A DNA stretch of 64,000 nucleotides, from contig JAFWGA010000043.1 in assembly GCA_017515325.1 (NCBI GenBank), positions 62,001-126,000 of the forward strand, in the 5' to 3' direction. This DNA comes from Blautia sp. Its GTDB lineage: Bacteria > Bacillota > Clostridia > Lachnospirales > Lachnospiraceae. The notes under the pieces were generated by a model that saw nothing but the letters and a program-made list of their open reading frames with translations, was not told where the DNA came from and searched no databases. How positions within the stretch are numbered: position 1 is the stretch's first letter; each line of letters starts with the position of its first letter. Shown in pieces: positions 1-64,000 of the stretch. The translations under genes were made by a program, and so were the position numbers.

Positions 1-2085
1 CGATAACCGGTGCCTCCGTCATAAGAAGCGGAACGGCCTGCCGCTGCATATTGGAGCCCATAAGGGCACGGTTGGCATCGTCATTCTGAAGGAAGGGGAT
101 CAGAGCGGTAGCGACAGAAAAGACCATCTTGGGCGAAACGTCCATGTATTCAAATCTGGTACGGTCATACTCCTGCGTTTCATCCTTATATCGACCGGAA
201 ACATTCTTACGGACGAAATGTCCCTCCGCATCCAGAGGCTCATTCGCCTGGGCGACATGATAATTGTCCTCTTCATCTGCCGTCATATAAACGACCTCAT
301 CCGTAACCCGTGGGTTCCTCGGATCCGTCTCCCTGTCAATTTTGCGATAGGGAGCCTCCACAAAACCATACTCGTTGATCCGGGCATATGAAGCCAGTGA
401 ATTGATCAGGCCGATATTAGGACCTTCAGGAGTCTCGATGGGACACATACGGCCATAATGGGAATAATGCACGTCTCTGACCTGGAAACCGGCCCTGTCT
501 CTGGAAAGACCGCCAGGGCCCAGGGCAGACAGGCGCCGCTTATGTGTCAGTTCACCCAGGGGATTGTTCTGATCCATAAACTGGGACAACTGGGAAGATC
601 CGAAGAACTCCTTTACCGCCGCCGTTACCGGTTTGATATTGATCAGGGACTGCGGCGTAATATTATCCATATCCTGGGTGGTCATACGCTCCCTGACGAC
701 TCTCTCAAGCCTTGCCATACCGATCCGGTACTGATTCTGCAGAAGCTCGCCAACGGCACGGATCCTGCGGTTTCCCAGATGGTCGATATCGTCTTTATTC
801 CCGATACCATATTCCAGGTGCATATTGTAATTGATAGAAGCAACGATATCTTCCTTTGTGATATGTCTGGGAATCAGCTCCCGGATTTTTTCTGCGATCT
901 GCTTTTTTCTTTCTTCAAAATCCGGATACGCCTCCAGCAAAGACGTTAGGGCAGGAAGGTAAACCAGCTCGGTCACTCCCAGCTCTTTCTTGACCTGTTC
1001 CAGGGAATAATTGCTGATCTCAGGGATCCATTTGCGGATATCCACCATAAGGCTGGAAAGAACCTTTACCTCTCGCTCATCTTCCGTCTGAATCCAGACG
1101 GCAGCAATTCCGGAGTCCTGCAGCATTTCCGCGTCTTCCCTGGAAATCAGGGCACCGCTCTCCAGAAGGATCTCACCGGTAGTAGGATTGACCGCATCTC
1201 TGGAAAGTCTGTGACCGACGATCCTTTTATTGAAATGAAGCTTCTTATTAAACTTATATCTGCCCACCTTTGCCAGATCATACCTTCTGGGATCAAAGAA
1301 CATAGACTTGATCAGGTTCTCTGCGTTTTCCACTGCAAGGGGTTCACCTGGACGGATCTTCTTATAGAGCTCAAGAAGTCCTTCCTGGTAATTCCTGGTC
1401 GTATCCTTGTTCAGAGTGGCATCCAGCTTCGGTTCCTCCCCGAAAAGCTCCTTGATCTGCTCATCCGTTCCGTAACCAAGGGCACGGGCCAGAACAGTGA
1501 CAGGAACCTTTCTGGTACGGTCAACTCTCGCCCAGAATACATCATTGGAGTCTGTCTCATACTCGAGCCAGGCCCCTCTGTTGGGAATGACAGTACAGGA
1601 AATGAGGATCTTGCCGTCTTTATCATGGGCAGCTTCATAATATATACCAGGGGAACGGACCAACTGGCTGACAATAACCCTCTCTGCTCCGTTGATGACA
1701 AAGGTACCCGTATCAGTCATCAGAGGCAAGTCCCCCATGAAGATCATATTTTCGTTGATCTCTCCGGTTTCCTTGTGGAGCAGACGAACCTTTACCCGCA
1801 GCGGTGCCGCATAGGTAACGTCCCTCTCTTTGCACTGGGCTATTGTGTATTTGGCTTCATTTGTCGCGTAAATGAAGTCAACAAACTCCAGGCTCAGCTT
1901 ATCTGAATAATCTACAATTGGGGATATGTCCCGGAATACTTCCAGAAGGCCTTCTTTCAGGAACCAGCCATACGACTCCTTCTGAACTTCTATCAGGTTT
2001 GGCATTTCCAGAACTTCTTTTTGCCTCTGGAAGCTCATGCGAGTGCTTCTTCCAGATTTCACAGAACGAATTCTGTTTTTTTCCA
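1..2085 (-). CDS. rpoB: RNA polymerase beta subunit, N-terminal part (runs off window)
   Basis: Core catalytic subunit of RNA polymerase. The reading frame is open for 695 codons from ATG at 2085 to the window edge, about 58% of the roughly 1,190 residues usual in Bacillota. The start is set by a GGGGGG-type ribosome site about 8 nt upstream. The rifampicin-binding region lies at 506-603 and reads as wild type: the segments [16 protein letters not shown] and THKRRLSAL are intact, including the His and Ser often changed in resistant strains (E. coli H526, S531). It follows rplL after a 341-nt gap with two hairpins, the classic rplJ-rplL-rpoB order. Identification is secure; the C-terminus lies outside. 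Confidence 0.97.
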
Positions 2086-2164
2086 TTCACGTTCCCCCCT
2101 GTTTCTCAAATCACGATGACAGATTGTCTTTGATCAGCAAGGCAATCTTGCAGCAAGTGTTCTT

Positions 2165-2209
2165 GGGGTTTTTTTGGTATTTTCGACCAAAAAAGGGCAT
2201 AAAAACCCC
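2165..2209 (-). promoter_or_regulatory. Long hairpin in the rplL-rpoB intergenic region
   Basis: A GGGGTTTTTTTGGT arm faces an ACC/AAAAAA/AACCCC arm, giving a long imperfect stem in the rpoB leader RNA. Such structures upstream of rpoB often serve as RNase processing or attenuation sites; which applies here cannot be told from sequence. The rest of the 2086-2426 gap shows no gene. Confidence 0.45.
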
Positions 2210-2366
2210 TTCAAGCATACCTACCCATACTACAACAACTTTCATAATAACATCAATTCCTGGTTTTGGCAAGCATTTTTTCAGGATATTTACGGCTAAG
2301 GGCAAGGCAAACCGTACTTTGCCCTTTATTGCGCCGGCTTTACCGGCAATGACCATGACGACAAGG

Positions 2367-2396
2367 AAACCCCTGCCGTGTATACGACAGGGGTTT
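2367..2396 (-). terminator. Terminator/attenuator hairpin after rplL
   Basis: AAACCCCTG pairs with CAGGGGTTT around a short loop, 31 nt below the rplL stop codon. The U-tract on the minus strand is weak (TTTCCTTG), fitting partial termination that would lower rpoB transcription relative to rplJL, as known for this operon in other bacteria. Confidence 0.6.
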
Positions 2397-2426
2397 CGTT
2401 AACCATCTTTTCTCAAAGAAATAGAT

Positions 2427-2798
2427 TTATTTCAGCGTAATCTTAGCGCCTTCAGCCTCAAGCTTAGCCTTGATATCATCGGCTTCTGCCTTGGAGACGG
2501 CTTCCTTGACCATCTTCGGGGCTTCGTCAACAACAGCCTTGGCTTCCTTCAGACCCAGACCGGTGATCTCACGGACAACCTTGATGACCTTAACCTTGTT
2601 GGGACCAACCTCTGTCAGCTCAACGTCAAACTCGGTCTTCTCTTCTTCCTGCTCAGCAGGACCAGCGGCTACGACTGCAACACCTGCTGCGGCGGAAACA
2701 CCAAACTCTTCCTCACAGGCCTTGACCAGCTCATTCAGTTCCAGAACAGAGAGTTCTTTGATCGCGGCGATAAATTCCTCGGTAGATAACTTTGCCAT
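2427..2798 (-). CDS. rplL: Ribosomal protein L7/L12
   Basis: Multicopy stalk protein of the 50S subunit that recruits translation GTPases; it binds L10. The 123-residue protein starts MAKLSTEEF, has the Ala/Gly-rich hinge ([11 protein letters not shown]) near residues 36-46 and the conserved C-terminal globular domain ending in [11 protein letters not shown] at 2798 is chosen over an in-frame ATG 15 nt upstream because a GAGGGA ribosome site sits at the right distance and the family starts with MAKLS. It lies 63 nt below rplJ and is co-transcribed with it. Confidence 0.98.
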
Positions 2799-2861
2799 TA
2801 TTTTTCCCTCCATATATAATATTTCTGATTTTCGCTTGCAGGAAAAATACCCTCTCGGGCT

Positions 2862-3368
2862 TTACTCTGCGGCAGGAGCAGCCTCGCCATCCTTCTCGGC
2901 GATCTGCTTGATAACGCGGGCGAAATTCGCGATCGGAGCCTGCATGCTTCCGAACAGCTTGGCCAGGAGCTCTTCTCTGGACGGTACCTGAGAAAGGGCC
3001 TGAACGCCTGCCTGATCATTGTACTTGCCTTCTACAACACCGGCCACCAGCTCCAGCTTCGGGAACTGCTTGGCATACTTGGCCAAAATCCTCGCGGGTG
3101 CTGTGGCATCTGTCTTGGATACGGCGATGGCGTTTGTCCCATGCAGATGGTCGTCAAGACTTGCAAAGGGAGTGCCTTCAAAAGCACGGCGCATCATGGT
3201 ATTTTTATATACCTTGTAGGCGACGCCGGACTCTCTGAGCTCCTTACGCATAATCGTATCCTGTTCAACCGTAAGGCCGCTGTAATTTACCAGAACGACA
3301 CACTGGGCATCCTGGACAGCATTAGCGATCTCATCCACTATCGGCTGTTTCAGTTCAACTTTTGCCAT
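2862..3368 (-). CDS. rplJ: Ribosomal protein L10
   Basis: L10 anchors the L7/L12 stalk to 23S rRNA and represses its own operon by binding the leader RNA. The 168 residues match the family length; the N-terminal RNA-binding part (MAKVELKQPIVDEI) and C-terminal helix ending in an Ala/Glu tail are both present. An AGGAGGTG ribosome site precedes ATG 3368. First gene of the rplJ-rplL-rpoB unit, with the L10 leader and a sigma-70-type promoter directly upstream. Confidence 0.98.
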   Translation of the reverse strand: MAKVELKQPIVDEIANAVQDAQCVVLVNYSGLTVEQDTIMRKELRESGVAYKVYKNTMMRRAFEGTPFASLDDHLHGTNAIAVSKTDATAPARILAKYAKQFPKLELVAGVVEGKYNDQAGVQALSQVPSREELLAKLFGSMQAPIANFARVIKQIAEKDGEAAPAAE

Positions 3369-3669
3369 GAACGATTTACACCTCCTTATAGATTTATGAA
3401 GGTTTTCATCTCTTCCCCTGACACGGTTTTGTCCGCTGACGCAATGTCTTGATCAGACGACAATGTTGCTTTGCAGACAGAGCTGCTCAATACAAATCGG
3501 TCCTACTGGCAGGAGAGATATAAAAAAACCCTGCTGTCCAAAGACGCAGGGGAAATGGGAATCTCATTCAATATCCTGTTCGGAACAGGATTGAGGGAAG
3601 AATACACCATCCTCGGCAGGTGTTCAGAGAACTTGCGCCTTTCGGCACCTGCTGTCTTCGGCAGCGATC
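3369..3669 (-). ncRNA. L10 leader (autoregulatory 5' UTR of rplJ)
   Basis: The 300-nt untranslated leader carries the signature CCUGCCGAGG at 3611-3620 (minus strand), facing GACAGCAGGTG upstream, the kink-turn region where the L10(L12)4 complex binds in the known L10 leader family. Downstream is a U-tailed hairpin at 3522-3551. This suits a feedback switch in which excess L10-L12 shifts the leader toward termination, as reported for Bacillus. Confidence 0.85.
3522..3551 (-). terminator. Intrinsic terminator inside the L10 leader
   Basis: On the minus strand CCCTGC pairs with GCAGGG around an 11-nt loop, followed by seven Ts (complement of 3522-3528). It lies downstream of the L10-binding signature and upstream of rplJ, the position expected of an attenuator. 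Confidence 0.8.
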
Positions 3670-3675
3670 TATGAG

Positions 3676-3704
3676 AGAATATCACAGGGTTGGAAGAATG
3701 TCAA
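3676..3704 (-). promoter_or_regulatory. Promoter of the rplJ-rplL-rpoB unit
   Basis: TTGACA (complement of 3699-3704) and TATTCT (complement of 3676-3681) are separated by exactly 17 bp. Transcription would start near 3669, at the 5' end of the L10 leader. Confidence 0.8.
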
Positions 3705-3763
3705 TTCTTTTTTTCATCCAGGGCAAAATTGTTTTTTTGGGGGGTGGGGTTCTTTCCAACAGC

Positions 3764-3792
3764 TTTACAAGAAATTCACAAAATGATAAAAT
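3764..3792 (+). promoter_or_regulatory. Promoter of the csoR-like gene
   Basis: TTTACA at 3764-3769 and TAAAAT at 3787-3792 with a 17-bp spacer, 52 nt upstream of the start codon. It diverges from the rplJ promoter; the two share a 60-bp AT-rich gap containing a G-run. A CsoR-type operator would be expected here, but no clear G-tract dyad was recognised. Confidence 0.65.
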
Positions 3793-3844
3793 CAAATCAT
3801 ATTAGCGCAAGCACTTTGTTCGTTTCTCATAAAAGAGGAAATAT

Positions 3845-4306
3845 ATGGATATATCAAGTAAAAAAAACGAAGCCGGGATCAGCCATTTCCATACGGATCC
3901 GGCTGAGAGACATTCCCATTCTCACCCGGATGAGACAGAGGGACATATCCATTCTCATCCAGATCAGTCAGGAGGGCATACCCACTCTCATCCGCATGAT
4001 ACCCATTTTCATCCTGACGGTCAGTCTGCTCACAATCATACCCATACCCATAAGAATACCAAGGCCGTGCTGGATCGATTGGCCAGGGCCATCGGTCATC
4101 TGGAAAAGGTCAGGAGTATGGTAGAGGAGGGATATGACTGCAGTGAGGTTCTTATCCAGCTGTCTGCTGTCAAATCCGCCATCAATAATACGGGGAAGAT
4201 CATTTTAAAGGATCATATTGAACACTGTATTGTCGATGCCATTGCCAACGGTGACTATGAAAGCATAAGGGAACTGTCCCGCGCCATCGATCAGTTCGTC
4301 AAATAA
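3845..4306 (+). CDS. CsoR/RcnR-family metal-sensing repressor with histidine-rich N-terminal extension
   Basis: Small all-helical repressors of this family leave DNA when they bind a metal ion. Residues about 72-153 form the CsoR fold. The Cys-His-Cys set typical of copper sensors is visible: Cys in GYDCSEV, then His and Cys four apart in DHIEHC. Before the domain lies an unusual stretch of about 60 residues with over 20 histidines in repeats such as HSHPD and HTHTH. The family is normally 85-100 residues, so this extension is the oddity. AGAGGAAA precedes the ATG. No metal exporter or chaperone is adjacent, and the gene ends 14 nt from a convergent MATE gene. Copper is the best guess from the ligands; the His arm could favour Ni, Co or Zn. 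Confidence 0.85.
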   Translation: MDISSKKNEAGISHFHTDPAERHSHSHPDETEGHIHSHPDQSGGHTHSHPHDTHFHPDGQSAHNHTHTHKNTKAVLDRLARAIGHLEKVRSMVEEGYDCSEVLIQLSAVKSAINNTGKIILKDHIEHCIVDAIANGDYESIRELSRAIDQFVK

Positions 4307-4320
4307 GCCTGATGGGCGGA

Positions 4321-5691
4321 TCAATCGTCCAGAGTCAGACTGCCGTATTTTTTCCAGATCATCCTGCGGACAAAGAAGAAGCAGAAAAGCTGCATCAGGA
4401 AGGTAATCCCCCAGGATACCGGATAGCACATAAAAAGATCACGCAGAGTACGGTGAGCCGGGAAATAAAACAGAATCCACAGAACACGGGAGCCCACTGT
4501 TCCGATCACAGACAGAATCATAGGCACAAAGGCATGACCCATACCACGCATGACTCCCGGAAAGAGATCCATAAAACCGCAGAGGAAATAGGGAACGAAG
4601 GTGATCGAAGCGATCTCCATGCCGGCCTTTACCACATTCGGATCAGAGGTATAGATTCCCAGAAGGCCGGGACCGAAATATAGCCCTAAGCTTCCCAGCA
4701 ACAAAGCCAGGATCAGCTGGAGAAAGAGTCCTTCTCCCACCAGGCGGTCGATACGGCGAAGCTTTCCTGCCCCCAGGTTCTGGCTTGCGAAGCTCATAGC
4801 CGCCTGGGAATTGGCATTCACGCTGACATACAGGAAGCCCAGCAGATTATTGGCCGCTGTATAGCCCGCCATCGAGACCGAGCCGAAGGAGTTGACCGAG
4901 GACTGGAGCAAAACATTGGAAAAGCTGATGACACAGGACTGTATGCCGGAAGGAATTCCGATCATAAAAATCTGCTTGAGACAACGCAGGTTGATATGAA
5001 GCCGGTTCATAAACAACTGATATGGGCCGTCGGCCTTGATCAGGCAGCGTAGAACAAAGATGCAGGACAGGAATTGGGAGATTACCGTTGCAATTGCGAC
5101 CCCCGCAACCCCCAGATGAAAAGCAATGACCAATACCAGATTCAGCACTGCATTGACACTTCCGGAAAAAGCCAGGATAACCAGAGGCCGTCTGGTATCT
5201 CCTACTGCCCTCAAAATGGCGGCTCCATAATTGTAGAGCATAAAGAAGGGCATTCCCAGAAAATATATCTTCATATACAATACTGCCTGATCGATCACAT
5301 CTGAAGGCGTGTCCATCAAGGACAAAGACAACCTCGCCCCGAAAAAGCCGACAAAAATCATGCCAAAGCCACTGATGAGAGCCACCAGTATCGCGGTGTG
5401 GACCGCTTCGCCCATCAGGGAATAATCTCCGGCCGCATAGCTATGGGCAGCCAGGACGCTGGCTCCCACCGAAATCCCGATGAAAAGGTTGATCATCATA
5501 TTGATCAGGGCTGATGTCGACCCAACTGCCGCCAGGGCATCACTGCCGGCAAAGCGTCCCACCACCACCACATCCACCGCATTAAACAAAAGCTGCAGAA
5601 TGCTGGAAAGCATCAGGGGCACCGCAAAGGATATGATCTTGGGCAGCATCGGTCCATGAATCATGTCTATCTCATATTTTCGCGCGTTCAA
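4321..5691 (-). CDS. MATE-family multidrug exporter
   Basis: Twelve-helix Na+ or H+ antiporter of the MATE family, 456 residues (usual 440-470). It begins with the cytoplasmic segment and the motif PLMLSSILQLLFNAVDVVVVGRF, and the second half repeats the pattern (GIPSGIQSCVISFSNVLLQSSVNSFG), the internal duplication typical of MATE proteins. Substrate unknown. It sits 4 nt below the acyltransferase gene, so the two are probably one transcript, read from a possible promoter near 6930. Confidence 0.9.
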   Translation of the reverse strand: MNARKYEIDMIHGPMLPKIISFAVPLMLSSILQLLFNAVDVVVVGRFAGSDALAAVGSTSALINMMINLFIGISVGASVLAAHSYAAGDYSLMGEAVHTAILVALISGFGMIFVGFFGARLSLSLMDTPSDVIDQAVLYMKIYFLGMPFFMLYNYGAAILRAVGDTRRPLVILAFSGSVNAVLNLVLVIAFHLGVAGVAIATVISQFLSCIFVLRCLIKADGPYQLFMNRLHINLRCLKQIFMIGIPSGIQSCVISFSNVLLQSSVNSFGSVSMAGYTAANNLLGFLYVSVNANSQAAMSFASQNLGAGKLRRIDRLVGEGLFLQLILALLLGSLGLYFGPGLLGIYTSDPNVVKAGMEIASITFVPYFLCGFMDLFPGVMRGMGHAFVPMILSVIGTVGSRVLWILFYFPAHRTLRDLFMCYPVSWGITFLMQLFCFFFVRRMIWKKYGSLTLDD

Positions 5692-5695
5692 AGCC

Positions 5696-6820
5696 TTATC
5701 CTCCTTTGTTTCTGATCCCTTCTATTACCGCGTAATATATTCTCCAAAGCAAAAACGGGCCTGCAATTCCGACGATCGAATACGCCAGCCACCATAATCC
5801 TCTGTCCCCGTACATATGAGGGAATGCCGCAAGACAGAAATCCGGTAAATGATATATTTTTACAATCAAAGCCGTAACCAGCTTAAAGAAGGCGTAGTGA
5901 AAGGTTGTGATCCAAATGGTTCTCATACCGATCTCTATCATAGGGACTTTTAAGAATGTATCTTTCATGAAATAGGCCAATGTATAACACAATCCCCAGC
6001 CTGCCAGGGAGGCGACAAAAAAGAAAGCCGGATTGGGATACTTGTTATAAGAAATGTTAATGGTAATTTTCGCCGCGGTAAAGGCAAGCAAAACCCCCAA
6101 AGACAGCAGAAATGCAAACAGATATTGCCCCTTCTTTCCATGCTCTGTTTTATATCTGTAACGGCTGAATACTACCCCAAAATAAAACAGATGATAGCTT
6201 GAAGCAACTCTGGCCATTCCTCTCAGAGGTCTGTACTGCAGGTGAAAATAATATCCGATGGCAAGAAGAACAACAGACACGATCAGCTGGAAGATCATGG
6301 TATCACGATGGAAAATTTTCTTAATCAGCCAGTCTATTCCCACATAGCCCACGCTGATAAAAAAAAGCAGGCCCATGAACCAGAGAGCTCCACCAATAGG
6401 ATGACAAGCCCCCTGAAATGTTGCAAGGGCTGCAATGCGGTGAAGGATCTGCTGAGCATTCAGATATTTATATACATAGTTAATATTCATGATTTTTATA
6501 CTGGCTGTATAGTCTAACAATTCGGGATTATCGGTCGTGATATTGATCTTGATCAGCCAGTTATACAGCAAATAAAGGAGTGAATTCCACGCAAAATAGG
6601 GAAGCCACAGCCGTTTTACCTTTTTAAATATGTATTTCAGTACATTAGATAGATTATCTGATGATCTGGAATTATACGTGCACCCTGACGCAATCACGAA
6701 TAAGGCCATATGAAATAAAAAAATAAACCTGGTACAATGGATCCCCGTATGCCCCACGACCATCAGGATAATTGCGATTCCTTTCAAGATATCCAGTTCT
6801 TCTATTCTTTTTCTCTTCAT
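5696..6820 (-). CDS. Membrane O-acyltransferase (acyltransferase-3 family)
   Basis: Multi-pass membrane enzyme that transfers acyl groups, often acetyl, to surface polysaccharides or other envelope molecules. The start motif RIEELDILKGIAIILMVVGHTG holds the family's Asp, Gly and catalytic His; about ten hydrophobic segments follow over 374 residues, the usual length. ATG 6820 is chosen because AAGGGGA sits 6 nt before it; an ATG 15 nt upstream lacks such a site. The short gap to the MATE gene suggests joint transcription. The acceptor cannot be told from sequence. Confidence 0.85.
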   Translation of the reverse strand: MKRKRIEELDILKGIAIILMVVGHTGIHCTRFIFLFHMALFVIASGCTYNSRSSDNLSNVLKYIFKKVKRLWLPYFAWNSLLYLLYNWLIKINITTDNPELLDYTASIKIMNINYVYKYLNAQQILHRIAALATFQGACHPIGGALWFMGLLFFISVGYVGIDWLIKKIFHRDTMIFQLIVSVVLLAIGYYFHLQYRPLRGMARVASSYHLFYFGVVFSRYRYKTEHGKKGQYLFAFLLSLGVLLAFTAAKITINISYNKYPNPAFFFVASLAGWGLCYTLAYFMKDTFLKVPMIEIGMRTIWITTFHYAFFKLVTALIVKIYHLPDFCLAAFPHMYGDRGLWWLAYSIVGIAGPFLLWRIYYAVIEGIRNKGG

Positions 6821-6884
6821 CCATTTCCCCTTCATGCTATTTCATCTTGATGGGCAGTCTCTTTTCCGTTCTCTATTTGCTTTA

Positions 6885-6918
6885 GAAGCGGCATGATGCC
6901 GCAGAAAATCGTGCGCAT
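6885..6918 (+). repeat. Palindromic dispersed repeat, partial copy (family P, copy d)
   Basis: AGCGGCATGATGCCGCAG followed by AAAATCGTGCGCA matches the right half of the longer copy at 34626-34720. It lies just beyond the point where the MATE fragment loses family similarity. Confidence 0.6.
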
Positions 6919-6947
6919 TTTATAACATACCATAAATCAATCGACAA
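6919..6947 (-). promoter_or_regulatory. Possible promoter for acyltransferase and MATE genes
   Basis: TTGTCG (complement of 6942-6947) and TATAAA (complement of 6919-6924), 17-bp spacing, reading toward the acyltransferase gene through the repeat copy. No other promoter is obvious for these two genes. Confidence 0.4.
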
Positions 6948-7298
6948 TTCCACCATGCACAAAAAAAAACAAGCAAGATTGGCACACTCCCGATCACCAC
7001 GTCCGATATACTGGGAAAGGACAACAGCAGCACCTGTTGCTGTCGCTGTGAACAAATAGATGAAAATGGTATAGATCATGGTATCCAGCGAAACACCGGA
7101 TACCGTCGCCTCACCTGCGTAGCTGACCATCATGGTATCTGCGATACCTACGACCAGGTGGAGCAGCTGCTCAATCAGAAGCGGCATGATCATGGCTTTT
7201 AAGGCTTTATCGGAAAAAAAACGACGGTTCTCAGCCAGCAAGGGTTTGGGATTTAAGATTGAGACATTCATTCCATTTCCTCATCTATGCATTTGCTG

Positions 7299-7829
7299 TC
7301 AGGCCAGAGGAAAAGAATTGAACCAGGCTCTTTCCTCAAAGGCTTTCTTTTTGGGCGGCGTCGGCTCGCTTTCAGCAATTCCAACGGGCAGAAAGCATAC
7401 CAATTCATAGGGGGAGGGCACATTCAGTACCTGTGCCATCTTGTCACCCAGCCTGTCATCATCTGTGATATGTCCTTCATACCAGCAGCTCTGATATCCC
7501 AAATCCACGATGGCCAGCAGCATATTCTGAATCGCCGCAGAATAATCCTGTACAGCAAAGCATTTATCTCGATATGCATTCATCCTCTGCGTGAGCACGC
7601 AGATGGCTGCAGGCGCGGTCTCTCCAACGGGCGGATCCATCACGTGATAAAGCTTACTCAAAACCTCCGGATCATCAACTGCGATCAAGGATGTTGTCTG
7701 CTTATTGCAGCCGGACGGAGCATCGAGCCCTGCCTGCATAATCTGAATCAGATCCTCTTTTGGCACAGGTATATCTTTATACTTTCCTCTGTAGCTATGC
7801 CTGCCATGAATCGCTTCAATAACATTCAT
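7299..7829 (-). CDS. Nitroreductase-family flavoprotein
   Basis: FMN-dependent oxidoreductase of the nitroreductase fold, 176 residues. The N-terminal HGRHSYRGKY is the FMN-phosphate-binding segment, APSGCNKQ the second flavin contact, and DLGYQSCWYEGHI the conserved central region. Natural substrate unknown. It lies 27 nt above the truncated MATE gene on the same strand. A dispersed repeat ends 34 nt upstream. Confidence 0.88.
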   Translation of the reverse strand: MNVIEAIHGRHSYRGKYKDIPVPKEDLIQIMQAGLDAPSGCNKQTTSLIAVDDPEVLSKLYHVMDPPVGETAPAAICVLTQRMNAYRDKCFAVQDYSAAIQNMLLAIVDLGYQSCWYEGHITDDDRLGDKMAQVLNVPSPYELVCFLPVGIAESEPTPPKKKAFEERAWFNSFPLA

Positions 7830-7862
7830 ATCATACCCCTCTTACACTTCTCCGCTTATCTA

Positions 7863-7964
7863 TACGCAGCAACCCACTTCATGCTCATATAGGGGTGTGC
7901 AATAAAGCCTTTTCCCCACTTACACAAGCACGACGTGGAGAACGGTTTTTTGCACTGGAATCAT
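7863..7964 (-). repeat. Dispersed ~100-bp repeat (family R, copy A)
   Basis: On the minus strand it begins ATGATTCCAGTGCAAAAA and ends CATGAAGTGGGTTGCTGC. It aligns end to end with copy C at 25813-25914. Its first bases overlap the stop codon of the clostripain-like pseudogene. Confidence 0.75.
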
Positions 7965-8704
7965 ATATACATAACACGATTTCCATCCCATTCGCAAAAG
8001 ACCGGATCACTGCAGGTCTCATTGCCAAAAATATCCGTTACGACGAAGCGGACTGCATATAATCCAACCGGCAGCTTTTCTTTCGTTACCGGCATGTCCG
8101 CATAATATACGAAGGGTTCCGTCGCCCTGAAATTCAAAGAAATATTGTTTTCTATTTTCAGCAGTGTGGCCAAGGGTTCCACTTCGATGCCGGACGGCAG
8201 CGGATCAACATTCCGATCCGGATATCCGGTATGATCATCAAGGGGGGAGGAACCGATCAGTTCATAGTGGGGTTCTTCTTCTGTGTCCAGACGATATTGA
8301 ATCCGGATGCTGTCCTCCCAGTCTTCTACCTTCATCGGCGTAGTGAAGAGAATGTAATCCTCCTGCTCATCAGAAACCCGCATCGTCAGCGGAGAACCTC
8401 CAAGAGAAGGCCATGTCCCGTCAAATCCCTGATCCGTATAAGACCATCTCTCCAGCTTCGACGGATCAATAGTCATACCGAGTTTTTCCGCATGCCATTC
8501 CCTGGTTCCGCCTGTCTCAATAATAAAATTCACTTCCGGAACCGGACTGGTTTGAGCGATGCCTTCCAGATTCCTTGTCGCCAAAGCCTCTTCCGTCTCC
8601 AGGTCCGTACCGCACAGATATAACATCACAGTCCATTCTGCCAAATCTTCTGCTTCCTCTTCCCCGGCCGCCGCGCTCCGGGGCAGTATGGCAAGGGAAA
8701 ACAA
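7961..8704 (-). pseudogene. Clostripain-like (peptidase C11) gene with internal deletion
   Basis: C11 peptidases are secreted cysteine proteases. The first part (WTVMLYLCGTDLETEEA, then VNFIIETGGTREW) is the C11 N-terminus; the last part (WPSLGGSPLTMRVSDEQEDY onward) is the C-terminal domain. The region between, which should carry the catalytic His and Cys, is missing: after DPSKLERWSY the sequence jumps to the C-terminal part. The frame opens with TTG; a hydrophobic stretch lies in frame upstream (to 8785) but has no good start codon, so the export signal also appears damaged. An inactive, exported relic is possible, but a pseudogene is likelier. Confidence 0.7.
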
Positions 8705-8886
8705 AACAATGAAAACAGAAACACAGAAAAAAACCGGTATCCAGAGAAATACCCCTCCGAATACCGGAATTATACTGCTTTGCTACAGGCATATCAATAG
8801 ATATTCCCCTGTTTAACAGCGATACTGTTTGTAAAAGCATTGATTCTTGTATTGTCTTTATGCGGCAGGTTCTTTTTCTACTGTTT

Positions 8887-8997
8887 CTATGCGGATTCTT
8901 CCATGGTTTCCTCTGCCAGGATGGCGAAAGGCATGTTGAAACAGAAAGCCATAGCGCCTGCAAGTAACAAGGCAACCAGTTTTTTCTTCATAATCAT
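8887..8997 (-). CDS. Short ORF encoding an isolated signal peptide
   Basis: Thirty-six codons after an AGGAGG site: two positively charged residues, a hydrophobic core (LVALLLAGAMAFCF) and an AXA-like cleavage region, then only about ten residues. It reads as the start of an exported protein cut short, plausibly the original N-terminus of the neighbouring clostripain-like pseudogene, separated by a stop and about 180 nt. A functional small peptide cannot be excluded. Confidence 0.4.
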   Translation of the reverse strand: MIMKKKLVALLLAGAMAFCFNMPFAILAEETMEESA

Positions 8998-9082
8998 AAC
9001 CTCCTAAACTGATGGTCTGTCTGACATAGAATAACCTGGTCAGAAATTGCCATAACGCAAGGCTTCTTGTCAAGCATATTTT

Positions 9083-9128
9083 ATGATTCCAGTGCAAAAA
9101 GCCTGTTCCCACGGCAAGCTTGCTTGCC
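9083..9128 (+). repeat. Dispersed repeat, short copy (family R, copy B)
   Basis: 46 bp with one mismatch to the first 46 bp of copy C (25813 onward), in inverted orientation to copy A at 7863-7964. Its last base touches the carB stop codon. The GGCAAGC/GCTTGCC end can form a small hairpin in the carB transcript. Confidence 0.75.
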
Positions 9129-12100
9129 TATATTTCAGAAATCCCCGGTACAATATCCTCCAGGACATCCAGGAGAATCCTGACCGTGTCCAGGGACGTA
9201 AACATGGTAATTCCGTTCTCGATGGCACACTGCCGGATTGCAATCCCATCCTGATAATGAATTCCTGACAGGATAGCCCGGGTGTTGATGATGTAGCTCA
9301 CATATCCGGACCGAATCGATTTGAGGATATCATCACTGCCTTCACTAAGCTTCCCGCGGATTCTGGTTCGAATCCCGTGTTTTTTCAGAAAGATGCCTGA
9401 TCCTGAGGTCGCCTCGATATTGAAGCCAAGATGATAGAATCTCCTCACAAGCGGCAGCGCTTCCTCCTTGTCCTCATCGGCCAGGGTCACCATAACCGTC
9501 CCGTACTCCTTCATTTTGACGCCAGATGCCTTAAGTGCTTTATAGAAGGCTCTCTTCAGACTCCTGTCATATCCGATCGCCTCCCCCGTGGATTTCATCT
9601 CCGGCGACAGACAGGCGTCCATTCCATTCAGCTTTTCAAAGGAAAAGGCCGGTGCCTTCACGTACCAGAAAGACCCAGCATACCTCGTCTTTCCGGTTAA
9701 TCCCTGTTTTGCGAGATCTGTCCCCAGCATCGCTTTCACAGCGATATCGACCAGGGGAATACGGGTTGATTTTGAGAGGAAGGGAACACTCCTTGAGGCT
9801 CTTGGATTGACTTCGATGACAAAAACCTGATCCTGTCCGTCCACGATAAACTGGATATTGTACAGACCAATGATGCCGATCCCCAGACCAAGCCTCCTGG
9901 TATAATCTGTGATCCTTTCTCTGGCCTTCTCAGAAACAGAGAAGGGGGGATAGACGCTGATGCTGTCCCCGGAATGAACGCCGGTACGCTCTACCAGTTC
10001 CATGATCCCCGGCAGAAACACATCCTTTCCGTCACAGACGGCATCCACCTCCACTTCTTTTCCCACGATATATTTGTCGATCAGCACAGGCCGTTCACGG
10101 TCAACCTCCACGGCATTCTTCAGATACTTTTCCAGCATTTCTTCATTTGCAACGATCTCCATGGCTCTGCCGCCCAGTACAAAGCTTGGCCGGACAAGAA
10201 CCGGATATCCGAGGCCGGAGGCCGCCCTTATCCCCTCCGGTATGCTGTGGACAGCCGTTCCCTCCGGGTGAGGGATGTCAAGTCTTTGAACCACCTCTTC
10301 AAAGGCATTACGGTCTTCCGCTGAGAAAACGGCCTTTGAATCCGTACCGATAATACGGACTCCCCTTTCAGTAAGGGGTTCAGCCAGGTTCACGGCCGTC
10401 TGTCCGCCCAGGGATGTGATCACGCCTTCCGGCTTTTCCAGATCTATGATATTCATGATATCTTCTACAGTCAGTGGTTCAAAGTATAGTTTGTCAGCGG
10501 TTGTATAGTCGGTGGAAACGGTTTCCGGATTATTATTGATGACGATAGCCTCATAGCCCATCTCATGGATGGTTTTCACGGCGTGAACCGTCGAGTAGTC
10601 AAACTCTACCCCCTGACCGATCCGGATAGGCCCGGAACCGAGTACGATGATTTTTTTGTTTTCCGTGACGACAGATTCGTTCTCCTCTTCATAGGTCGAA
10701 TAAAAATACGGGACATAGCTTTCAAATTCACTGGCACAGGTATCAATCATCTTGTAAACGGGACAGATACGGTATCTCTTGCGAAGCTGCCAGATCTCCT
10801 TTTCACCAAGACCCGACAGCTCCGCGATGTAAGAATCGGAAAAGCCCATACGCTTAGCCTCATAGAGCAGCTCTTGGCTGATGCCATCAACGTATTCTGC
10901 TGCCTGCTCCAGCTTCTTTTCAAAATCGACGATCCTTTTGATCTTTTCCAGAAAAAACAGATCGATTTTTGTCCGGTTGTATATCACCTGCAGGTCAGCG
11001 TCAAGCCAGAGCAGTTCCGAGATTGCGTAGATCCGGTCATCTGTCCCTTCCTCGATATATGACAGCAGTTTTCTCACTGCCTCCTGCCGACCTTCCGGTC
11101 CGCCTTTATCCGATAGATTTTTTACGTCAAACTTTTCCAGATGGATATGGTTTTTCCCGTCCTCCAGAGACCGGATTGCCTTGAGCAGGCTCTCCTCCAT
11201 CGTCCTGCCGATGCCCATGGTTTCGCCAGTGGCTTTCATCTGTGTGGAAAGCGTGTTGGAGGCAAGAGTAAATTTATCAAACGGAAACCGGGGCATCTTC
11301 GTCACGACATAGTCCATTGCCGGTTCAAAGCAGGCGGGCGTATTGGCAAGACGGATCTCGTCCAGAGTCATGCCGACCGCGATCTTAGCTGATACCCGTG
11401 CGATAGGATAGCCGCTGGCCTTGGATGCCAGAGCCGATGAACGGGACACCCTGGGATTCACTTCGATCACATAGTAAGCAAAGGATTCCGGATCCAGAGC
11501 AAACTGGACATTGCAGCCGCCCTTCACCTTCAGCGCCCGTATGATCCGCAGTGCGCTGTCCCGCAGCATATGGTACTCTTTGTTCGTCAATGTCTGACTC
11601 GGAGCAACCACGATCGAATCACCGGTATGAATTCCGACCGGGTCCAGGTTCTCCATGTTGCAGACCGTGATGGCCGTATCGTTGGCGTCACGGATCACCT
11701 CGTATTCGATCTCCTTGTATCCTTTAATGCTTTTTTCCACCAGTACCTGGGATACCGGGGAAGCCAAAAGCGCGTGTACAAGCTTTTCCCGCATTTCCTC
11801 CTCGTCTTCGGCAAACCCGCCGCCGGTTCCGCCCAATGTAAAAGCCGGTCTCAGGATAACAGGATAGCCGATCCGGTCCGCTGCTTCCAGCCCTTCCTCC
11901 AGATTTTCGCATGTCATGGAAGGAACCACCGGTTCCTGAAGCTGTTTGCACAAGAGTCTGAACTGCTCCCGGTCCTCCGCCTTCCGGATGCTTTCCGCAT
12001 CAGTTCCCAGAAGCTCGATCTCGCACTCATCCAGGATCCCCTTGTCATAAAGCTGAAGGGACAGATTCAGCCCGGTCTGTCCGCCAAGACCCGGAATCAG

Positions 12101-12355
12101 AGCGTCCGGTCTTTCATAGCGGCAGATTCTTGCCAGATACTCAAGCGTCAGTGGTTCCATATAGACCTTGTCCGCGATAGAATGATCCGTCATGATGGTT
12201 GCCGGATTTGAATTGGCCAGGATCACCTCGTATCCCTCTTCTTTCAGCGCCAGACAGGCCTGGGTGCCGGCATAATCAAATTCTGCCGCCTGTCCGATCA
12301 CAATCGGCCCGGATCCGATCACAAGCACTTTATGAATATCTGTTCTCTTAGGCAT
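9128..12355 (-). CDS. carB: Carbamoyl-phosphate synthase, large subunit
   Basis: Makes carbamoyl phosphate from bicarbonate, ammonia (channelled from CarA) and two ATP, for arginine and pyrimidines. 1,075 residues, full length. Two homologous ATP-grasp halves are visible, each opening with a GSGPI.IGQ..EFDY motif (residues about 13 and 570); the C-terminal ~140 residues form the MGS-like allosteric domain. Begins MPKRTDIHKVLVIGSGP. Only 3 nt separate it from carA, so the two are co-translated. A repeat copy abuts the stop codon. Confidence 0.98.
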   Translation of the reverse strand: MPKRTDIHKVLVIGSGPIVIGQAAEFDYAGTQACLALKEEGYEVILANSNPATIMTDHSIADKVYMEPLTLEYLARICRYERPDALIPGLGGQTGLNLSLQLYDKGILDECEIELLGTDAESIRKAEDREQFRLLCKQLQEPVVPSMTCENLEEGLEAADRIGYPVILRPAFTLGGTGGGFAEDEEEMREKLVHALLASPVSQVLVEKSIKGYKEIEYEVIRDANDTAITVCNMENLDPVGIHTGDSIVVAPSQTLTNKEYHMLRDSALRIIRALKVKGGCNVQFALDPESFAYYVIEVNPRVSRSSALASKASGYPIARVSAKIAVGMTLDEIRLANTPACFEPAMDYVVTKMPRFPFDKFTLASNTLSTQMKATGETMGIGRTMEESLLKAIRSLEDGKNHIHLEKFDVKNLSDKGGPEGRQEAVRKLLSYIEEGTDDRIYAISELLWLDADLQVIYNRTKIDLFFLEKIKRIVDFEKKLEQAAEYVDGISQELLYEAKRMGFSDSYIAELSGLGEKEIWQLRKRYRICPVYKMIDTCASEFESYVPYFYSTYEEENESVVTENKKIIVLGSGPIRIGQGVEFDYSTVHAVKTIHEMGYEAIVINNNPETVSTDYTTADKLYFEPLTVEDIMNIIDLEKPEGVITSLGGQTAVNLAEPLTERGVRIIGTDSKAVFSAEDRNAFEEVVQRLDIPHPEGTAVHSIPEGIRAASGLGYPVLVRPSFVLGGRAMEIVANEEMLEKYLKNAVEVDRERPVLIDKYIVGKEVEVDAVCDGKDVFLPGIMELVERTGVHSGDSISVYPPFSVSEKARERITDYTRRLGLGIGIIGLYNIQFIVDGQDQVFVIEVNPRASRSVPFLSKSTRIPLVDIAVKAMLGTDLAKQGLTGKTRYAGSFWYVKAPAFSFEKLNGMDACLSPEMKSTGEAIGYDRSLKRAFYKALKASGVKMKEYGTVMVTLADEDKEEALPLVRRFYHLGFNIEATSGSGIFLKKHGIRTRIRGKLSEGSDDILKSIRSGYVSYIINTRAILSGIHYQDGIAIRQCAIENGITMFTSLDTVRILLDVLEDIVPGISEI

Positions 12356-12358
12356 TTT

Positions 12359-13438
12359 CTACCTTCTTTCCATCAATTCCGTGAACTGCCGGAACAGGTA
12401 GCCACTGTCCTGCGGCCCCGGGGCACTCTCGGGATGAAACTGGACGGAAAACACTCGTTCCCTGTCACTGCACAGGCCTTCTACTGTTCCGTCCAGAAGG
12501 TTCCTGTGCGAAACGGAAAGCCCCGTCCCGGCCAGACTGCTTTCATCGACCGCATAGCTGTGATTCTGACTGGTGATCTCAATCTTCCCGGTTCGGATAT
12601 TCTTGACCGGATGGTTTCCCCCTCTATGGCCGAATTTCAGTTTATATGTCCTTGCCCCGAATGACAGCGCGATCAGCTGGTGCCCGAGACAGATCCCGAA
12701 CATCGGAAGTATGCCATGCAGTCTCCGAAGTGTCCGGATCACCTCCGGTACATCCGTCGGATCTCCTGGCCCGTTTGAGATCAGCACACCGTCCGGGGAA
12801 AGAGAAAGTATTTCTTCGGCACTTGTATCATATGGTACAACGGTCACGTTACACCGGTGGGTATTCAGCATCCGGACAATATTGGACTTCATGCCGCAGT
12901 CGATGGCCGCTACCTGGAATTTGGGATTCGATGTCCTGCTGTACCATTTCTTCGCACAGCTTCGTCTCTTTACCGCGTCATGCCTTTCAGGATTGTCACG
13001 GATGATCTGCAGGCCTTCCTGCACCGTCGTTGCCGATCCTGTCAAAAGAGCACGCCCGGATCCCTGGGCTCTGATGTGCCTGACAAGCTTTCTGGTATCG
13101 ACTCCGTAAATCCCCGGAATATCATGTTCCTCCAGCAGCTGAGAAAGAGTCAAGGCAGACCTGAAGTTGGAAGGCGCTTCATTGAGATCCCGGATGACCA
13201 GTGCAGAAGGCGAGATCACCCTGCTCTCAAAATCCTCGTTTGTAATCCCGTAATTGCCGATCAGGGGATATGACATCACCACCGCCTGATCCGTATATGA
13301 CGGATCTGAAAGAATTTCCTGATATCCTGCCATAGATGTGTTAAATACAAGCTCACAGACAGCATCCTTTGTTCCGCCAAAGCTGCAGCCTCGGAATTCA
13401 CTGCCGTCATCCAGAATCAGTTTTTTATTCCAATCCAT
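12359..13438 (-). CDS. carA: Carbamoyl-phosphate synthase, small (glutaminase) subunit
   Basis: Hydrolyses glutamine and passes ammonia to CarB. 359 residues. The C-terminal class I amidotransferase domain shows the nucleophile elbow MFGICLGHQLIALS and the HPES motif with catalytic His and Glu; the N-terminal half is the CarA-specific domain. ATG 13438 has a GGAGGAGAAAGG ribosome site; an in-frame GTG 21 nt upstream has none. It lies 107 nt below glmS with no obvious terminator between. Confidence 0.97.
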   Translation of the reverse strand: MDWNKKLILDDGSEFRGCSFGGTKDAVCELVFNTSMAGYQEILSDPSYTDQAVVMSYPLIGNYGITNEDFESRVISPSALVIRDLNEAPSNFRSALTLSQLLEEHDIPGIYGVDTRKLVRHIRAQGSGRALLTGSATTVQEGLQIIRDNPERHDAVKRRSCAKKWYSRTSNPKFQVAAIDCGMKSNIVRMLNTHRCNVTVVPYDTSAEEILSLSPDGVLISNGPGDPTDVPEVIRTLRRLHGILPMFGICLGHQLIALSFGARTYKLKFGHRGGNHPVKNIRTGKIEITSQNHSYAVDESSLAGTGLSVSHRNLLDGTVEGLCSDRERVFSVQFHPESAPGPQDSGYLFRQFTELMERR

Positions 13439-13545
13439 CTTCCCTTTCTCCTCCGTCACATCGTGACAATGAGATGTTCATAATACCGCCAACAGGTTGG
13501 GGCGCTTTTTTCTGGTCAGGCAAATATACACTGTACGCGTCTTTC

Positions 13546-15414
13546 CTACTCTACTGTGACACTTTTCGCCAGATTCCTGGGCTTGTCAACATCCAGTCCT
13601 TTCGCAACACTGATATAGTATCCAAGAAGCTGAAGCGGAACGACCGCAAGGATCCCGGAAAAATGTGCTTCTGTCTCCGGAATCCTGATCACGAAATCTA
13701 CACTGCTCAAAACCGCTTCATTTTCCAGGTCGGTGATGGCGATCAGATAAGCTCCTCTGGCCTTGCACTCTTTCATGTTACTGAGTGTTTTTTCCATGAG
13801 CTTCTGCTGGGTAAGCACGCCAATGACAGGAGTGCGTTCCTCGATCAGACTGATGGTTCCATGCTTAAGCTCTCCGGCTGCATATGCCTCGGAATGAATG
13901 TAGGTAATCTCCTTCAGCTTCAGGCTGCCCTCCAGGCTTATGGCATAATCCGCTCCCCTTCCGATAAAGAAAGCATCTCTTGCATTGGAAAATTTTGAGG
14001 CAAACCATTGGATCCGTTCCTGTCCCATAAGAAGCTGGGCAATTTTATCCGGAAGGATCCGGATTTCCTCAATATAGGAATGGTACATATCCCTGTCGAT
14101 CCTGCCTTTTTCAAACGCCATTTTAACGGAGAGGAGGTACATCAGCATGAGCTGCGAGGAAAACGCCTTTGTAGTGGCAACGGCAATCTCCGGACCGGCC
14201 TTGGTAAAGAGCACATAATCCGCTTCACGGGCGATGCTCGATCCCTCCACATTAACAATCCCAAGGGTTAGGATACCGTTCTCTTTTGCGGTGCGCAGCG
14301 CTTCCAGGCTGTCCGCCGTCTCCCCGGATTGTGAAATCACGATGGCAAGAGCGTTGGCTGCCGGAAGGATCCTGCGATACCGGTATTCCGATGCCAGCTC
14401 CACGCGAACCGGAATCTGCGCCAGGTCTTCCATCACGTACTGAGCTGTCATTCCTGCATGCCATGCAGAGCCGCAGGCAATGATGCATACAGACTCTGTT
14501 TTTTGAAGAAGCTCACCACATAGTCCGGCATCGCTGAAATCAATCCCGTCTTCATTCAGGACAGAATTCATGGTGTTTCGTACAGCCCGAGGCTGCTCAT
14601 GGATCTCCTTCATCATAAAATGCTCATAGCCATTTTTTTCAGCACCTGCTGCGTTCCATGTCACCTCTGTCTCATGGATTGCGACCTCATCGCCGTTCAG
14701 GTCATAAAAATGAACCTCCCCCGGTTTCAGTCTTGCCGATTGATGATTTCCGATATAGTACACCTTCCTGGTGTGATTCAGCATTGCCGTCACATCTGAG
14801 GCCAGAAAAGATTCCCCCTCGCATACACCGATGATCAGAGGGCTGTCTTTCCTCGCCACATAGATTTCCCCCGGAAAGTCCTTGAACATCAAAGCGAGGG
14901 CATAGCTGCCCCTCACCCTGACCATCATCCTGTTGATCGCATCGATCGGCCCGATCTTATACTTGTTGTAATAATAATCGACAATCTTGATCGCAACCTC
15001 TGTATCCGTATCGCTGTAGAACTCATATCCGTGCCGGAGCAGCTTATCTTTCAGTTCCTCATAATTCTCTATGATCCCGTTGTGCACACCGATCACCGCA
15101 GAAGTTGAGTAGTCGGACTGCTCCTCATGAAAGGCTCCGCTGATATGGGGATGCGCATTGATCTCATTGGGCTCGCCGTGGGTTGCCCATCTTGTGTGGC
15201 CGATACCGCACAGCCCGTGCAGGGATCTCCCGTTTTCTGTCCTCTCGGCCAGATTATGGATTTTCCCCATCGCTTTCACCAGCTTTACCAAACCACTCTC
15301 ATCAAGAACAGCCATGCCTGCCGAATCATATCCCCTGTACTCCAGTTTTCCCAGTCCTTCCAGAAGAATCCCGGCTGCCTGCCTCTTACCTGTATATCCG
15401 ACGATTCCGCACAT
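13546..15414 (-). CDS. glmS: Glutamine-fructose-6-phosphate aminotransferase
   Basis: First step to UDP-GlcNAc, for peptidoglycan: fructose-6-P plus glutamine gives glucosamine-6-P. 622 residues. Met-Cys at the start (MCGIVGYTG) gives the N-terminal nucleophile Cys2; two SIS domains follow, with ACGSAWHAGM and SQSGETADS sugar-phosphate loops, and the end DKPRNLAKSVTVE is the family tail. No glmS ribozyme is possible in the 60-nt gap to gltD. Part of the glutamine cluster. Confidence 0.98.
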   Translation of the reverse strand: MCGIVGYTGKRQAAGILLEGLGKLEYRGYDSAGMAVLDESGLVKLVKAMGKIHNLAERTENGRSLHGLCGIGHTRWATHGEPNEINAHPHISGAFHEEQSDYSTSAVIGVHNGIIENYEELKDKLLRHGYEFYSDTDTEVAIKIVDYYYNKYKIGPIDAINRMMVRVRGSYALALMFKDFPGEIYVARKDSPLIIGVCEGESFLASDVTAMLNHTRKVYYIGNHQSARLKPGEVHFYDLNGDEVAIHETEVTWNAAGAEKNGYEHFMMKEIHEQPRAVRNTMNSVLNEDGIDFSDAGLCGELLQKTESVCIIACGSAWHAGMTAQYVMEDLAQIPVRVELASEYRYRRILPAANALAIVISQSGETADSLEALRTAKENGILTLGIVNVEGSSIAREADYVLFTKAGPEIAVATTKAFSSQLMLMYLLSVKMAFEKGRIDRDMYHSYIEEIRILPDKIAQLLMGQERIQWFASKFSNARDAFFIGRGADYAISLEGSLKLKEITYIHSEAYAAGELKHGTISLIEERTPVIGVLTQQKLMEKTLSNMKECKARGAYLIAITDLENEAVLSSVDFVIRIPETEAHFSGILAVVPLQLLGYYISVAKGLDVDKPRNLAKSVTVE

Positions 15415-15474
15415 TCCTTCTCCTTCCCATCATCCGGCAATGGCCAGCGTATTTTCTGTATGAAAATGAAGAAG

Positions 15475-17052
15475 CTACAGATTCGTGTATCCCATCAGTG
15501 CCTCATCCACTTCCCTTGCAGCGCTGCGTCCTTCTGCTATGGCCCACACCACCAGGGACTGTCCCCGGTGCATATCTCCTGCCGTAAAGATCTTCGGTTT
15601 TGACGTCGCGTAAGATCCCGGAGCTGTCTTTACGTTAGACCGTGCATCGGTTGCCACCCCGAAATCTTCGACCACATACCTCTCGCTCCCCAGGAATCCG
15701 GCCGCGATCAGGACCAGCCCGGCCGGTACGGTACGCTCTGAGCCTTCAACAGGAACCATCATCATCCTGCCGCTCTTTTCGTCCTTCTTTGCTTCCAGGC
15801 AGACCAGTACTGCCTGTTTCAGATTGTCTTTTTTGTCCTTGATAAATTCTTTTACCGTTGTCTGGTAAACACGTGGATCTGAACCGAATTTCCAGACGGC
15901 TTCCTCCTGGCCGTAATCCGTCTTCAGCACCTTCGGCCACTCCGGCCACGGGTTGGAGGGCATTCTGACCTCTGCGGGTCTGGGCATCATTTCCAGCTGA
16001 GTCACTGTTTTTGCGCCCAGCCGGATGCAGGTACCGACACAGTCGTTGCCGGTATCACCGCCGCCGATCACGATCACATCCTTGCCCCACACCAGTTTTC
16101 GGGGATCCCCGTCAATAAACCATCGCGGTGTCTTTTCGGATCCGCCGAAGGACTTACGCTTACCAGGCTTCCTGTCCGGCTCTGCCGATACATTATGTGG
16201 CAGAATAAGATCTCCGTCCAGCAGATGCTTCGTCACGGTACCCAGGAAATCCACGGCAAAATAGATCCCCTTCGCATCCCTTCCCGGAACCTGGATATCC
16301 CTGGGCTGGGAAGCACCGCATGCCAGGACGATCCCGTCATATTCTTTCACAAGGGAAGAGGCCTTGATATCCACTCCCACGTCGACACCTGTCACAAACC
16401 GGATCCCTGCCCCTTCCATCAGAGCAATGCGCCTGTCAATGACCGACTTGTCCAGCTTCATGTTCGGAATACCGTACCGTAGCAGTCCGCCGATCCGGTC
16501 CTTTCGCTCATAAACCGTGACCTCATGCCCCCTGCTGCATAGCAGCTGCGCAGCGGCCAGCCCTGAGGGGCCGCTCCCGATCACCGCAATTTTCTTTCCT
16601 GTGTGCACCGGGGATATTTTCTCCTCCACCAGATCGTGGGCAAAGGCATACTCGATCACTGCTTTTTCATTCTCCTTCGTGGAAACCGGAGCGTCGTGCA
16701 GCCCGCAGGTACAGGCTGCTTCACAAAGAGCCGGGCACACGCGGCAGGTGAATTCGGGAAAGCTGTGTGTGATCGAAAGCCTTCGGTAAGCCTGCTCCAT
16801 CCGGCCTCTGTAGACCAGGTCATTTACTTCAGGGACCAGATTGTGAAGAGGACATCCTGAAGCCATTCCGGCGATCATGACACCGCCCTGGCAGAAAGGC
16901 ACACCGCAATCCATACATCTGCCCGCCTGTTCCTGCTGTGCGGGCAGGGGAAGCGGCAAATGGAACTCCAGAAAGTCCTGTGTCCGCTGCTGCTCCGCCC
17001 TGACAGGCCCGTCCACCCGGTCATATTCCAAAAATCCAGTTGTCTTACCCAT
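15475..17052 (-). CDS. gltD: Glutamate synthase, small subunit
   Basis: FAD/NAD(P)H-binding partner of GltB that supplies electrons for GOGAT. 525 residues, somewhat longer than the usual ~480. N-terminal cysteine clusters (GRCMDCGVPFCQ and RVCPALCEAACTCG) bind two 4Fe-4S centres; the FAD GxGxxG is AVIGSGPSGLAAA and the pyridine-nucleotide site VIGGGDTGNDCVG. The start overlaps the gltB stop by one base (TAATG), with GGGAGGTG upstream, so translation is coupled. Confidence 0.97.
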   Translation of the reverse strand: MGKTTGFLEYDRVDGPVRAEQQRTQDFLEFHLPLPLPAQQEQAGRCMDCGVPFCQGGVMIAGMASGCPLHNLVPEVNDLVYRGRMEQAYRRLSITHSFPEFTCRVCPALCEAACTCGLHDAPVSTKENEKAVIEYAFAHDLVEEKISPVHTGKKIAVIGSGPSGLAAAQLLCSRGHEVTVYERKDRIGGLLRYGIPNMKLDKSVIDRRIALMEGAGIRFVTGVDVGVDIKASSLVKEYDGIVLACGASQPRDIQVPGRDAKGIYFAVDFLGTVTKHLLDGDLILPHNVSAEPDRKPGKRKSFGGSEKTPRWFIDGDPRKLVWGKDVIVIGGGDTGNDCVGTCIRLGAKTVTQLEMMPRPAEVRMPSNPWPEWPKVLKTDYGQEEAVWKFGSDPRVYQTTVKEFIKDKKDNLKQAVLVCLEAKKDEKSGRMMMVPVEGSERTVPAGLVLIAAGFLGSERYVVEDFGVATDARSNVKTAPGSYATSKPKIFTAGDMHRGQSLVVWAIAEGRSAAREVDEALMGYTNL

Positions 17053-20000
17053 TAGGCACCTCCCACGAATGTTCTGAAGGCTTCAATCTTCGCTTCTTCC
17101 AAGTCTGCCCCGCGTTCCTCACTCTCCGCGATCAGCCGGAGGATCTCCCTGTAATCTGTCGGTATGACCTTTTTAAAATGTGGGATATATGTCTCGAAGT
17201 TCTCCAGGATCTCCCGCCCTCTTTCCGATCCGGTATGCAGCACATGAGCTTCTATCATCCTCCTAAGCTGGGCGCGATCCGTCTTCGCCTCTACGTTCTC
17301 CATCTCTACCAGCTGCTTATTCAGGTTTCTGTACAGATGGTTCTCTTCGTCCAGGACGTAGGCCGTTCCTCCGCTCATGCCCGCAGCAAAGTTCTTCCCA
17401 ACCGATCCCAGCACGACCACACAGCCGCCCGTCATATACTCACATCCGTGTTCGCCTACGCCCTCCACCACACAGACCGCGCCGGAATTCCGGATGCAGA
17501 ATCTCTCGCCGGCCATTCCGGCGATGTAGGCTTCGCCGGATGTCGCCCCGTACAGGGCCACATTGCCGACGATAACATTTTCCCTGGGATCATAGGCGGC
17601 TTCCTTCGGCGAACGGAGTATCAGCTTCCCGCCGGAGAGTCCCTTGCCAAAATAGTCGTTGGACTCTCCCGTGAGATCAAGTGTCAGCCCTTTGGGGATG
17701 AATGCGCCAAAGCTCTGCCCCCCGGACCCGGTACACTTTACACAAATGGTGTCATCATCAAGGCCTTCCGGATGGCTCCTTGTGATCTTTTCTCCCAGCA
17801 GCGTCCCAAAGGTCCTGTCCGTGTTGCCGACCTCGACACAGATCTCAGACTTTTCTCCGGTCTCTATCGATCTTTGGATATCCGGAGAAGCCATCAGCAG
17901 TGACTTGTCTTTGGTGTTCTCAAGCCTGAAATCATGCCGGCACTCAGGATGGAAAAAGGATTTCTTCCTGTCTGTTTCCGACATATCCAGCAGGATGCCT
18001 GAGAGATCCAGACGTCTTTGTTTATCTGAGAGATCTCCCCTGACCTTCAGCAAATCGGTTCTTCCCACCAGCTCATTCACAGACCTCACACCCAGCGAGG
18101 CCATGATCTCCCGCAGCTGCCTTGCGATAAAGCGCATAAAGTTCTCCACATATTCCGGCTTGCCGGAGAATCTCCTGCGAAGCTCCGGATTCTGGGTAGC
18201 TACTCCCATGGGGCAGGTATCAGACTGGCAGACGCGCATCATCACGCAGCCCATAGTGATCAGCGGAGCGGTCGCAAAGCCGAATTCCTCCGCTCCCAGG
18301 ATGGCAGCGATGGCAACATCCCTGCCGCTCATAAGCTTTCCGTCTGTCTCGATCACAACCTGATTTCTCAGTCCGTTAGCCACCAGTGTCTGATGAGTCT
18401 CAGCCAGACCGAGCTCCCAGGGAAGCCCCGCGTTGTGGATGGAGGAGATGGGAGCAGCCCCCGTTCCCCCGTCATAACCGGAGATCAGGATGACACCGGC
18501 ACCTGCCTTGGCCACACCGGCCGCCACGGTTCCGACCCCTGACTCGGACACCAGCTTCACGGAAATACGCGCCTGACTGTTGGCGTTCTTCAGGTCATAG
18601 ATCAGCTGCGCAAGGTCTTCAATCGAGTAAATATCGTGATGCGGCGGTGGTGAGATCAGGCTGACACCAGGTGTGGAATGTCTGGTCTTTGCAATCCACG
18701 GATATACTTTCTTTCCCGGCAGATGGCCTCCCTCACCGGGCTTTGCTCCCTGCGCCATCTTGATCTGAATCTCCTTCGCACTCACCAGGTAACGGCTTGT
18801 CACACCAAACCTTCCACTTGCCACCTGTTTAATCGCTGAACTGCGGTCGTGGTCCGTTCCCGCCGAAAGAATACGCTCCTCGCTCTCCCCGCCTTCTCCG
18901 CTGTTGGATTTGCCGTGCAGACGGTTCATGGCAACAGCCAATGTCTCATGCGCTTCCTCTGAGATGGAGCCGTAGGACATGGCTCCGGTCTTAAAGCGTG
19001 TGACAATCCGCTCCTCGCTCTCTACTTCTTCAAGAGGAATGCTTTCTCTCGAACAGACAAATTCCAGCAGGTTTCTGAGATAACCCGTATCCTCCTCATT
19101 GACCATCTCCGTATACTGTTTAAACTTTTCGTAGTCCCCCTCCCGTGTGGCACACTGAAGCATATGGATGGTCCGGGGATTGTATCTGTGGTGCTCGCCC
19201 TGGCTTCGCTCCTTATGACGGCCTGCCGGTGTCAATTCCAGATTGACGGGAAGTCCCAGCGGGTCAAACGCCCTGCTGTGCTGCTCATCACAGGCTTTGC
19301 CGATGTCCTCCAGCGTGATTCCTCCCACCCGGCTTACGGTGCCGGCAAAATAGGAGCGGATCACTTTATCTGATATGCCGATCGCTTCAAAGATCTTGCT
19401 GCCCAGATAAGACTGGATCGTAGAGATCCCCATCTTGGAGGCAATCTTGACAATGCCGGATAATACTGCCCGGTCATAATCACGGACAGCAGCATAATAG
19501 TCTTTTTCCAGAAGCCCCTCTTCGATCAGCTCCGCGATCGTGGCGTGAGCCAGCCAGGGATTGACTGCGGAGGCACCGTAGCCAAGGAGCATGGCAAAGT
19601 GGTGCACCTCCCTCGGCTCTCCGGATTCGAGAATCAGGGACATGGCTGTACACTTTTTCGTATCGACGAGGTGCTTGTGTACGGCGGCAACAGCCAGGAG
19701 GGATGGAACCGCCACATGATTCTCGTCCATCCCTCTGTCAGAAAGAATCAGGATATTGGTTCCCTGCCGGTATGCCTTGTCAACTTCCACAAACAGGTGT
19801 GTGAGCACCCGCTCCATGGGCGTTCCTTTGTAGAACAGGGTAGATACTTTAGAGACATGGAATCCTTCCTTTTTCAGGGCCTCAATCTTGAGCAGGTCCA
19901 GGTCACTGAGGATGGGATTCTCTATTTTCAGTACATGACAGTTCTCAGGTCTTTGCTCCAGTAAATTGCCATTCGTGCCCAGATACACGGCACTGGAGGT

Positions 20001-21608
20001 GACAATCTTCTCCCTGTCCGCATCGATGGGCGGATTCGTCACCTGGGCAAAGAGCTGTTTGAAGTAGTAAAACAGCGGCTGATATTGATCTGACAAGGCT
20101 GCGATCGGAGTATCCACGCCCATGGAACCGATCTGCTCCGTTCCGTTTAAGGCCATCGTCAGGATTCCGTCGTGATAATTCTCCCAGGTATATCCAAATG
20201 CTTTCTGCAGCTTCTTCTGTTCGGTGCAGGTTAAGGACGGTATCTTCCTGTTTGGAATCTTCAGATCCGCAAGATGAAGCAGGTGGCTGTCCAGCCATTC
20301 CCCGAAAGGCTTCGCCTTTGCGTAAGCCTCTTTGATCTCATCATCATATAAAATCTTCTTCTGCTTCGTGTCTATCACGAGGATCTTGCCCGGATGAAGT
20401 CTCTCCTTCTTCATGATATGCCGTTCATCCAGCTTCAGGACGCCGGCCTCGGAAGCAAGAATCACTCTGCCGTCGTCCATCACGAGGTACCTGGATGGTC
20501 TCAGTCCGTTCCGGTCCAGAATAGCACCCACCAGGTCCCCGTCAGAAAAAACGATAGATGCCGGTCCGTCCCATGGCTCCATCATCGTTGCGTAATACTG
20601 GTAAAAGTCCCTCTCCTCCTGTGACAGTGTCTCATTGTGAGCCCACGGCTCGGGAATCAGGATGAGAGCCGCAAGAGGCAGCGGCATGCCGCTCAGGCTT
20701 AAGAATTCCAGGGTATTGTCCAGCATGGCGGAATCCGAACCGCTCTCTAAGATCACGGGAAATACCTTCGTCATGTCCTCCTCTGTGAAAAGATCCGCAT
20801 GCATCGTCTCCTCACGGGCCAGCATCTTGTCTGCGTTTCCCTTGATCGTATTGATCTCGCCGTTGTGTACGATCAGCCGGTTGGGGTGTGCCCGGTTCCA
20901 GCTGGGCATGGTATTTGTGGAAAAGCGGGAATGTACAATGGCGATCGCAGAGACATAATCCGGTTCCGTCAGATCCGTGAAGAATGTGCGCAGCTGCCCC
21001 ACAAGGAACATACCCTTGTATACGATGGTTCTTGAGGACAGAGACGGCACATAGGTTCCCACATTGCTCTGCTCAAACTCCCGGCGGACCAGATACAGCC
21101 GCCGGTCGAAGTCAATGTCCTCTGCCGCCTCCGCCGGCCTTTCTATGAATACCTGGCAGATGTTCGGCATACAGTCCCTTGCCTTCCTGCCAAGGACAGA
21201 CGGATCAGAGTCCACATCTCTCCATCCCAGGATCTTCATACCAGCTTTTCTGGTGATGATCTCAAACATCGATCTGGCCTGCCTCAAGGCCAGATCATCC
21301 TGAGGAAAGAAAAACATCCCTACGCCGTATCCGCGCTCGCCCGGCAGATCTATGCCCAGCTCTTTCATCTTCCTGACAAAAAAGGCATGAGGGATCTGCG
21401 TGAGAATTCCCACGCCGTCTCCGGTCTCTCCCTCGGCATCTCTGCCTGCCCTGTGTTCCAGATTCTCTACGATGGAGAGAGCATCATTCACAAGCGCATG
21501 GTTCTTACGCCCCTCCACATCTATAATCGCGCCGATACCGCAGTTGTCGTGCTCAAAGGACGGATCATAAAGTCCTTCTTTTAATATTCTTTCTGTTTGA
21601 CCTGACAT
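17052..21608 (-). CDS. gltB: Glutamate synthase, large subunit
   Basis: Makes two glutamates from glutamine and 2-oxoglutarate. 1,518 residues, full length. After a short propeptide the nucleophile Cys opens the Ntn amidotransferase domain (DNCGIGAIID); the central and FMN-binding domains follow (GGTGAAPIS, KPGEGGHLPG), with the cysteine set for the 3Fe-4S cluster (CVMMRVCQSDTCPMGVATQ) and the C-terminal beta-helix. ATG 21608 is preferred over one 51 nt upstream because AAAGGGGG precedes it. It forms a pair with gltD and lies 122 nt below glnN. Confidence 0.98.
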   Translation of the reverse strand: MSGQTERILKEGLYDPSFEHDNCGIGAIIDVEGRKNHALVNDALSIVENLEHRAGRDAEGETGDGVGILTQIPHAFFVRKMKELGIDLPGERGYGVGMFFFPQDDLALRQARSMFEIITRKAGMKILGWRDVDSDPSVLGRKARDCMPNICQVFIERPAEAAEDIDFDRRLYLVRREFEQSNVGTYVPSLSSRTIVYKGMFLVGQLRTFFTDLTEPDYVSAIAIVHSRFSTNTMPSWNRAHPNRLIVHNGEINTIKGNADKMLAREETMHADLFTEEDMTKVFPVILESGSDSAMLDNTLEFLSLSGMPLPLAALILIPEPWAHNETLSQEERDFYQYYATMMEPWDGPASIVFSDGDLVGAILDRNGLRPSRYLVMDDGRVILASEAGVLKLDERHIMKKERLHPGKILVIDTKQKKILYDDEIKEAYAKAKPFGEWLDSHLLHLADLKIPNRKIPSLTCTEQKKLQKAFGYTWENYHDGILTMALNGTEQIGSMGVDTPIAALSDQYQPLFYYFKQLFAQVTNPPIDADREKIVTSSAVYLGTNGNLLEQRPENCHVLKIENPILSDLDLLKIEALKKEGFHVSKVSTLFYKGTPMERVLTHLFVEVDKAYRQGTNILILSDRGMDENHVAVPSLLAVAAVHKHLVDTKKCTAMSLILESGEPREVHHFAMLLGYGASAVNPWLAHATIAELIEEGLLEKDYYAAVRDYDRAVLSGIVKIASKMGISTIQSYLGSKIFEAIGISDKVIRSYFAGTVSRVGGITLEDIGKACDEQHSRAFDPLGLPVNLELTPAGRHKERSQGEHHRYNPRTIHMLQCATREGDYEKFKQYTEMVNEEDTGYLRNLLEFVCSRESIPLEEVESEERIVTRFKTGAMSYGSISEEAHETLAVAMNRLHGKSNSGEGGESEERILSAGTDHDRSSAIKQVASGRFGVTSRYLVSAKEIQIKMAQGAKPGEGGHLPGKKVYPWIAKTRHSTPGVSLISPPPHHDIYSIEDLAQLIYDLKNANSQARISVKLVSESGVGTVAAGVAKAGAGVILISGYDGGTGAAPISSIHNAGLPWELGLAETHQTLVANGLRNQVVIETDGKLMSGRDVAIAAILGAEEFGFATAPLITMGCVMMRVCQSDTCPMGVATQNPELRRRFSGKPEYVENFMRFIARQLREIMASLGVRSVNELVGRTDLLKVRGDLSDKQRRLDLSGILLDMSETDRKKSFFHPECRHDFRLENTKDKSLLMASPDIQRSIETGEKSEICVEVGNTDRTFGTLLGEKITRSHPEGLDDDTICVKCTGSGGQSFGAFIPKGLTLDLTGESNDYFGKGLSGGKLILRSPKEAAYDPRENVIVGNVALYGATSGEAYIAGMAGERFCIRNSGAVCVVEGVGEHGCEYMTGGCVVVLGSVGKNFAAGMSGGTAYVLDEENHLYRNLNKQLVEMENVEAKTDRAQLRRMIEAHVLHTGSERGREILENFETYIPHFKKVIPTDYREILRLIAESEERGADLEEAKIEAFRTFVGGA

Positions 21609-21730
21609 ACTGCCCCCTTTTATCGTTGTTAACGAAATTGTCTCTGCCAGGGATGCCAACGGTGTGCCAGGCAGCGCATTTCGTCTCCCCTACAGGGATG
21701 AATGATCAGTCAGCAACACCTGATGCATAT

Positions 21731-23833
21731 TCAATAAACCGAAAACAGCAGCTTCCCGTAACTCGGGAAAGGCCAGCACTTCTCCGGCATCAGCATCTCG
21801 GCCTCGTCAACATGCTTTCTCAGGTGCTCCATCTTGGGGATCACATCGTCCCGGATCACTTCGGAAGTCTTCCTGATGTTTCCCATCCCTTTCAGATTCT
21901 CCAGGGCTTCTTCGAGATCCCTCACCCTTTCCAATATGTAATCTGTCAGCTCCGAGAGCCTCTCCATCGTTGAGATCTCGTAGTTGCACTTCACGTGATC
22001 GCTGACTGACTTCATCATGGATGTGGCTCTGGCCAGGCTGTACAGATATTCCTCGATCGAGGGCAGGTAGTTCTTTCTGACCATTTCAACCATGGTATGT
22101 CCTTCAATATTTACGGTCTTGCAGTAGTTCTCAAGCATGATCTCGCACCTTGAATGCAGCTCGGTCTCCGTGAACACCTTGTGCCCCATCAGCATCTGCA
22201 TATTCTTCTCGTCCAGCAGATGCGGCATGGCATCAGCTGTGGTCTTCAGATTGGACAGGCCTCGTACCTTCGTGGCCTCCTCCACCCACTCTTCTCCGTA
22301 CCCGTTTCCGTTAAACAGGATCCGCTCATGCTTTTTGATCGTCTCTCTGATCAGGTCGTGCAGCGCTGTCTCAAAGTCCGTTGCGCCTTCCAGGACATCC
22401 GCGTACTGCTTGAGGCTCTCTGCCACCGCGGCGTTCAGCATGATGTTGCAGCAGGCAATGCTGTTGGAGGAGCCGAGGGAGCGGAACTCAAATTTGTTTC
22501 CGGTAAAGGCAAACGGTGAGGTTCTGTTTCTGTCTGTGGTGTCTCTGAAGAATCTCGGAAGGGTATGGACGCCGAGTTTCATTTTCACCTTTTCCGTTCC
22601 CTGATAGGGTGTATCATTTTTGATGGCCTCCAGAATGCTGCTCAGTTCATCACCCAGAAAGACTGAAATGATGGCGGGCGGCGCCTCGTTGGCTCCCAGG
22701 CGGTGGTCATTGCCTGCCGTTGCGACAGAAAGGCGCAGAAGGTCCTGATAATCATCTACCGCCTGGATCACGGCGCACAAAAACAGCAGGAACTGGGCAT
22801 TCTCATAGGGCGTATCTCCGGGGGAGAGGAGATTGACTCCTGTGTCCGTGGCCATCGACCAGTTATTGTGCTTTCCGGAGCCGTTCACACCGTCAAATGG
22901 TTTCTCGTGCAGCAGGCAGACAAGGCCATGCTTTCTGGCAACCTTCTGCATGATCTCCATGGTCAGCTGGTTGTTATCCGTGGCCACATTGGTCGTGGAA
23001 AAAATCGGTGCCAGCTCATGCTGGGCCGGGGCCACCTCATTATGCTCCGTCTTCGCCAGAATCCCCAGCTTCCACAGTTCCCTGTTTAAGTCATCCATAA
23101 AGGCAATGACCCGGGGTTTGATCACGCCAAAATAGTGATCGTCCATCTCCTGCCCTTTGGGCGGCATCGCGCCAAACAGAGTCCTTCCTGTGTAGACGAG
23201 ATCCGGCCTCTTTTCAAACATCTCCTTGTCGATCAGGAAATATTCCTGCTCAGGGCCGACACTTGTCCGCACGTTCTTCACCTCCGTGCCGAACAGCCTC
23301 AGGATCCGCTTTGCCTGCTTGTTCAGGGCCTGCATGGACCGCAGTAGCGGTGTCTTCTTATCCAGCGCATCCCCCGAGTAAGAGCAGAAGGCGGTGGGAA
23401 TGCAAAGCGTGTGATCCTTGATGAAGGCATAGGAGGTGGGATCCCAGGCCGTATAACCTCTGGCCTCAAAGGTAGCCCTGAGTCCGCCGGACGGGAAGGA
23501 AGAGGCATCCGGTTCACCCTGGATCAGCTCTTTCCCCTTGAACTCCATGATCACGCCGCCGTCCGGAGAAGGACTGATAAAGCTGTCATGTTTTTCCGCC
23601 GTGGTTCCCGTAAGAGGCTGGAACCAGTGTGTGAAATGTGTGGCTCCCCGTTCCACCGCCCAGTTGCGCATCTCGGTTGCCACTGCTTCAGCGATTTTCT
23701 CGTCAAGAACCGCATTTTCATCAATTGTTTTGCGAAGTGAGCTATATACTTTCGCGGACAGTCTGGCCCTCATCTCCCTGTCGTCAAAAACCATAGAACC
23801 AAAAATCTCCGGTACATTTGTCTTTTTCATCAT
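21731..23833 (-). CDS. glnN: Glutamine synthetase, type III
   Basis: ATP-dependent glutamine formation from glutamate and ammonia. 700 residues with the type III (GlnN) layout: N-terminus [12 protein letters not shown], the glutamate/ATP-site motifs [11 protein letters not shown] and [10 protein letters not shown], and [11 protein letters not shown] (here [16 protein letters not shown]). Type III enzymes are hexamer pairs common in Bacteroides and Clostridia and differ from the 450-residue GlnA. It lies 121 nt below asnB with the small hairpin GATGCCGGC/GCCGGTATC in the gap. An AGGAGGA site precedes the start. Confidence 0.97.
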
Positions 23834-23954
23834 AATCCTCCTCTTCCAAGATACCGGCTGCCGGCATCTTTCCCCGACTATCCCGGTACTTTCACCGTAG
23901 TAACATTGCCAACTGACGACAACCCAACCATTGCATGCTGCAGGATCCGCCTTC

Positions 23955-25607
23955 TTACGTGCCGCTCTCCCCGTAGTTGGAGAGCACCCTGGCGGACGGA
24001 TCCGTCACATCACAGCCTTCCCAGTTCCGGTTTGGCATCCAGAAATCTACAACCATCTCCGACTGGCCAGGATAATGCTTCTCAAAAATGTCCCGGTAGA
24101 GCAGGGACTCCTTTGTAAATGGCCTGGCATGCCCATATTTCTTACACCCGGTTTCAAACGCCTCGTCTGAATACAGCTGCTCTGCGTAATCCTCAATGTC
24201 ATCCTTAAGAGAATGTCCCACCGCATCCGAGAAAGCCGCTTTTTCCCTCCACAGGATGCTGTCAGGAATCAGCCTGTCAGCTTCAAATGCGTGGCGCAGC
24301 AGGTATTTCCCGATTCCATACCGGTTCAGCTTCCTCTCCGGGTTAATGGACATGCAGTAATCCACAAACGCCAGATCGCCGAAAGGCACCCTGGCTTCGA
24401 GCGAGTTCACACTGATACACCGGTCCGCCCGGAGCACGTCATACATGTGAATCTCGTGAATCCGCTTTTCGGCTTCTTTCTGAAATTCTTCCGCAGACGG
24501 AGCGAAATCCGTGTATTTGTATCCGAATATTTCGTCTGAAATCTCCCCTGTCAGGATCACACGAAGGCCGGACTGCTCGTGGATCGCCTTGCACACCAGA
24601 TACATGCCTATGGAAGCCCGGATGGTCGTAATGTCGTATGTACCGAGCGCCATGATCACCGGCTCCAGCGCAGCGATCACATCCTCCCTGGTGATAATCA
24701 CCTCATGGTGATGGGAGTCGATATAGTCTGCCACCACTCTGGCATATTTGAGATCGATCGCGTCTACATCCATGCCGATAGCCCACGTTTCAAGCGGTTT
24801 TTCAGACAAGGCTGCCGCAATTCCGCATACCAGGGAGGAATCCAGCCCGCCTGAAAGAAGAAAGCCCACAGGGGTATCGGAATCCAGCCTCTTTTTTACT
24901 CCCCTCCACAGCAGGTCATGGATATTCTCAGACAGCCGAGGCAGGTCTTCATCATGGAAGGAAACCGGCTTTGCCATTTCCCGGTATCTGAAGAAGGCTC
25001 CGCTCTTAAAATAATGTCCCGGCGGGAACGGCATGATCCGTTTTACCAGACCTGTCAGGTTCTTCGGCTCCGAAGCAAAGACATAGGTTCCGTCCTCCCG
25101 GATCCCGTAATACAAAGGACGGATGCCGATCGGATCCCTGGCGGCAATATAGGAATCCTCCTTCCTGTCATACATGACCAGGGCGAACTCCGCATCCAGC
25201 ATACGGAACATATCCGTTCCGTATTCCCTGTAAAGTGCCGGCAGGATCTCGCAGTCAGAATCACTGATAAATGAATAGCCTTTTTGCGCCAGTTCTTCCT
25301 TCAGAGAACGAAACCCGTAAATCTCTCCATTACAGGCCAGAATCAATTCGCTTCCGTCAGGTACCTCATATCCCTCGGAGCCCGCTTTCAGATCAGTCTG
25401 AACATATGTGGTGCTGTTCCCATAGACAAAAGGCTGCATCCCACCCTGAGTCAGTCCCATGATGGACAGACGATTAAATCCAATCCATCCGTTTCCCGTA
25501 TTGATTACTCTGCTGTCATCCGGTCCCCTGGACTTTGTTTTCAGGAGAGCCTTCCGTACTTCGTTATAATCACCTTCGCTTCCGCAGTATCCAAGGATAG
25601 AGCACAT
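23955..25607 (-). CDS. asnB: Asparagine synthetase, glutamine-hydrolysing
   Basis: Converts aspartate to asparagine using glutamine and ATP. 550 residues. Translation must start at ATG 25607 so that Cys is residue 2 (MCSILGYCG), the amidotransferase nucleophile; GGAGGTGTG precedes it. The N-terminal Ntn domain ends near residue 200; the synthetase domain has the PP-loop [11 protein letters not shown] near residue 240. First gene of the glutamine cluster, with its own promoter and promoter-proximal attenuator. Confidence 0.97.
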
Positions 25608-25645
25608 GGCACACCTCCATTGTGAATTCTGAGATAACAAAAAAA

Positions 25646-25673
25646 GGCGCCCTGGAATTTCTTCCAAGACGCC
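25646..25673 (-). terminator. Attenuator hairpin in the asnB leader
   Basis: On the minus strand GGCGTCTTGG pairs (with G-U pairs) with CCAGGGCGCC around a short loop and is followed by seven Ts. It lies about 13 nt after the predicted transcript start, so most transcripts would end before asnB unless antitermination occurs. A hairpin with the same base (ACAAxGGCGTCT and GGCGCC) stands in the murT leader. Confidence 0.75.
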
Positions 25674-25692
25674 TTTGTCTTTATAGTTAGGC

Positions 25693-25721
25693 ATTCTATT
25701 ACAGGTTTTCTATTCTGTCAA
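25693..25721 (-). promoter_or_regulatory. Promoter of asnB and the glutamine cluster
   Basis: TTGACA (complement of 25716-25721) and TAGAAT (complement of 25693-25698) with exactly 17 bp between. Transcript start near 25686. Confidence 0.8.
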
Positions 25722-25785
25722 GTTTCTTTTTCAGCTTTTTTATAGCATACAAAACCAGCCAAATCATGCAAGGCCCAAACAGGGA

Positions 25786-25814
25786 TTGTCTGGGGCTTCT
25801 CTTGGTAGTATAAT
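25786..25814 (+). promoter_or_regulatory. Promoter for the ribokinase gene
   Basis: TTGTCT at 25786-25791 and TATAAT at 25809-25814, 17-bp spacer. The -10 box is immediately followed by, and overlaps by two bases, repeat copy C, which would form the untranslated leader. Confidence 0.65.
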
Positions 25815-25914
25815 GATTCCAGTGCAAAAAGCCTGTTCCCACGACAAGCTTGCTTGCCGGTGGGGGCGAGGCTTTATTGCCCCCCTATATGAGCATGAAG
25901 AGGGTTGCTGCCTG
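25813..25914 (+). repeat. Dispersed ~100-bp repeat (family R, copy C)
   Basis: Begins ATGATTCCAGTGCAAAAAG and ends near GAGGGTTGCTGCCTG. Matches copy A (7863-7964, minus) over its whole length and copy B (9083-9128) over 46 bp. It continues into a hairpin segment (25905-25955) similar to the repeat at 33395-33500. Confidence 0.75.
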
Positions 25915-25990
25915 CCAGTGGCACGCGTTCAGCAACGACCAAACTGACAGGCGAGAACAGGGGTTCCAAAGAAATGGAGGAAGGATCACT

Positions 25991-26890
25991 TTGAAACTGG
26001 CAGTAGTGGGAAGCATAAACATTGACCAGACAGTTATGGCTGACCGAATTCCCAATAAAGGGGAAACGCTTCCGGGACATGACCTGCAGTTTGTGCCTGG
26101 CGGAAAAGGCGCAAACCAGGCCGTGGCGATGGCGAGGCTTGGAGCAGAGGTATCCATGTTCGGCTGTGTAGGGAATGATGATAACGGACGCAGGATGGTA
26201 GAAAACCTCCGCGCCAATGGCGTGGATACGGAATTCGTAAAAACGGTAGACGGTATCCCAACCGGTATCGCCATCATTACCGTTGGAGACAATGACAACA
26301 CGATCATTGTCGTCGCAGGAGCCAATGCGGCGGTTGACCGCTCCTATATTGACAGTATGAAAAACAGGCTCCTGAAGTATGATATGGTCGTTTTACAGCA
26401 TGAGATCCCTTTGGATACGGTTCACTATGTTGTCGACCTATGCAGTGAGCATCACATCCCGGTCGTATTGAACCCCGCGCCTGCAGCGGGTATACCTGCA
26501 GAGGTTATCGAAAAGACAACCTGGATCACGCCAAATGAACACGAAGCCGCGCTGATTTTCGGAACAGACAGAACCATGGAAGAGCTGCTCCTGGCCTATC
26601 CGGAGAAGCTGGTGATCACACGGGGTTCAAAGGGTGTTTCCACAGCGCTTGCCTCGGGCAGGATTCTCCATGTTCCGGTGCGGCCGGCAAAGGTTGTGGA
26701 TACATCCGGGGCCGGTGATACCCTGAATGGTGCTTTTTGCTTCCGGATCGCTTCCGGGGATACGATTGAAGATGCTCTGCGGTACGCAAACACAGCTGCA
26801 AGTCTTTCAACCGAAAAATTCGGAGCACAGGGCGGTATGCCGACTGCCACGGAAGTAAAACTCGCACTTGAAAAAGAGGAGCAGCCATGA
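25991..26890 (+). CDS. rbsK: Ribokinase (PfkB family)
   Basis: Phosphorylates ribose to ribose-5-phosphate. 299 residues from a TTG start with GGAGGAAGGATCAC upstream; the longer frame to 25850 is repeat sequence. Motifs: N-terminal VVGSINIDQTV, substrate loop GGKGANQAVAMARLGA, and the PfkB signature DTSGAGDTLNGAF holding the catalytic Asp. It overlaps the truncated rbsD by 4 nt (ATGA). No ribose ABC transporter is nearby, so ribose supply would depend on genes elsewhere. Confidence 0.92.
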   Translation: MKLAVVGSINIDQTVMADRIPNKGETLPGHDLQFVPGGKGANQAVAMARLGAEVSMFGCVGNDDNGRRMVENLRANGVDTEFVKTVDGIPTGIAIITVGDNDNTIIVVAGANAAVDRSYIDSMKNRLLKYDMVVLQHEIPLDTVHYVVDLCSEHHIPVVLNPAPAAGIPAEVIEKTTWITPNEHEAALIFGTDRTMEELLLAYPEKLVITRGSKGVSTALASGRILHVPVRPAKVVDTSGAGDTLNGAFCFRIASGDTIEDALRYANTAASLSTEKFGAQGGMPTATEVKLALEKEEQP

Positions 26891-27090
26891 AAAGAAACGG
26901 AATATTAAACAGTGATATTTCCCGGGTCTTATCTTATATGGGACATACCGACCAGATCTGCATCGGAGACTGCGGTCTGCCGATCCCGGACACAACGGAA
27001 AGGATTGACCTGGCGCTGTGTTTCGGCCAGCCATCATTTATGGAGGTATTAAGGGAAGTTACCAGAGATATGAATTTTGACAGGCAATAG
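26887..27090 (+). pseudogene. rbsD: Truncated ribose pyranase (rbsD, N-terminal half)
   Basis: RbsD interconverts ribose anomers. The 67 codons cover the N-terminal half (MKRNGILNSDISRVLSYMGHTDQ, with the family His, and CGLPIPD); the usual length is about 131 residues. The frame ends in a stop 10 nt before a perfect 37-bp palindrome, so the C-terminal half, with further active-site residues, was lost at the repeat. Starts 4 nt inside rbsK. Confidence 0.85.
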
Positions 27091-27100
27091 CAAACGCAAC

Positions 27101-27194
27101 AGCAGACGACAAAGTAAACTTTACTTTGTCGTCTGCTGCGCTGGATTTAAGCTGCATCTGGCACATCATTCTTAAGCAGTCCGTGCGCATAATG
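27101..27194 (+). repeat. Palindromic dispersed repeat (family P, copy a)
   Basis: An 18-bp arm AGCAGACGACAAAGTAAA and its exact complement with one base between (27101-27137), then a variable TGCGC...GTGCGCAT hairpin. The left palindrome is nearly identical to that at 37247-37281. Directly follows truncated rbsD. Confidence 0.75.
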
Positions 27195-27348
27195 CCGGAG
27201 GCTGTCACACTTTAATCGTCACATCGCTTTGGCTCTTAATCACAAATCTTAGCCATTATCCCATCCACAGTTACGCCGGGATGAGTTACGTACAATCGGA
27301 CAATCTGTCCCACAAGAGATAGCTCCAGTTTATGTTTCCCGGCAATCT

Positions 27349-27531
27349 TTTCCACAGGCTGGCCACAATACTCTGGAGCATATTAGCCTCTACAAAGGGT
27401 GCGAAAAAGTTAGAGGGAAAGATACCAACCAGGGTATTCATGAAATTGACAGAGGCAGAGGCTTCGTACACTAGATCAGTCGTCTGAAGCACAGGGAATA
27501 TTCCTTTGAACATGTCAATGGTGGGGGAGTG
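27349..27531 (-). pseudogene. Fragment of a dicarboxylate/amino acid:cation symporter
   Basis: About 60 codons resemble the DAACS (GltP/DctA) family, most clearly NTLVGIFPSNFFAPFVEANMLQ, which matches the conserved helix-4/5 region. Start and end are missing and flanking sequence is unrelated. The family needs about 400 residues, so this is a relic. The rest of 27195-27668 shows no gene. Confidence 0.6.
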
Positions 27532-27562
27532 GATCGCTTGTTCACAAAAAAAACACAGAATT

Positions 27563-27580
27563 TTGTAAATTACGTCACAA
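27563..27580. promoter_or_regulatory. Possible Rex- or CRP-like operator
   Basis: TTGTAAATTACGTCACAA resembles the 18-bp inverted repeat TTGTGA-N6-TCACAA bound by Rex (NADH sensor), with one mismatch in the left arm. It lies 89 nt upstream of the NEW3-ABC operon. No regulator gene is adjacent; this is a suggestion only. Confidence 0.25.
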
Positions 27581-27668
27581 ATAAAGCCTATCTTCTTTAA
27601 CCGAAATAACAATAAAGCTTCTTGGATAGAAGCTTCTGATAAAGCAAAAGGAAAGAAGGCCAAAGATC

Positions 27669-28922
27669 ATGAAAAAGACTTCAAGGATGTTGACAAAAAG
27701 GGCTGGCCGGTCCGTGTGCGCACTGCTGGCGGCAGGTTTGCTGGCCGTGACAGCAATACCCATGCAAGCTGCTGCAGGCGAGGAAGAGGCTCCGCCAGAG
27801 ATAGTTACGGAAGCCGAAGCAGGAAAAGTGACGTTCAGTACGGATTATCCCAGGGTTACTGTCAAACCCGGCGGAAGCTCAACGTTTCCTCTCTATATTA
27901 CAAATACCGGCTCGGAAGAGTCCACTGTCGAGCTTTCCGCCGAAGACCTTCCGGAAGGGTGGGAAGGAAGATTTAAAGGCAGCTCCAATGAGGTTTCCAT
28001 GGTTCATGTGGGTGCCAGCCAAAAAAAGGAAGATTCTCCTTCTCTGAGCTATTCCCTGACTGTCCCGGAGGATACGAAGGAAGATACCTACACCATCAGC
28101 CTCAGTGCGAAAGGCGGAGACGTTGATGAGGTACTGGCGCTGACCGTAAAAGTGGATGCGGAAGAAAAAAAGATCGGCGCAGGTGATTTCTCAACAGACT
28201 ATGCGCAACAGGAAGGCGTGGCCGGCACGAAGTTCAGCTACACCACAACATTGACCAACAACAGCGGTGAGAACATGACCTATTCGCTGTCTGCGGAAGG
28301 AGCTCCGGAGGGCTGGAATGTAACATTTACGCCGTCTGACACAAGCAGCGCCACCTCTTCCGTTCCCGTGGATGCCGGCGCAAGTTCTACGATCAAGGCT
28401 GCTGTCGTTCCCGCCCAGAATGTAACGGCCGGTGAGTATCCGATCACCCTTGTCGCAGCCTGCGCAGGTGAGACACTCGAGCTTCCGGTTACGGTCAGGA
28501 TCACCGGAACATACAGTCTGACGGCCACGACACCAACCGGCAATCTTTTCGCCAGCGCTTATGCGGGTGAGCCAAAGGATGTAGTCCTTTCCATACAGAA
28601 CACAGGAAATATCGATCTGTCAGCCATCAGTCTGAAAGCACAGGCTTCTACGGACTGGGTTGTCACCTTTGACCAGGACACGATCAATACCATTCCTGCA
28701 GGAGAGAGTGTAGAAGTAACTGCCCATATAACGCCGGCAAAGGATGCCATCCTCGGCGATTATGTGACTATGATTACAGCGTCTAACGACGCAGTTTCAT
28801 CGGATTGCGCGCTCAGAGTTTCCGTACAGAACCATACAGGCTGGGGGATCGTGGCAGTTGCCATCATTGCTTTCCTGGTTCTTGGACTGGTACTGATCAT
28901 TCGCAGATTTGGCAGGAGATGA
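27669..28922 (+). CDS. Exported, membrane-anchored NEW3/COG1470-like protein
   Basis: 417 residues: a signal peptide (LTKRAGRSVCALLAAGLLAVTAIPMQAAA), three repeated beta-rich domains of about 110 residues with motifs such as LYITNTGSEESTVELS and EGWEGRF (NEW3/alpha-galactosidase-associated type), and a single C-terminal helix followed by RRFGRR. So the body lies outside the cell, tethered by its tail. The stop codon overlaps the start region of the ABC ATPase gene, indicating one operon. Proteins of this build often accompany ABC-2 exporters, but the role is unknown. A hairpin at 27615-27635 lies just upstream. Confidence 0.8.
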   Translation: MKKTSRMLTKRAGRSVCALLAAGLLAVTAIPMQAAAGEEEAPPEIVTEAEAGKVTFSTDYPRVTVKPGGSSTFPLYITNTGSEESTVELSAEDLPEGWEGRFKGSSNEVSMVHVGASQKKEDSPSLSYSLTVPEDTKEDTYTISLSAKGGDVDEVLALTVKVDAEEKKIGAGDFSTDYAQQEGVAGTKFSYTTTLTNNSGENMTYSLSAEGAPEGWNVTFTPSDTSSATSSVPVDAGASSTIKAAVVPAQNVTAGEYPITLVAACAGETLELPVTVRITGTYSLTATTPTGNLFASAYAGEPKDVVLSIQNTGNIDLSAISLKAQASTDWVVTFDQDTINTIPAGESVEVTAHITPAKDAILGDYVTMITASNDAVSSDCALRVSVQNHTGWGIVAVAIIAFLVLGLVLIIRRFGRR

Positions 28923-28927
28923 GAATC

Positions 28928-29935
28928 ATGACGGATACAATCATTATCCGTACCGAAGATCTGACCAAAGCCTACGGCACAAAGGTAGCTGTCAACCACC
29001 TCAGCCTCGAGATCAGGCGAGGTGAGATATTCGGGCTGCTCGGACCGAATGGTGCGGGAAAAACAACAACGATACTGATGCTTCTGGGGCTTACCGAGCC
29101 TACGCAGGGCAGGGCGCTGATCAACGGGTATGACTGCACAAGGCAATCCATGCAGGTCAAGCGAATCACCGGATATATGCCGGACAACGTCGGCTTTTAC
29201 AGTGACATGACAGGCCGGGAAAACCTCCGCTTTACGGCAAGACTGAACGGAATTCCGGAAAAAGAAATCGATCCCCTGATTGACAGGCTGATTGAAAAAG
29301 TCGGAATGACATACGCAGCGAACCAGAAAACGGGGACCTATTCAAAAGGCATGCGACAGAGACTTGGCATTGCGGATGTCCTGATCAAGGATCCGGCGGT
29401 CATTATTATGGATGAACCAACAGCCGGACTTGATCCGGAAGGAATGCGCGAGTTTTTAAGCCTGATCAAACAGCTGAGTGTGGAGGATGGAAAAACGATC
29501 CTGGTCTCCAGCCATCAGCTCTACCAGATTCAGCAGATCTGCGACAGGGTCGGTATCTTTGTGGATGGAAGCCTGATCGCGTGCGGCGGGATCGGCGAAC
29601 TGGGATCACAGATCGCGGCGAAGGGGCACTATACACTGGAGTTTTCAGCAGAGCCTTGTGACGACAGATTCCTGGGATTCCTGAAGGAACTGGATGGGAT
29701 TACCGGGATATCCAGGAGAGACAATACTTTTGTGATCAGTTCCTCCAAAGATCTGCGCACCGAAATCACAAGGTTCCTCGGAACGAATGAGTATAAACTG
29801 CTGCATATGCATCAGAAGGGCGGGGATCTTGACGAGATCTACCGTGTCTATTTTGAGGAAGCTGAAAAAGAAGGAGATGAGAACCATGACAAGAGCGGCA
29901 GCAGGAAGCACCGTTTCAGCCACAGAGGAGCATGA
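28928..29935 (+). CDS. ABC exporter ATP-binding protein
   Basis: 336-residue ATPase of the ABC-2 type. Walker A GLLGPNGAGKTTT, signature YSKGMRQRLG, Walker B VIIMDEPTAGLDPEG and switch His in SSHQL are all present; the last ~100 residues are the extra C-terminal domain typical of bacitracin/NatA-type exporters. ATG 28928 lies about 8 nt after GGCAGGAG. The gene overlaps the permease gene by 50 nt, which implies coupling. Substrate unknown. Confidence 0.92.
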   Translation: MTDTIIIRTEDLTKAYGTKVAVNHLSLEIRRGEIFGLLGPNGAGKTTTILMLLGLTEPTQGRALINGYDCTRQSMQVKRITGYMPDNVGFYSDMTGRENLRFTARLNGIPEKEIDPLIDRLIEKVGMTYAANQKTGTYSKGMRQRLGIADVLIKDPAVIIMDEPTAGLDPEGMREFLSLIKQLSVEDGKTILVSSHQLYQIQQICDRVGIFVDGSLIACGGIGELGSQIAAKGHYTLEFSAEPCDDRFLGFLKELDGITGISRRDNTFVISSSKDLRTEITRFLGTNEYKLLHMHQKGGDLDEIYRVYFEEAEKEGDENHDKSGSRKHRFSHRGA

Positions 29936-30920
29936 GCGCAGGAGCATCCGCTACCACAGTCTGAGGGCGCTTTACCGGAAGGAAATGGCGGATCATGTGA
30001 CCAGCAAAAGGTTCATCATTATTCTGATCCTCGTAATCGCGATGACGATCGCAAGCGTATACGGCGCGGTTACAGGAATCAAGAGCGCGATTATGAATGC
30101 TGCCGTGGATAAGAATGCTTCATTTGACGCGAGCTATATGTTTCTCAAACTGTTTACCACCGGCGGAAGTTCCATTCCGTCATATATGTCACTGATCGCG
30201 CTGATCGGTCCGTTCATTGGGTTAATCCTCGGATTTGACTCGATCAACGCGGAGAAAAACAACGGCACATTGAACCGGCTGGTATCTCAGCCGATTTACA
30301 GAGATGCCATCATTATCGGCAAATTTCTGGCATCCTCGACACTGATCGTGGTCATGGTTCTGAGCACAGGCATTGCAGTCGGATGCGCAGGTTTCCTGGC
30401 GTCCGGCATACGGCCGTCAGGCGAAGAGCTTGTCCGGGTTCTGATCTATCTGCTTTATACGATCGTATATATATGCTTTTGGCTGGCCATGGCAATGCTG
30501 TTTTCGGTTTTCACCAGGCACGCGGCAACATCGGCACTTGCTTCGATCGCACTCTGGCTCTTTTTTGCCATCTTTATGAGCCTTCTGGCAGGCATTATTG
30601 CGAATGCGGTCTACCCGGTCAATACAGAGTATGAACAGGCGGTCAACGCATTGAACAATTACAATCTGAACCTGAATCTGAACAGAATCTCTCCCTACTA
30701 TCTGTATTCAGAAGCCGGTTCCGTTCTGATGAACCCGGCAACCCGGGCGATCAACGCTGTATCATTTGCACAGCTGGTCGGCGCACTGAGCAGCTACCTG
30801 CCGGTTGGACAAAGCCTGCTTCTGGTCTGGCCGCATCTGGTTGGTCTGCTTGCCCTTTCCTTCGCGGCATTTACGATCTCGTATGTCGGCTTCATGAGAC
30901 AGGAAGTGCGAGGAAACTAA
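29886..30920 (+). CDS. ABC-2 type permease
   Basis: 345 residues with six hydrophobic segments: one at about residue 45 (FIIILILVIAMTIASVYGAV), a large extracellular part, and five more toward the end. ABC-2 features include LILGFDSINAEKNNGTLNRLVSQPIYRDAIIIGKF. The start follows AAGGAGATG and lies inside the ATPase gene. With the ATPase and NEW3 protein it forms a three-gene exporter operon ending at a terminator 28 nt beyond the stop. Confidence 0.9.
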   Translation: MTRAAAGSTVSATEEHERRSIRYHSLRALYRKEMADHVTSKRFIIILILVIAMTIASVYGAVTGIKSAIMNAAVDKNASFDASYMFLKLFTTGGSSIPSYMSLIALIGPFIGLILGFDSINAEKNNGTLNRLVSQPIYRDAIIIGKFLASSTLIVVMVLSTGIAVGCAGFLASGIRPSGEELVRVLIYLLYTIVYICFWLAMAMLFSVFTRHAATSALASIALWLFFAIFMSLLAGIIANAVYPVNTEYEQAVNALNNYNLNLNLNRISPYYLYSEAGSVLMNPATRAINAVSFAQLVGALSSYLPVGQSLLLVWPHLVGLLALSFAAFTISYVGFMRQEVRGN

Positions 30921-30947
30921 AGAGAAAGACATAAAACATGGGAAAAA

Positions 30948-30975
30948 GCCAGCAGAGCAATCTGCTGGCTTTCTC
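30948..30975 (+). terminator. Terminator of the NEW3-ABC operon
   Basis: GCCAGCAGA pairs with TCTGCTGGC around GCAA, followed by TTTCTC. Confidence 0.85.
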
Positions 30976-30994
30976 TCGTCCGATACAGCATCTG

Positions 30995-31186
30995 TTACGC
31001 TATCGACAAGACCATCTCGATTTCTTCTGTCAGATAAAACGATCTTCCCGTTTCTTCACTGAATCGGAACGCTTCGGTCACATCCTGATCTACCGTTACT
31101 CCGACATAAGAATATGGCAGAGAACGAAAACAATCAAAATGCGCTTTTCTTGCATAACAGCGCATGTCTAACATGTGTGATGACAT
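30995..31186 (-). pseudogene. Fragment of a CatA-like acetyltransferase
   Basis: The 63 codons resemble the N-terminus of chloramphenicol-acetyltransferase-like proteins (RKAHFDCFRSLPYSYVGVT, VDQDVTEAF). The family needs about 210 residues with a C-terminal catalytic His; all of that is missing, so it cannot work. It lies 16 nt beyond gatD's stop on the same strand, with a fair ribosome site. Confidence 0.5.
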
Positions 31187-31202
31187 TTCTTTACACTCCC
31201 AA

Positions 31203-31952
31203 TCATCTTTTCGTACTTTTTTTGTTCTTGCAAAACCGATTTACGATATACCTGTTTGCTTCTTTTTCCTGCGTATCATCCAGTGCCTCAAGCTGGGTGA
31301 TACCATATTTCCTTTCCAGTGCGCTACGCAAAAGCCTGTCGCATACATGAGGATTTTTGGGCAGCAACGGTCCATGCAGATAGGTTCCTGTCACATTTTT
31401 GTACAGAACTCCCTCCTCCTGATCCTCTCCATTGTTTCCAAACCCATACAAAACCTTTCCAAAAGGACGGTTCTTCCCGATGAATGTCCTGCCCCCATGG
31501 TTTTCAAATCCCGTGATCTCAAAGGGAAGCTCCTCATTTTTCAGAACGATATTGGATATCAGCCTTGGCGCTTTCTGTACCGTATAAAGATCCACCAAAG
31601 AAAGCCCCTCTATTCTTTCCCCTTCAATCTCATAATAATGTCCCAGAAGCTGATATCCGCCGCAGACAGCCAGCACGGTGCCACCGTCCTCAACGTAGCT
31701 GTGAAAATCTTCCCGAATTTTGCGCAGCTCACTACCGACAATCCTCTGCTCCCTGTCGGAACCTCCTCCCAGCAACAAAATATCGAGAGATGAGAAGTCA
31801 ATCTTATCCCCCTGGTTATATTCTTTTGTTTCCACATCTATCCCGCGCCAGACACAGCGCATGACCATACACTGCACATTTCCTCTGTCTCCGTACAGAT
31901 TCAGAAGATCAGGGTATAGATGACCGATTCGCAATTTCACAGTTCCATCCAT
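31203..31952 (-). CDS. gatD: Lipid II isoglutaminyl synthase, glutaminase subunit GatD
   Basis: Releases ammonia from glutamine for amidation of D-glutamate in lipid II. 249 residues, class I amidotransferase of the CobB/CobQ type: nucleophile Cys in AVCGGYQLLG (about residue 97) and His in GTYLHGPLL. Substrate-site sequence NLYGDRGN is conserved. It lies 15 nt below murT, its obligate partner, with GAGAGGA before the start. Confidence 0.93.
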   Translation of the reverse strand: MDGTVKLRIGHLYPDLLNLYGDRGNVQCMVMRCVWRGIDVETKEYNQGDKIDFSSLDILLLGGGSDREQRIVGSELRKIREDFHSYVEDGGTVLAVCGGYQLLGHYYEIEGERIEGLSLVDLYTVQKAPRLISNIVLKNEELPFEITGFENHGGRTFIGKNRPFGKVLYGFGNNGEDQEEGVLYKNVTGTYLHGPLLPKNPHVCDRLLRSALERKYGITQLEALDDTQEKEANRYIVNRFCKNKKSTKR

Positions 31953-31967
31953 ATGATCCTCTCCCTT

Positions 31968-33362
31968 TCAGGTTCTGTTAAAGATATGACACAGCTTTGC
32001 CTTCCGCTTCAACATCTGGTGAACCTCAAAAAGCGCTGTATAATTGACGAGGACATAGAGGGGATCGCTGCTCTGAGCCAATCCTGATTCCACCGCGCTT
32101 TTGCTGTTCTCTTCCACTTTCACAGGAATACCAACATATTTAAAACGGAGTACCAGATCCAAAGCCCTTATCCCGCTGACCGTAATCGATCTGACACTTT
32201 CATCTGAAAGCCTGTCAAAATCCACATCCCACAGCCAGGAGATATCTGTTCCGTCCTGATCATTGTCATTAATGACAATGACAAGATTTTTGGGAGCTTT
32301 ATCCTCCAGGACTGCAGTAATGTTTTGATTAAAGCCTGCCGGATTTTTGGCCAGATGCAAAACCACCTTTCTTCCTTTAATGATAAACGCTTCTCCTCTG
32401 CCAAACTGAGGATGATACCGGCTTACAAGCTGCTGCACAGTAACGGCAGCGGTTTCCCTCCGGCCAGCCTCAGATAAGGCACTCCAGACGGCCAATATAT
32501 TATAGGCCTGATAAAACCCAGACAAACCGGTCCTGACCGTATGCCCGTCTATCATAAAGCAGAGTCCTTGTTCCGTCATAATCCCGGATGCTTCATAATC
32601 CGGGTTCGGCCGGGATAATCCACACCTGGGGCAATGCCACATCCCCATCTGGCTATAGTGATACCAGTCATAAGTAAGCAATGTCCCACAAGATTTACAG
32701 AATCTACCCTCCCGGATCTCCCCGGTTCCTGTTTCCCCACTGCCAGATGTTTTTTCACTGATCCCATAGGTTACATAGGGATGTCCACTTTGCCTGGCCA
32801 GATATACAGAAAGCGGATCATCCGCGTTCACGATCAGTTTTATCTCCGGTACAGTGTCGATGGCATTTCCCAGTTTTTCCATAATGGTATCAATCTCCCC
32901 ATATCTGTCAAGCTGATCGCGGAACAGATTGGTGAGTATCAGATAATCGGGTCTGACAAGGGGAAAAAGCTGTACGGCAGCGGCTTCGTCAATTTCCAGA
33001 CAGGCATACCCGGCATCCAGTCTGCCAATATGATCCGCTGCCTGGGCAAAAGCCGTCATGATCCCGTTAACCATATTGGCTCCCATCCGGTTGCATACCA
33101 CCCTCTCTCCCTGCTCCTCCAGCAGGAAGCAAAGCAGGTTGTTGGTGGTCGTTTTTCCATTTGTCCCACACACTGCAAAGGTCTTTTCTTTTATCTGTGA
33201 GGACAACAAAGCCAGGATAGACGGTGAAATGTCAATGGCTGCCTTTCCTGGCAATGAGGTTCCCTGTCTGCCCATCAAATGAAGACCTTTGTCCAAAGCC
33301 TTTGCCGCGTTCACTGAGAGGATATCCCGTATGGCCGGCTTTACTTTTCTATTCTCTTTCAT
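31968..33362 (-). CDS. murT: Lipid II isoglutaminyl synthase, MurT subunit
   Basis: ATP-dependent subunit that activates the alpha-carboxylate of D-Glu in lipid II. 464 residues: Mur-ligase ATP loop CGTNGKTTTNN, then a zinc ribbon inserted in the central domain (CKSCG and CPRCG), a MurT hallmark, and the C-terminal DUF1727 domain. Paired with gatD. A long leader with promoter, hairpins and an attenuator lies upstream. Confidence 0.94.
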   Translation of the reverse strand: MKENRKVKPAIRDILSVNAAKALDKGLHLMGRQGTSLPGKAAIDISPSILALLSSQIKEKTFAVCGTNGKTTTNNLLCFLLEEQGERVVCNRMGANMVNGIMTAFAQAADHIGRLDAGYACLEIDEAAAVQLFPLVRPDYLILTNLFRDQLDRYGEIDTIMEKLGNAIDTVPEIKLIVNADDPLSVYLARQSGHPYVTYGISEKTSGSGETGTGEIREGRFCKSCGTLLTYDWYHYSQMGMWHCPRCGLSRPNPDYEASGIMTEQGLCFMIDGHTVRTGLSGFYQAYNILAVWSALSEAGRRETAAVTVQQLVSRYHPQFGRGEAFIIKGRKVVLHLAKNPAGFNQNITAVLEDKAPKNLVIVINDNDQDGTDISWLWDVDFDRLSDESVRSITVSGIRALDLVLRFKYVGIPVKVEENSKSAVESGLAQSSDPLYVLVNYTALFEVHQMLKRKAKLCHIFNRT

Positions 33363-33394
33363 GGTGTTTTCCTGTTGATCTGAATCATCTGTTC

Positions 33395-33500
33395 AGGTTT
33401 CCCGTTACATCGCCAACTGACGGCGCTGAGTGCCGGTGGCACTCGTTTAGCGCCGACCGAGTCGGAAGACGAGACCAACGCGGCAGATGCTTGCGAAGAC
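33395..33500 (+). repeat. Hairpin repeat (family H)
   Basis: ACATCGCCAACTGACGGCGCT, then GTGCCGGTGGCAC and AGCGCCGACC form a stem-loop, followed by GACGAGACC. The segment at about 25905-25955 (CAGTGGCACGCGTTCAGC) has the same arrangement, and 23900-23920 carries only the first part. It stands between the murT attenuator and murT. Function unknown. Confidence 0.45.
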
Positions 33501-33541
33501 AAGTCAGAGGGCGGAGGGCTTCATATGCAAAAAAAGAAAAA

Positions 33542-33579
33542 GGCGCCTCAGGTCATAAAAGGATAAGACCTGAGACGCC
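33542..33579 (-). terminator. Attenuator hairpin in the murT leader
   Basis: GGCGTCTCAGGTC pairs with GACCTGAGGCGCC and is followed by a T-rich tract on the minus strand (complement of 33531-33541). It stands between the promoter at 33660-33688 and murT. Its base and upstream ACAAT resemble the asnB attenuator. A further hairpin (AGCTGTGATGTC with GACATCACAG) lies earlier in the leader, at about 33627-33658. Confidence 0.75.
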
Positions 33580-33659
33580 ATTGTCTCTTCTGCCATATAT
33601 AGCAAGCGCACAAAATTACTATAGAAGCTCCTGTGATGTCCGCGTTGACATCACAGCTT

Positions 33660-33688
33660 ATTTTACCTCCGGTTGTCAACCATGTCAA
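33660..33688 (-). promoter_or_regulatory. Promoter of murT-gatD
   Basis: TTGACA (complement of 33683-33688) and TAAAAT (complement of 33660-33665), 17-bp spacer; gives a leader of about 290 nt. Confidence 0.7.
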
Positions 33689-33766
33689 GTCAGACAATTA
33701 TCACCTTTTCTGGCTCTGAGAAGAGAGCCGTTTTCCCTCCACTCTGAAAAGCAGCACATATTCTGT

Positions 33767-34501
33767 TTATTCTGCTCTATCGCAGTAAATCTGAATTGCA
33801 TGATCTACGAATTCTGCGGTACCTTCACCGCCATACTCATCGATATTCTTCGTAAAATCGCCGCCACCGGAATACATCTTTCCTAACCCTCTCAGAATCC
33901 TGTTAGAGCAGGTGTACATGTTTTCGGTTATATAATCCTGTATCCTTTTCACAAGGCCCTGCGCCTCAGGTGATGCCGGATCCATATTTCTCATCTCCCC
34001 AACTTCCTTGAAAAGCAGCATGAATCTATCAGCCAGAAGTTTCTCCTCTTCCTTGGTCCGATTCTTCTGTTTTTCTTCCATTTCCTTATATTCCGGTGTG
34101 TTTCCATAAAGCTCTTTCGCTCTTTTGGAATACTCATCCAGCTTACTTCGATCAAAAGCCTTAAAATCCATATGCTTCACTCCTAACATTTTTATTCCAA
34201 GCGCAAAGCTCATCAGATTTTCAATATGCTCCTTCTTTAACTGAAGCAGCTCGATCTGTTGCTCTAATGCTTTGCTTCTGTCAAAATCAGGGCTGTTTAT
34301 GATTTCCTTGATATCTTTCAAAGGAAACTCCAATTCACGAAACAGTAAGATGTGCTGAAGGCGTTCCAGGTCAGTATTGTCATACAATCTGTAACCCGCA
34401 TCGGTGTATCCCGTCGGATGCAGAAGACCGATCCTGTCATAATATTGCAGAGTGCGTATACTCACTCCGGCAAGCTCGCTCACCTCATGTACTGTCATCA
34501 T
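33767..34501 (-). CDS. MerR-family regulator with TipAS-type effector domain
   Basis: 244 residues. The N-terminal winged helix-turn-helix (TVHEVSELAGVSIRTLQYYDRIGLLHP) is a textbook MerR reading head, followed by a coiled-coil dimer helix (about 80-110). Residues about 125-244 match the TipAS fold that binds thiopeptide-like drugs in TipAL. Such proteins bend over-long promoters to activate them. Its own promoter has the diagnostic 19-bp spacer with a dyad, so it probably controls itself. No drug exporter adjoins it. Two consecutive ATGs are possible starts. Confidence 0.92.
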   Translation of the reverse strand: MMTVHEVSELAGVSIRTLQYYDRIGLLHPTGYTDAGYRLYDNTDLERLQHILLFRELEFPLKDIKEIINSPDFDRSKALEQQIELLQLKKEHIENLMSFALGIKMLGVKHMDFKAFDRSKLDEYSKRAKELYGNTPEYKEMEEKQKNRTKEEEKLLADRFMLLFKEVGEMRNMDPASPEAQGLVKRIQDYITENMYTCSNRILRGLGKMYSGGGDFTKNIDEYGGEGTAEFVDHAIQIYCDRAE

Positions 34502-34531
34502 TGGCGTATCCTCCCCTCACTTGGTAATGTT

Positions 34532-34562
34532 AATATAAACTATTACGTAACGTAGGAGTCAA
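34532..34562 (-). promoter_or_regulatory. MerR-type promoter/operator of the TipAS regulator
   Basis: TTGACT (complement of 34557-34562) and TATATT (complement of 34532-34537) are 19 bp apart, the over-long spacing of MerR targets. Across the spacer (34539-34559) lies the dyad ACT-N2-TACGT-N-ACGTA-N2-AGT. Confidence 0.75.
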
Positions 34563-34625
34563 TACTTTTTTTCAAGATTTTTCAGCTCGACCACATTTAA
34601 TTATGTCGTATAATAAAAGAATTAT

Positions 34626-34720
34626 AGTAAACGAACATAATGTTTGCATTTTGGTTCGTTTACTGCGCCGAATTTACGCCGCTTCAAGCGGCATGATTCC
34701 GCAGTAAATTCGTGCGCATA
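34626..34720 (+). repeat. Palindromic dispersed repeat (family P, copy c, most complete)
   Basis: A left inverted repeat AGTAAACGAAC/GTTCGTTTACT is followed by a nested structure: TGCGC and GAATTTAC arms closing over the palindrome GCCGCTTCAAGCGGC, ending GTAAATTCGTGCGCA. Related copies are at 6885, 27101 and 37247. Confidence 0.75.
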
Positions 34721-34766
34721 CTATATTTTTTATAAAAAAGTGCCTGCGGCACATCAACTCCCCCTG

Positions 34767-34786
34767 CCCCCTCATTCATGAGGGGG
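34767..34786. terminator. Strong GC hairpin, possible terminator
   Basis: CCCCCTCAT and ATGAGGGGG with two bases between, then TTGTTTC on the plus strand. No plus-strand gene ends here, so it may belong to a lost element. Confidence 0.4.
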
Positions 34787-34821
34787 TTGTTTCTTGCGTC
34801 ACTTTCTTCTATAATCCTCTT

Positions 34822-34968
34822 ATGAATATCCTACAAGAAATTTTTTCAGACCATTATATAGAGAGGATACTTTTTCATCTTCGATTTCCTTTCTGGATCT
34901 TTTTGAGCAGTGCGGTTCCTTTATTGATGCTTATTGGAAGAGACTGTGTTATCCATTCGAGTCTGTAG
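34822..34968 (+). pseudogene. Possible transposase N-terminal scrap
   Basis: Behind a promoter-like TTGTTT-N17-TATAAT (ending 34814) stands a 48-codon frame starting MNILQEIFSDHYIERI. Its start recalls IS91-type transposases of Clostridia, but only about 15 residues look alike and the rest does not. Low confidence. Confidence 0.25.
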
Positions 34969-35256
34969 GCCAGAAAGCAAAAACCATATTCTGTCCGTAG
35001 GCGTAACGATATTCTCATTGATTTTCTCCATAGCCGAAAAATATCCTTTCCGCAGTGATCCACAGGTTTCGATCAGGGATATCTGCTTTCCATCCGGCAG
35101 ATTCTCTGCGGAAATGTCTGAATCTGCCTGGCAAAGGCACCGAAATAAATGCCCCGTTGCATCAATGAGCTCCACATCAGCCGCTGCCGAAATAGCATCC
35201 AGCAGTTTCTTTGTATTTCCGTGATGCTTCGAATAATATGCGATTGCTGTTTTCAT
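34921..35256 (-). pseudogene. Flavodoxin-domain pseudogene
   Basis: Starts like a flavodoxin (MKTAIAYYSKHHGNTKKLLDA), with the FMN-phosphate loop intact, and later shows NLPDGKQISLIETCGSLRKGY. Between these the frame reads nonsense, but the next frame gives GIYFGAFARQIQTF, the expected middle. So a deletion after LIDA shifted the frame and a second indel restored it. The C-terminal third is also missing. An AGGTACT-type ribosome site precedes the ATG. Confidence 0.7.
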
Positions 35257-35385
35257 AGAGTACCTCCGTCCCCCTGTCTTGTCAGAATGTGGAAACCTGA
35301 GAGACACAACACCGGGAAAAGCAGAGGATTGAGGCTTATGTGACAGACAGTTATGATCTGACACCAAAGGGGATCTTTGACGGGT

Positions 35386-36750
35386 TTACATCCGGCATCC
35401 GTGAATTGTCCGGCTGATCTCCTCCATCCTTTTATCATCCAGCCTGTAGAAAACGCGGAAAACGATATAGGCAGCAATAAGAAGCAGAATTGAGGGAATG
35501 GTCATCCACATACGAAGCCCGGTCAGGGTGGCTGCCGTCTGGGAGGCAGCTTCCGTGTCCAGGGAAATCAGCCTGATGACTACACCTGCCAGGAAAACAG
35601 CTATGCCGGAAGCCAGCTTGACGGTAAAGGTCTGCATGGAAAAGATCACGGATTCTTCACGGGACCCGTTCCTGACTTCTCCATAGTCCACTGAATCGGA
35701 CAGGAAAATCGTGAGCAGGACATTGAGAACACCATATCCGGCATATATGATCAGGGAAGGCAGCAGCAGGATCATCCAGCTGACGGTTTTATGGACATTG
35801 GTAAGGGCACATAGCAGCAGCAGGACATAGCCCAGGATCTGAAAGACAATACCATAACGGAACATCTTCAGCTTGTCAGTTCTGGTCAGCAGGGCAGGAA
35901 CGAAGGCCATCAGGATGACCTGCCCGCTGAAGCCGACTGCGGTGAAGAGACTGTAGGTGCTGCTGTCCCCGATATCGTACTGACAGAAATAAAGCATCAG
36001 GTTTCCGACAATATTCAGCTCCATGTAGACCATGATAATAGCGGAGACGACGGTGAGTGCCTGGTCGTTTCGAAGAAGGGAAGAGAACATATCTCTGATC
36101 CCGGGAGCTTTCATCTCCTCCACCCGCCGTTCCGGAACATTAAGAACAAAAACCAGTTCCGCCAGGACGAAAAACACGGCGATCATCATCGCCCACCAAC
36201 GATAGCCGATCCTCCAGTGGCCGGCCACGGCACCGCCGCTGAGCACAGGAACGACGATGGTGGTCAAGACGGCGGGCACAGCATCTCCGATCCCGGAACA
36301 GGCCCGGGCCAGGGAAGAGAGCTGTTCACGATCCGGACCTGGGGAAGTGATAGCCGGGATCATAGACCAGAAGGGGATATCCATCAGGGTATAGGTCACA
36401 CCCCAGATCAGGTAAAATATGGTCAGCCAGGCTCTTGCCGCTCCGTCCCCCATTTCGGGTACGGCGAAAAGAGCGTAAGTGACGATGGCATTGAAGACAG
36501 TGCCGGTAAAGATCCACGGACGAAACCTTCCCCATCGGGAACGGGTTTTGGCGACAACTATGCCCATGACAGGGTCATTTATTGCGTCAAAGACCCGGGC
36601 TGCCATCAGGACGGTACCGATAAAGACACTGTCCATACCGAGCTCCACATTGTAGTAATTCAGAATATAGGTCGACACAAGCATGTAGACGATATCCTTG
36701 CCGAAGGCACCTAACCCAAAGGCTGCTTTGTTTCTTGATGTCAGTTTCAT
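35386..36750 (-). CDS. Sugar:cation symporter, GPH (MelB-like) family
   Basis: 454-residue, twelve-helix transporter of glycosides, pentosides or hexuronides with Na+ or H+. The N-terminus (KAAFGLGAFGKDIVYMLVS), AINDPVMGIVVAKTRSRWGRFRPW (cation site Asp and the loop-2 motif) and YGVLNVLLTIFLSDSVDYGE are characteristic. No glycosidase gene accompanies it; a short C-terminal gene scrap of unknown family lies upstream at 37138-37242. Substrate unknown. Confidence 0.9.
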   Translation of the reverse strand: MKLTSRNKAAFGLGAFGKDIVYMLVSTYILNYYNVELGMDSVFIGTVLMAARVFDAINDPVMGIVVAKTRSRWGRFRPWIFTGTVFNAIVTYALFAVPEMGDGAARAWLTIFYLIWGVTYTLMDIPFWSMIPAITSPGPDREQLSSLARACSGIGDAVPAVLTTIVVPVLSGGAVAGHWRIGYRWWAMMIAVFFVLAELVFVLNVPERRVEEMKAPGIRDMFSSLLRNDQALTVVSAIIMVYMELNIVGNLMLYFCQYDIGDSSTYSLFTAVGFSGQVILMAFVPALLTRTDKLKMFRYGIVFQILGYVLLLLCALTNVHKTVSWMILLLPSLIIYAGYGVLNVLLTIFLSDSVDYGEVRNGSREESVIFSMQTFTVKLASGIAVFLAGVVIRLISLDTEAASQTAATLTGLRMWMTIPSILLLIAAYIVFRVFYRLDDKRMEEISRTIHGCRM

Positions 36751-37008
36751 AGTGAGTACCTCTTGTCTTTTTTTATTCTCCTGTTAAGCGAAAAGGCCTG
36801 CTTTCCAGGGTATTATCATAAGTGTTACATCACAAAATGCAGAAAGTCAAGCTTTTTACGAGTGGAATCTTTTCTGGAAAATCCTTTAGCTTTCTATATC
36901 TTCTGGACAGTTAAAAGTTCGTCAGTTCATCATGCACATGAGCGCAGATCCGGCAGTGAGACAGCATCCTCATGGCATAACAGAGAGCTGGACCTGGGAT
37001 AAAAACAG

Positions 37009-37115
37009 GGGCTGTGAAAAAGTTCCGTCCTGGCTTCTGCCCGTAACTGGACATGCCTGAAAAGCAGGCGTTCCAGCAGACGGGAAAGACAGGAATAAGA
37101 GTTTTTTCACAGCCC
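37009..37115. repeat. Candidate MITE (107 bp, 13-bp terminal inverted repeats)
   Basis: GGGCTGTGAAAAA at 37009-37021 and its exact complement at 37103-37115 bound a 107-bp non-coding unit. The ends look like those of IS elements, but no transposase is inside. No target-site duplication is clear. The rest of 36751-37137 holds no gene. Confidence 0.6.
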
Positions 37116-37137
37116 TATAATCTTCAGAACTGACCGG

Positions 37138-37242
37138 TCACTTTTCCAGTGCATCCGGGCCGAAGCTTTCCGGCAGGAGTTCTTCCAGTGTCATATCTTT
37201 TCGCACATAGCATATTACCGTACTATTGGGAGCATACAGAAT
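37138..37242 (-). pseudogene. C-terminal scrap of an unknown protein
   Basis: In frame to a TGA: VICYVRKDMTLEELLPESFG and PDALEK. Codon use looks genuine, but the frame is cut at its 5' side by palindromic repeat copy b. Family not recognised. Confidence 0.4.
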
Positions 37243-37246
37243 TATA

Positions 37247-37312
37247 GCAAACGACAAAGTAAACTTTACTTTGTCGTTTGCTGCGCCGGATTTGCGCCGC
37301 CTCTGGCGGCAT
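37247..37312 (+). repeat. Palindromic dispersed repeat (family P, copy b)
   Basis: GCAAACGACAAAGTAAA, one base, then its exact complement (37247-37281), followed by TGCGCCGGATTTGCGCCGCC and GGCGGCAT. Nearly identical palindrome to copy a. It separates two gene scraps. Confidence 0.75.
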
Positions 37313-37320
37313 ATTTCCTA

Positions 37321-37352
37321 TTTTTGAATACAAAAGATTTTTCCAGTTTCAT
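37321..37352 (-). pseudogene. 5' end of an ATC-hydrolase-like gene (scrap)
   Basis: 37321-37369 matches 57598-57646 with two mismatches: ribosome site plus the first ~11 codons (MKLEKSFVFKN) of the tandem ATC-hydrolase-like gene. The frame then runs into repeat copy b. So a paralogue once stood here. Confidence 0.65.
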
Positions 37353-37379
37353 ATACCCACCTGTCTCACATTTATATAG

Positions 37380-37686
37380 GGAACCCTGCCCAGAGCCAGG
37401 TTACCTCCGGATGATGTGCCGAGAACGGAGATATGCTCCGCTGTATAATCTTCCAGCATCACACGGTAGGTTTCATGGATCATTTCATAGGCCTTCGTCA
37501 GAAGATACTCCGTACACAGAGGATAATAGGGAACAAACAGAACAAGTCCGGTCTTTTTGGCAAACTACAGCGCCTTCCTGACTGAGCTTTGCCTCGGCGT
37601 ACTGATCATGCCTCCTCCAATCAGGAACAGGTTCGCCCGGTCCGTTTTCTTCTTAGGATCGTTAACAGCATCTCTTGTCAATCTGT
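37380..37686 (-). pseudogene. Alpha/beta-hydrolase fragment with in-frame TAG
   Basis: Reads [16 protein letters not shown], then a TAG near 37568, then FAKKTGLVLFVPYYPLCTEY and the nucleophile elbow LGTSSGGNLALG of an esterase/lipase-type hydrolase. N- and C-termini are missing. The upstream end is fused in frame to a recombinase scrap. Confidence 0.65.
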
Positions 37687-37813
37687 TCTCTTTCTGGAAG
37701 TCCACGCCGATCCCCAGGCCCTTCAGTTCACGGATGGCGTTAAGGGAATCTACCGTATTCCGTGCGAAGCGGCTCACTGACTTCGTAAGAATTCTATCCC
37801 TTTGCCGTTGTGT
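37687..37813 (-). pseudogene. Serine recombinase fragment (catalytic domain)
   Basis: [20 protein letters not shown] and [17 protein letters not shown] are the conserved R-F-A-R/D helix region of large serine recombinases. About 40 codons survive. A DUF4368-type C-terminal piece lies at 61163-61674. Confidence 0.7.
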
Positions 37814-37853
37814 AGATTGGATTTACAATCTGCTGTAATTCCTTCATTTCCAT
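37794..37853 (-). pseudogene. Nineteen-codon gene start below the flavin reductase
   Basis: GGGAGGAAACCAA then [22 protein letters not shown] and a stop produced at the junction with the recombinase scrap. It is the first codons of a lost gene that followed the flavin reductase by 14 nt. Confidence 0.4.
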
Positions 37854-37867
37854 TTGGTTTCCTCCCT

Positions 37868-38401
37868 TCACCTGATTATATAGGCATCCACGATCTCGCC
37901 CACATACATGGAATGGAAATCCCTGTTTGCCATAGGATAGGTTCCATCCACATCCTGCGGATACATCTTCTCCCGAATATCCTCCGGGATTTTACTCAGG
38001 TCCTGATCCTGAGCGTACAGAACCCTGCACTCAATCGTCAGCGGATACTGTTTCACGCTTGGAGTACTGATGGTCTGTGCATCTTCCAGTTCGAGGCCTG
38101 CTTTTTTCACTTTATCGATATTGTTCCCGGACTGCCAACCACAGATCTTGTTAATCGCGGCGTCCGGCTTGTTCAGTGGCACACTGACCGTAAATTCCCT
38201 GGTCTTGTCAAGCTGCCCCTTTGTGTACCTGCCCTATCGGACATACACATGGAAAGTAGGACGGCCCCAGAGCGTGCCGATATGTCCCCATCCGATCACC
38301 ATCGAGTTGAACTTATCCCCGTTTGTGTTCAGAAGGATGCCCCTCGGCAGAGCCTGGGTGATCAGGTTCGCATAGTCCGTAATGTCGATCTTCTCTTTCA
38401 T
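37868..38401 (-). pseudogene. Flavin reductase-like gene with one in-frame TAG
   Basis: 178 codons of the FMN-binding flavin-reductase family: ALPRGILLNTNGDKFNSMVI near residue 16, then FHVYVR, a TAG at 38234-38236, and GRYTKGQLDKTREFTVSVPL continuing in the same frame to 37868. Homologues normally have a sense codon there (VR.SRYTK). Length is otherwise complete. Its ATG overlaps the cobI stop (ATGA). One mutation inactivated it, unless the TAG is read through or is a sequencing error. Confidence 0.75.
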
Positions 38402-39114
38402 TTGCTTCTTATCTCCTTTGTGATCACAGTTGTATAGTAATCGGATTGATCAGGCAGTTCTTCTTCTCCATAGAATATTTGTTCATTCTCCATACCGCAG
38501 TTCTGCACCGCATACACTTCATACTGTGACTGGTCAATAAGTGCTTTCAGATTTGACAGTTTCTTTCCGGTCTTCATATATACTGTTGTACCAGAATAAT
38601 CCTTTTTCAGATCTTTCAAATGAGCCGCAGGGAGTATATGCATCTGTTCCTGCCATTCAACCAGGGAGATGTTGAGCTTTGCAGCTGCTGCACAGAACGA
38701 CGGCACACCACTTATTATCTCCGTACGGTATCCCTTTTCATCCAGTATCCTTCTATAATAGCTGAAGCTGCTGTAAATCGTCGGATCCCCAAGAATAAGA
38801 AATGCTACGTCCTTCCCGGCTTCCAGATACGCAGCAATCCTGTCGGCCGATTCTGTATGTTCCTTATCCTGTACCAACCGGTCATACGTCATAGGAACTG
38901 ATATAGAAACCATTTCTTTCTTCATGATTTCAGGGACGGTCTTAACTGCTATCCGATACGCTGCACATTCTTCCAGACGTTTCCCGGAGCAAGCTATTAC
39001 ATCCGCTTCCTGCAGTATTCTAACTGCCTTTAGCGTTATGAGTTCCGGATCGCCGGGGCCAACTCCTACCCCATACGCACATTCTGTTTTATTCGTGTTG
39101 AACACTGTTTTCAC
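38398..39114 (-). CDS. cobI: Precorrin-2 C20-methyltransferase-like enzyme
   Basis: SAM-dependent tetrapyrrole methyltransferase of the cobalamin route (CobI/CbiL). 238 residues; the N-terminal glycine loop [19 protein letters not shown] and [14 protein letters not shown] are the family's SAM-binding signatures. Start is GTG overlapping the upstream VOC stop (GTGA); a second GTG nine bases on, better spaced from GGAG, is possible. No other cobalamin gene is in the window, so it is an orphan here. Whether it acts in B12 synthesis depends on genes elsewhere. Confidence 0.88.
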
Positions 39115-39494
39115 TCCGTTATCTCTATCTGGTTTCCCTCAACTGCTATGATACAGCTCTCGTAATAGCCGTCGCCGGTAGTTCGTGGACCGCTCACAAC
39201 CTTATAACCTTCTGTCTGCAGCCGCTCTGTCAATGCATCGACCTTTTCTTTACTTCCAACCGAAAAAGCGATGTGCGCATATCCCGTACGGTTAAGATGC
39301 TTTTCCGGATCATCCATTCCCGGCTTATTCATCAGTTCCAGCCTCGCTCCATCTTCAAAGGTAATGAAATAGGATCGGAAGTTGGTCTTAAGATTATGAT
39401 ATCCGTCATTCGCCTTTCCGCCAAAGTATGTGACGAAGAAATCCCTGGCCTCTTCCAGATCGTTCACATACATAGCTATATGCTCTATCTTCAT
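39111..39494 (-). CDS. VOC-family (glyoxalase-fold) protein
   Basis: 127 residues, one vicinal-oxygen-chelate domain of two beta-alpha-beta-beta-beta units: starts [20 protein letters not shown] with the first metal His, has [15 protein letters not shown] with the second, and ends with Glu in NQIEITE. Substrate unknown. Its ATG overlaps the rhodanese gene stop (ATGA) and GGGTGGGAAG precedes it. Confidence 0.88.
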
Positions 39495-40231
39495 TCTTCC
39501 CACCCCAGTTGAATCTCTACATCCTCTTGGCCCAGCAGTTTTTCCATCTCTTCCTGAGCCTGGTCGATGTGGCCGAGCTTCGTGTATGCCCAGGAGTTGG
39601 AGCCATAGAAGATTACGATCCGGTCTCCTGCGTAAAGGACAATATCTCCTGCTTCCGTTGTGATCTGCTCATCATTCGAAACAATGCTCCGGCCGACTGG
39701 GCCGACCTGCTCAAAGCCGCCATACATAGACATCTTTACAGTCAGGGGAAGTAAGGTTTTTAATTCGTCCACCGAAGCATTTTCCTCCCAGGTCACCGGA
39801 ACCTGGGTTCCATCAATAGACAACTGGATACCGCCCTTCATCTCATCCGTTACAATATCTCCCATCCAGTCAAGAATTCCTCCGAATTCATAGATATTCG
39901 TATAGCCCATACCGGCAAGCTTCCCGGCTGCTTCCTTTGACCTTCTCCCGCTCCTGCAATAGATCAGAATGATCTGATCATTGTCCGGGAGAGCTTCCGG
40001 GGAATCGCATCCTATAGATTCGTTCGGAATACAGATGGCTCCGGGAATATGACCTTCGTCATACTCATCCTGTCTGCGCACATCCACAATAATATGGCCA
40101 TCATCAAGTTCCATCATCTTACTGGCTTCTTCCTGGCTGATCTGTGTATATGTGTCCTTTGCCAGGCACGCCACACTGATGGCAGACATTATACTCATGA
40201 GCAGCAAAATATGTTTCAGAATTCTCTTCAT
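39491..40231 (-). CDS. Exported rhodanese fused to a cyclophilin-like domain
   Basis: 246 residues: signal peptide ([24 protein letters not shown]); rhodanese domain about 30-125 with [17 protein letters not shown] and the active Cys loop [13 protein letters not shown]; and a C-terminal domain about 135-235 resembling the cyclophilin-like fold ([37 protein letters not shown]). Acts outside the cytoplasm. Partner unknown. It overlaps both neighbours by 4 nt. Confidence 0.82.
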
Positions 40232-40797
40232 ACCGGGATCCTCTTTATCAGCTTCGCCGGGACACCGCCAACAACAGTGTTCGCCTCAACATTCTTCACA
40301 ACGACAGCACCTGCCGCTACCACCGCATTATCCCCGATCGTCACACCTGCGCAGATTACTGCATTTGATCCGATCCAGACATTCTTACCGATATGGATCG
40401 CACCAGGATGCAGCTGCTGCCGTTTCTCCGTATCAAGATCATGGTTCAGTGTGGCAAGAACAACGCCGTGGCCGATCAGGGCGCCATCACCAATGCAGAT
40501 TCCTCCCTGATCCTGGAATTTACAACCCGCATTGATAAAAACATTTTTTCCAAGCGTAATATTCTTACCAAAGTCTGTATAAAAAGGTGGGAAGAGCCTG
40601 AAAGAAGGATCTACTTCCTTTCCGGTCAGTTCCGAAAACAGCTTAACCATCTCTTCCGGCTCGTGGAATACCGTGTTGATCTGCATTGTGATCTTCTGAG
40701 CTTCACGACTGTAATGCCGCATCATGTCCACGGCTTCCTTATTCTCGCCAATGGTTTTATTCTCGTTGAAATATACAAGCAGTTCCTGTAATGTCAT
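40228..40797 (-). CDS. Sugar O-acetyltransferase, hexapeptide-repeat (LacA/Maa-like)
   Basis: 189 residues of the left-handed beta-helix acetyltransferase family; repeats such as IGDGALIGHGVVLAT and IGKNVWIGSNAVICAGVTIG are clear, with catalytic His in TLNHDLD. Ends GGVPAKLIKRI. ATG 40797 follows TTGGAGGAAAAC. Probably acetylates maltose, galactoside or a related sugar from acetyl-CoA. Confidence 0.9.
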   Translation of the reverse strand: MTLQELLVYFNENKTIGENKEAVDMMRHYSREAQKITMQINTVFHEPEEMVKLFSELTGKEVDPSFRLFPPFYTDFGKNITLGKNVFINAGCKFQDQGGICIGDGALIGHGVVLATLNHDLDTEKRQQLHPGAIHIGKNVWIGSNAVICAGVTIGDNAVVAAGAVVVKNVEANTVVGGVPAKLIKRIPV

Positions 40798-40812
40798 GTT
40801 TTCCTCCAACTG

Positions 40813-41559
40813 TCATCCCTTAAGTGCAGAACTTAGCGAATTCGGAACACCTCTCGGCCCACGGATGGCATAGATGCCATACTCAGATTTCAGAACCTCA
40901 AAAGTGAACTGTTCCAGAGCATACCGTTTCAGCAGTCTGATCTTCATCAATGCCGAGATCGTCAGGTTCTTATCCTGGTACTGATAAGGTATATTCGTCT
41001 CTGTTACCTTACACTTGTACAGCACCGCTGAAACAGGTGCTCCCACATACATGAAAACCGTATCCCCCATCTTGATACCGGCTCCCTGTTTCCAATCAAT
41101 AGTATCCGTTTCATCAAAGGCATGAATGATGTCGTAATACTTTGGATTTGATGGGATGATCCACTCTTTTGGTGGTCTTACCTTTTCTTTTTTCTTCGCC
41201 GAAGCTGTCGCAAGAAAACTCATGTCGATCAGCTCTAAGACTCGTTTCTCCGGTACCATTCCATTCAGAAGAACTGTGACCCAATGCATCTTGTTCATGT
41301 GGTACGCTGGCATAATTCCGTCTTCTTTGATGATGATATCCCGGAAGAACAAATCATCCATCTTCAGATTGACCACATCGATATACTCTGATCCGGACAA
41401 GCCAAGTTTATTACTCTGTACATCCATCACCAACGCGAACCATTTCTTATTGTCTGTATGTCTGAAAACAGCATTACTATCATACTTCCGCCACGGATAT
41501 TCTGGCAGCACATGATATTTCTTTTTGATGTAGTCAAAAACTGTCTGCCGATCCATCAT
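40813..41559 (-). CDS. MmcQ/YjbR-like protein with C-terminal EVE-like domain
   Basis: 248 residues. The first ~115 fit the YjbR/CyaY-like fold (YPWRKYDSNAVFRHTDNKKW, KMHWVTVLLNG). The last ~110 (WIIPSNPKYYDIIHAF, KMGDTVFMYVGAPVSAVLY) look like an EVE/PUA-type nucleotide-binding domain. This fusion may link DNA-base recognition with the Tag glycosylase encoded just upstream (overlapping stop/start), but that is inference. ATG 41559 or the next ATG at 41556. Confidence 0.75.
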   Translation of the reverse strand: MMDRQTVFDYIKKKYHVLPEYPWRKYDSNAVFRHTDNKKWFALVMDVQSNKLGLSGSEYIDVVNLKMDDLFFRDIIIKEDGIMPAYHMNKMHWVTVLLNGMVPEKRVLELIDMSFLATASAKKKEKVRPPKEWIIPSNPKYYDIIHAFDETDTIDWKQGAGIKMGDTVFMYVGAPVSAVLYKCKVTETNIPYQYQDKNLTISALMKIRLLKRYALEQFTFEVLKSEYGIYAIRGPRGVPNSLSSALKG

Positions 41560-42161
41560 TTCACCTCATGATCCCGCCGCTTGTTCACAGTCGGGTAATC
41601 GTTTACAATCTTCTGCCAGCACGGGCATTCTTTGTCATGGTCATTGATAATTCCGCAGGCCTGCAGGTGGGAGTATATTGTTATTGCGCCCACATACTTG
41701 AATCCGCGCTTCTTCAAATCCCTACTGATCCGGTCTGACAACCCATTACTGACTGGAATGGAGCCTGTCGCGTGCCCCTGATACAGGATCGTTTTATTTC
41801 CGGAATAAGACCAGATATAATCACAGAAGCTTCCATACTCCTCCCGTACTTTCTGATAACACCGGGCGTTATTGATTACTGCCTGCACCTTCCGTGGAGA
41901 GCGGATCATGCTATCTGTGTTTAAGATGCGCTCCACGTCAACATCCGTATATTCCGCAATCTTGTCAAAATCAAAATTGTCAAAGCACTGGCGGAAGACC
42001 TCCCTCTTCTTCAGCATCAGATCCCAGCTCAGGCCGCATTGCAGACATTCCAGTGTCAGATGCTCGAACATATGCCGGTCATCATGCACTGGGATTCCCC
42101 ATTCAGTATCATGGTATATTCTGTTTGCCTCGTTCATTCCGGCCCAAGTACAGTATCCCAT
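41556..42161 (-). CDS. tag: DNA-3-methyladenine glycosylase I
   Basis: Removes 3-methyladenine from DNA in base-excision repair. 201 residues; N-terminal CTWAGMNEANRIYHDTEWG holds the zinc-site Cys and the family motif, and the C-terminal AITIYSHLQACGIINDH.KECPC supplies the zinc His/Cys. Start overlaps the preceding truncated gene by one base (TAATG). Confidence 0.93.
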   Translation of the reverse strand: MGYCTWAGMNEANRIYHDTEWGIPVHDDRHMFEHLTLECLQCGLSWDLMLKKREVFRQCFDNFDFDKIAEYTDVDVERILNTDSMIRSPRKVQAVINNARCYQKVREEYGSFCDYIWSYSGNKTILYQGHATGSIPVSNGLSDRISRDLKKRGFKYVGAITIYSHLQACGIINDHDKECPCWQKIVNDYPTVNKRRDHEVK

Positions 42162-42394
42162 TACATTCTCTCCTCCAAGTAACGAACCGGTTTCCCGGTT
42201 TTCTCCGCATACTCAATCTCAGTTTTTGTACTGGAACCGATATACCCACCGACATTGATCACAAATATCTCATCCGCGAGGTCTATCTTCCTAAGGTGCA
42301 TGTCATCCAGCATCTCCTTTGTTCCTTCTGCCCACACCTCAACATCTCCGGAATGGCCGAAAAGGCCGACGCTGATAATGATATTGCCTTCCAA
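42161..42394 (-). pseudogene. Nucleoside 2-deoxyribosyltransferase-like gene, 5' end lost to IS
   Basis: 77 codons: ISVGLFGHSGDVEV, MLDDMHLRKIDLADEIFVIN and GGYIGSSTKTEIEYA are typical of short DUF4406/deoxyribosyltransferase-like proteins. The expected first 25-30 residues, with a glycine-rich start, are absent, and sequence similarity stops near the left end of the IS element. First gene of the ATGA-linked operon. Confidence 0.65.
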
Positions 42395-42485
42395 CGTTAG
42401 CCTTTTCTGTGTTTCCCGCTAACTTTTCAAAAACCCGAAATAAATAGATGATGTTTTATTTATCTTCATTGCCCTGTGTGTTCGA

Positions 42486-42510
42486 AAAGCCTAGAAATAA
42501 AGGCTTTTTT
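42486..42510 (+). terminator. Terminator at the left end of the IS
   Basis: AAAGCCT pairs with AGGCTTT, followed by TTT. It would stop outside transcripts from entering the transposase gene. Confidence 0.6.
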
Positions 42511-42524
42511 GAGCTGAATAACGC

Positions 42525-42553
42525 TTGAATTCATAATTAAAACGTGATATAAT
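42525..42553 (+). promoter_or_regulatory. Transposase promoter
   Basis: TTGAAT at 42525-42530 and TATAAT at 42548-42553, 17-bp spacer, followed by TTCGGAGG before the start. Confidence 0.75.
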
Positions 42554-42591
42554 AAGTTCGATTAAATAATATTTATTCGGAGGTTTTAATT

Positions 42592-44463
42592 ATGAGCTCT
42601 GTGTATCGTAATATGAAGGATATGCCTGTTCCTTCGTTTGCTTATCCCAATCGTCATGATGGAACAGTGTTCATAATTACTATTGACGACGAAGGCGGAA
42701 AACATAGAAAAACAATCGGTGCATTAACAAATTCAGTACCTGGTATAGAAAGAATGGTACCGAATAAGTATTTCAAAGAAGTTTACCAGGATCTTTGGAA
42801 CGAACAATACCCCGATAAGAAAATTCCATCTCATGAAATGAGTATTGGAATGTATGCTCTGACTTTATCTATATGTTCCGCTAACGGAATTTATTCGGAT
42901 TTAAAGGATATCTACGGCCCAATGTATGCTAACAGCATTTTGGACTATGCTATGTTTTCGGTTATGCATCGAAGCGACGTAACACAAATATATGAGCCTA
43001 CAATGCGTAAAGAAGTATTATTCGCAAACAAACTTTACAGCGATTCCTGGTATTCCCGATTCTTTTCTAAGAAGATTTCCGAGGACCAGCACCATCTGTT
43101 TCGAATCAAATGGGTTGAGCACCTGGTTAAAAATGGGTTGCAGCATGTGTGGATCAGCATTGATGGTTCCAATAATGATTGTGAGGTAAGAAACAGTTTT
43201 CTTGCTAAATACGGATTTCCTAAATCTCATAATTCCAATAAGAAAATTGTAGGCTATATGTATGCTGTTGATGCAGAAACCGGTCAGCCTGTTACATATT
43301 TTGTTTATGATGGCAGTGTTCCGGACTGCCAGGCTTTTCAGAAGATGGCAGCCTTTTTGAGGGGATTCAGCATAACGATCGATGGCATTATTCTTGACCG
43401 TGGTTTTGCAGTGGAAGAAGTCTTCCGTACAATTGCAGAAAACAAGTGGAACTACGTAATAATGCTGCCGACTGATATAAGCGGTCATACTGAAATGGTC
43501 AAAGAATATCAGGAAACAATTCGTTGGAAATCAAAGTATATGATGGATGATGAAGTCCTGTTTGGCATTTCAGATACAAAGCGATTATTCAGCTCGCATG
43601 AACGAACTTCAACCATTTGTACATATTTCGATGGGGTTAACGGCAGCATACAATCAGTACGATTATCCAAACAGATATTAGCCGCTAAAAAAAGAATTAC
43701 GAAGGCAATCAAAAATGGAAGCCGGGCATCTATAGCAAGGAATCTTCGTAAATATCTCTCCATCGAAGGAGAGGGGCCGGAGAGGAAACTGATTGAACAT
43801 CATAATGAATGGGACAAATGTATGGGGGGAAAAGGTTTCTTCTCCCTCGCAGTTTCAGATGGCATTACTCCAAACCGGGCTAACAAGCTATACAAAATGC
43901 GCGATACGTCCGAAACACAGTTTTGTATTTTGAAATCACAGGAAGGCAGCCATACATCCAGAGTACATAAAACTGAAGGAATATACAGTAAATTTGCGAT
44001 CCTGTTCATAGCAAGTATTATACGGTATGAAATCGAAAGGTCATGTAAACAATTGGATCTTGATACCAATCCTTTTATTCAGGAACTTGACCAGATTGCC
44101 CTGTTATATACAGCTGATGACAAATATGAAGCAGTAAGGAATCTTACAACTGATCAAAAAGCAGTATTCATGCTATATAATGTTGAACAGGATGACTTTG
44201 AGTATTATGCCAGAGACTTTAATGCGAGAAATAATACTGCATCACAAAATCCGGAACGAACACTTCCTGATAAGGATACTCCATTGATTATCAGTAATTC
44301 CCACAAAAGAGGAAGACTTACAAAAAGCGAATCAGAAAGCAATCAATATGAGGAACCCAGCATTAAATCCAAAGGCGGAAGGCCAAAAGGGAAAAAGGAT
44401 TCTGTCCCTAGAAAACCTCGTTCCGACAAGGGGAAAAAACGCGACCCCCGAACTAATAAATAA
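42592..44463 (+). CDS. IS4-superfamily transposase (IS1634-like)
   Basis: 623-residue DDE transposase. The first acidic residue lies in WISIDGSNND, the second in GIILDRGF, and the third in YKMRDTSETQFCILK, which fits the Y-2-R-3-E-6-K signature of the superfamily exactly. The C-terminal ~60 residues are a lysine-rich tail with AT-hook-like GGRPKGKK, likely for DNA contact. The frame is intact with its own promoter and ribosome site, so the element may be active. Confidence 0.92.
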   Translation: MSSVYRNMKDMPVPSFAYPNRHDGTVFIITIDDEGGKHRKTIGALTNSVPGIERMVPNKYFKEVYQDLWNEQYPDKKIPSHEMSIGMYALTLSICSANGIYSDLKDIYGPMYANSILDYAMFSVMHRSDVTQIYEPTMRKEVLFANKLYSDSWYSRFFSKKISEDQHHLFRIKWVEHLVKNGLQHVWISIDGSNNDCEVRNSFLAKYGFPKSHNSNKKIVGYMYAVDAETGQPVTYFVYDGSVPDCQAFQKMAAFLRGFSITIDGIILDRGFAVEEVFRTIAENKWNYVIMLPTDISGHTEMVKEYQETIRWKSKYMMDDEVLFGISDTKRLFSSHERTSTICTYFDGVNGSIQSVRLSKQILAAKKRITKAIKNGSRASIARNLRKYLSIEGEGPERKLIEHHNEWDKCMGGKGFFSLAVSDGITPNRANKLYKMRDTSETQFCILKSQEGSHTSRVHKTEGIYSKFAILFIASIIRYEIERSCKQLDLDTNPFIQELDQIALLYTADDKYEAVRNLTTDQKAVFMLYNVEQDDFEYYARDFNARNNTASQNPERTLPDKDTPLIISNSHKRGRLTKSESESNQYEEPSIKSKGGRPKGKKDSVPRKPRSDKGKKRDPRTNK

Positions 44464-44569
44464 AACTATTAGTTCGGGTTTTTGAAAAATACACGACATA
44501 TTTCAGGAATGTGTCTTGTGCTGTTTTCATTGGTATGCCTCGCTGATCTGTCATCATATACCACCCGCC

Positions 44570-45457
44570 CTAAAGCACCGGCACGATCCGGCTGGCTCCG
44601 TCTTCCCGGTAAGTCTCCCTGATGAAGGCCAGAAACTCGGCAGCCGGCACAGACAGGTCCTTTCTGTAGAAAATGCCATATGGAACGGTATAGTCCCATT
44701 GGCAGGGTCTGACCGTCATATCAAAAATAATGTCTTCCCAGACCGCCGGAATCAGGAGCAGCCACTTATAATATGAACAGTCCCAGATGACAGACGGGGA
44801 AAAAGCATCATAATAACGCATGTCCGCACCGGCTTCTTCCAGCACATGGCAGACACGATTTACCGGATCAGCGGTCCCCTGACGGAGCACAGCGACCGTC
44901 TGACCTTTTATGTTCGCCATGGTTATCATCTTTTTGTTTTCAAACGGGTGGGACTTTGCAACGGCAAAGCCATAGGGTACCCTGCACAGTTCCAGGAAAT
45001 CCATATTCTTCTGCCATGGTGCACAGTTGTGAACGCATTCGATCAGATCTGCTCTCTTCAGCCCGTCATGCATCTCATCCATGGTAATCATCCGGACCTC
45101 ATATTTTTTACTCTCCATGGAAAAAAGCACCCACAATTCATAAAGCAGCCTGCATTTTTCAAACATGGATGTTCCGATATAGATGGCCTTGTTCCGGATA
45201 TCGATCTCAATGAGCCGCTGGCGGAGAAGATCATTCTCCCTGATGATCTTCCTTACCCGTCCCAGCAGGAATTCACCAGCTTCTGTCAGGCACACGCCTT
45301 TTCTACTCCTGGTAAAAAGAGAAACCTTAAGATCCTCCTCCAGATTGTTGATCTGCTGTATAACGGCGCTGGAACTGATGTACAGCTTCATGGCAGCGCC
45401 TGCAAAACTGCCTGCTTCGGCCACTTCAAGAAACGTTTTCAGCTGATGATTATACAC
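44570..45457 (-). CDS. LysR-family transcriptional regulator
   Basis: 295 residues: N-terminal helix-turn-helix (LKTFLEVAEAGSFAGAAMKL, SSSAVIQQINNLEEDLKVSLFTR) and a C-terminal periplasmic-binding-like effector domain. GTG start after AGGAACC. Divergent from the FMN/FAD reductase gene with 246 nt between, the usual layout of a LysR protein and its target. The effector may be the reductase's substrate (inference). Confidence 0.9.
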   Translation of the reverse strand: MYNHQLKTFLEVAEAGSFAGAAMKLYISSSAVIQQINNLEEDLKVSLFTRSRKGVCLTEAGEFLLGRVRKIIRENDLLRQRLIEIDIRNKAIYIGTSMFEKCRLLYELWVLFSMESKKYEVRMITMDEMHDGLKRADLIECVHNCAPWQKNMDFLELCRVPYGFAVAKSHPFENKKMITMANIKGQTVAVLRQGTADPVNRVCHVLEEAGADMRYYDAFSPSVIWDCSYYKWLLLIPAVWEDIIFDMTVRPCQWDYTVPYGIFYRKDLSVPAAEFLAFIRETYREDGASRIVPVL

Positions 45458-45703
45458 GACCTGGTTCCTTTCCTTCCCTGCATTATGTTAGACTTTTCCG
45501 GAATGTCGCAGATGGAATGTGTCTTAAGGTTTACCTTAACATTATAAGCGAATATTTCTGTTTTATCCACCCCCTTTTTGACAGGTATAATGGTCATGGC
45601 AACATAAGTTCTGTCTGCTGTACAGCACCTCTGATCTGCCTGCAGCTGACAGTCATGATCTTACATTATCTTACTGTTATCATAATCTGGAAGGAGGGAC
45701 GTA

Positions 45704-48016
45704 ATGGCAAAATATCTTTCACGCCGCGAATTTCTTAAGGGATCTGCGGCAGCCGGACTCGGAGCAGCGGCGATGGGTCTGTTCCATCTGTCCGTGATGG
45801 CGGAAGAAAGTACGGACAAATACATTCCCGGCACATATACAGCCACGGAAGAAACGCCGTATTCATCCATAACCGTCACCATGGAGTTCTCTGCTGACGC
45901 GATCACAGGCTGCGAGATTACTTCCGAAGGCGCGCAGGATCTGCTGACTGATACGCACAGGCAGTCAATGGCAGCAGGAATCGTTGAGGGTCAGGGCGCA
46001 GAAGTGGATGCGGTGACAAGCTGTTCTCTCGGTGCTTCGGTATCCGCGATCCAGGTAGCCGTGGCCAAATGTATCGCTGAGGCTTCCGGCACTGAATACG
46101 AAGAACCGGCAGCAGCACCGGTAACAGGTCGTGTACCCGGTTACTGCGGCCCCGGCGACTGGCTTGGTGAAGCTCCTGCAGACCCGGATTCCTATGAGGA
46201 CGCGGGTACGTACGATGTGATCATCCTTGGCGGCGGTCATGCCGGAATCGGTGCGGCTTTCGGCGCTGTTGACGAGGGTTCTACCGTCGCTGTTATTGAA
46301 AAACAGGCCTGGGCTAATTTTGTTGATCTGGAGGGAACCGGCAGCAACATGGGCGGCTGGTACGGTGAGGACATCGGACATGTCAACTCGCAGTTCCTGA
46401 TCGACAGAGGATATGGTCCGTTTAACACGGGCGAGATCGTGTCTGAGTTCTGCAAGAGAGCTGCAGGCAGGGTCAATCCCGAGATCCTGAAGAACTTTGT
46501 ACAGTATTCAGGGCCGATGTTCGACCGGTATAAGGAAATCTATGACAGTTATGAGGCTGAGCGCAAGGAAAACGACAGCAATGTCTATCTCGCTGATACA
46601 ACGGTCATTGTTCCGAAGGCGACCGGCGACGGTTCCACCGGTGACCAGTGGGTGGACGGCGAGCCGGCAGGCGGAGCGGGCTACTATGACATGAGCAATA
46701 TGTTTGCCTATCCGCTCTGCAATACGCAGGCGGCTTACGGCCAGCAGAACGCGGTATACCCCATTGACTGCGGCGGCTACAAAACATGGCCCTGCAATGC
46801 GCAGTTCTACGGTTATCAGGGCAACAACATTGAATTCATTCACAAGTATATCGTGAAGTATGTTTCCGAAACGGAAGGCTGTACCTGGGACTTTGAAAGA
46901 GAAGGCATCAAGCTGATCCAGGATGAGAACGGAAAAGTCACAGGTCTTTTCGCGAAGGATGTCAACGGCACCTGGTACCGCTATAACTGCAGCAAAGGCG
47001 TCATCCTTGCAGCAGGCGACTTCATCGGAAATCCGGAGATGTGCTGGGCACTGCTCAACGAAGGCATGGAGTGGGGCGAAAGAAGCGGCGCAACAGTCGA
47101 GAGCTGGACGACTGCCGGCGGCAGAAACGGACAGGGTCACAAGATGGCCTGCTGGGCAGGCGCCATGATCGAGCCGAGCCCGCGCGGCTGGATGGGTCTT
47201 GGCGGCGGAGCAAACGGGCCCTGGGGCGGTGCGCCGTTCCTTGCACTGAACGCACGCGGCAAACGGTTCATGAACGAAGGTGCCATGGCTCAGGCAGGCG
47301 CTGTTGTCCTTCGTCAGCCAGCCGGACTGCTCTGCTATGTGACTGATGCCAACTGGAGAGATACACTGAAAGCTGCGCCTCTTGACCACGGTTCACCGAA
47401 CTTCGGCATGCAGGACTACTGGGATAAGATGGAAGCAGATATGGATGCGGCAGTTCCGGGAGAGGAGAACAAGGTCACGATCGCGAACCTCGCAGAGCGA
47501 ACATTCATGTCGGGAAGCGTCTGGTGCGCAAATACGCTTGATGAACTGGCGGATCTGCTGGGCTACAAGGACGGCGCAAAGGAGAACTTCCTGAAAGAGA
47601 TCGAGCACTACAACGAGCTCTGCAAAGCCGGAGCAGACACTGATTACGGCAAGGACGCTGTCTATATGGTCCCCATTGAAAAAGCACCTTTCTATGGTGG
47701 AACCGGATCAAGCTCCCACAGCTCCAACCCGATGATGGTCACCATGTCCGGACTGATCACGGACGAAACGCAGAATGTCCTGAACAAGGACTGGGAGCCC
47801 ATTGAGGGATTGTATGCATCAGGCAACTGCCTGGGCGGACGTTACGGCATGGGCTACAGCACACCTTTTGCAGGCAACTCCGTCGGCATGGCCATTACGC
47901 ACGGATGGATCGCCGGGCATCAGGTCGCTTCTGACGGGGAATTCCTCGGAAGACCCGTTGAAGCGATGGAAGCGCCTGCCGGCGGCTTCGGCCCCGGCGG
48001 CCCGCCTCCAGGCTGA
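45704..48016 (+). CDS. Tat-exported FMN-binding/FAD-dependent reductase (fumarate/urocanate reductase type)
   Basis: 770 residues. A Tat signal opens it (SRREFLKG, then AAGLGAAAMGLF). Residues about 37-120 form an FMN-binding domain of the type that carries covalently linked FMN; the usual Asp-Gly-x-Ser/Thr-Gly-Ala-Thr/Ser box appears as DAVTSCSLGASVSA, a variant. Residues about 165-750 are a FAD-binding succinate dehydrogenase-like domain (VIILGGGHAGIGAAFGA; GRYGMGYSTPFAGNSVGMA). Such proteins reduce an external acceptor such as fumarate, urocanate or an acrylate. The last residues are Gly/Pro-rich. AAGGAGGG precedes the start. Acceptor unknown. Confidence 0.88.
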   Translation: MAKYLSRREFLKGSAAAGLGAAAMGLFHLSVMAEESTDKYIPGTYTATEETPYSSITVTMEFSADAITGCEITSEGAQDLLTDTHRQSMAAGIVEGQGAEVDAVTSCSLGASVSAIQVAVAKCIAEASGTEYEEPAAAPVTGRVPGYCGPGDWLGEAPADPDSYEDAGTYDVIILGGGHAGIGAAFGAVDEGSTVAVIEKQAWANFVDLEGTGSNMGGWYGEDIGHVNSQFLIDRGYGPFNTGEIVSEFCKRAAGRVNPEILKNFVQYSGPMFDRYKEIYDSYEAERKENDSNVYLADTTVIVPKATGDGSTGDQWVDGEPAGGAGYYDMSNMFAYPLCNTQAAYGQQNAVYPIDCGGYKTWPCNAQFYGYQGNNIEFIHKYIVKYVSETEGCTWDFEREGIKLIQDENGKVTGLFAKDVNGTWYRYNCSKGVILAAGDFIGNPEMCWALLNEGMEWGERSGATVESWTTAGGRNGQGHKMACWAGAMIEPSPRGWMGLGGGANGPWGGAPFLALNARGKRFMNEGAMAQAGAVVLRQPAGLLCYVTDANWRDTLKAAPLDHGSPNFGMQDYWDKMEADMDAAVPGEENKVTIANLAERTFMSGSVWCANTLDELADLLGYKDGAKENFLKEIEHYNELCKAGADTDYGKDAVYMVPIEKAPFYGGTGSSSHSSNPMMVTMSGLITDETQNVLNKDWEPIEGLYASGNCLGGRYGMGYSTPFAGNSVGMAITHGWIAGHQVASDGEFLGRPVEAMEAPAGGFGPGGPPPG

Positions 48017-48060
48017 TTCCCGATACACGATTGTGATCTCCGATTAAAAAAGGAGGATAA

Positions 48061-48093
48061 GTACCGCCCGCTTTACATCAAAGCGGGCGGTAC
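48061..48093 (+). repeat. Perfect 14-bp stem-loop between ribosome site and HemW-like start
   Basis: GTACCGCCCGCTTT, five bases, then the exact complement. An AAAGGAGGATAAG sequence ends just before it and the next ATG comes 9 nt after it. No T-tract follows, so it is a poor terminator. Confidence 0.7.
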
Positions 48094-48102
48094 CAGAACA
48101 GT

Positions 48103-49203
48103 ATGGCTGAAAAAACCGGAAAACCGATGATCCTGGATCTGCATATCCCCTATTGTGTAAAGCCGGAGCGTTTTCAGAACAGGTATTTTGCTGTCGGATC
48201 CAATGAAGAAAAAAATGCCTATCTGGCTGCCCTGAAGAAAGAAGTTCTTTCCTACGAAGGAGATCTGGACGAATATGAGATCCGTGCAGTGACTCTCAGC
48301 GGGAGCAGCGCCACAGTGATGAGTCCTGACCGGCTTGGTGATCTGCTCAGGACCGTCAGGGAAAAACTGCCGGTATCCAAATGCGTCGAGGTCAGCGTGG
48401 ACGCGCACCCGCTGACGATCTGTACGCCGGCGCTCACCGGGATTGCTTCCGGGCATCCGAACAGGATGGAACTCATAATCCACTCTGACAACCAGCAGGA
48501 GCTGGAAACCCTGGGCTGTTCTTTTACTGAACAGCATATCCAGAACGCGATCCTTTTCTTTAAGCGGTTCCATATGAACAATGTGGGAATGACGATCAGC
48601 TATGGAATACCGGGACAGACCCTGCATTCCTGAATGCAGACCCTGCGCGCCTGCAGCATCATTCATCCGGCCCACATCACGATCCAGGCTTTGCATGCCG
48701 AAAAAGAAGCGCCTGTCAACGATCCCTCTGAGACAGAACGCAGGAACATGTACAAAGATGCATGCAGATTTCTTTCTGAAAACGGATATCTGCAGTATTC
48801 AGCCACCCACTTTGCACTGCCGCACCACGGATGGCTCTATCAGCTTCTGATGATGGAGGGTGCCTCATGCCTCGGAATGGGGGTCGGCGCGAAGTCCTTC
48901 TACGACGGTTATGTGGTCCGCAACACCAACAACCTGAAGCGGTACATATCCAACGCCGGGGATTACGAAAAGATCACCGCACAGGTATCTGAAGCAGATG
49001 ATGAAACCACCATGCAGAGATATGTATCACTGCGGCTGAGAAGCACAGACGGATTATCCCGCAGCGTTTTCCGGGAACGCTTCGGCTGCGATCTTCCTCC
49101 CAGGATTGAAGAGACCATGGAAAAAGCAGCCCTGGAAGGGCTGCTTACAATAACCGATGAAATCTTCAAACCTACATCAGACGGACTGTATGCCAATCAG
49201 TAG
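48103..49203 (+). pseudogene. HemW/HemN-like gene with in-frame TGA and degenerate radical-SAM motif
   Basis: 366 codons in one frame, broken by TGA at 48631-48633. Homology to HemW-type proteins is clear on both sides (GMTISYGIPGQTLHS before; MQTLRACSIIHPAHITIQAL after); the family has Trp at the stop position, so TGG became TGA. The N-terminus LDLHIPYCVKPERFQNRY keeps only the first of the three cluster cysteines. So even before the nonsense change it probably did not bind 4Fe-4S. It lies 86 nt after the reductase gene. Confidence 0.65.
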
Positions 49204-49413
49204 GGGGGCAGTTCTGTGATTGGTTTTATGGTGCATTGATTATGTCGGCTGCTGTCTTTCAGCGAAAAACATGTGAAGTATGATTCGGGCAGACGAAGTT
49301 CTCGCTGGTATGCGGTTGCGTCTGCTCGATTTTTTATCCGAATGTTCGGATAAAAGATCGAACAGTTTCACTGGCAGCTTGATGTTTCCTTCCGCGAGGA
49401 CGATAACTCTACA

Positions 49414-49644
49414 ATGGATGTAACGGCTTATAATAATCTGAGTCTCATTAACAAACTATGTTTACATCTTATTCAGTTAATGAAGATATGTGATACAAAA
49501 ACAAGTGTTAATCGTATTCGAAAGAAATTCGGATGGAACTTTGAAGAGTCTATGGAAAACCTGCTTTCGTTTTTTCATGAAGAAGCCATCATCCAAGCAC
49601 TTACAACGGAGAAAGTGTCTTCTTTGATATTATCAGATAAATAA
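49414..49644 (+). CDS. Small hypothetical protein, possibly a transposase remnant
   Basis: 76 codons starting MDVTAYNNLSLINKLCLHLI, helical and Lys/Phe-rich toward the middle (VNRIRKKFGWNFEESMENLL). No ribosome site stands out and no family was recognised; the helical character recalls C-termini of IS transposases. Around it, 49204-49413 holds two hairpins (GCAGACG/CGTCTGC followed by a T-run, and ATCCGAA/TTCGGAT) and 49645-49804 shows no gene. Confidence 0.3.
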   Translation: MDVTAYNNLSLINKLCLHLIQLMKICDTKTSVNRIRKKFGWNFEESMENLLSFFHEEAIIQALTTEKVSSLILSDK

Positions 49645-49804
49645 TATGTCTGGAGAATATTGTATACGCATAGTATGCGTTTATCCTATCTCCATACTGT
49701 GGTTTGGTTTCAGTATTTCCCCTGAATCCGTATCAAATTCCAGAATTGGAAACTCATTCTTTATGATTGCCATACTATTCTAATTCCAGTTATAATATTC
49801 GACA

Positions 49805-50167
49805 TTACATCGGCGTCCCTACTTCTATCAGGTTTCCGTCCGGATCATAGAAGCGTATGACCTTCTGCCCCCAGCTGTGAGTCATGAGTCTATTGACGTA
49901 TCTTACTTCCGGATAATAACTCTCAAGCCTTTCCACAAAACCTTCTATGTCATGTTCCTCAAAATACAGTTCGCAGGAATTATTCTCCGGAATAATCTCC
50001 TTACCAAGGAACTCTTTCCAGTATTTTTCTTCCTGAAGCACCAAACCTTCCGTCAGGATCATATTGCCGTCATTATCGAGGATCATCTCAAGACCGAACA
50101 GATCATGGTAAAACTGTCTGGATTTCTCGATGTCCTTAACGACGATCAGCACATTTTTCAGTTTCAT
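49805..50167 (-). CDS. VOC-family (glyoxalase-fold) protein
   Basis: 120 residues: KLKNVLIVVKDIEKSRQFYHDLFG start, CELYFEEHDIEGFVERL middle and VIRFYDPDGNLIEVG end with the metal-binding Glu typical of glyoxalase/bleomycin-resistance folds. Substrate unknown. A GGAAAGGGAAACA site precedes it. Confidence 0.88.
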   Translation of the reverse strand: MKLKNVLIVVKDIEKSRQFYHDLFGLEMILDNDGNMILTEGLVLQEEKYWKEFLGKEIIPENNSCELYFEEHDIEGFVERLESYYPEVRYVNRLMTHSWGQKVIRFYDPDGNLIEVGTPM

Positions 50168-50411
50168 TGTTTCCCTTTCCTCAAACCAAATCCTGATTTA
50201 CCAACGCTTCATGTTCTTCTCAAACTTCCTGATATAGGATTGCTTCAGCTCATCCGCTGATATTCCATAACAGCTGATCTTTACCACGATCAGGACATAT
50301 CGGACTCCATTTGTCTTTGTATTGCTCCTGCAGAGCTCTCTGTATCAAAAGATGCGCTTTTTCTCTCTTTCCAGATCTTCCTTCATACCTGAAATCCGTT
50401 GGTACAGCAAT

Positions 50412-50537
50412 TTATGTTGTTGAACTCCGACCGCTGAAGAGCTCTTCAACTGCCTTGAACAACTGCGTTCCAATACCTTTTTCTCTATATACATCCTTTA
50501 CTACCAGTTCATCGATATAGATTTCATCAAAAAAGTT
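50412..50537 (-). pseudogene. GNAT acetyltransferase fragment
   Basis: About 40 codons read IYIDELVVKDVYREKGIGTQ and LFKAVEELF, the acetyl-CoA-binding motif (R/K-x-x-G-x-G) of GNAT enzymes, then a stop. The rest is missing; out-of-frame coding-like remains continue to about 50205. It begins at the stop of the SDR gene. Confidence 0.6.
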
Positions 50538-51348
50538 AAAGTGCATGCCCACCTGACACTTTTATTACCTGTCCCGTAAGCATCCTGGCCCGCTCACTTG
50601 CCAAAAACAGGATGGCATCGGCTATATCTTCCGGCTGAATCAATTCTCCCATTGGTATCAGTGGAACGACTACCTTCTCAAATTCATCATCAATCCATCC
50701 TGTCTGAGTTGGTCCTGGGGCAACACAGTTCACTGTAATTCCGTACTTTGCCACCTCAAGGGCAACACTCCGGGTCAACGCCTCCAGGGTTGCTTTACTC
50801 GCCCCATAGGTAATCTGGCCAGCGAAAACCTGAGCGGCATCTGTGGAGATATTGATAATTCTCCCATAATCTCCACGATGGTTTACAAATTCCCGTGTCA
50901 TCAAAATGCTTCCCCGGACATTGACCGCAAACGTGTCATCGATCACATTCCGAGTAATCTTTTCTATCGTATCAACGCCATTTTCATCATCTGTTGCAGC
51001 ATTATTGACCAGAATATCGATTCTTCCATATCGGTTCATAGCTGCCTGATAGATTTCCTTTACAGCTTCTTCGTTAGAAATGTCGCTTTCCAAAATCATA
51101 TAATCAGCACCCATTTCCCTGAGCCTGTTCTCTACAATATCTGCGTTCCCCGCGTTTAAGGCATAATACCTGTCTGCTCCATTTCTATCAGTTTTGTTCT
51201 GATCAAACGGTCTGGAAACTCTCTTATAAACCAAAACCACCTTTGCTCCTTCACGGGCAAAAGCATATGCCGTAGTTGCTCCAATTCCCTCTGGATTATT
51301 CGCTCCGGTAATCAGAGCCACTCTATCCTTCAAACCATAATCAGCCAT
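50536..51348 (-). CDS. SDR-family oxidoreductase (FabG-like)
   Basis: 270-residue classical short-chain dehydrogenase: cofactor site VALITGANNPEGIGATTA (glycine motif with a two-residue insertion), LVNNAAT, catalytic Ser in INISTDAAQ and YGASK as the Y-x3-K pair, and the end SGGHAL. The insert NPEGIG and residues 35-60 are unusual for FabG. NADP(H) preference and substrate unknown. Intact among broken neighbours. Confidence 0.9.
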   Translation of the reverse strand: MADYGLKDRVALITGANNPEGIGATTAYAFAREGAKVVLVYKRVSRPFDQNKTDRNGADRYYALNAGNADIVENRLREMGADYMILESDISNEEAVKEIYQAAMNRYGRIDILVNNAATDDENGVDTIEKITRNVIDDTFAVNVRGSILMTREFVNHRGDYGRIINISTDAAQVFAGQITYGASKATLEALTRSVALEVAKYGITVNCVAPGPTQTGWIDDEFEKVVVPLIPMGELIQPEDIADAILFLASERARMLTGQVIKVSGGHAL

Positions 51349-51367
51349 CTATGTGCCCTCGTCACAT

Positions 51368-51697
51368 CTACCCAATCCACCACTCAGGCGTCAGTTTATA
51401 CCCTTTTCCCTGATAAGCTTTATCAATCATAAGACGCCATAGGTTGTAATTTCCTTTTGCAATGCCGGGAGCATCCTTCCAATAGTCATCTATGTCAAAG
51501 CCAATCATCAGAAAACCGACCGGGATGTCATTCTCATAAATTCCAAAAGGAAAAGCATGTCCATTTGCTGTAATGGCCGTATATGCTTCGATAATGCTGA
51601 TGTCGTTTTCGGCAACAAATGTCTTCTGGTTCTCCGCTACGGTCAGTTTCAGAATTTCCCATACATTCATTCCGTTTACTTTTTCTAATCTGAGCAT
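51368..51697 (-). pseudogene. GNAT acetyltransferase, C-terminal half lost
   Basis: Begins MLRLEKVNGMNVWEILKLTV with a GGGGAAGGT site, and continues normally through NYNLWRLMIDKAYQGKGY, the start of the acetyl-CoA loop; the remaining 15 codons are unrelated. About 60 residues are missing. Confidence 0.75.
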
Positions 51698-51926
51698 ACC
51701 TTCCCCTTCAATTAGCAATAGGCTCAACATCACATAACAACAGACTCAGCATCACAGCTTTTATATGGTCTGAGTCTCAGCATTGTTCTGAACATCTCCC
51801 CCTGACTGTTTCTCAGTATAAACCACGACAGTATCTTTTTCAATACGCTTGCAACAAGGGATTCGCTAAAAGGGCCGCATCAGCCCGGTTTCTTCCGTCC
51901 AGAATCTCTCCATCACACAACCTTTT

Positions 51927-52085
51927 TTACTCTATCACCACGGATGCCGCATCCCCGATACAATCATCGCAATATGGGCAGATCCACCCCTTCGAGATCC
52001 TGGTTGCCGGTTTCCCGCACTTCACACATATACTCTGGCTGTCCCTTTCGCACCGGTCAATTATGGCATCCGTCTCACTGTTGCC
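51927..52085 (-). pseudogene. C-terminal zinc-ribbon scrap
   Basis: In frame to a TAA: ICVKCGKPATRISKGWICPY followed by CDDC, two Cys pairs of a zinc ribbon. The 5' part is absent; it meets the GLUG fragment in another frame. The 51698-51926 stretch shows no gene. Confidence 0.45.
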
Positions 52086-53023
52086 GCCTGTGGCAGCCAA
52101 CCGAAGTCCGCCGTATTGAATTCCAGACCGGTGACTGTATGACCTCCACCATCGAATATGCCCATAAACAACGATGAATAGGCTTCCGAATCACTAAGGT
52201 TCCCGATCGGCTCCCACTCTGCACCGGTAAGGTCAATATCATCTGTCAGAATATAATGGGCTCCCAGGTCTTCACGTACAAGGTTTTACTGTTCCGCATT
52301 TGCAATCTGCCATGGGTCTTCTTCTGTCCCGGATCCTCCTGCAAATGAGGTCTCTTCCGTTTGCATTTCTTCCAGATTCTCTTCGCAGAAAAGGGTGATT
52401 ACATTTTTCACCATTTCTTCATCAGCATCTACCGGGAAGCCCGCAGCCAGCCAGTACGCATACGGTCCTTCGTTATATTGTGAAAGGGCATCAACGTCAC
52501 TTCCATATCGGAACTCCAGGTGGTATGTTGTGGCCGGTGTATCGGACATCATATAGAAGTATTTGAATTCACCCGCATCCTCATCTTCCGTTTCGTACAG
52601 GTAGCCATCCATCAGGCCCGCCAGTGAAAGGCCATCAACGAACCTGTACTCGTGAAAAAAAAGGAGGTCACCGTTTTCATCAGTACCGCTGATCATGCTC
52701 CCGTCAAATGTGATAGTGGACGAGCCATTGATAAACAGGCAGTCAAACTGCGCACCTCCGGATCCGTCACCGAAAGCGTCTATTGCTTCCTGACCGTATA
52801 CAGTCCCGTTGCAGGCGGATTTCAACATCTCTGCCACTTCGGGGGCAGCCTCTTCACCAACAGCAGAAATACAGGGATCAAGCCACAGCTGGTCATACTG
52901 GGAATGCTCCGATCCTTCATCATCTGTCTTTTCATACGCAAATCCCACATTCTGGCTGTCCTCTTTCACCACCTGCCACCATATCAAAACACATAGCAGC
53001 CAGCTCCTGTACATGTGCCTCAA
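52057..53023 (-). pseudogene. ZinT-like domain plus GLUG-type surface domain, broken
   Basis: Residues about 60-225 resemble ZinT/YodA zinc-binding lipocalins (FKYFYMMSDTPATTYHLEF, YGSDVDALSQ), then the linker GTEEDPWQIANAEQ, a TAA at 52286-52288, and in the same frame the GLUG-type segment HYILTDDIDLTGAEWEPIG and FDGGGHTVTGL. A frameshift follows. The 5' end is fused to an AraC fragment. Original: probably an exported metal-binding surface protein. Confidence 0.5.
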
Positions 53024-53240
53024 GACGCATCATCCCAAACCCTTTGTCACATGTTTTAAGGAGCTGCATACTTCCAAGGAGCCCCTCCTGTATATCCGGT
53101 GTAATGGCAAGCGTCTTATTGTTCATCTCAGATATCAGTTTTCCGGGTTCCGGAACATAGTCCTCAAGCAGTGAAAACAACTGTTTACGCTGCATGGCAA
53201 CTGACCAGAATTCATACTGCGCTCCGGATGCATAACACAT
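52932..53240 (-). pseudogene. AraC-family regulator fragment (before the HTH)
   Basis: Frame includes ITPDIQEGLLGSMQLLKTC and MMRLEAHVQELAAMCFDM, which recall the linker helices that precede the DNA-binding domain in PchR-type AraC regulators. The helix-turn-helix region is missing. Confidence 0.4.
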
Positions 53241-53286
53241 GGACTGTGTTTCCCCATTGTCCAGTATCAGGCAGGCTTCATTCCGG

Positions 53287-53406
53287 TCAATCAGCTGTTA
53301 TCCTGTCAGCCTTTTTCTGACTGTATCCCAGTACGGACACCATGTGATCGTGGAAAGATTTTCCAAATAGCACCCACATTCCCATGGGCATGCCAATATA
53401 CCTCAT
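53287..53406 (-). pseudogene. ATC-hydrolase-family N-terminal fragment
   Basis: 39 codons: MRYIGMPMGMWVLFGKSFHD and VLGYSQKKADRITAD, a typical start of the L-2-amino-thiazoline-4-carboxylate hydrolase-like family. Cut off at the AraC fragment. Its ATG overlaps the stop of the upstream scrap (ATGA). Confidence 0.6.
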
Positions 53407-53490
53407 TCCCCAGCCTCTTCTTTCACAGTCATTTCTTTTTTTATCCGGTCATAATGGTCAATAAGGAACAGATAACTGTCATCCATGCAA
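53403..53490 (-). pseudogene. C-terminal scrap (29 codons), unknown family
   Basis: Reads FCMDDSYLFLIDHYDRIKKE and MTVKEEAGE to a TGA that overlaps the next ATG. Family not recognised. Confidence 0.3.
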
Positions 53491-53534
53491 AAAGCGGTGT
53501 TTCTTCATTACGATCTGTCCCCCTTGCCATATGT

Positions 53535-54539
53535 TCAGTTTCCATATTTCCTGTGCAGTTCTTCCCAGGATGGCATCTGTGAACGCAGGGTATTCCATAC
53601 CTTCAGTTTTTCCAAGGGATATCCCTTCATCAGTTTCTCATAGAACAGGTCAATCTGCTCCATCTCCGAGACTGCATTCCTGCAGTGTTCGCAGGCAACC
53701 AAGTCACCGATCTTCGACTTGGACATCACCAGATAGAGAAACTGCATGGCAGTTCCACGCATCCCGTTCTCAAAGAACCGGTCGTCCCCTTCCGGATAAA
53801 TGGGAATACCTTTTGCCTTCAGGCATTCATAAGCCTCATGGGATGCAACAACCATCATCTTTCGCTGCTCCCTTGAGGAACTTCTCAGGTCGCCATCACA
53901 GATGTAAGAAAGATATGCGATCGGAAGGATGGCTGCGGGATGGCAGATCAGGTATGCCTCCATATCCCCCTGCCAGTTCAGCTTATAGGAAGTCCCGGCA
54001 AAGAGGCGGCTGACCAGCTTTTTCAGACGCGGGTCTGCTTCCCCGTGAAGCTGCCCGATGTCCATCCAGCTGCCGCCTAAGCGCTCACATACAAACCTGT
54101 CTGTTTCTTTTTTTCCTCCTGAAACCTGGAAACCGAACAGGATCTTTTTGATCCCCGGAGCATGTTCCCGGATATATGCTTCAATTTCACCCGGAGCGAG
54201 GTCATTTCCAACCAGGATCAGGAGCTTATCGTCCAATTCGCAGATCTGGGGTAATACCTCCCGGATCTTATGATATGGCATGGGAACAAATGCCACGTCG
54301 AAGGAGATTCCTTCCACTGAATTGACAGCTTTCACCCTGTCCGTTGTCGTCTTCCTCTGCAGATGATGGTATATGACCAGTCCGTTTCGGTCCAGGGACT
54401 TCGCCCGTTCCTCCCTTGCAAGGATCGTCACGTCATTCCCCGCCTTGACCAGTACATGCGCCAGATATGCTCCGATCACACCTGCCCCAAACACAAGAAC
54501 CTTGCAAATCTTCCTGTCATTTATACTATTTCGTGTCAC
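53535..54539 (-). CDS. Ketopantoate-reductase-like (ApbA/PanE) oxidoreductase
   Basis: 334 residues. The NADP-binding start CKVLVFGAGVIGAYLAHVLVK is intact, and the general build fits 2-dehydropantoate 2-reductases, but the C-terminal half diverges, including a late Cys-x2-Cys (ACEHC), so the substrate may not be ketopantoate. Start is GTG 54539 with GGGAGGTG upstream, overlapping the previous stop by GTGA, so translation is coupled to the MBL-methyltransferase fusion. Confidence 0.82.
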   Translation of the reverse strand: MTRNSINDRKICKVLVFGAGVIGAYLAHVLVKAGNDVTILAREERAKSLDRNGLVIYHHLQRKTTTDRVKAVNSVEGISFDVAFVPMPYHKIREVLPQICELDDKLLILVGNDLAPGEIEAYIREHAPGIKKILFGFQVSGGKKETDRFVCERLGGSWMDIGQLHGEADPRLKKLVSRLFAGTSYKLNWQGDMEAYLICHPAAILPIAYLSYICDGDLRSSSREQRKMMVVASHEAYECLKAKGIPIYPEGDDRFFENGMRGTAMQFLYLVMSKSKIGDLVACEHCRNAVSEMEQIDLFYEKLMKGYPLEKLKVWNTLRSQMPSWEELHRKYGN

Positions 54540-56296
54540 GGCTGCACCTCCCGGATCCGGATTTTCACGATCCTCATGTTTACGAAGCTGTCGCACATCC
54601 GAATCAGCAGCTTGTGGACAAAGCCAACGTCTTTATAGATATCCCTGTATCCGCGCATATAGCTCTTCGATGTTACCGATGCAAAATCCGGGCTCCAGCT
54701 TTTAAGCTCTTCCGGATTATCCAGAGAAAAGAAAGCCCCTACATCTGTAATTCCGGCCTCCTTCAGCCAGGTTTTCATCATCATTTTTGCGCCTCTTTTG
54801 TTGCAGCTGTCAAACACGATGGCAGCACCCGGAAACCTGTCTGCAATCCTTTGGAACAGTTTTTTCGCGTCTTCCGTTTTGAAATAGTATAACACACCTG
54901 CCGCATAAAAGACTGCCCCGCCAGACGCATCGATCTTCTCCATCCAGGATTCATCATTCAGATCGCAGCCGATATTCACTTCCCTCGCCCCGGCTGGAAG
55001 AAGTTCGTTACGGATGGCCGTTACATCCGGCATGTCAATGTTATAGCCAAGGCATCTGCCGTTGTCACATTTCCGGAAAGTATCATCCAGCCCACATCCG
55101 AGATTAACAACAGCAGCTATCGGATGATCTTCCAGGTATTCCTTTACTTCACAGCCAAGGTCATACTGCCTCTGTGCAACCTCAAGGGCTCCGAAAAGGC
55201 CCGCTGTCGTCTCCATCTTTTTCCCGTTCACGGCAAAGTCATAATCAAGCATCCCGCAAATCCGTTCCGCTTCCGAGTCCCTGAACAGCAGCGGAAAATG
55301 ATCCGAGCAAACCTTCCGGCCGTAAAGGGGAATAATCAGTGTCTCCTGAACTGTGTTCTTTTCAATGTGATATTTCTTCATGGCGTTTCCTTCCGATACC
55401 CGGTTTTTATAATCAGGACCTGCCAAAGAACCGCCTGTCTCCACCTTTACCAGTGGTATATGTCTCGCTCCTTCCTCCGTATCGTCATCTTCCACGTAGC
55501 CGTCATACGGCGCAGACGGGTCTGCGTATTTCTTTGTGAAAGGTTTGCACAGTTCATCCCTGTGAAGGAATGCAAAATCCAGGTCATCCGTCCAGCCGGT
55601 ATGTCCCGTTATGATCTTTACAGGCCGCTTTCTTGAGCGGAGATTTTCTTCCAGTTTTTCAAGGGACCGGACAGCCAGCTTATTATCCTCTGCCAGAGTG
55701 GACAGAAAACTGTACCCGCCGTCAGCGCCAAACCAGATCGTGTCGCCGGTGAACAGGTATTCGTCATCTACAAGATAAACCATATGACCCCAGGTATGGC
55801 CCGGTACCAGGATGCATTCAACCCGGATGTCCCCGATCATGACAATTTCACCGTCTTTCAGCAGAATCCTCCTGTTATCCATTTTGACCTGCGGCAGCTT
55901 ATAAAGCCCATGGATTACTTTCCGCCTGGCCTCACCTGTGAGATACCTGTTCTCAATCTCCCCGATATACACTGTCGAATCCTTAAATAGCAGTTCACTG
56001 TCCCGTTCCAGTGCGCCAACGTGATCGGTATCCTGGTGTGTGATAAAGATCTGCCGGACGGATGAGGGATCGATATCCAGCCACCTCATCTTCTCTCCCA
56101 GCCGCTCGTAGTTGTATCCCGCATCAATCATGATCGTGGTGCCATTCTTCGTGTAGAAGAAAATGTTGGCAATCCACTCACGCACGCAGGCCACGTGCTC
56201 ATCAATCCAGCCGGTATTCAACGGTTTGAAGATCGCCTTGCCGCGGAACATCCTGCTCATGGATCTCTTCTGGTTTTCTGAGTCTTTCCTTGCCAT
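54536..56296 (-). CDS. Metallo-beta-lactamase-fold hydrolase fused to LCM-type SAM methyltransferase
   Basis: 586 residues in one frame. Residues about 20-260: MBL fold with ITHQDTDHVGAL (HxDxDH variant), GHTWGH, FTGDTIWFG and TGHTGW metal ligands. Residues about 306-586: leucine-carboxyl-methyltransferase-like (PPM1/Tcmp) domain with VNLGCGLDDTFRK and YNIDMPDV. An internal ATG at 55381 has its own GGAAGGAAA site and opens the methyltransferase domain, so both a fusion and a separate methyltransferase may be made. First ATG follows AGGGGGATA. A thioester or lactone hydrolysis plus methyl-ester formation is possible; no substrate can be assigned. Confidence 0.82.
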   Translation of the reverse strand: MARKDSENQKRSMSRMFRGKAIFKPLNTGWIDEHVACVREWIANIFFYTKNGTTIMIDAGYNYERLGEKMRWLDIDPSSVRQIFITHQDTDHVGALERDSELLFKDSTVYIGEIENRYLTGEARRKVIHGLYKLPQVKMDNRRILLKDGEIVMIGDIRVECILVPGHTWGHMVYLVDDEYLFTGDTIWFGADGGYSFLSTLAEDNKLAVRSLEKLEENLRSRKRPVKIITGHTGWTDDLDFAFLHRDELCKPFTKKYADPSAPYDGYVEDDDTEEGARHIPLVKVETGGSLAGPDYKNRVSEGNAMKKYHIEKNTVQETLIIPLYGRKVCSDHFPLLFRDSEAERICGMLDYDFAVNGKKMETTAGLFGALEVAQRQYDLGCEVKEYLEDHPIAAVVNLGCGLDDTFRKCDNGRCLGYNIDMPDVTAIRNELLPAGAREVNIGCDLNDESWMEKIDASGGAVFYAAGVLYYFKTEDAKKLFQRIADRFPGAAIVFDSCNKRGAKMMMKTWLKEAGITDVGAFFSLDNPEELKSWSPDFASVTSKSYMRGYRDIYKDVGFVHKLLIRMCDSFVNMRIVKIRIREVQP

Positions 56297-56429
56297 GCCC
56301 GTATCCCCCTAGCGTCTTTTTATTACGTTCTGATCGCCTTTTCCGTGTCCATGTGATCACCTTCTTACATCCGCTGCGTCTTCCCTGTTCGTTCAAATGC
56401 TTTTTCTTCGTTTTCTGGGATCTCCAGCA

Positions 56430-57629
56430 TCAGTCTTTTGTCTGCACTTTCCGGAGGTAGAAATCACAGCGTTTTGCACCTTTGCCGAGCGTACCGGTTC
56501 TCTCAAACTTCAGCCCCGGCAGGTTCCCGTAGACCCGTTCGTCATTATCACAGAATATCTTTGTGAGTTCAGGGCAGCCCAGATCCGTCATATACCGCCA
56601 ATATGGGCAGGAAACGATATCCATCCGGTATTCACCTTTTTTCTTCGGATAAAAAACATTCTTAAACCCATTACCGGGTCCGAATATCTTCTTTGTCATC
56701 GGATCCCACATGCTGACGAACAGGCTGCTCATTCCCGGTACTTTCATCAGCTTCTCCAGCTTACGTGCGATTCCGGCGCAGCCGGTTATTGCGGCATTCT
56801 CTATAACCGAAAATGCAGTCTTCTCCCCAAGCTCATCCTTGATGGTCAGATAGATTGCCGCAGCAGGGAATATTCTATCCGTGTGAGGCTGCAGACCCTT
56901 TGGAAGCGCACCATATTTGTCCTGGATTTCGTTCAGCCGTGCCGTTGCCTTCTGCCACAACGCATCGCTGCGCGGAGTCTGCCTGTCCAGTTCCGCTTTG
57001 ATGGTACCCTTCTTTGCCATAAGTTTTTCGGCTCCGGTCATCTTCTTATCCCTTGAATCTCTAAGCCGGTAGTCACAACAATCATCGCCTTCCGCGACGG
57101 ATTTTGTCCGGGTATAGTCGATCCCCCGAAAACCATTCATGTATTCCTTATCCATGCAGCAGATCATCTGCACGGCCTCGGGCGTCCCCAGTTCCTTCGC
57201 CTTCTCATACAGCGGGCAGCTGACCACATCCATTGAGCATAGATGCTCCGTAACGGTAACGTTTTTACAATCGTAACCACTGCTCAATTTACCGGAGATC
57301 CTGTCCATATTCTTCCACATAAGTGTCGGAACGCCGGGAAGCGCCGTCATTCTCCGGAACACTTTTTTCATCCGGAGACCGGTTTCTGTTCCGTAGTTCC
57401 TTGTTATCTCCAGCGCTTTCCCCGGGAAATAATGCTCGATTGCCCTATAGATCGCAACTGCCGGGAATACATAAGACCGGCTTGTTTTGTCGGCATCCGG
57501 TTCAGAGGATTCCAGTTTTTTAAGCTGCGCATTTGCATATCGGAAAATAGAAGCGGCCTTTTTCTCACCATATTTTTCTTCCAAATCCGTTTTAAGCTTT
57601 TTGAATACAAAAGATTTTTCCAGTTTCAT
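56430..57629 (-). CDS. Tandem ATC-hydrolase-like protein (two domains)
   Basis: 399 residues holding two copies, about 200 each, of the L-2-amino-thiazoline-4-carboxylic acid hydrolase-like domain. Each ends with the cysteine pattern: MDVVSCPLYEKAKELG, CCMDKEY and GDDCCDYRL in the first; MDIVSCPYWRYMTDLG, FCDNDER and AKRCDFYL in the second. Single-domain members are about 200-230 residues. The founding enzyme opens the thiazoline ring on the way to L-cysteine; the job of this clostridial branch is unknown. ATG 57629 follows AGGTGGGC. Its 5' end is duplicated at 37321-37369. Confidence 0.75.
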   Translation of the reverse strand: MKLEKSFVFKKLKTDLEEKYGEKKAASIFRYANAQLKKLESSEPDADKTSRSYVFPAVAIYRAIEHYFPGKALEITRNYGTETGLRMKKVFRRMTALPGVPTLMWKNMDRISGKLSSGYDCKNVTVTEHLCSMDVVSCPLYEKAKELGTPEAVQMICCMDKEYMNGFRGIDYTRTKSVAEGDDCCDYRLRDSRDKKMTGAEKLMAKKGTIKAELDRQTPRSDALWQKATARLNEIQDKYGALPKGLQPHTDRIFPAAAIYLTIKDELGEKTAFSVIENAAITGCAGIARKLEKLMKVPGMSSLFVSMWDPMTKKIFGPGNGFKNVFYPKKKGEYRMDIVSCPYWRYMTDLGCPELTKIFCDNDERVYGNLPGLKFERTGTLGKGAKRCDFYLRKVQTKD

Positions 57630-57678
57630 ATGCCCACCTGTTTCACAACCGTAATTGCCACCCCTCTTTAGCACCGTG

Positions 57679-58359
57679 TCATTTTCTGCAGCGGAAACAG
57701 GCGATGCCTTCTACTGATGTGACCTTTGCTTTTGTATACATCTTTTCCAGTCGCTCCCGGAGGCTTTGCTCCGTTTCATACGGCGGCGTGAAGTATCCTT
57801 TGGGCTGGTACAGATGATTGATCATCCAGTCCGTCCTTCCGCATCCGCCCCGGACATAAAAGCATCCGCAGAACGTACCTCCTTTCTTCAGGACGCGGAA
57901 GGTTTCCCGGTAGGCAGCCTCCTTATCCGGGAATGCGTGGAACCCGTTCAGGGAAAGCATCACATCGAATGTCCCGTCTTCAAAAGGCAATGCGCTCACG
58001 TCTCCCTGCAAGAAGGTGATATTCCGGATTCCGACGGTTTCCGCCTTGGCCTGCGCGGCATGCATCATGTCCACGGAATAATCGAGGCAGGTGATATCTG
58101 CCTCCGGCAGTTCCTTATAGACCGGCATGCTCAGGACTCCCGTCCCAACCGGAACTTCCAGCAGCTTTCCTTTGAAGCCCTCCGGCACGCCGGACAGCGC
58201 CCGCTCCAGGTAACGCAGGTTCTTTTTCCCGTCCATATTCCACACCAGGCGGCAGATCACCTTCCCGGGCAGCGTGGAATACGTCATCATTCCATCATAG
58301 AAGCTGGCGTTGTTTCCGGTCAGCCTGTATGCATTTCTGATTTGGTCTCTCCTTGTCAT
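57679..58359 (-). CDS. Class I SAM-dependent methyltransferase
   Basis: 226 residues, Rossmann-fold methyltransferase of the Methyltransf_11 type: SAM loop KLLEVPVGTGVLSMPVYK, LDYSVDMM acid turn, GDVSALPFEDGTFDVMLSLNGFHAF and RVLKKGGTF. The C-terminus ends with two cysteines (FRCRK). Acts on a small molecule, unknown. It starts 134 nt below the broken ATC-hydrolase-like gene and ends 49 nt above the tandem one. Confidence 0.88.
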   Translation of the reverse strand: MTRRDQIRNAYRLTGNNASFYDGMMTYSTLPGKVICRLVWNMDGKKNLRYLERALSGVPEGFKGKLLEVPVGTGVLSMPVYKELPEADITCLDYSVDMMHAAQAKAETVGIRNITFLQGDVSALPFEDGTFDVMLSLNGFHAFPDKEAAYRETFRVLKKGGTFCGCFYVRGGCGRTDWMINHLYQPKGYFTPPYETEQSLRERLEKMYTKAKVTSVEGIACFRCRK

Positions 58360-58493
58360 GATTTAATTCCTCACATCATTACCTTTCCCACCACTATGTG
58401 TCTCCTCCTTCATGGTGCGTATCATCATGTCCCATCCGTCTCTCCCTTCCCTGCAGACTGGGAATACCGGGTAACAATGGAACATACCGTCTC

Positions 58494-58862
58494 CTACATC
58501 ATCAGCCAGTCTCCGCCGCCATAACACAGACATACGAGGATAAGCCACATGTCAAAGGAACGGTTCAGATTGAATACCCTGCCAAGCTTCGTAAACGGAG
58601 ACATGAACAGGTTCTACACAAAGCCTTCCAGTTTCGATATCGGCGGCTGATCCGGTAACGCAGCATACAGAGCGAAAACCAGCATTCCTCCGTAAATTGC
58701 GTTTGCGTGCCCGTTTTTCTTACCGCCGTAGTCGGGAACTTCAGCAAGCCAGGAAGCATAGATCTGTGCTGTTTTCTGCCAGATGGCATCCGCTCCGGAG
58801 CCATACCGATCAGCCAGCCACTGCCTGATTTTTTCGCAGTATTGTAATTCTTCAAGTTCCAT
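58494..58862 (-). pseudogene. ATC-hydrolase-like gene with in-frame TAG, 3' truncated
   Basis: Begins MELEELQYCEKIRQWLADRY, runs to PPISKLEGFV, hits TAG at 58614-58616, then continues in frame as NLFMSPFTKLGRVFNLNRSF, the expected next segment. Similarity ends near 58536; the cysteine-bearing C-terminus is missing. The 58363-58493 stretch shows no gene. Confidence 0.65.
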
Positions 58863-58899
58863 TTTCCAAATCATCCTCTTTCGTTCCGACACCGACAAT

Positions 58900-59577
58900 T
58901 CAGGATTCAGCGCGCACCTTTCCTGACATTACCAACAGTCCGCTCATCATCCAAAGGTTCCCGATGCTGATCCAGCCGGTCGCCAGCGCATTGGTCAGCC
59001 CGTAGTCCCCGATGAGGCGCATCAATACTGCCCAAACCAGGCCGAACAGCACGGAAAATACCCAGCACCAGTGTGGCAGAGGTGTGTGTCCGTGTGAAAA
59101 AACTCTGATCTGGACGATTGCGGTAAGAAGGAAAAAGACCATGAAAATGATTGTTGCAGGAATCAGGAACCACCCAACCCAGCGTATTATTTCTTCTGCC
59201 GGTAGGCGTTTCAGAAGGTACACTGCCATACAGCACGGAACATGGACTCCGCAGCCTCCGAAGGCAAGGCAGCCAATAATACCAGCGCGATAGGCGTGGG
59301 CATCTTTCTCTGAATACGGTTTGATCATCCGGTAGATTGCAAACCAGCAGAGGCATTCGACGGGAATACCAATTAGCCCAAGCAGCGCGGAGGCGATTAT
59401 CCTGCCGTCAGATACTGACAGATAACGTGACAACATCGCGGGCAGTTCTGTGACAGAAGGATCAGCCACGCCCCAGCCAAGCAGCATGTCACCGGCTAGC
59501 ACCAGAAGTGATGCTAAGATACCGAGTTTCAGAAGATGCTGTATGCGCGGCCAGTCAAAGATCTGTTTCTCATTCAT
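58900..59577 (-). CDS. Six-helix membrane protein (DUF6796-like)
   Basis: 225 residues with about six hydrophobic segments (first at 17-36, LLKLGILASLLVLAGDMLLG; last at 205-220). The Cys-rich loop GGCGVHVPCC and PHWCWVFSVLFG are notable. No catalytic motif recognised. It lies 16 nt below a methyltransferase gene and 37 nt above an ATC-hydrolase-like gene, so it belongs to the same transcript. Confidence 0.75.
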   Translation of the reverse strand: MNEKQIFDWPRIQHLLKLGILASLLVLAGDMLLGWGVADPSVTELPAMLSRYLSVSDGRIIASALLGLIGIPVECLCWFAIYRMIKPYSEKDAHAYRAGIIGCLAFGGCGVHVPCCMAVYLLKRLPAEEIIRWVGWFLIPATIIFMVFFLLTAIVQIRVFSHGHTPLPHWCWVFSVLFGLVWAVLMRLIGDYGLTNALATGWISIGNLWMMSGLLVMSGKVRAES

Positions 59578-59593
59578 ACTGTCATTTTCCCTC

Positions 59594-60217
59594 TTACTTC
59601 TGTGCTATTACCGTGATCCACGGTTTTGTTTTATGATGGCCTGATTTAACCTTGGAAAATCCGGCATTCATTAATGCAGACTCAATCTCTTCCACGGTAT
59701 GACATTTCATCCCGTCAATGATCTTCTCAAACTTCAGCCCAGTTGCATCAGTGCCGTCGGATTCGTTGCAGATCAGGAAATACCCGCCTGGTTTCAGCAC
59801 TTTTGCAACCTGCCCGAAGCACTTTTCCAATCCGGGCCAGAAATAGATTGTCTCAAAGGCAGTGGCAAGGTCATATTTTCCTTCAGGTAAATGCAGGTCT
59901 GAAACATCGCCCTGCAAGACCTTGCAGCGCCCTGCTGTGATCATGTCCCGGTTATACTCCCTTGCCTTTGCCACGGAAAGATCGGAATAATCGACTGCCG
60001 TCACGTTTGCATCCGGATATTTTTTCAGCAACTCCCCGGCATTCCGTCCCCCGCCGCAGCCAAGGTCGACCAGTTCTGACGCTCTGACTGGCGGAAGATA
60101 TGAGAAGCCCCAGTCCGCCATCTCTGCGTGCCCTGAGTTCATGCCGCTTAGCATCATCTTTCCCAGAAAGCCTTCCGGCTTCCTCGTCTGGCTTACAAAA
60201 CTCTTAAACAGTCCCAT
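59594..60217 (-). CDS. Class I SAM-dependent methyltransferase
   Basis: 207 residues: ELVDLGCGGGRNAGELLKKY SAM loop, VTAVDYSDLSVAKA, GDVSDLHLPEGKYDLATAFE and VLKPGGYFLICNESDG. Start ATG 60217 after GGAAGGAGAG; an upstream in-frame ATG at 60250 lacks a site. First intact gene of the 53.5-60.2 kb run. Substrate unknown. Confidence 0.9.
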   Translation of the reverse strand: MGLFKSFVSQTRKPEGFLGKMMLSGMNSGHAEMADWGFSYLPPVRASELVDLGCGGGRNAGELLKKYPDANVTAVDYSDLSVAKAREYNRDMITAGRCKVLQGDVSDLHLPEGKYDLATAFETIYFWPGLEKCFGQVAKVLKPGGYFLICNESDGTDATGLKFEKIIDGMKCHTVEEIESALMNAGFSKVKSGHHKTKPWITVIAQK

Positions 60218-60409
60218 ATTAAGACTCTCCTTCCCTGTTACACTCTGCATACATCAAAGCGATCCTCGCCGCCATCTCCACACCGCTGTTTTTACCATCA
60301 GCGTGAACAATGCACAGAACAGGATCAATTCGATTGCGATCAGCCACAGCACAATTTCGCTCCCTTCAGCAACTCTTGCATCACCATTTAAAAACCGCCA
60401 GCCGGTTAT

Positions 60410-60601
60410 TTATGTTCTTTCCGATACAACAAGTGACAGGCCGAATAAGGCCTGTCCGGCCCAGTGACAGGCTCCAAACGTACCGTCATCATGGACACAG
60501 GGACCTAAAAAGGTCCGGACACCCACGGCAGTAAACAAAGCCAGGATGAGTACGATGATTGCCGGAGCAGCACTGCTTTTCCTGTTTCCCGTGTTATCCA
60601 T
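60410..60601 (-). pseudogene. DUF4418 membrane protein, truncated
   Basis: 63 codons: one hydrophobic segment, then GVRTFLGPCVHDDGTFGACH and WAGQALFG, typical of the first third of DUF4418 proteins. A stop follows LVVSERT. Hydrophobic coding-like remains in another frame extend to about 60255. GGAGGAAAAC precedes the start. Confidence 0.65.
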
Positions 60602-60763
60602 TTTTGTTTTCCTCCACACACTATCAAGGAACTGCCCCCTCCCTTCGCTTAGCGACCCTCTCCGGTCGTCGATTAGTGGCAGAAAGGCTCCTGTTAATTG
60701 TTAGTTTGCTCTAACCTAAGGGTAAAAAAATAACATGTCCCAGATCTTTTGTTTGATAGCGGA

Positions 60764-60979
60764 TTATACTCTGGCAGATTTCGGTTTTGGTCCGGACTTC
60801 TGCTTTTCCGGTTTGACAGCACTTTCCGGTATTGCCCACGCTCTTCCCAGCCGTTCTGCTCCCAGTACACGTCCGTCCCGGACATATTGGTTCACCCATC
60901 GTTTCGAAACGCCCCACTTGTCTGCTGTTTCCTGTACGGATAGATAGCCTTTCAAAACTCCACTTCTTTCTGTCTTCAA
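60764..60979 (-). CDS. Excisionase-like helix-turn-helix protein
   Basis: 71 residues: GYLSVQETADKWGVSKRWVN, then YVRDGRVLGAERLGRAWAIP, the winged-helix pattern of Xis/MerR-type DNA-binding proteins, with a basic tail. Start is probably TTG 60979 (or TTG 60958); no strong ribosome site. Such proteins accompany recombinases, and a recombinase remnant lies 184 nt upstream. Confidence 0.75.
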   Translation of the reverse strand: MKTERSGVLKGYLSVQETADKWGVSKRWVNQYVRDGRVLGAERLGRAWAIPESAVKPEKQKSGPKPKSARV

Positions 60980-61162
60980 TCATAACTGGGCATCGACTTG
61001 ACGCCCACAACGTGGTTAGTCTTATCGAACTATTATTATATACCACTTCCCGCAGATAACAAGAGGCAAATTGCATAATTTCATAAAAAAACAAAGAAGC
61101 CGCCGTCAGGGCAGCCCTCATAAGAAAGCTTTATAGTATTCAGGAATGGCATGATCTTCGGG

Positions 61163-61674
61163 TCATGCCATTTCCTGTTCCATCAATTCACTCAGCGAGA
61201 TGAACCCGATCAGATCATAGCAGATATGGATGCTCTGGCGGCGTTTTCCGCTGCTTTTATCAGGGGCCCCAACATAGATCGCCTTGATCAGCTCATGAGC
61301 CGCATAAGGCGTCAATTCGGTCATATCCGCGTACTTCCTGACCTTCTGAATGAAAAGCTCAAGATTCTGGTTCTGTTGTTCCTGTGTCTCGATTTCCTGC
61401 CGTAAGACTTCTTCTTCTGTTTTCAGGTCGCGCTGCTCATCCTCATAGGCCCGACTCATCATAGCGAAACGGTCATCACTGATCCGGGATGCAACATTGT
61501 CCTCATAGAGACGGATGAAGAGGCGATCCAATTCTGCAATACGCCTCTCGTCCTTTTCAAGCTGCTTCTGCTTTGCACGAAGGATCTCTCTGCTTTCGCT
61601 TTGCAGCCTTGCCTCACAGATTTCCCTGAATTGATGAGCGGCTTTAATTCGAATGCGCTTGATTCAGAAATTCA
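61163..61674 (-). pseudogene. Serine recombinase, C-terminal part (DUF4368 type)
   Basis: About 170 codons in frame: a coiled-coil (EILRAKQKQLEKDERRIAEL, then EEEVLRQEIETQEQQNQNLE) and the DUF4368-like end (LTPYAAHELIKAIYVGAPDK). The catalytic N-terminal 350 residues are missing. Confidence 0.75.
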
Positions 61675-61706
61675 TCAGAAAACATGTCTGGTATAGGAAA
61701 ACTCTC

Positions 61707-62234
61707 TTATAGTTTTGCCAAGTATTTTGACTGCTCAGCCAAAGGGATCAATAAAGCGTCCATAGCTTGCTGCTTGGTTAGCTTTAAAGTAGTCATCAAA
61801 TTCTTTATGCTCATTAAAATAGCAGCTTCTTTTCCTCTATTAATGGATTCTTCTCGCAAATCTTCCATAGCTTTACACATAAGCGCCACTCCTTTCGGAT
61901 CAGTTTTGAGATACATGGCCCGTTCCGGCCTTGCACCACTGTCGGCACGCTGAACTTCCAGATCGTACTGCCGGTTCTGATCATCTACTCCATGTACATC
62001 CAGACAAATGCCTCTCGCGCCTACAAGTCTGGACATGTCTTTTTGTGTTTCTTCCTGCGTTAAACGAAGGTCATTCTTTCCGGTTATAATACGTAGAACA
62101 AATTCTGCAAGAGGAAGGTTATCTCTAAAAAGAACCCTCATAAACGTATCGTCGACAGGACGAAATCCACGAAGCCTGGCAAGATCTTCTTCGTGATCTT
62201 TCTGTCATTGTAATTCCTGCTCTGTCACACGCAT
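61707..62234 (-). pseudogene. Rpn-family nuclease/transposase-like gene, decayed
   Basis: PD-(D/E)XK nuclease family common in Clostridia. After nine codons a TGA (62205-62207) interrupts the frame, which continues as RLRGFRPVDDTFMRVLFRDN and then KDMSRLVGARGICLDVHG and QYDLEVQRAD (nuclease Glu-x-Gln). After ARPERA about 100 residues are missing before MCKAMEDLREE. So both nonsense and deletion. Confidence 0.7.
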
Positions 62235-62364
62235 CACCCCTTCACATAAACATCCAATTTCATTATACCTGTCAACCTCTTCAAAATCAATAAGATCACG
62301 ACGTTTTCAGAGTCTTTTCACACTTCAAAGATTATTTTACCAGCCTTGTCTTTCAAAGGGAGTA

Positions 62365-62706
62365 CTAAAAAGTCCTTGACAGCACGTTACTGGCAATGCA
62401 GGTTAAAGTATCGCAGTCTCCTCCCAGGGAAACCGCCGTCCGAATCACATCCTCAAAGTCTGTGCCCTCAAGGAACGCCGTAATGGCCTCCGGGACAGTC
62501 TGCTGGCAGCTCTCAACATGATGATAGCCCGGGCGGATTTCATCGCAGGTACGGGATAGATCATAACTGAACTCCCGGATGATATAATCCCTGATATCAT
62601 CTTTGCCATGCCTGGTTCTTGCCAGAAAAATGGCGCTTGCGGTCGCCTCTGCTCCTTTGATCCCCTCCGGATGATTATGGGTAACGTCAGCTGTCAGGCA
62701 TGCCAT
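62365..62706 (-). pseudogene. ADP-ribosylglycohydrolase fragment (C-terminal part)
   Basis: THNHPEGIKGAEATASAIFL and AVSLGGDCDTLTCIA (metal-binding Asp-x-Asp region) are characteristic of the DraG family. The N-terminal half is missing, replaced by the aldo/keto reductase fragment. The 62235-62364 gap shows no gene. Confidence 0.75.
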
Positions 62707-62992
62707 ATGACGGGTCTCTTTGTTTCTTAAAATAGGGATCTGTCAGCTTATTCGTCAGCAGGAAGCTGCTTCTTTCATACCTTTTCGACACACAGTCCCG
62801 AATTGCAGTCTCTGACTGACCGCCGATGTATCCGTGGGCAGTATCAAAGTAATTGAATCCGGCACCAGTAAAAGCATCAGCCATCCTTTTGAATTCATCA
62901 TAATCCACTCTGCCGCCATTCATCGGGAGCCTCATACAGCCAAAACCAAAGTTACCGTGAATCTCGGGGAAGAACCTGTTATTCTTTATCAT
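62687..62992 (-). pseudogene. Aldo/keto reductase, N-terminal fragment
   Basis: About 95 codons (FGFGCMRLPMNGGRVDYDEF, FNYFDTAHGYIGGQSE with the catalytic Asp and Tyr) then a break after DPYFKKQ. Usual length 330-380. ATG 62992 has GAGGAG upstream and lies inside the end of the flavodoxin gene. Confidence 0.8.
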
Positions 62993-63641
62993 CTTTTTTC
63001 TCCTCGCCTGATAATTCAGATATCCAGTCATTTACAGTACTTCTCACATTGTCCTGATCATTCTGCGCATCGCTGCCTCTGATCGCAAGGCCTTCTCCAA
63101 CCGTACTGCCCGGACAGGATGACGCCAGACTGCGGTCAAAGCCTGATAACCCCGATCCCTCATGCGTCGAGAATGGGATCAGCGTTTTCCCGGCAAATGC
63201 ATCGACGTTCTCTTCGAAGAATGTATACATGATCATCGGCCAGTCGCCCCACCATACCGGCGATCCTATAAATACGGTCTTGTACTGGTCAAGATCGGGA
63301 ACCTCTCCCGCGTAGGCAGGCCTGGCATTCTCTTTCTGCTCCCGCATTGCCACATCCGTCAGTTCATCATAGGTGTATGGATAATAATCCTCTTCCGGCA
63401 GAATCTCAAAGATATCCGCATCGGTTTCATCCGCAATCATCTCAGCGATGATCGCTGTGTTCCCTTTATCAATCTCACCCACATTATACTGCTCTCCCGT
63501 CCTGGAAAAATATACAACCAGAATGTCTGAATCGGACTGTTTTTCTTCTGTTTCACTTTCTGTACTTCCATAGACAGTCATGCTGAAAAGAACGCCTATC
63601 ATAAGCGCAAAACCTGTAAGGATCTTTCTACATTTTTTCAT
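62979..63641 (-). CDS. Exported flavodoxin-fold protein
   Basis: 220 residues: N-terminal signal/anchor (MKKCRKILTGFALMIGVLFS), then a flavodoxin domain with the FMN-phosphate loop VVYFSRTGEQYNVG, FIGSPVWWGDWPM and FSTHEGSGLSG. Probably an extracytoplasmic NAD(P)H- or electron-transfer flavoprotein. ATG 63641 follows TTTGGAGGC. It overlaps the broken aldo/keto reductase by 14 nt. Confidence 0.85.
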   Translation of the reverse strand: MKKCRKILTGFALMIGVLFSMTVYGSTESETEEKQSDSDILVVYFSRTGEQYNVGEIDKGNTAIIAEMIADETDADIFEILPEEDYYPYTYDELTDVAMREQKENARPAYAGEVPDLDQYKTVFIGSPVWWGDWPMIMYTFFEENVDAFAGKTLIPFSTHEGSGLSGFDRSLASSCPGSTVGEGLAIRGSDAQNDQDNVRSTVNDWISELSGEEKKDDKE

Positions 63642-63679
63642 CGCCGTATTTGCCTCCAAATTCCTGTTCTCGATATATC

Positions 63680-64000
63680 TCATCCGTGGAGACTGTATGT
63701 GCCTGTCCGGATCGCCGCGATCACGCCGCCGTCAATGAGCAGATCGGTGCCGGTGATAAAGCCTGCATGTTCCCCAAGGAGGAATGCGCCTGCTTCCGCA
63801 ATCTCATCCGATGTGCCGCAGCGCTCTGCTGCAGAAGCATCCACCATCTTCTGATAACCTTCTCCGGCGGCCGCAAACTCGTCATAAGCAAGCGGCGTGA
63901 CAATCACGCCCGGGCTGATCGTATTGATCCTCGCTCTTCTTTCTTTCCACGTGGTTGCCGCTGCCTTCATTACCTGCAGCTGATTGATACGCTTGGCTAT
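63680..64000 (-). CDS. SDR-family oxidoreductase, C-terminal part (runs off window)
   Basis: 107 codons open to the window edge. AKRINQLQVMKAAA includes the Lys of the Y-x3-K pair, RINTISPGVIVTPL follows, and FITGTDLLIDGGVIAA is the SDR end. It lies 38 nt above the flavodoxin gene. The cofactor-binding half is outside the window. Confidence 0.88.
   Translation of the reverse strand: MAKRINQLQVMKAAATTWKERRARINTISPGVIVTPLAYDEFAAAGEGYQKMVDASAAERCGTSDEIAEAGAFLLGEHAGFITGTDLLIDGGVIAAIRTGTYSLHG

Follow-up and report, generated by a model that had tools for sequence, protein, structure and literature searches.

A modular, probably iron-regulated gene cluster in partial decay in a Blautia genome

Comparison of a seven-gene run in a Blautia genome with related sequences indicates that this run probably represents a modular, often reshuffled gene cluster of Lachnospiraceae and other rumen and gut Clostridia, of which it is a partly decayed copy. 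Because a DNA switch of the iron-regulator type is present and iron transport genes lie alongside in relatives, the cluster probably helps to handle an iron-binding small molecule. The explanation that we favour, and that we hold to be reasonably probable, is an iron-regulated module that acts on a putative small iron ligand and whose copy here is decaying. Iron acquisition by strict gut anaerobes is, to our knowledge, poorly known, and a box marking an iron regulon across most of the sampled genera of one family, together with the enzyme kit behind it, provides directly testable candidates; DUF6796, DUF3793, the PF14196 paralogues and several small membrane proteins become probable iron-response genes.

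Organization of the operon and its scars

All seven operon genes lie on the minus strand of the window, that is, the whole 64-kb stretch of DNA analysed, at the positions below, which are given together with the boxes and relics around them (pN/pS values are against four relatives).

61015..61030, unstranded: second box, one mismatch, directly downstream of a TATAATAATA stretch
60764..60979, minus: small ORF with excisionase-like helix-turn-helix, between the two boxes (PF12728, 6.3e-08; TIGR01764 just under cut-off)
60700..60715, unstranded: exact GTTAG-N6-CTAAC box (sequence match), the single exact box in the window
60410..60619, minus: DUF4418 gene relic (PF14387, 24.9 bits, under the cut-off of 27)
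59594..60217, minus: MT1, class I SAM methyltransferase (PF08241/PF13649; pN/pS 0.17-0.22)
58900..59577, minus: DUF6796 integral membrane protein (PF20599, E 9.6e-62; pN/pS 0.17-0.21)
~58387-58862, minus: 'broken ATC' relic, whole span (tblastn)
58539..58862, minus: its PF14196-type ATC head, residues 1-109 of 231 (tblastn, 60% identity)
58387..58539, minus: ABH13 (alpha/beta hydrolase) tail, residues 253-304, fused to that head (tblastn, 59% identity)
57679..58359, minus: MT2, UbiE-like SAM methyltransferase (PF13649, 1.1e-21; pN/pS 0.21-0.24)
56430..57629, minus: tandem PF14196 ('ATC hydrolase') protein (two PF14196 stretches, whole-protein E 4.1e-39)
54536-56296, minus: MBL-LCM ORF, whole (PF00753, 2.9e-15; PF04072, 5.9e-10)
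55437..56296, minus: its MBL domain with HQDTDH motif (PF00753)
55382..55436, minus: MBL-LCM junction, ending GPDYKNRVSEGNA, with methyltransferase-head remnant MKPDYKNW... (sequence comparison)
54536..55381, minus: LCM-type methyltransferase (PF04072, 5.9e-10)
53535..54539, minus: KPR-like (ketopantoate-reductase-like) NAD(P) enzyme (PF02558, 3.5e-11)
53293..53406, minus: ATC gene-head relic downstream of KPR (tblastn, 61% identity over 38 residues)
37310..37654, minus: separate relic, an ABH13 piece joined to the first bases of the tandem-ATC gene (sequence comparison)

The seven-gene run is real, and both the single strand and the GTGA overlap claimed for it by an earlier reading of the letters alone (hereafter the sequence-only reading) were confirmed. 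This overlap joins the KPR start (GTG 54539) to the TGA of the upstream LCM part; the ORF list had given KPR a longer GTG start (54596) within that part, where the LCM start codon survives together with a purine-rich stretch resembling a ribosome site. MT1 starts with the ATG at 60217, its longest ORF opening at 60250, and the tandem ATC gene likely starts at ATG 57629, its second domain opening at its own Met (57041).

Two of the frames look like deletion scars when compared with their relatives: the MBL-LCM ORF, because its junction holds the first residues of the methyltransferase that normally follows MBL, and the 'broken ATC', because an ATC head runs into a hydrolase tail. The latter had been listed simply as a broken ATC gene, and tblastn corrected this description to an ATC head joined to an ABH13 tail. 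The tandem ATC looks like the product of a lost stop, and single-domain homologues of it exist. Among the 80 related loci (the best 80 of 348, see below) none carried MBL and LCM within a single open frame and none an ATC-ATC fusion; neighbours were fused in ten frames in nine of these loci, namely MBL-MT in six (L006, L013, L025, L027, L034 and L040), MT-MBL in L045, LCM-MT in L040, ABH13-MT in L007 and ATC-DUF6796 in L082. We therefore reject the proposal that MBL-LCM is a conserved bifunctional enzyme, given the methyltransferase head at its junction and the absence of this architecture from the 80 loci. Since neighbouring genes are often fused in frame in such clusters, it is possible that the MBL-LCM ORF of the window yields a working fused protein, or that both products are made.

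Recurrence of the neighbourhood in other genomes

The locus set comprised the best 80 of 348 confirmed MBL-seeded loci, a choice biased to close relatives, with L001-L003 excluded; most are from metagenome-assembled genomes of rumen and gut Clostridia. For loci of other genomes, tblastn was used for re-mapping, and genes in the 80 loci came from a home-made caller whose codon score was trained on tblastn hits, per-family counts thus being approximate. Same-strand and family counts cover only ORFs within labelled clusters. Family names come from a Pfam match of a single example per family, and the MBL, MT, LCM, KPR, ATCb and TetR labels were assigned by eye or from resemblance to the window.

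Of these best 80 loci, 69 contained two or more additional families of the set, and 466/473 set genes lay on the same strand as MBL, in variable order. A search seeded with DUF6796 gave at least one set member or an ABC or metal partner in 17 of 25 loci, a count that leaves out L152, whose sole match was a 34% methyltransferase. Small membrane proteins (TM3, TM7, TM14) and DUF6796 recur across loci. Homologues were thus co-located in most of the 80 loci, counter to the never-shared neighbourhood that would have refuted the sequence-only reading. Of its interpretation, the recurring neighbourhood is supported and the sulfur-containing carboxylate substrate is not. Its view that no described pathway with this set was known agrees with our literature search, which likewise found no description of the set.

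Within the genus the cluster is patchy, five of 37 genomes (the host G000, G002, G021, G035 and G036) having a match to MBL at 65% identity or more. Horizontal transfer can be argued from this patchiness only; base composition gave no support for it (GC3 of 0.56-0.69 in the operon vs 0.58-0.69 in four host genes).

A palindromic box of the DtxR/IdeR type

An unguided scan of the loci brought up the palindrome GTTAG-N6-CTAAC, with 110 exact sites in 54 of the 80 loci and none of them within called ORFs, and many transcription units of the cluster are preceded by it. Its core, TTAG-N6-CTAA, coincides with the core of the DtxR/IdeR single-dimer site, published as TTAGGNNNNCCTAA in the portion of PMC8464063 available to us, and the window matches this core exactly at 60700-60715. 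That box precedes the DUF4418-like relic by about 80-100 bp and MT1 by about 480 bp, and is one of only three exact boxes in the 3.3 Mb of the host genome. A DtxR-type operator accompanied by metal-transport partners is the main clue that the sequence-only reading overlooked.

The box was found before feoA, feoB, dtxR, zip and FecCD-type siderophore-importer genes, before flavodoxin/DUF3793 and before the non-transport gene enolase. Of 120 genomes sampled from the family, 106 contain it, and these cover most genera sampled. The genome G001, of the same genus as the host, carries it on known iron genes. In the host itself neither feoB operon has a box at one mismatch or fewer, and a DtxR-family gene is present at C40:130167. 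The genomes G001, G004 and G281 together hold 31 exact sites, 29 of which were examined; the other two are in G004. In the box-plus-ATG count several ATGs behind one box were counted repeatedly, in the control as well.

Half-sites, six-base spacing and position before feo, siderophore-importer and dtxR genes are shared with the DtxR/IdeR regulon as far as the excerpted PMC8464063 describes it. The predicted operator differs in that separate box pairs (25, spaced 30-132 bp) take the place of overlapping sites, and in that the outer G/C is preferred (110/145 core sites, partly an effect of site selection) whereas the inner G/C is not conserved. The available part of the TroR paper (PMC2628430) holds no box matching GTTAG-N6-CTAAC.

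Transport partners and the PF14196 proteins

In many loci the enzyme genes are interspersed with ABC pairs and with ZIP, HMA, P-type ATPase and Feo genes, ZIP carriers appearing in 22 of the best 80. For the two ABC proteins tested (from L126 and L187), YbtP and IrtA were the top bacterial half-transporter sequences in the PDB; NCBIfam leans to MsbA-type models, under cut-off. As in YbtPQ and IrtAB, the ABC genes of the clusters encode paired half-transporters of exporter fold, but they are far relatives and have methyltransferases and hydrolases as neighbours. HMA, DUF6110 and P-type ATPase genes lie near one another in some related loci, an arrangement that may be akin to ferrosome (fez) and P1B6-ATPase-DUF6110 modules, one P-type ATPase passing the TIGR01525 (heavy-metal) cut-off; such genes are absent from the window operon. 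DUF6110 is typically encoded with P1B6-ATPases, according to the part of PMC9374683 at hand.

No NRPS or NIS synthetase was found among the operon genes of the window, and IucA/IucC was found in none of 40 related genomes, some of them incomplete. Condensation domains were present in 21 of these 40, incomplete genomes again being among them, and absent from 19. In the 80 loci only four called ORFs are longer than 900 aa; scanning these loci for the condensation motif gave 11 frames, most of them opposite to the MBL strand.

The tandem ATC protein matches PF14196 in two stretches (135.1 bits, cut-off 28.1), the name-giving hydrolysis of L-2-amino-thiazoline-4-carboxylate (L-ATC) being only putative. 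Three conserved cysteines are shared with the family as described in the available part of PMC5847659, where a similarity to V4R and HNOB is also reported. The proteins form several paralogues in many clusters, diverging down to 14% identity. Among the families listed by VIA-align, an AF2 model of the second ATC domain is similar, at modest Z, to Bet3, H-NOX and V4R sensor domains. Profile searches with ATC and DUF6796 alignments against sequences of solved structures gave nothing useful, and no PDB sequence matched LCM at 0.001. The MBL motif HxDxDH is present in 76/76 relatives of at least 270 aa (76 of 78 MBL ORFs, the shorter ones being dropped).

Proposed function and alternatives

In the iron-ligand reading, the operon would be held off by a DtxR-family repressor carrying Fe(II), and scarce iron would lead to the products of the cluster being made. 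With less certainty, the ABC pairs, whose nearest counterparts among solved bacterial half-transporters are the YbtP/YbtQ and IrtA importers, might move a small, perhaps lipophilic or aromatic metal ligand that the V4R/H-NOX-like 'ATC' proteins might bind; the methyltransferases, LCM enzyme, esterases, MBL hydrolase and reductase could modify or dismantle it, and the released metal could be handled by FeoB, ZIP and P-type ATPase. A bolder form of this proposal, which we regard as speculative, is an undescribed metallophore system of gut and rumen Clostridia without an assembly line: a DtxR-controlled, recombining kit (methyltransferases, V4R-fold ligand binders, esterases, HxDxDH metallohydrolase and KPR-like reductase) that would make or recycle lipophilic iron ligands, import them through YbtPQ/IrtAB-like ABC pairs and feed a ferrosome-like iron store.

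Iron-sparing remodelling of membranes or lipids, in which the enzymes would change a membrane lipid or quinone-like compound at low iron with no chelator involved, is rather unlikely. It would fit the hydrophobic N-terminal stretch of the DYKNW-family methyltransferases, the recurrent TM3, TM7, TM14 and DUF6796 proteins and the box before enolase, but the interleaved transport genes suggest traffic of metal or ligand rather than lipid chemistry alone. A manganese or general divalent-metal regulon, with an MntR-like regulator and a cluster serving manganese or zinc, differs from the iron reading in the metal alone; the DtxR-family protein of L013 scores best with MntR models, under cut-off, and ZIP is frequent. 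The boxes before feoA/feoB, flavodoxin/DUF3793 and FecCD siderophore-type importers point instead to iron, and make this alternative improbable.

TetR genes that adjoin ABC pairs and boxes (L010, L017, L025, L173) and ABC halves like multidrug exporters could indicate detoxification of xenobiotics or antibiotics by TetR-controlled efflux pumps and modifying enzymes, the box being a TetR operator. We consider this quite improbable in view of the spread of the box through the family, its DtxR-type core and its presence before feo and dtxR genes with no adjoining TetR (L165, L172, L183). That a recombination-prone island merely collected unrelated genes is very unlikely: the order of the genes is heavily shuffled and the two copies in the host are eroded, but the set genes keep nearly always to one strand and their substitutions are constrained (pN/pS of 0.09-0.27 in six of the seven parts, and 0.42-0.62 in KPR).

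LCM and KPR families act on carboxylates, which together with the name of PF14196 would suit the earlier idea of a sulfur-containing carboxylate (for example aminothiazoline carboxylate) being built or broken to end in cysteine; that idea stems from the family name, and we reject it as the main reading and consider it highly unlikely, since the paralogues are so divergent, the regulatory signal is of metal type, and neither a carbamoyl-cysteine hydrolase nor any other cysteine gene was found among the 20 recurring families scanned with Pfam (single non-recurring ORFs being left out).

Two further observations concern decay in the host. Boxes are retained by the operon as well as by another copy that has decayed further, and in the DUF4418 relic a stop is followed in frame by a short membrane stretch.

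Operon genes and the constraints acting on them

The minus strand was confirmed to carry, from 53535 to 60217, the coding units named in the sequence-only reading. Pfam supported every intact unit, namely two class I methyltransferases, DUF6796 (PF20599), a tandem PF14196 (ATC) protein, ApbA (PF02558) and a single ORF carrying both a metallo-beta-lactamase-fold (MBL, PF00753) and an LCM domain (PF04072). The broken ATC piece gave no Pfam match. The ketopantoate-reductase-like (KPR) gene begins as follows:

54539, minus strand: GTG start of the KPR-like gene, overlapping the preceding stop as GTGA

With synonymous sites close to saturation and each gene compared with four relatives, pN/pS ranged between 0.09 and 0.12 for MBL (two of its relatives coming from the same record), 0.17 and 0.27 for LCM, DUF6796, both methyltransferases and ATC, and 0.42 and 0.62 for KPR; the retained genes are thus under constraint. 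Elsewhere in the window, a piece resembling a pseudogene (52286-53023) ends in FAGGSGTEEDPWQIANAEQ, a similar stretch, FAGGSGTAEDPWQI, being present in the fetched locus L019, and a 623 aa ORF at 42592-44463 looks transposase-like by eye.

Neighbourhood in other genomes

With the MBL-LCM protein as query, a scan of the genome collection gave 348 confirmed relatives, the best 80 of which were analyzed, mostly from rumen and gut Clostridia MAGs according to record titles. Gene calling and clustering showed MBL surrounded by these families, arranged in many different ways: methyltransferases (65 of the 80 loci), PF14196 proteins (two ORF clusters, 53 and 29), LCM (34), KPR (12), small membrane proteins TM3, TM7 and TM14 (35, 29 and 13), alpha/beta hydrolases (32, 15 and 8) and DUF6796 (16 and 11). 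Two or more further families of the set are present in 69 of these 80 loci, and 466 of 473 such genes share the strand of MBL. Within the order, 23 of 295 genomes scored above cut-off with an independent seed, DUF6796, and 25 loci were fetched from 22 genomes. Seventeen of them hold at least one further set member or ABC/metal partner (L155 counting through a P-type ATPase, L157 mainly through one hydrolase, and L139, L154 and L159 through ABC or ATPase matches only); in the other 8 none was counted.

In many relatives a methyltransferase starting MKPDYKNW or similar lies directly 3' of MBL. The window ORF runs from the MBL end through GPDYKNRVSEGNA into the LCM start MKKYHIEK with no stop between, and the methyltransferase body is therefore missing. 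Among the 80 loci, nine (L006, L007, L013, L025, L027, L034, L040, L045 and L082) hold ten in-frame fusions between adjacent set members, MBL being fused to the following methyltransferase in six; the cluster thus seems prone to gene fusion. In the broken ATC gene, the first 109 residues of an ATC protein run into residues 253-304 of an alpha/beta hydrolase (ABH13); this junction, like the MBL-LCM one, looks like a deletion scar. No called ORF longer than 300 aa with PF14196-like matches was found besides that of the window, nor did any other of the 80 loci have an open frame across two ATC genes; L063 and L078 carry two consecutive ATC genes in the same frame, separated by a stop.

Metal and transport partners

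At least one metal-type partner occurs in 42 of the 80 loci and none in 38, the tally being ZIP 22, HMA 20, DUF3793 16, P-type ATPase 10, DUF6110 9, flavodoxin 9, DtxR 6, FeoA/FeoB 4 and DUF2325 4. ABC half-transporters occur in 25. Halves from L126 and L187 match 6p6i chain A, which we take to be YbtP (the partner chain is labelled YbtQ), at 9e-84 and 1e-92, and IrtA at 4e-75 and 1e-85. These two rank top among the solved bacterial half-transporters shown, above MsbA; eukaryotic ABCB proteins outscore them, and NCBIfam ranks MsbA-type models first, below cut-off. DUF6110, reported as a P1B6-ATPase partner (PMC9374683), is almost single copy (21 copies above cut-off in 20 of 40 genomes), and by tblastn 8 of the 21 copies fall in MBL loci, against a chance expectation of ~0.15 in all that we estimated from a 20 kb neighbourhood and a genome of ~2.8 Mb.

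A palindromic box upstream of the cluster

In an unguided count of 5-base palindromes over 240 intergenic regions, GTTAG-N6-CTAAC came first by far (43 loci), with no occurrence in a coding control five times longer. The exact box has 110 matches in 54 of the 80 loci; among loci of at least 8 kb it is present in 50 of 63 and absent from 13. Changing the spacer to any of the 12 other lengths between 0 and 12 leaves 0-3 matches; 29 permuted palindromes average 0.5, with at most 5, and the reversed word has none. Coding sequence takes up 87% of bases, yet all 110 boxes fall outside called ORFs, and for 107 of them a gene starts no more than 400 bp away; the core TTAG-N6-CTAA (145 sites) is likewise absent from ORFs. 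This core shares half-sites and spacing with the IdeR/DtxR single-dimer consensus, TTAGGNNNNCCTAA, as given in PMC8464063. The literature listings searched contained no report of GTTAG-N6-CTAAC.

Boxes and worn copies in the host genome

Sites and pieces in the window are:

60700: exact box, upstream of the operon
61015: one-mismatch box, upstream of the operon
37310-37654: third scrap of the cluster

Genome-wide, the host has 3 exact sites and 14 that allow up to one mismatch. A second copy of the cluster sits on contig C45, and 5 of the 14 lie there or at the operon. Because the reversed control (1 exact) outnumbers them when up to one mismatch is allowed (60 versus 14), that list is weak by itself; what carries weight is the placement of the sites. 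Neither of the two host feoB operons has a box with at most one mismatch, which counts against an iron box, and the stretch with the host dtxR (L189) has none. The third exact box (G000:C5:51477; L161 6478-6493) lies within a small listed ORF, ~100 bp before a PF02613 gene, nitrate reductase delta-like; behind that gene comes a long ORF whose start is twin-arginine-like.

Erosion has gone further in the C45 copy than in the window operon, leaving ATC, an LCM tail, an MBL head, ATC tail pieces, a TetR tail, two ABC halves, HMA, and ZIP, methyltransferase and ATPase tails. With the operon and the scrap, the genome therefore carries three copies or fragments, all of them worn. Within the genus, 5 of 37 genomes have an MBL match of at least 65% identity, a patchy spread that suggests gain and loss of the cluster; base composition lends this no support.

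Genes behind the box in relatives

In the 80 loci the box is followed by MBL, methyltransferases, hydrolases, ABC halves and TetR, and also by feoA, feoB, dtxR and DUF2325/DUF3793. In three related genomes (G001, G004 and G281) the exact word occurs 31 times, against 4, 1 and 2 times for its reversed control. Of these 31 sites, 29 lie in fetched stretches, and among them are boxes before feoAB, zip, a FecCD importer with its binding protein, dtxR, ABC pairs and operons led by KPR, LCM, methyltransferase or hydrolase genes; unexpectedly, enolase is box-preceded in all three. No clear iron gene was seen at the boxes of L162/L179, L164, L166, L169, L175 and L176, or at one in L134. Ten further stretches, nine picked for boxes and one for the host dtxR, showed it before feo, dtxR, zip, DUF3793/flavodoxin, ABC halves, FecCD-like genes (by eye) and enolase. 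Of 120 genomes in the family, 106 have a box followed by an ATG at 20-50 bp, with 772 matches versus 151 for the reversed control, itself present in 70 of the 120.

The enolase genes of six related genomes (L163, L174, L178, L182, L184 and L185; Pfam check in L163) have the same DtxR-like box upstream, a hint that these bacteria couple glycolysis to their metal status. A stretch of ~19 kb in one genome (G478:C7:124984-144306; L182, L183) has nine exact boxes, before flavodoxin, ZIP, enolase, DtxR, Feo and other genes, and is a putative hot spot of iron regulation.
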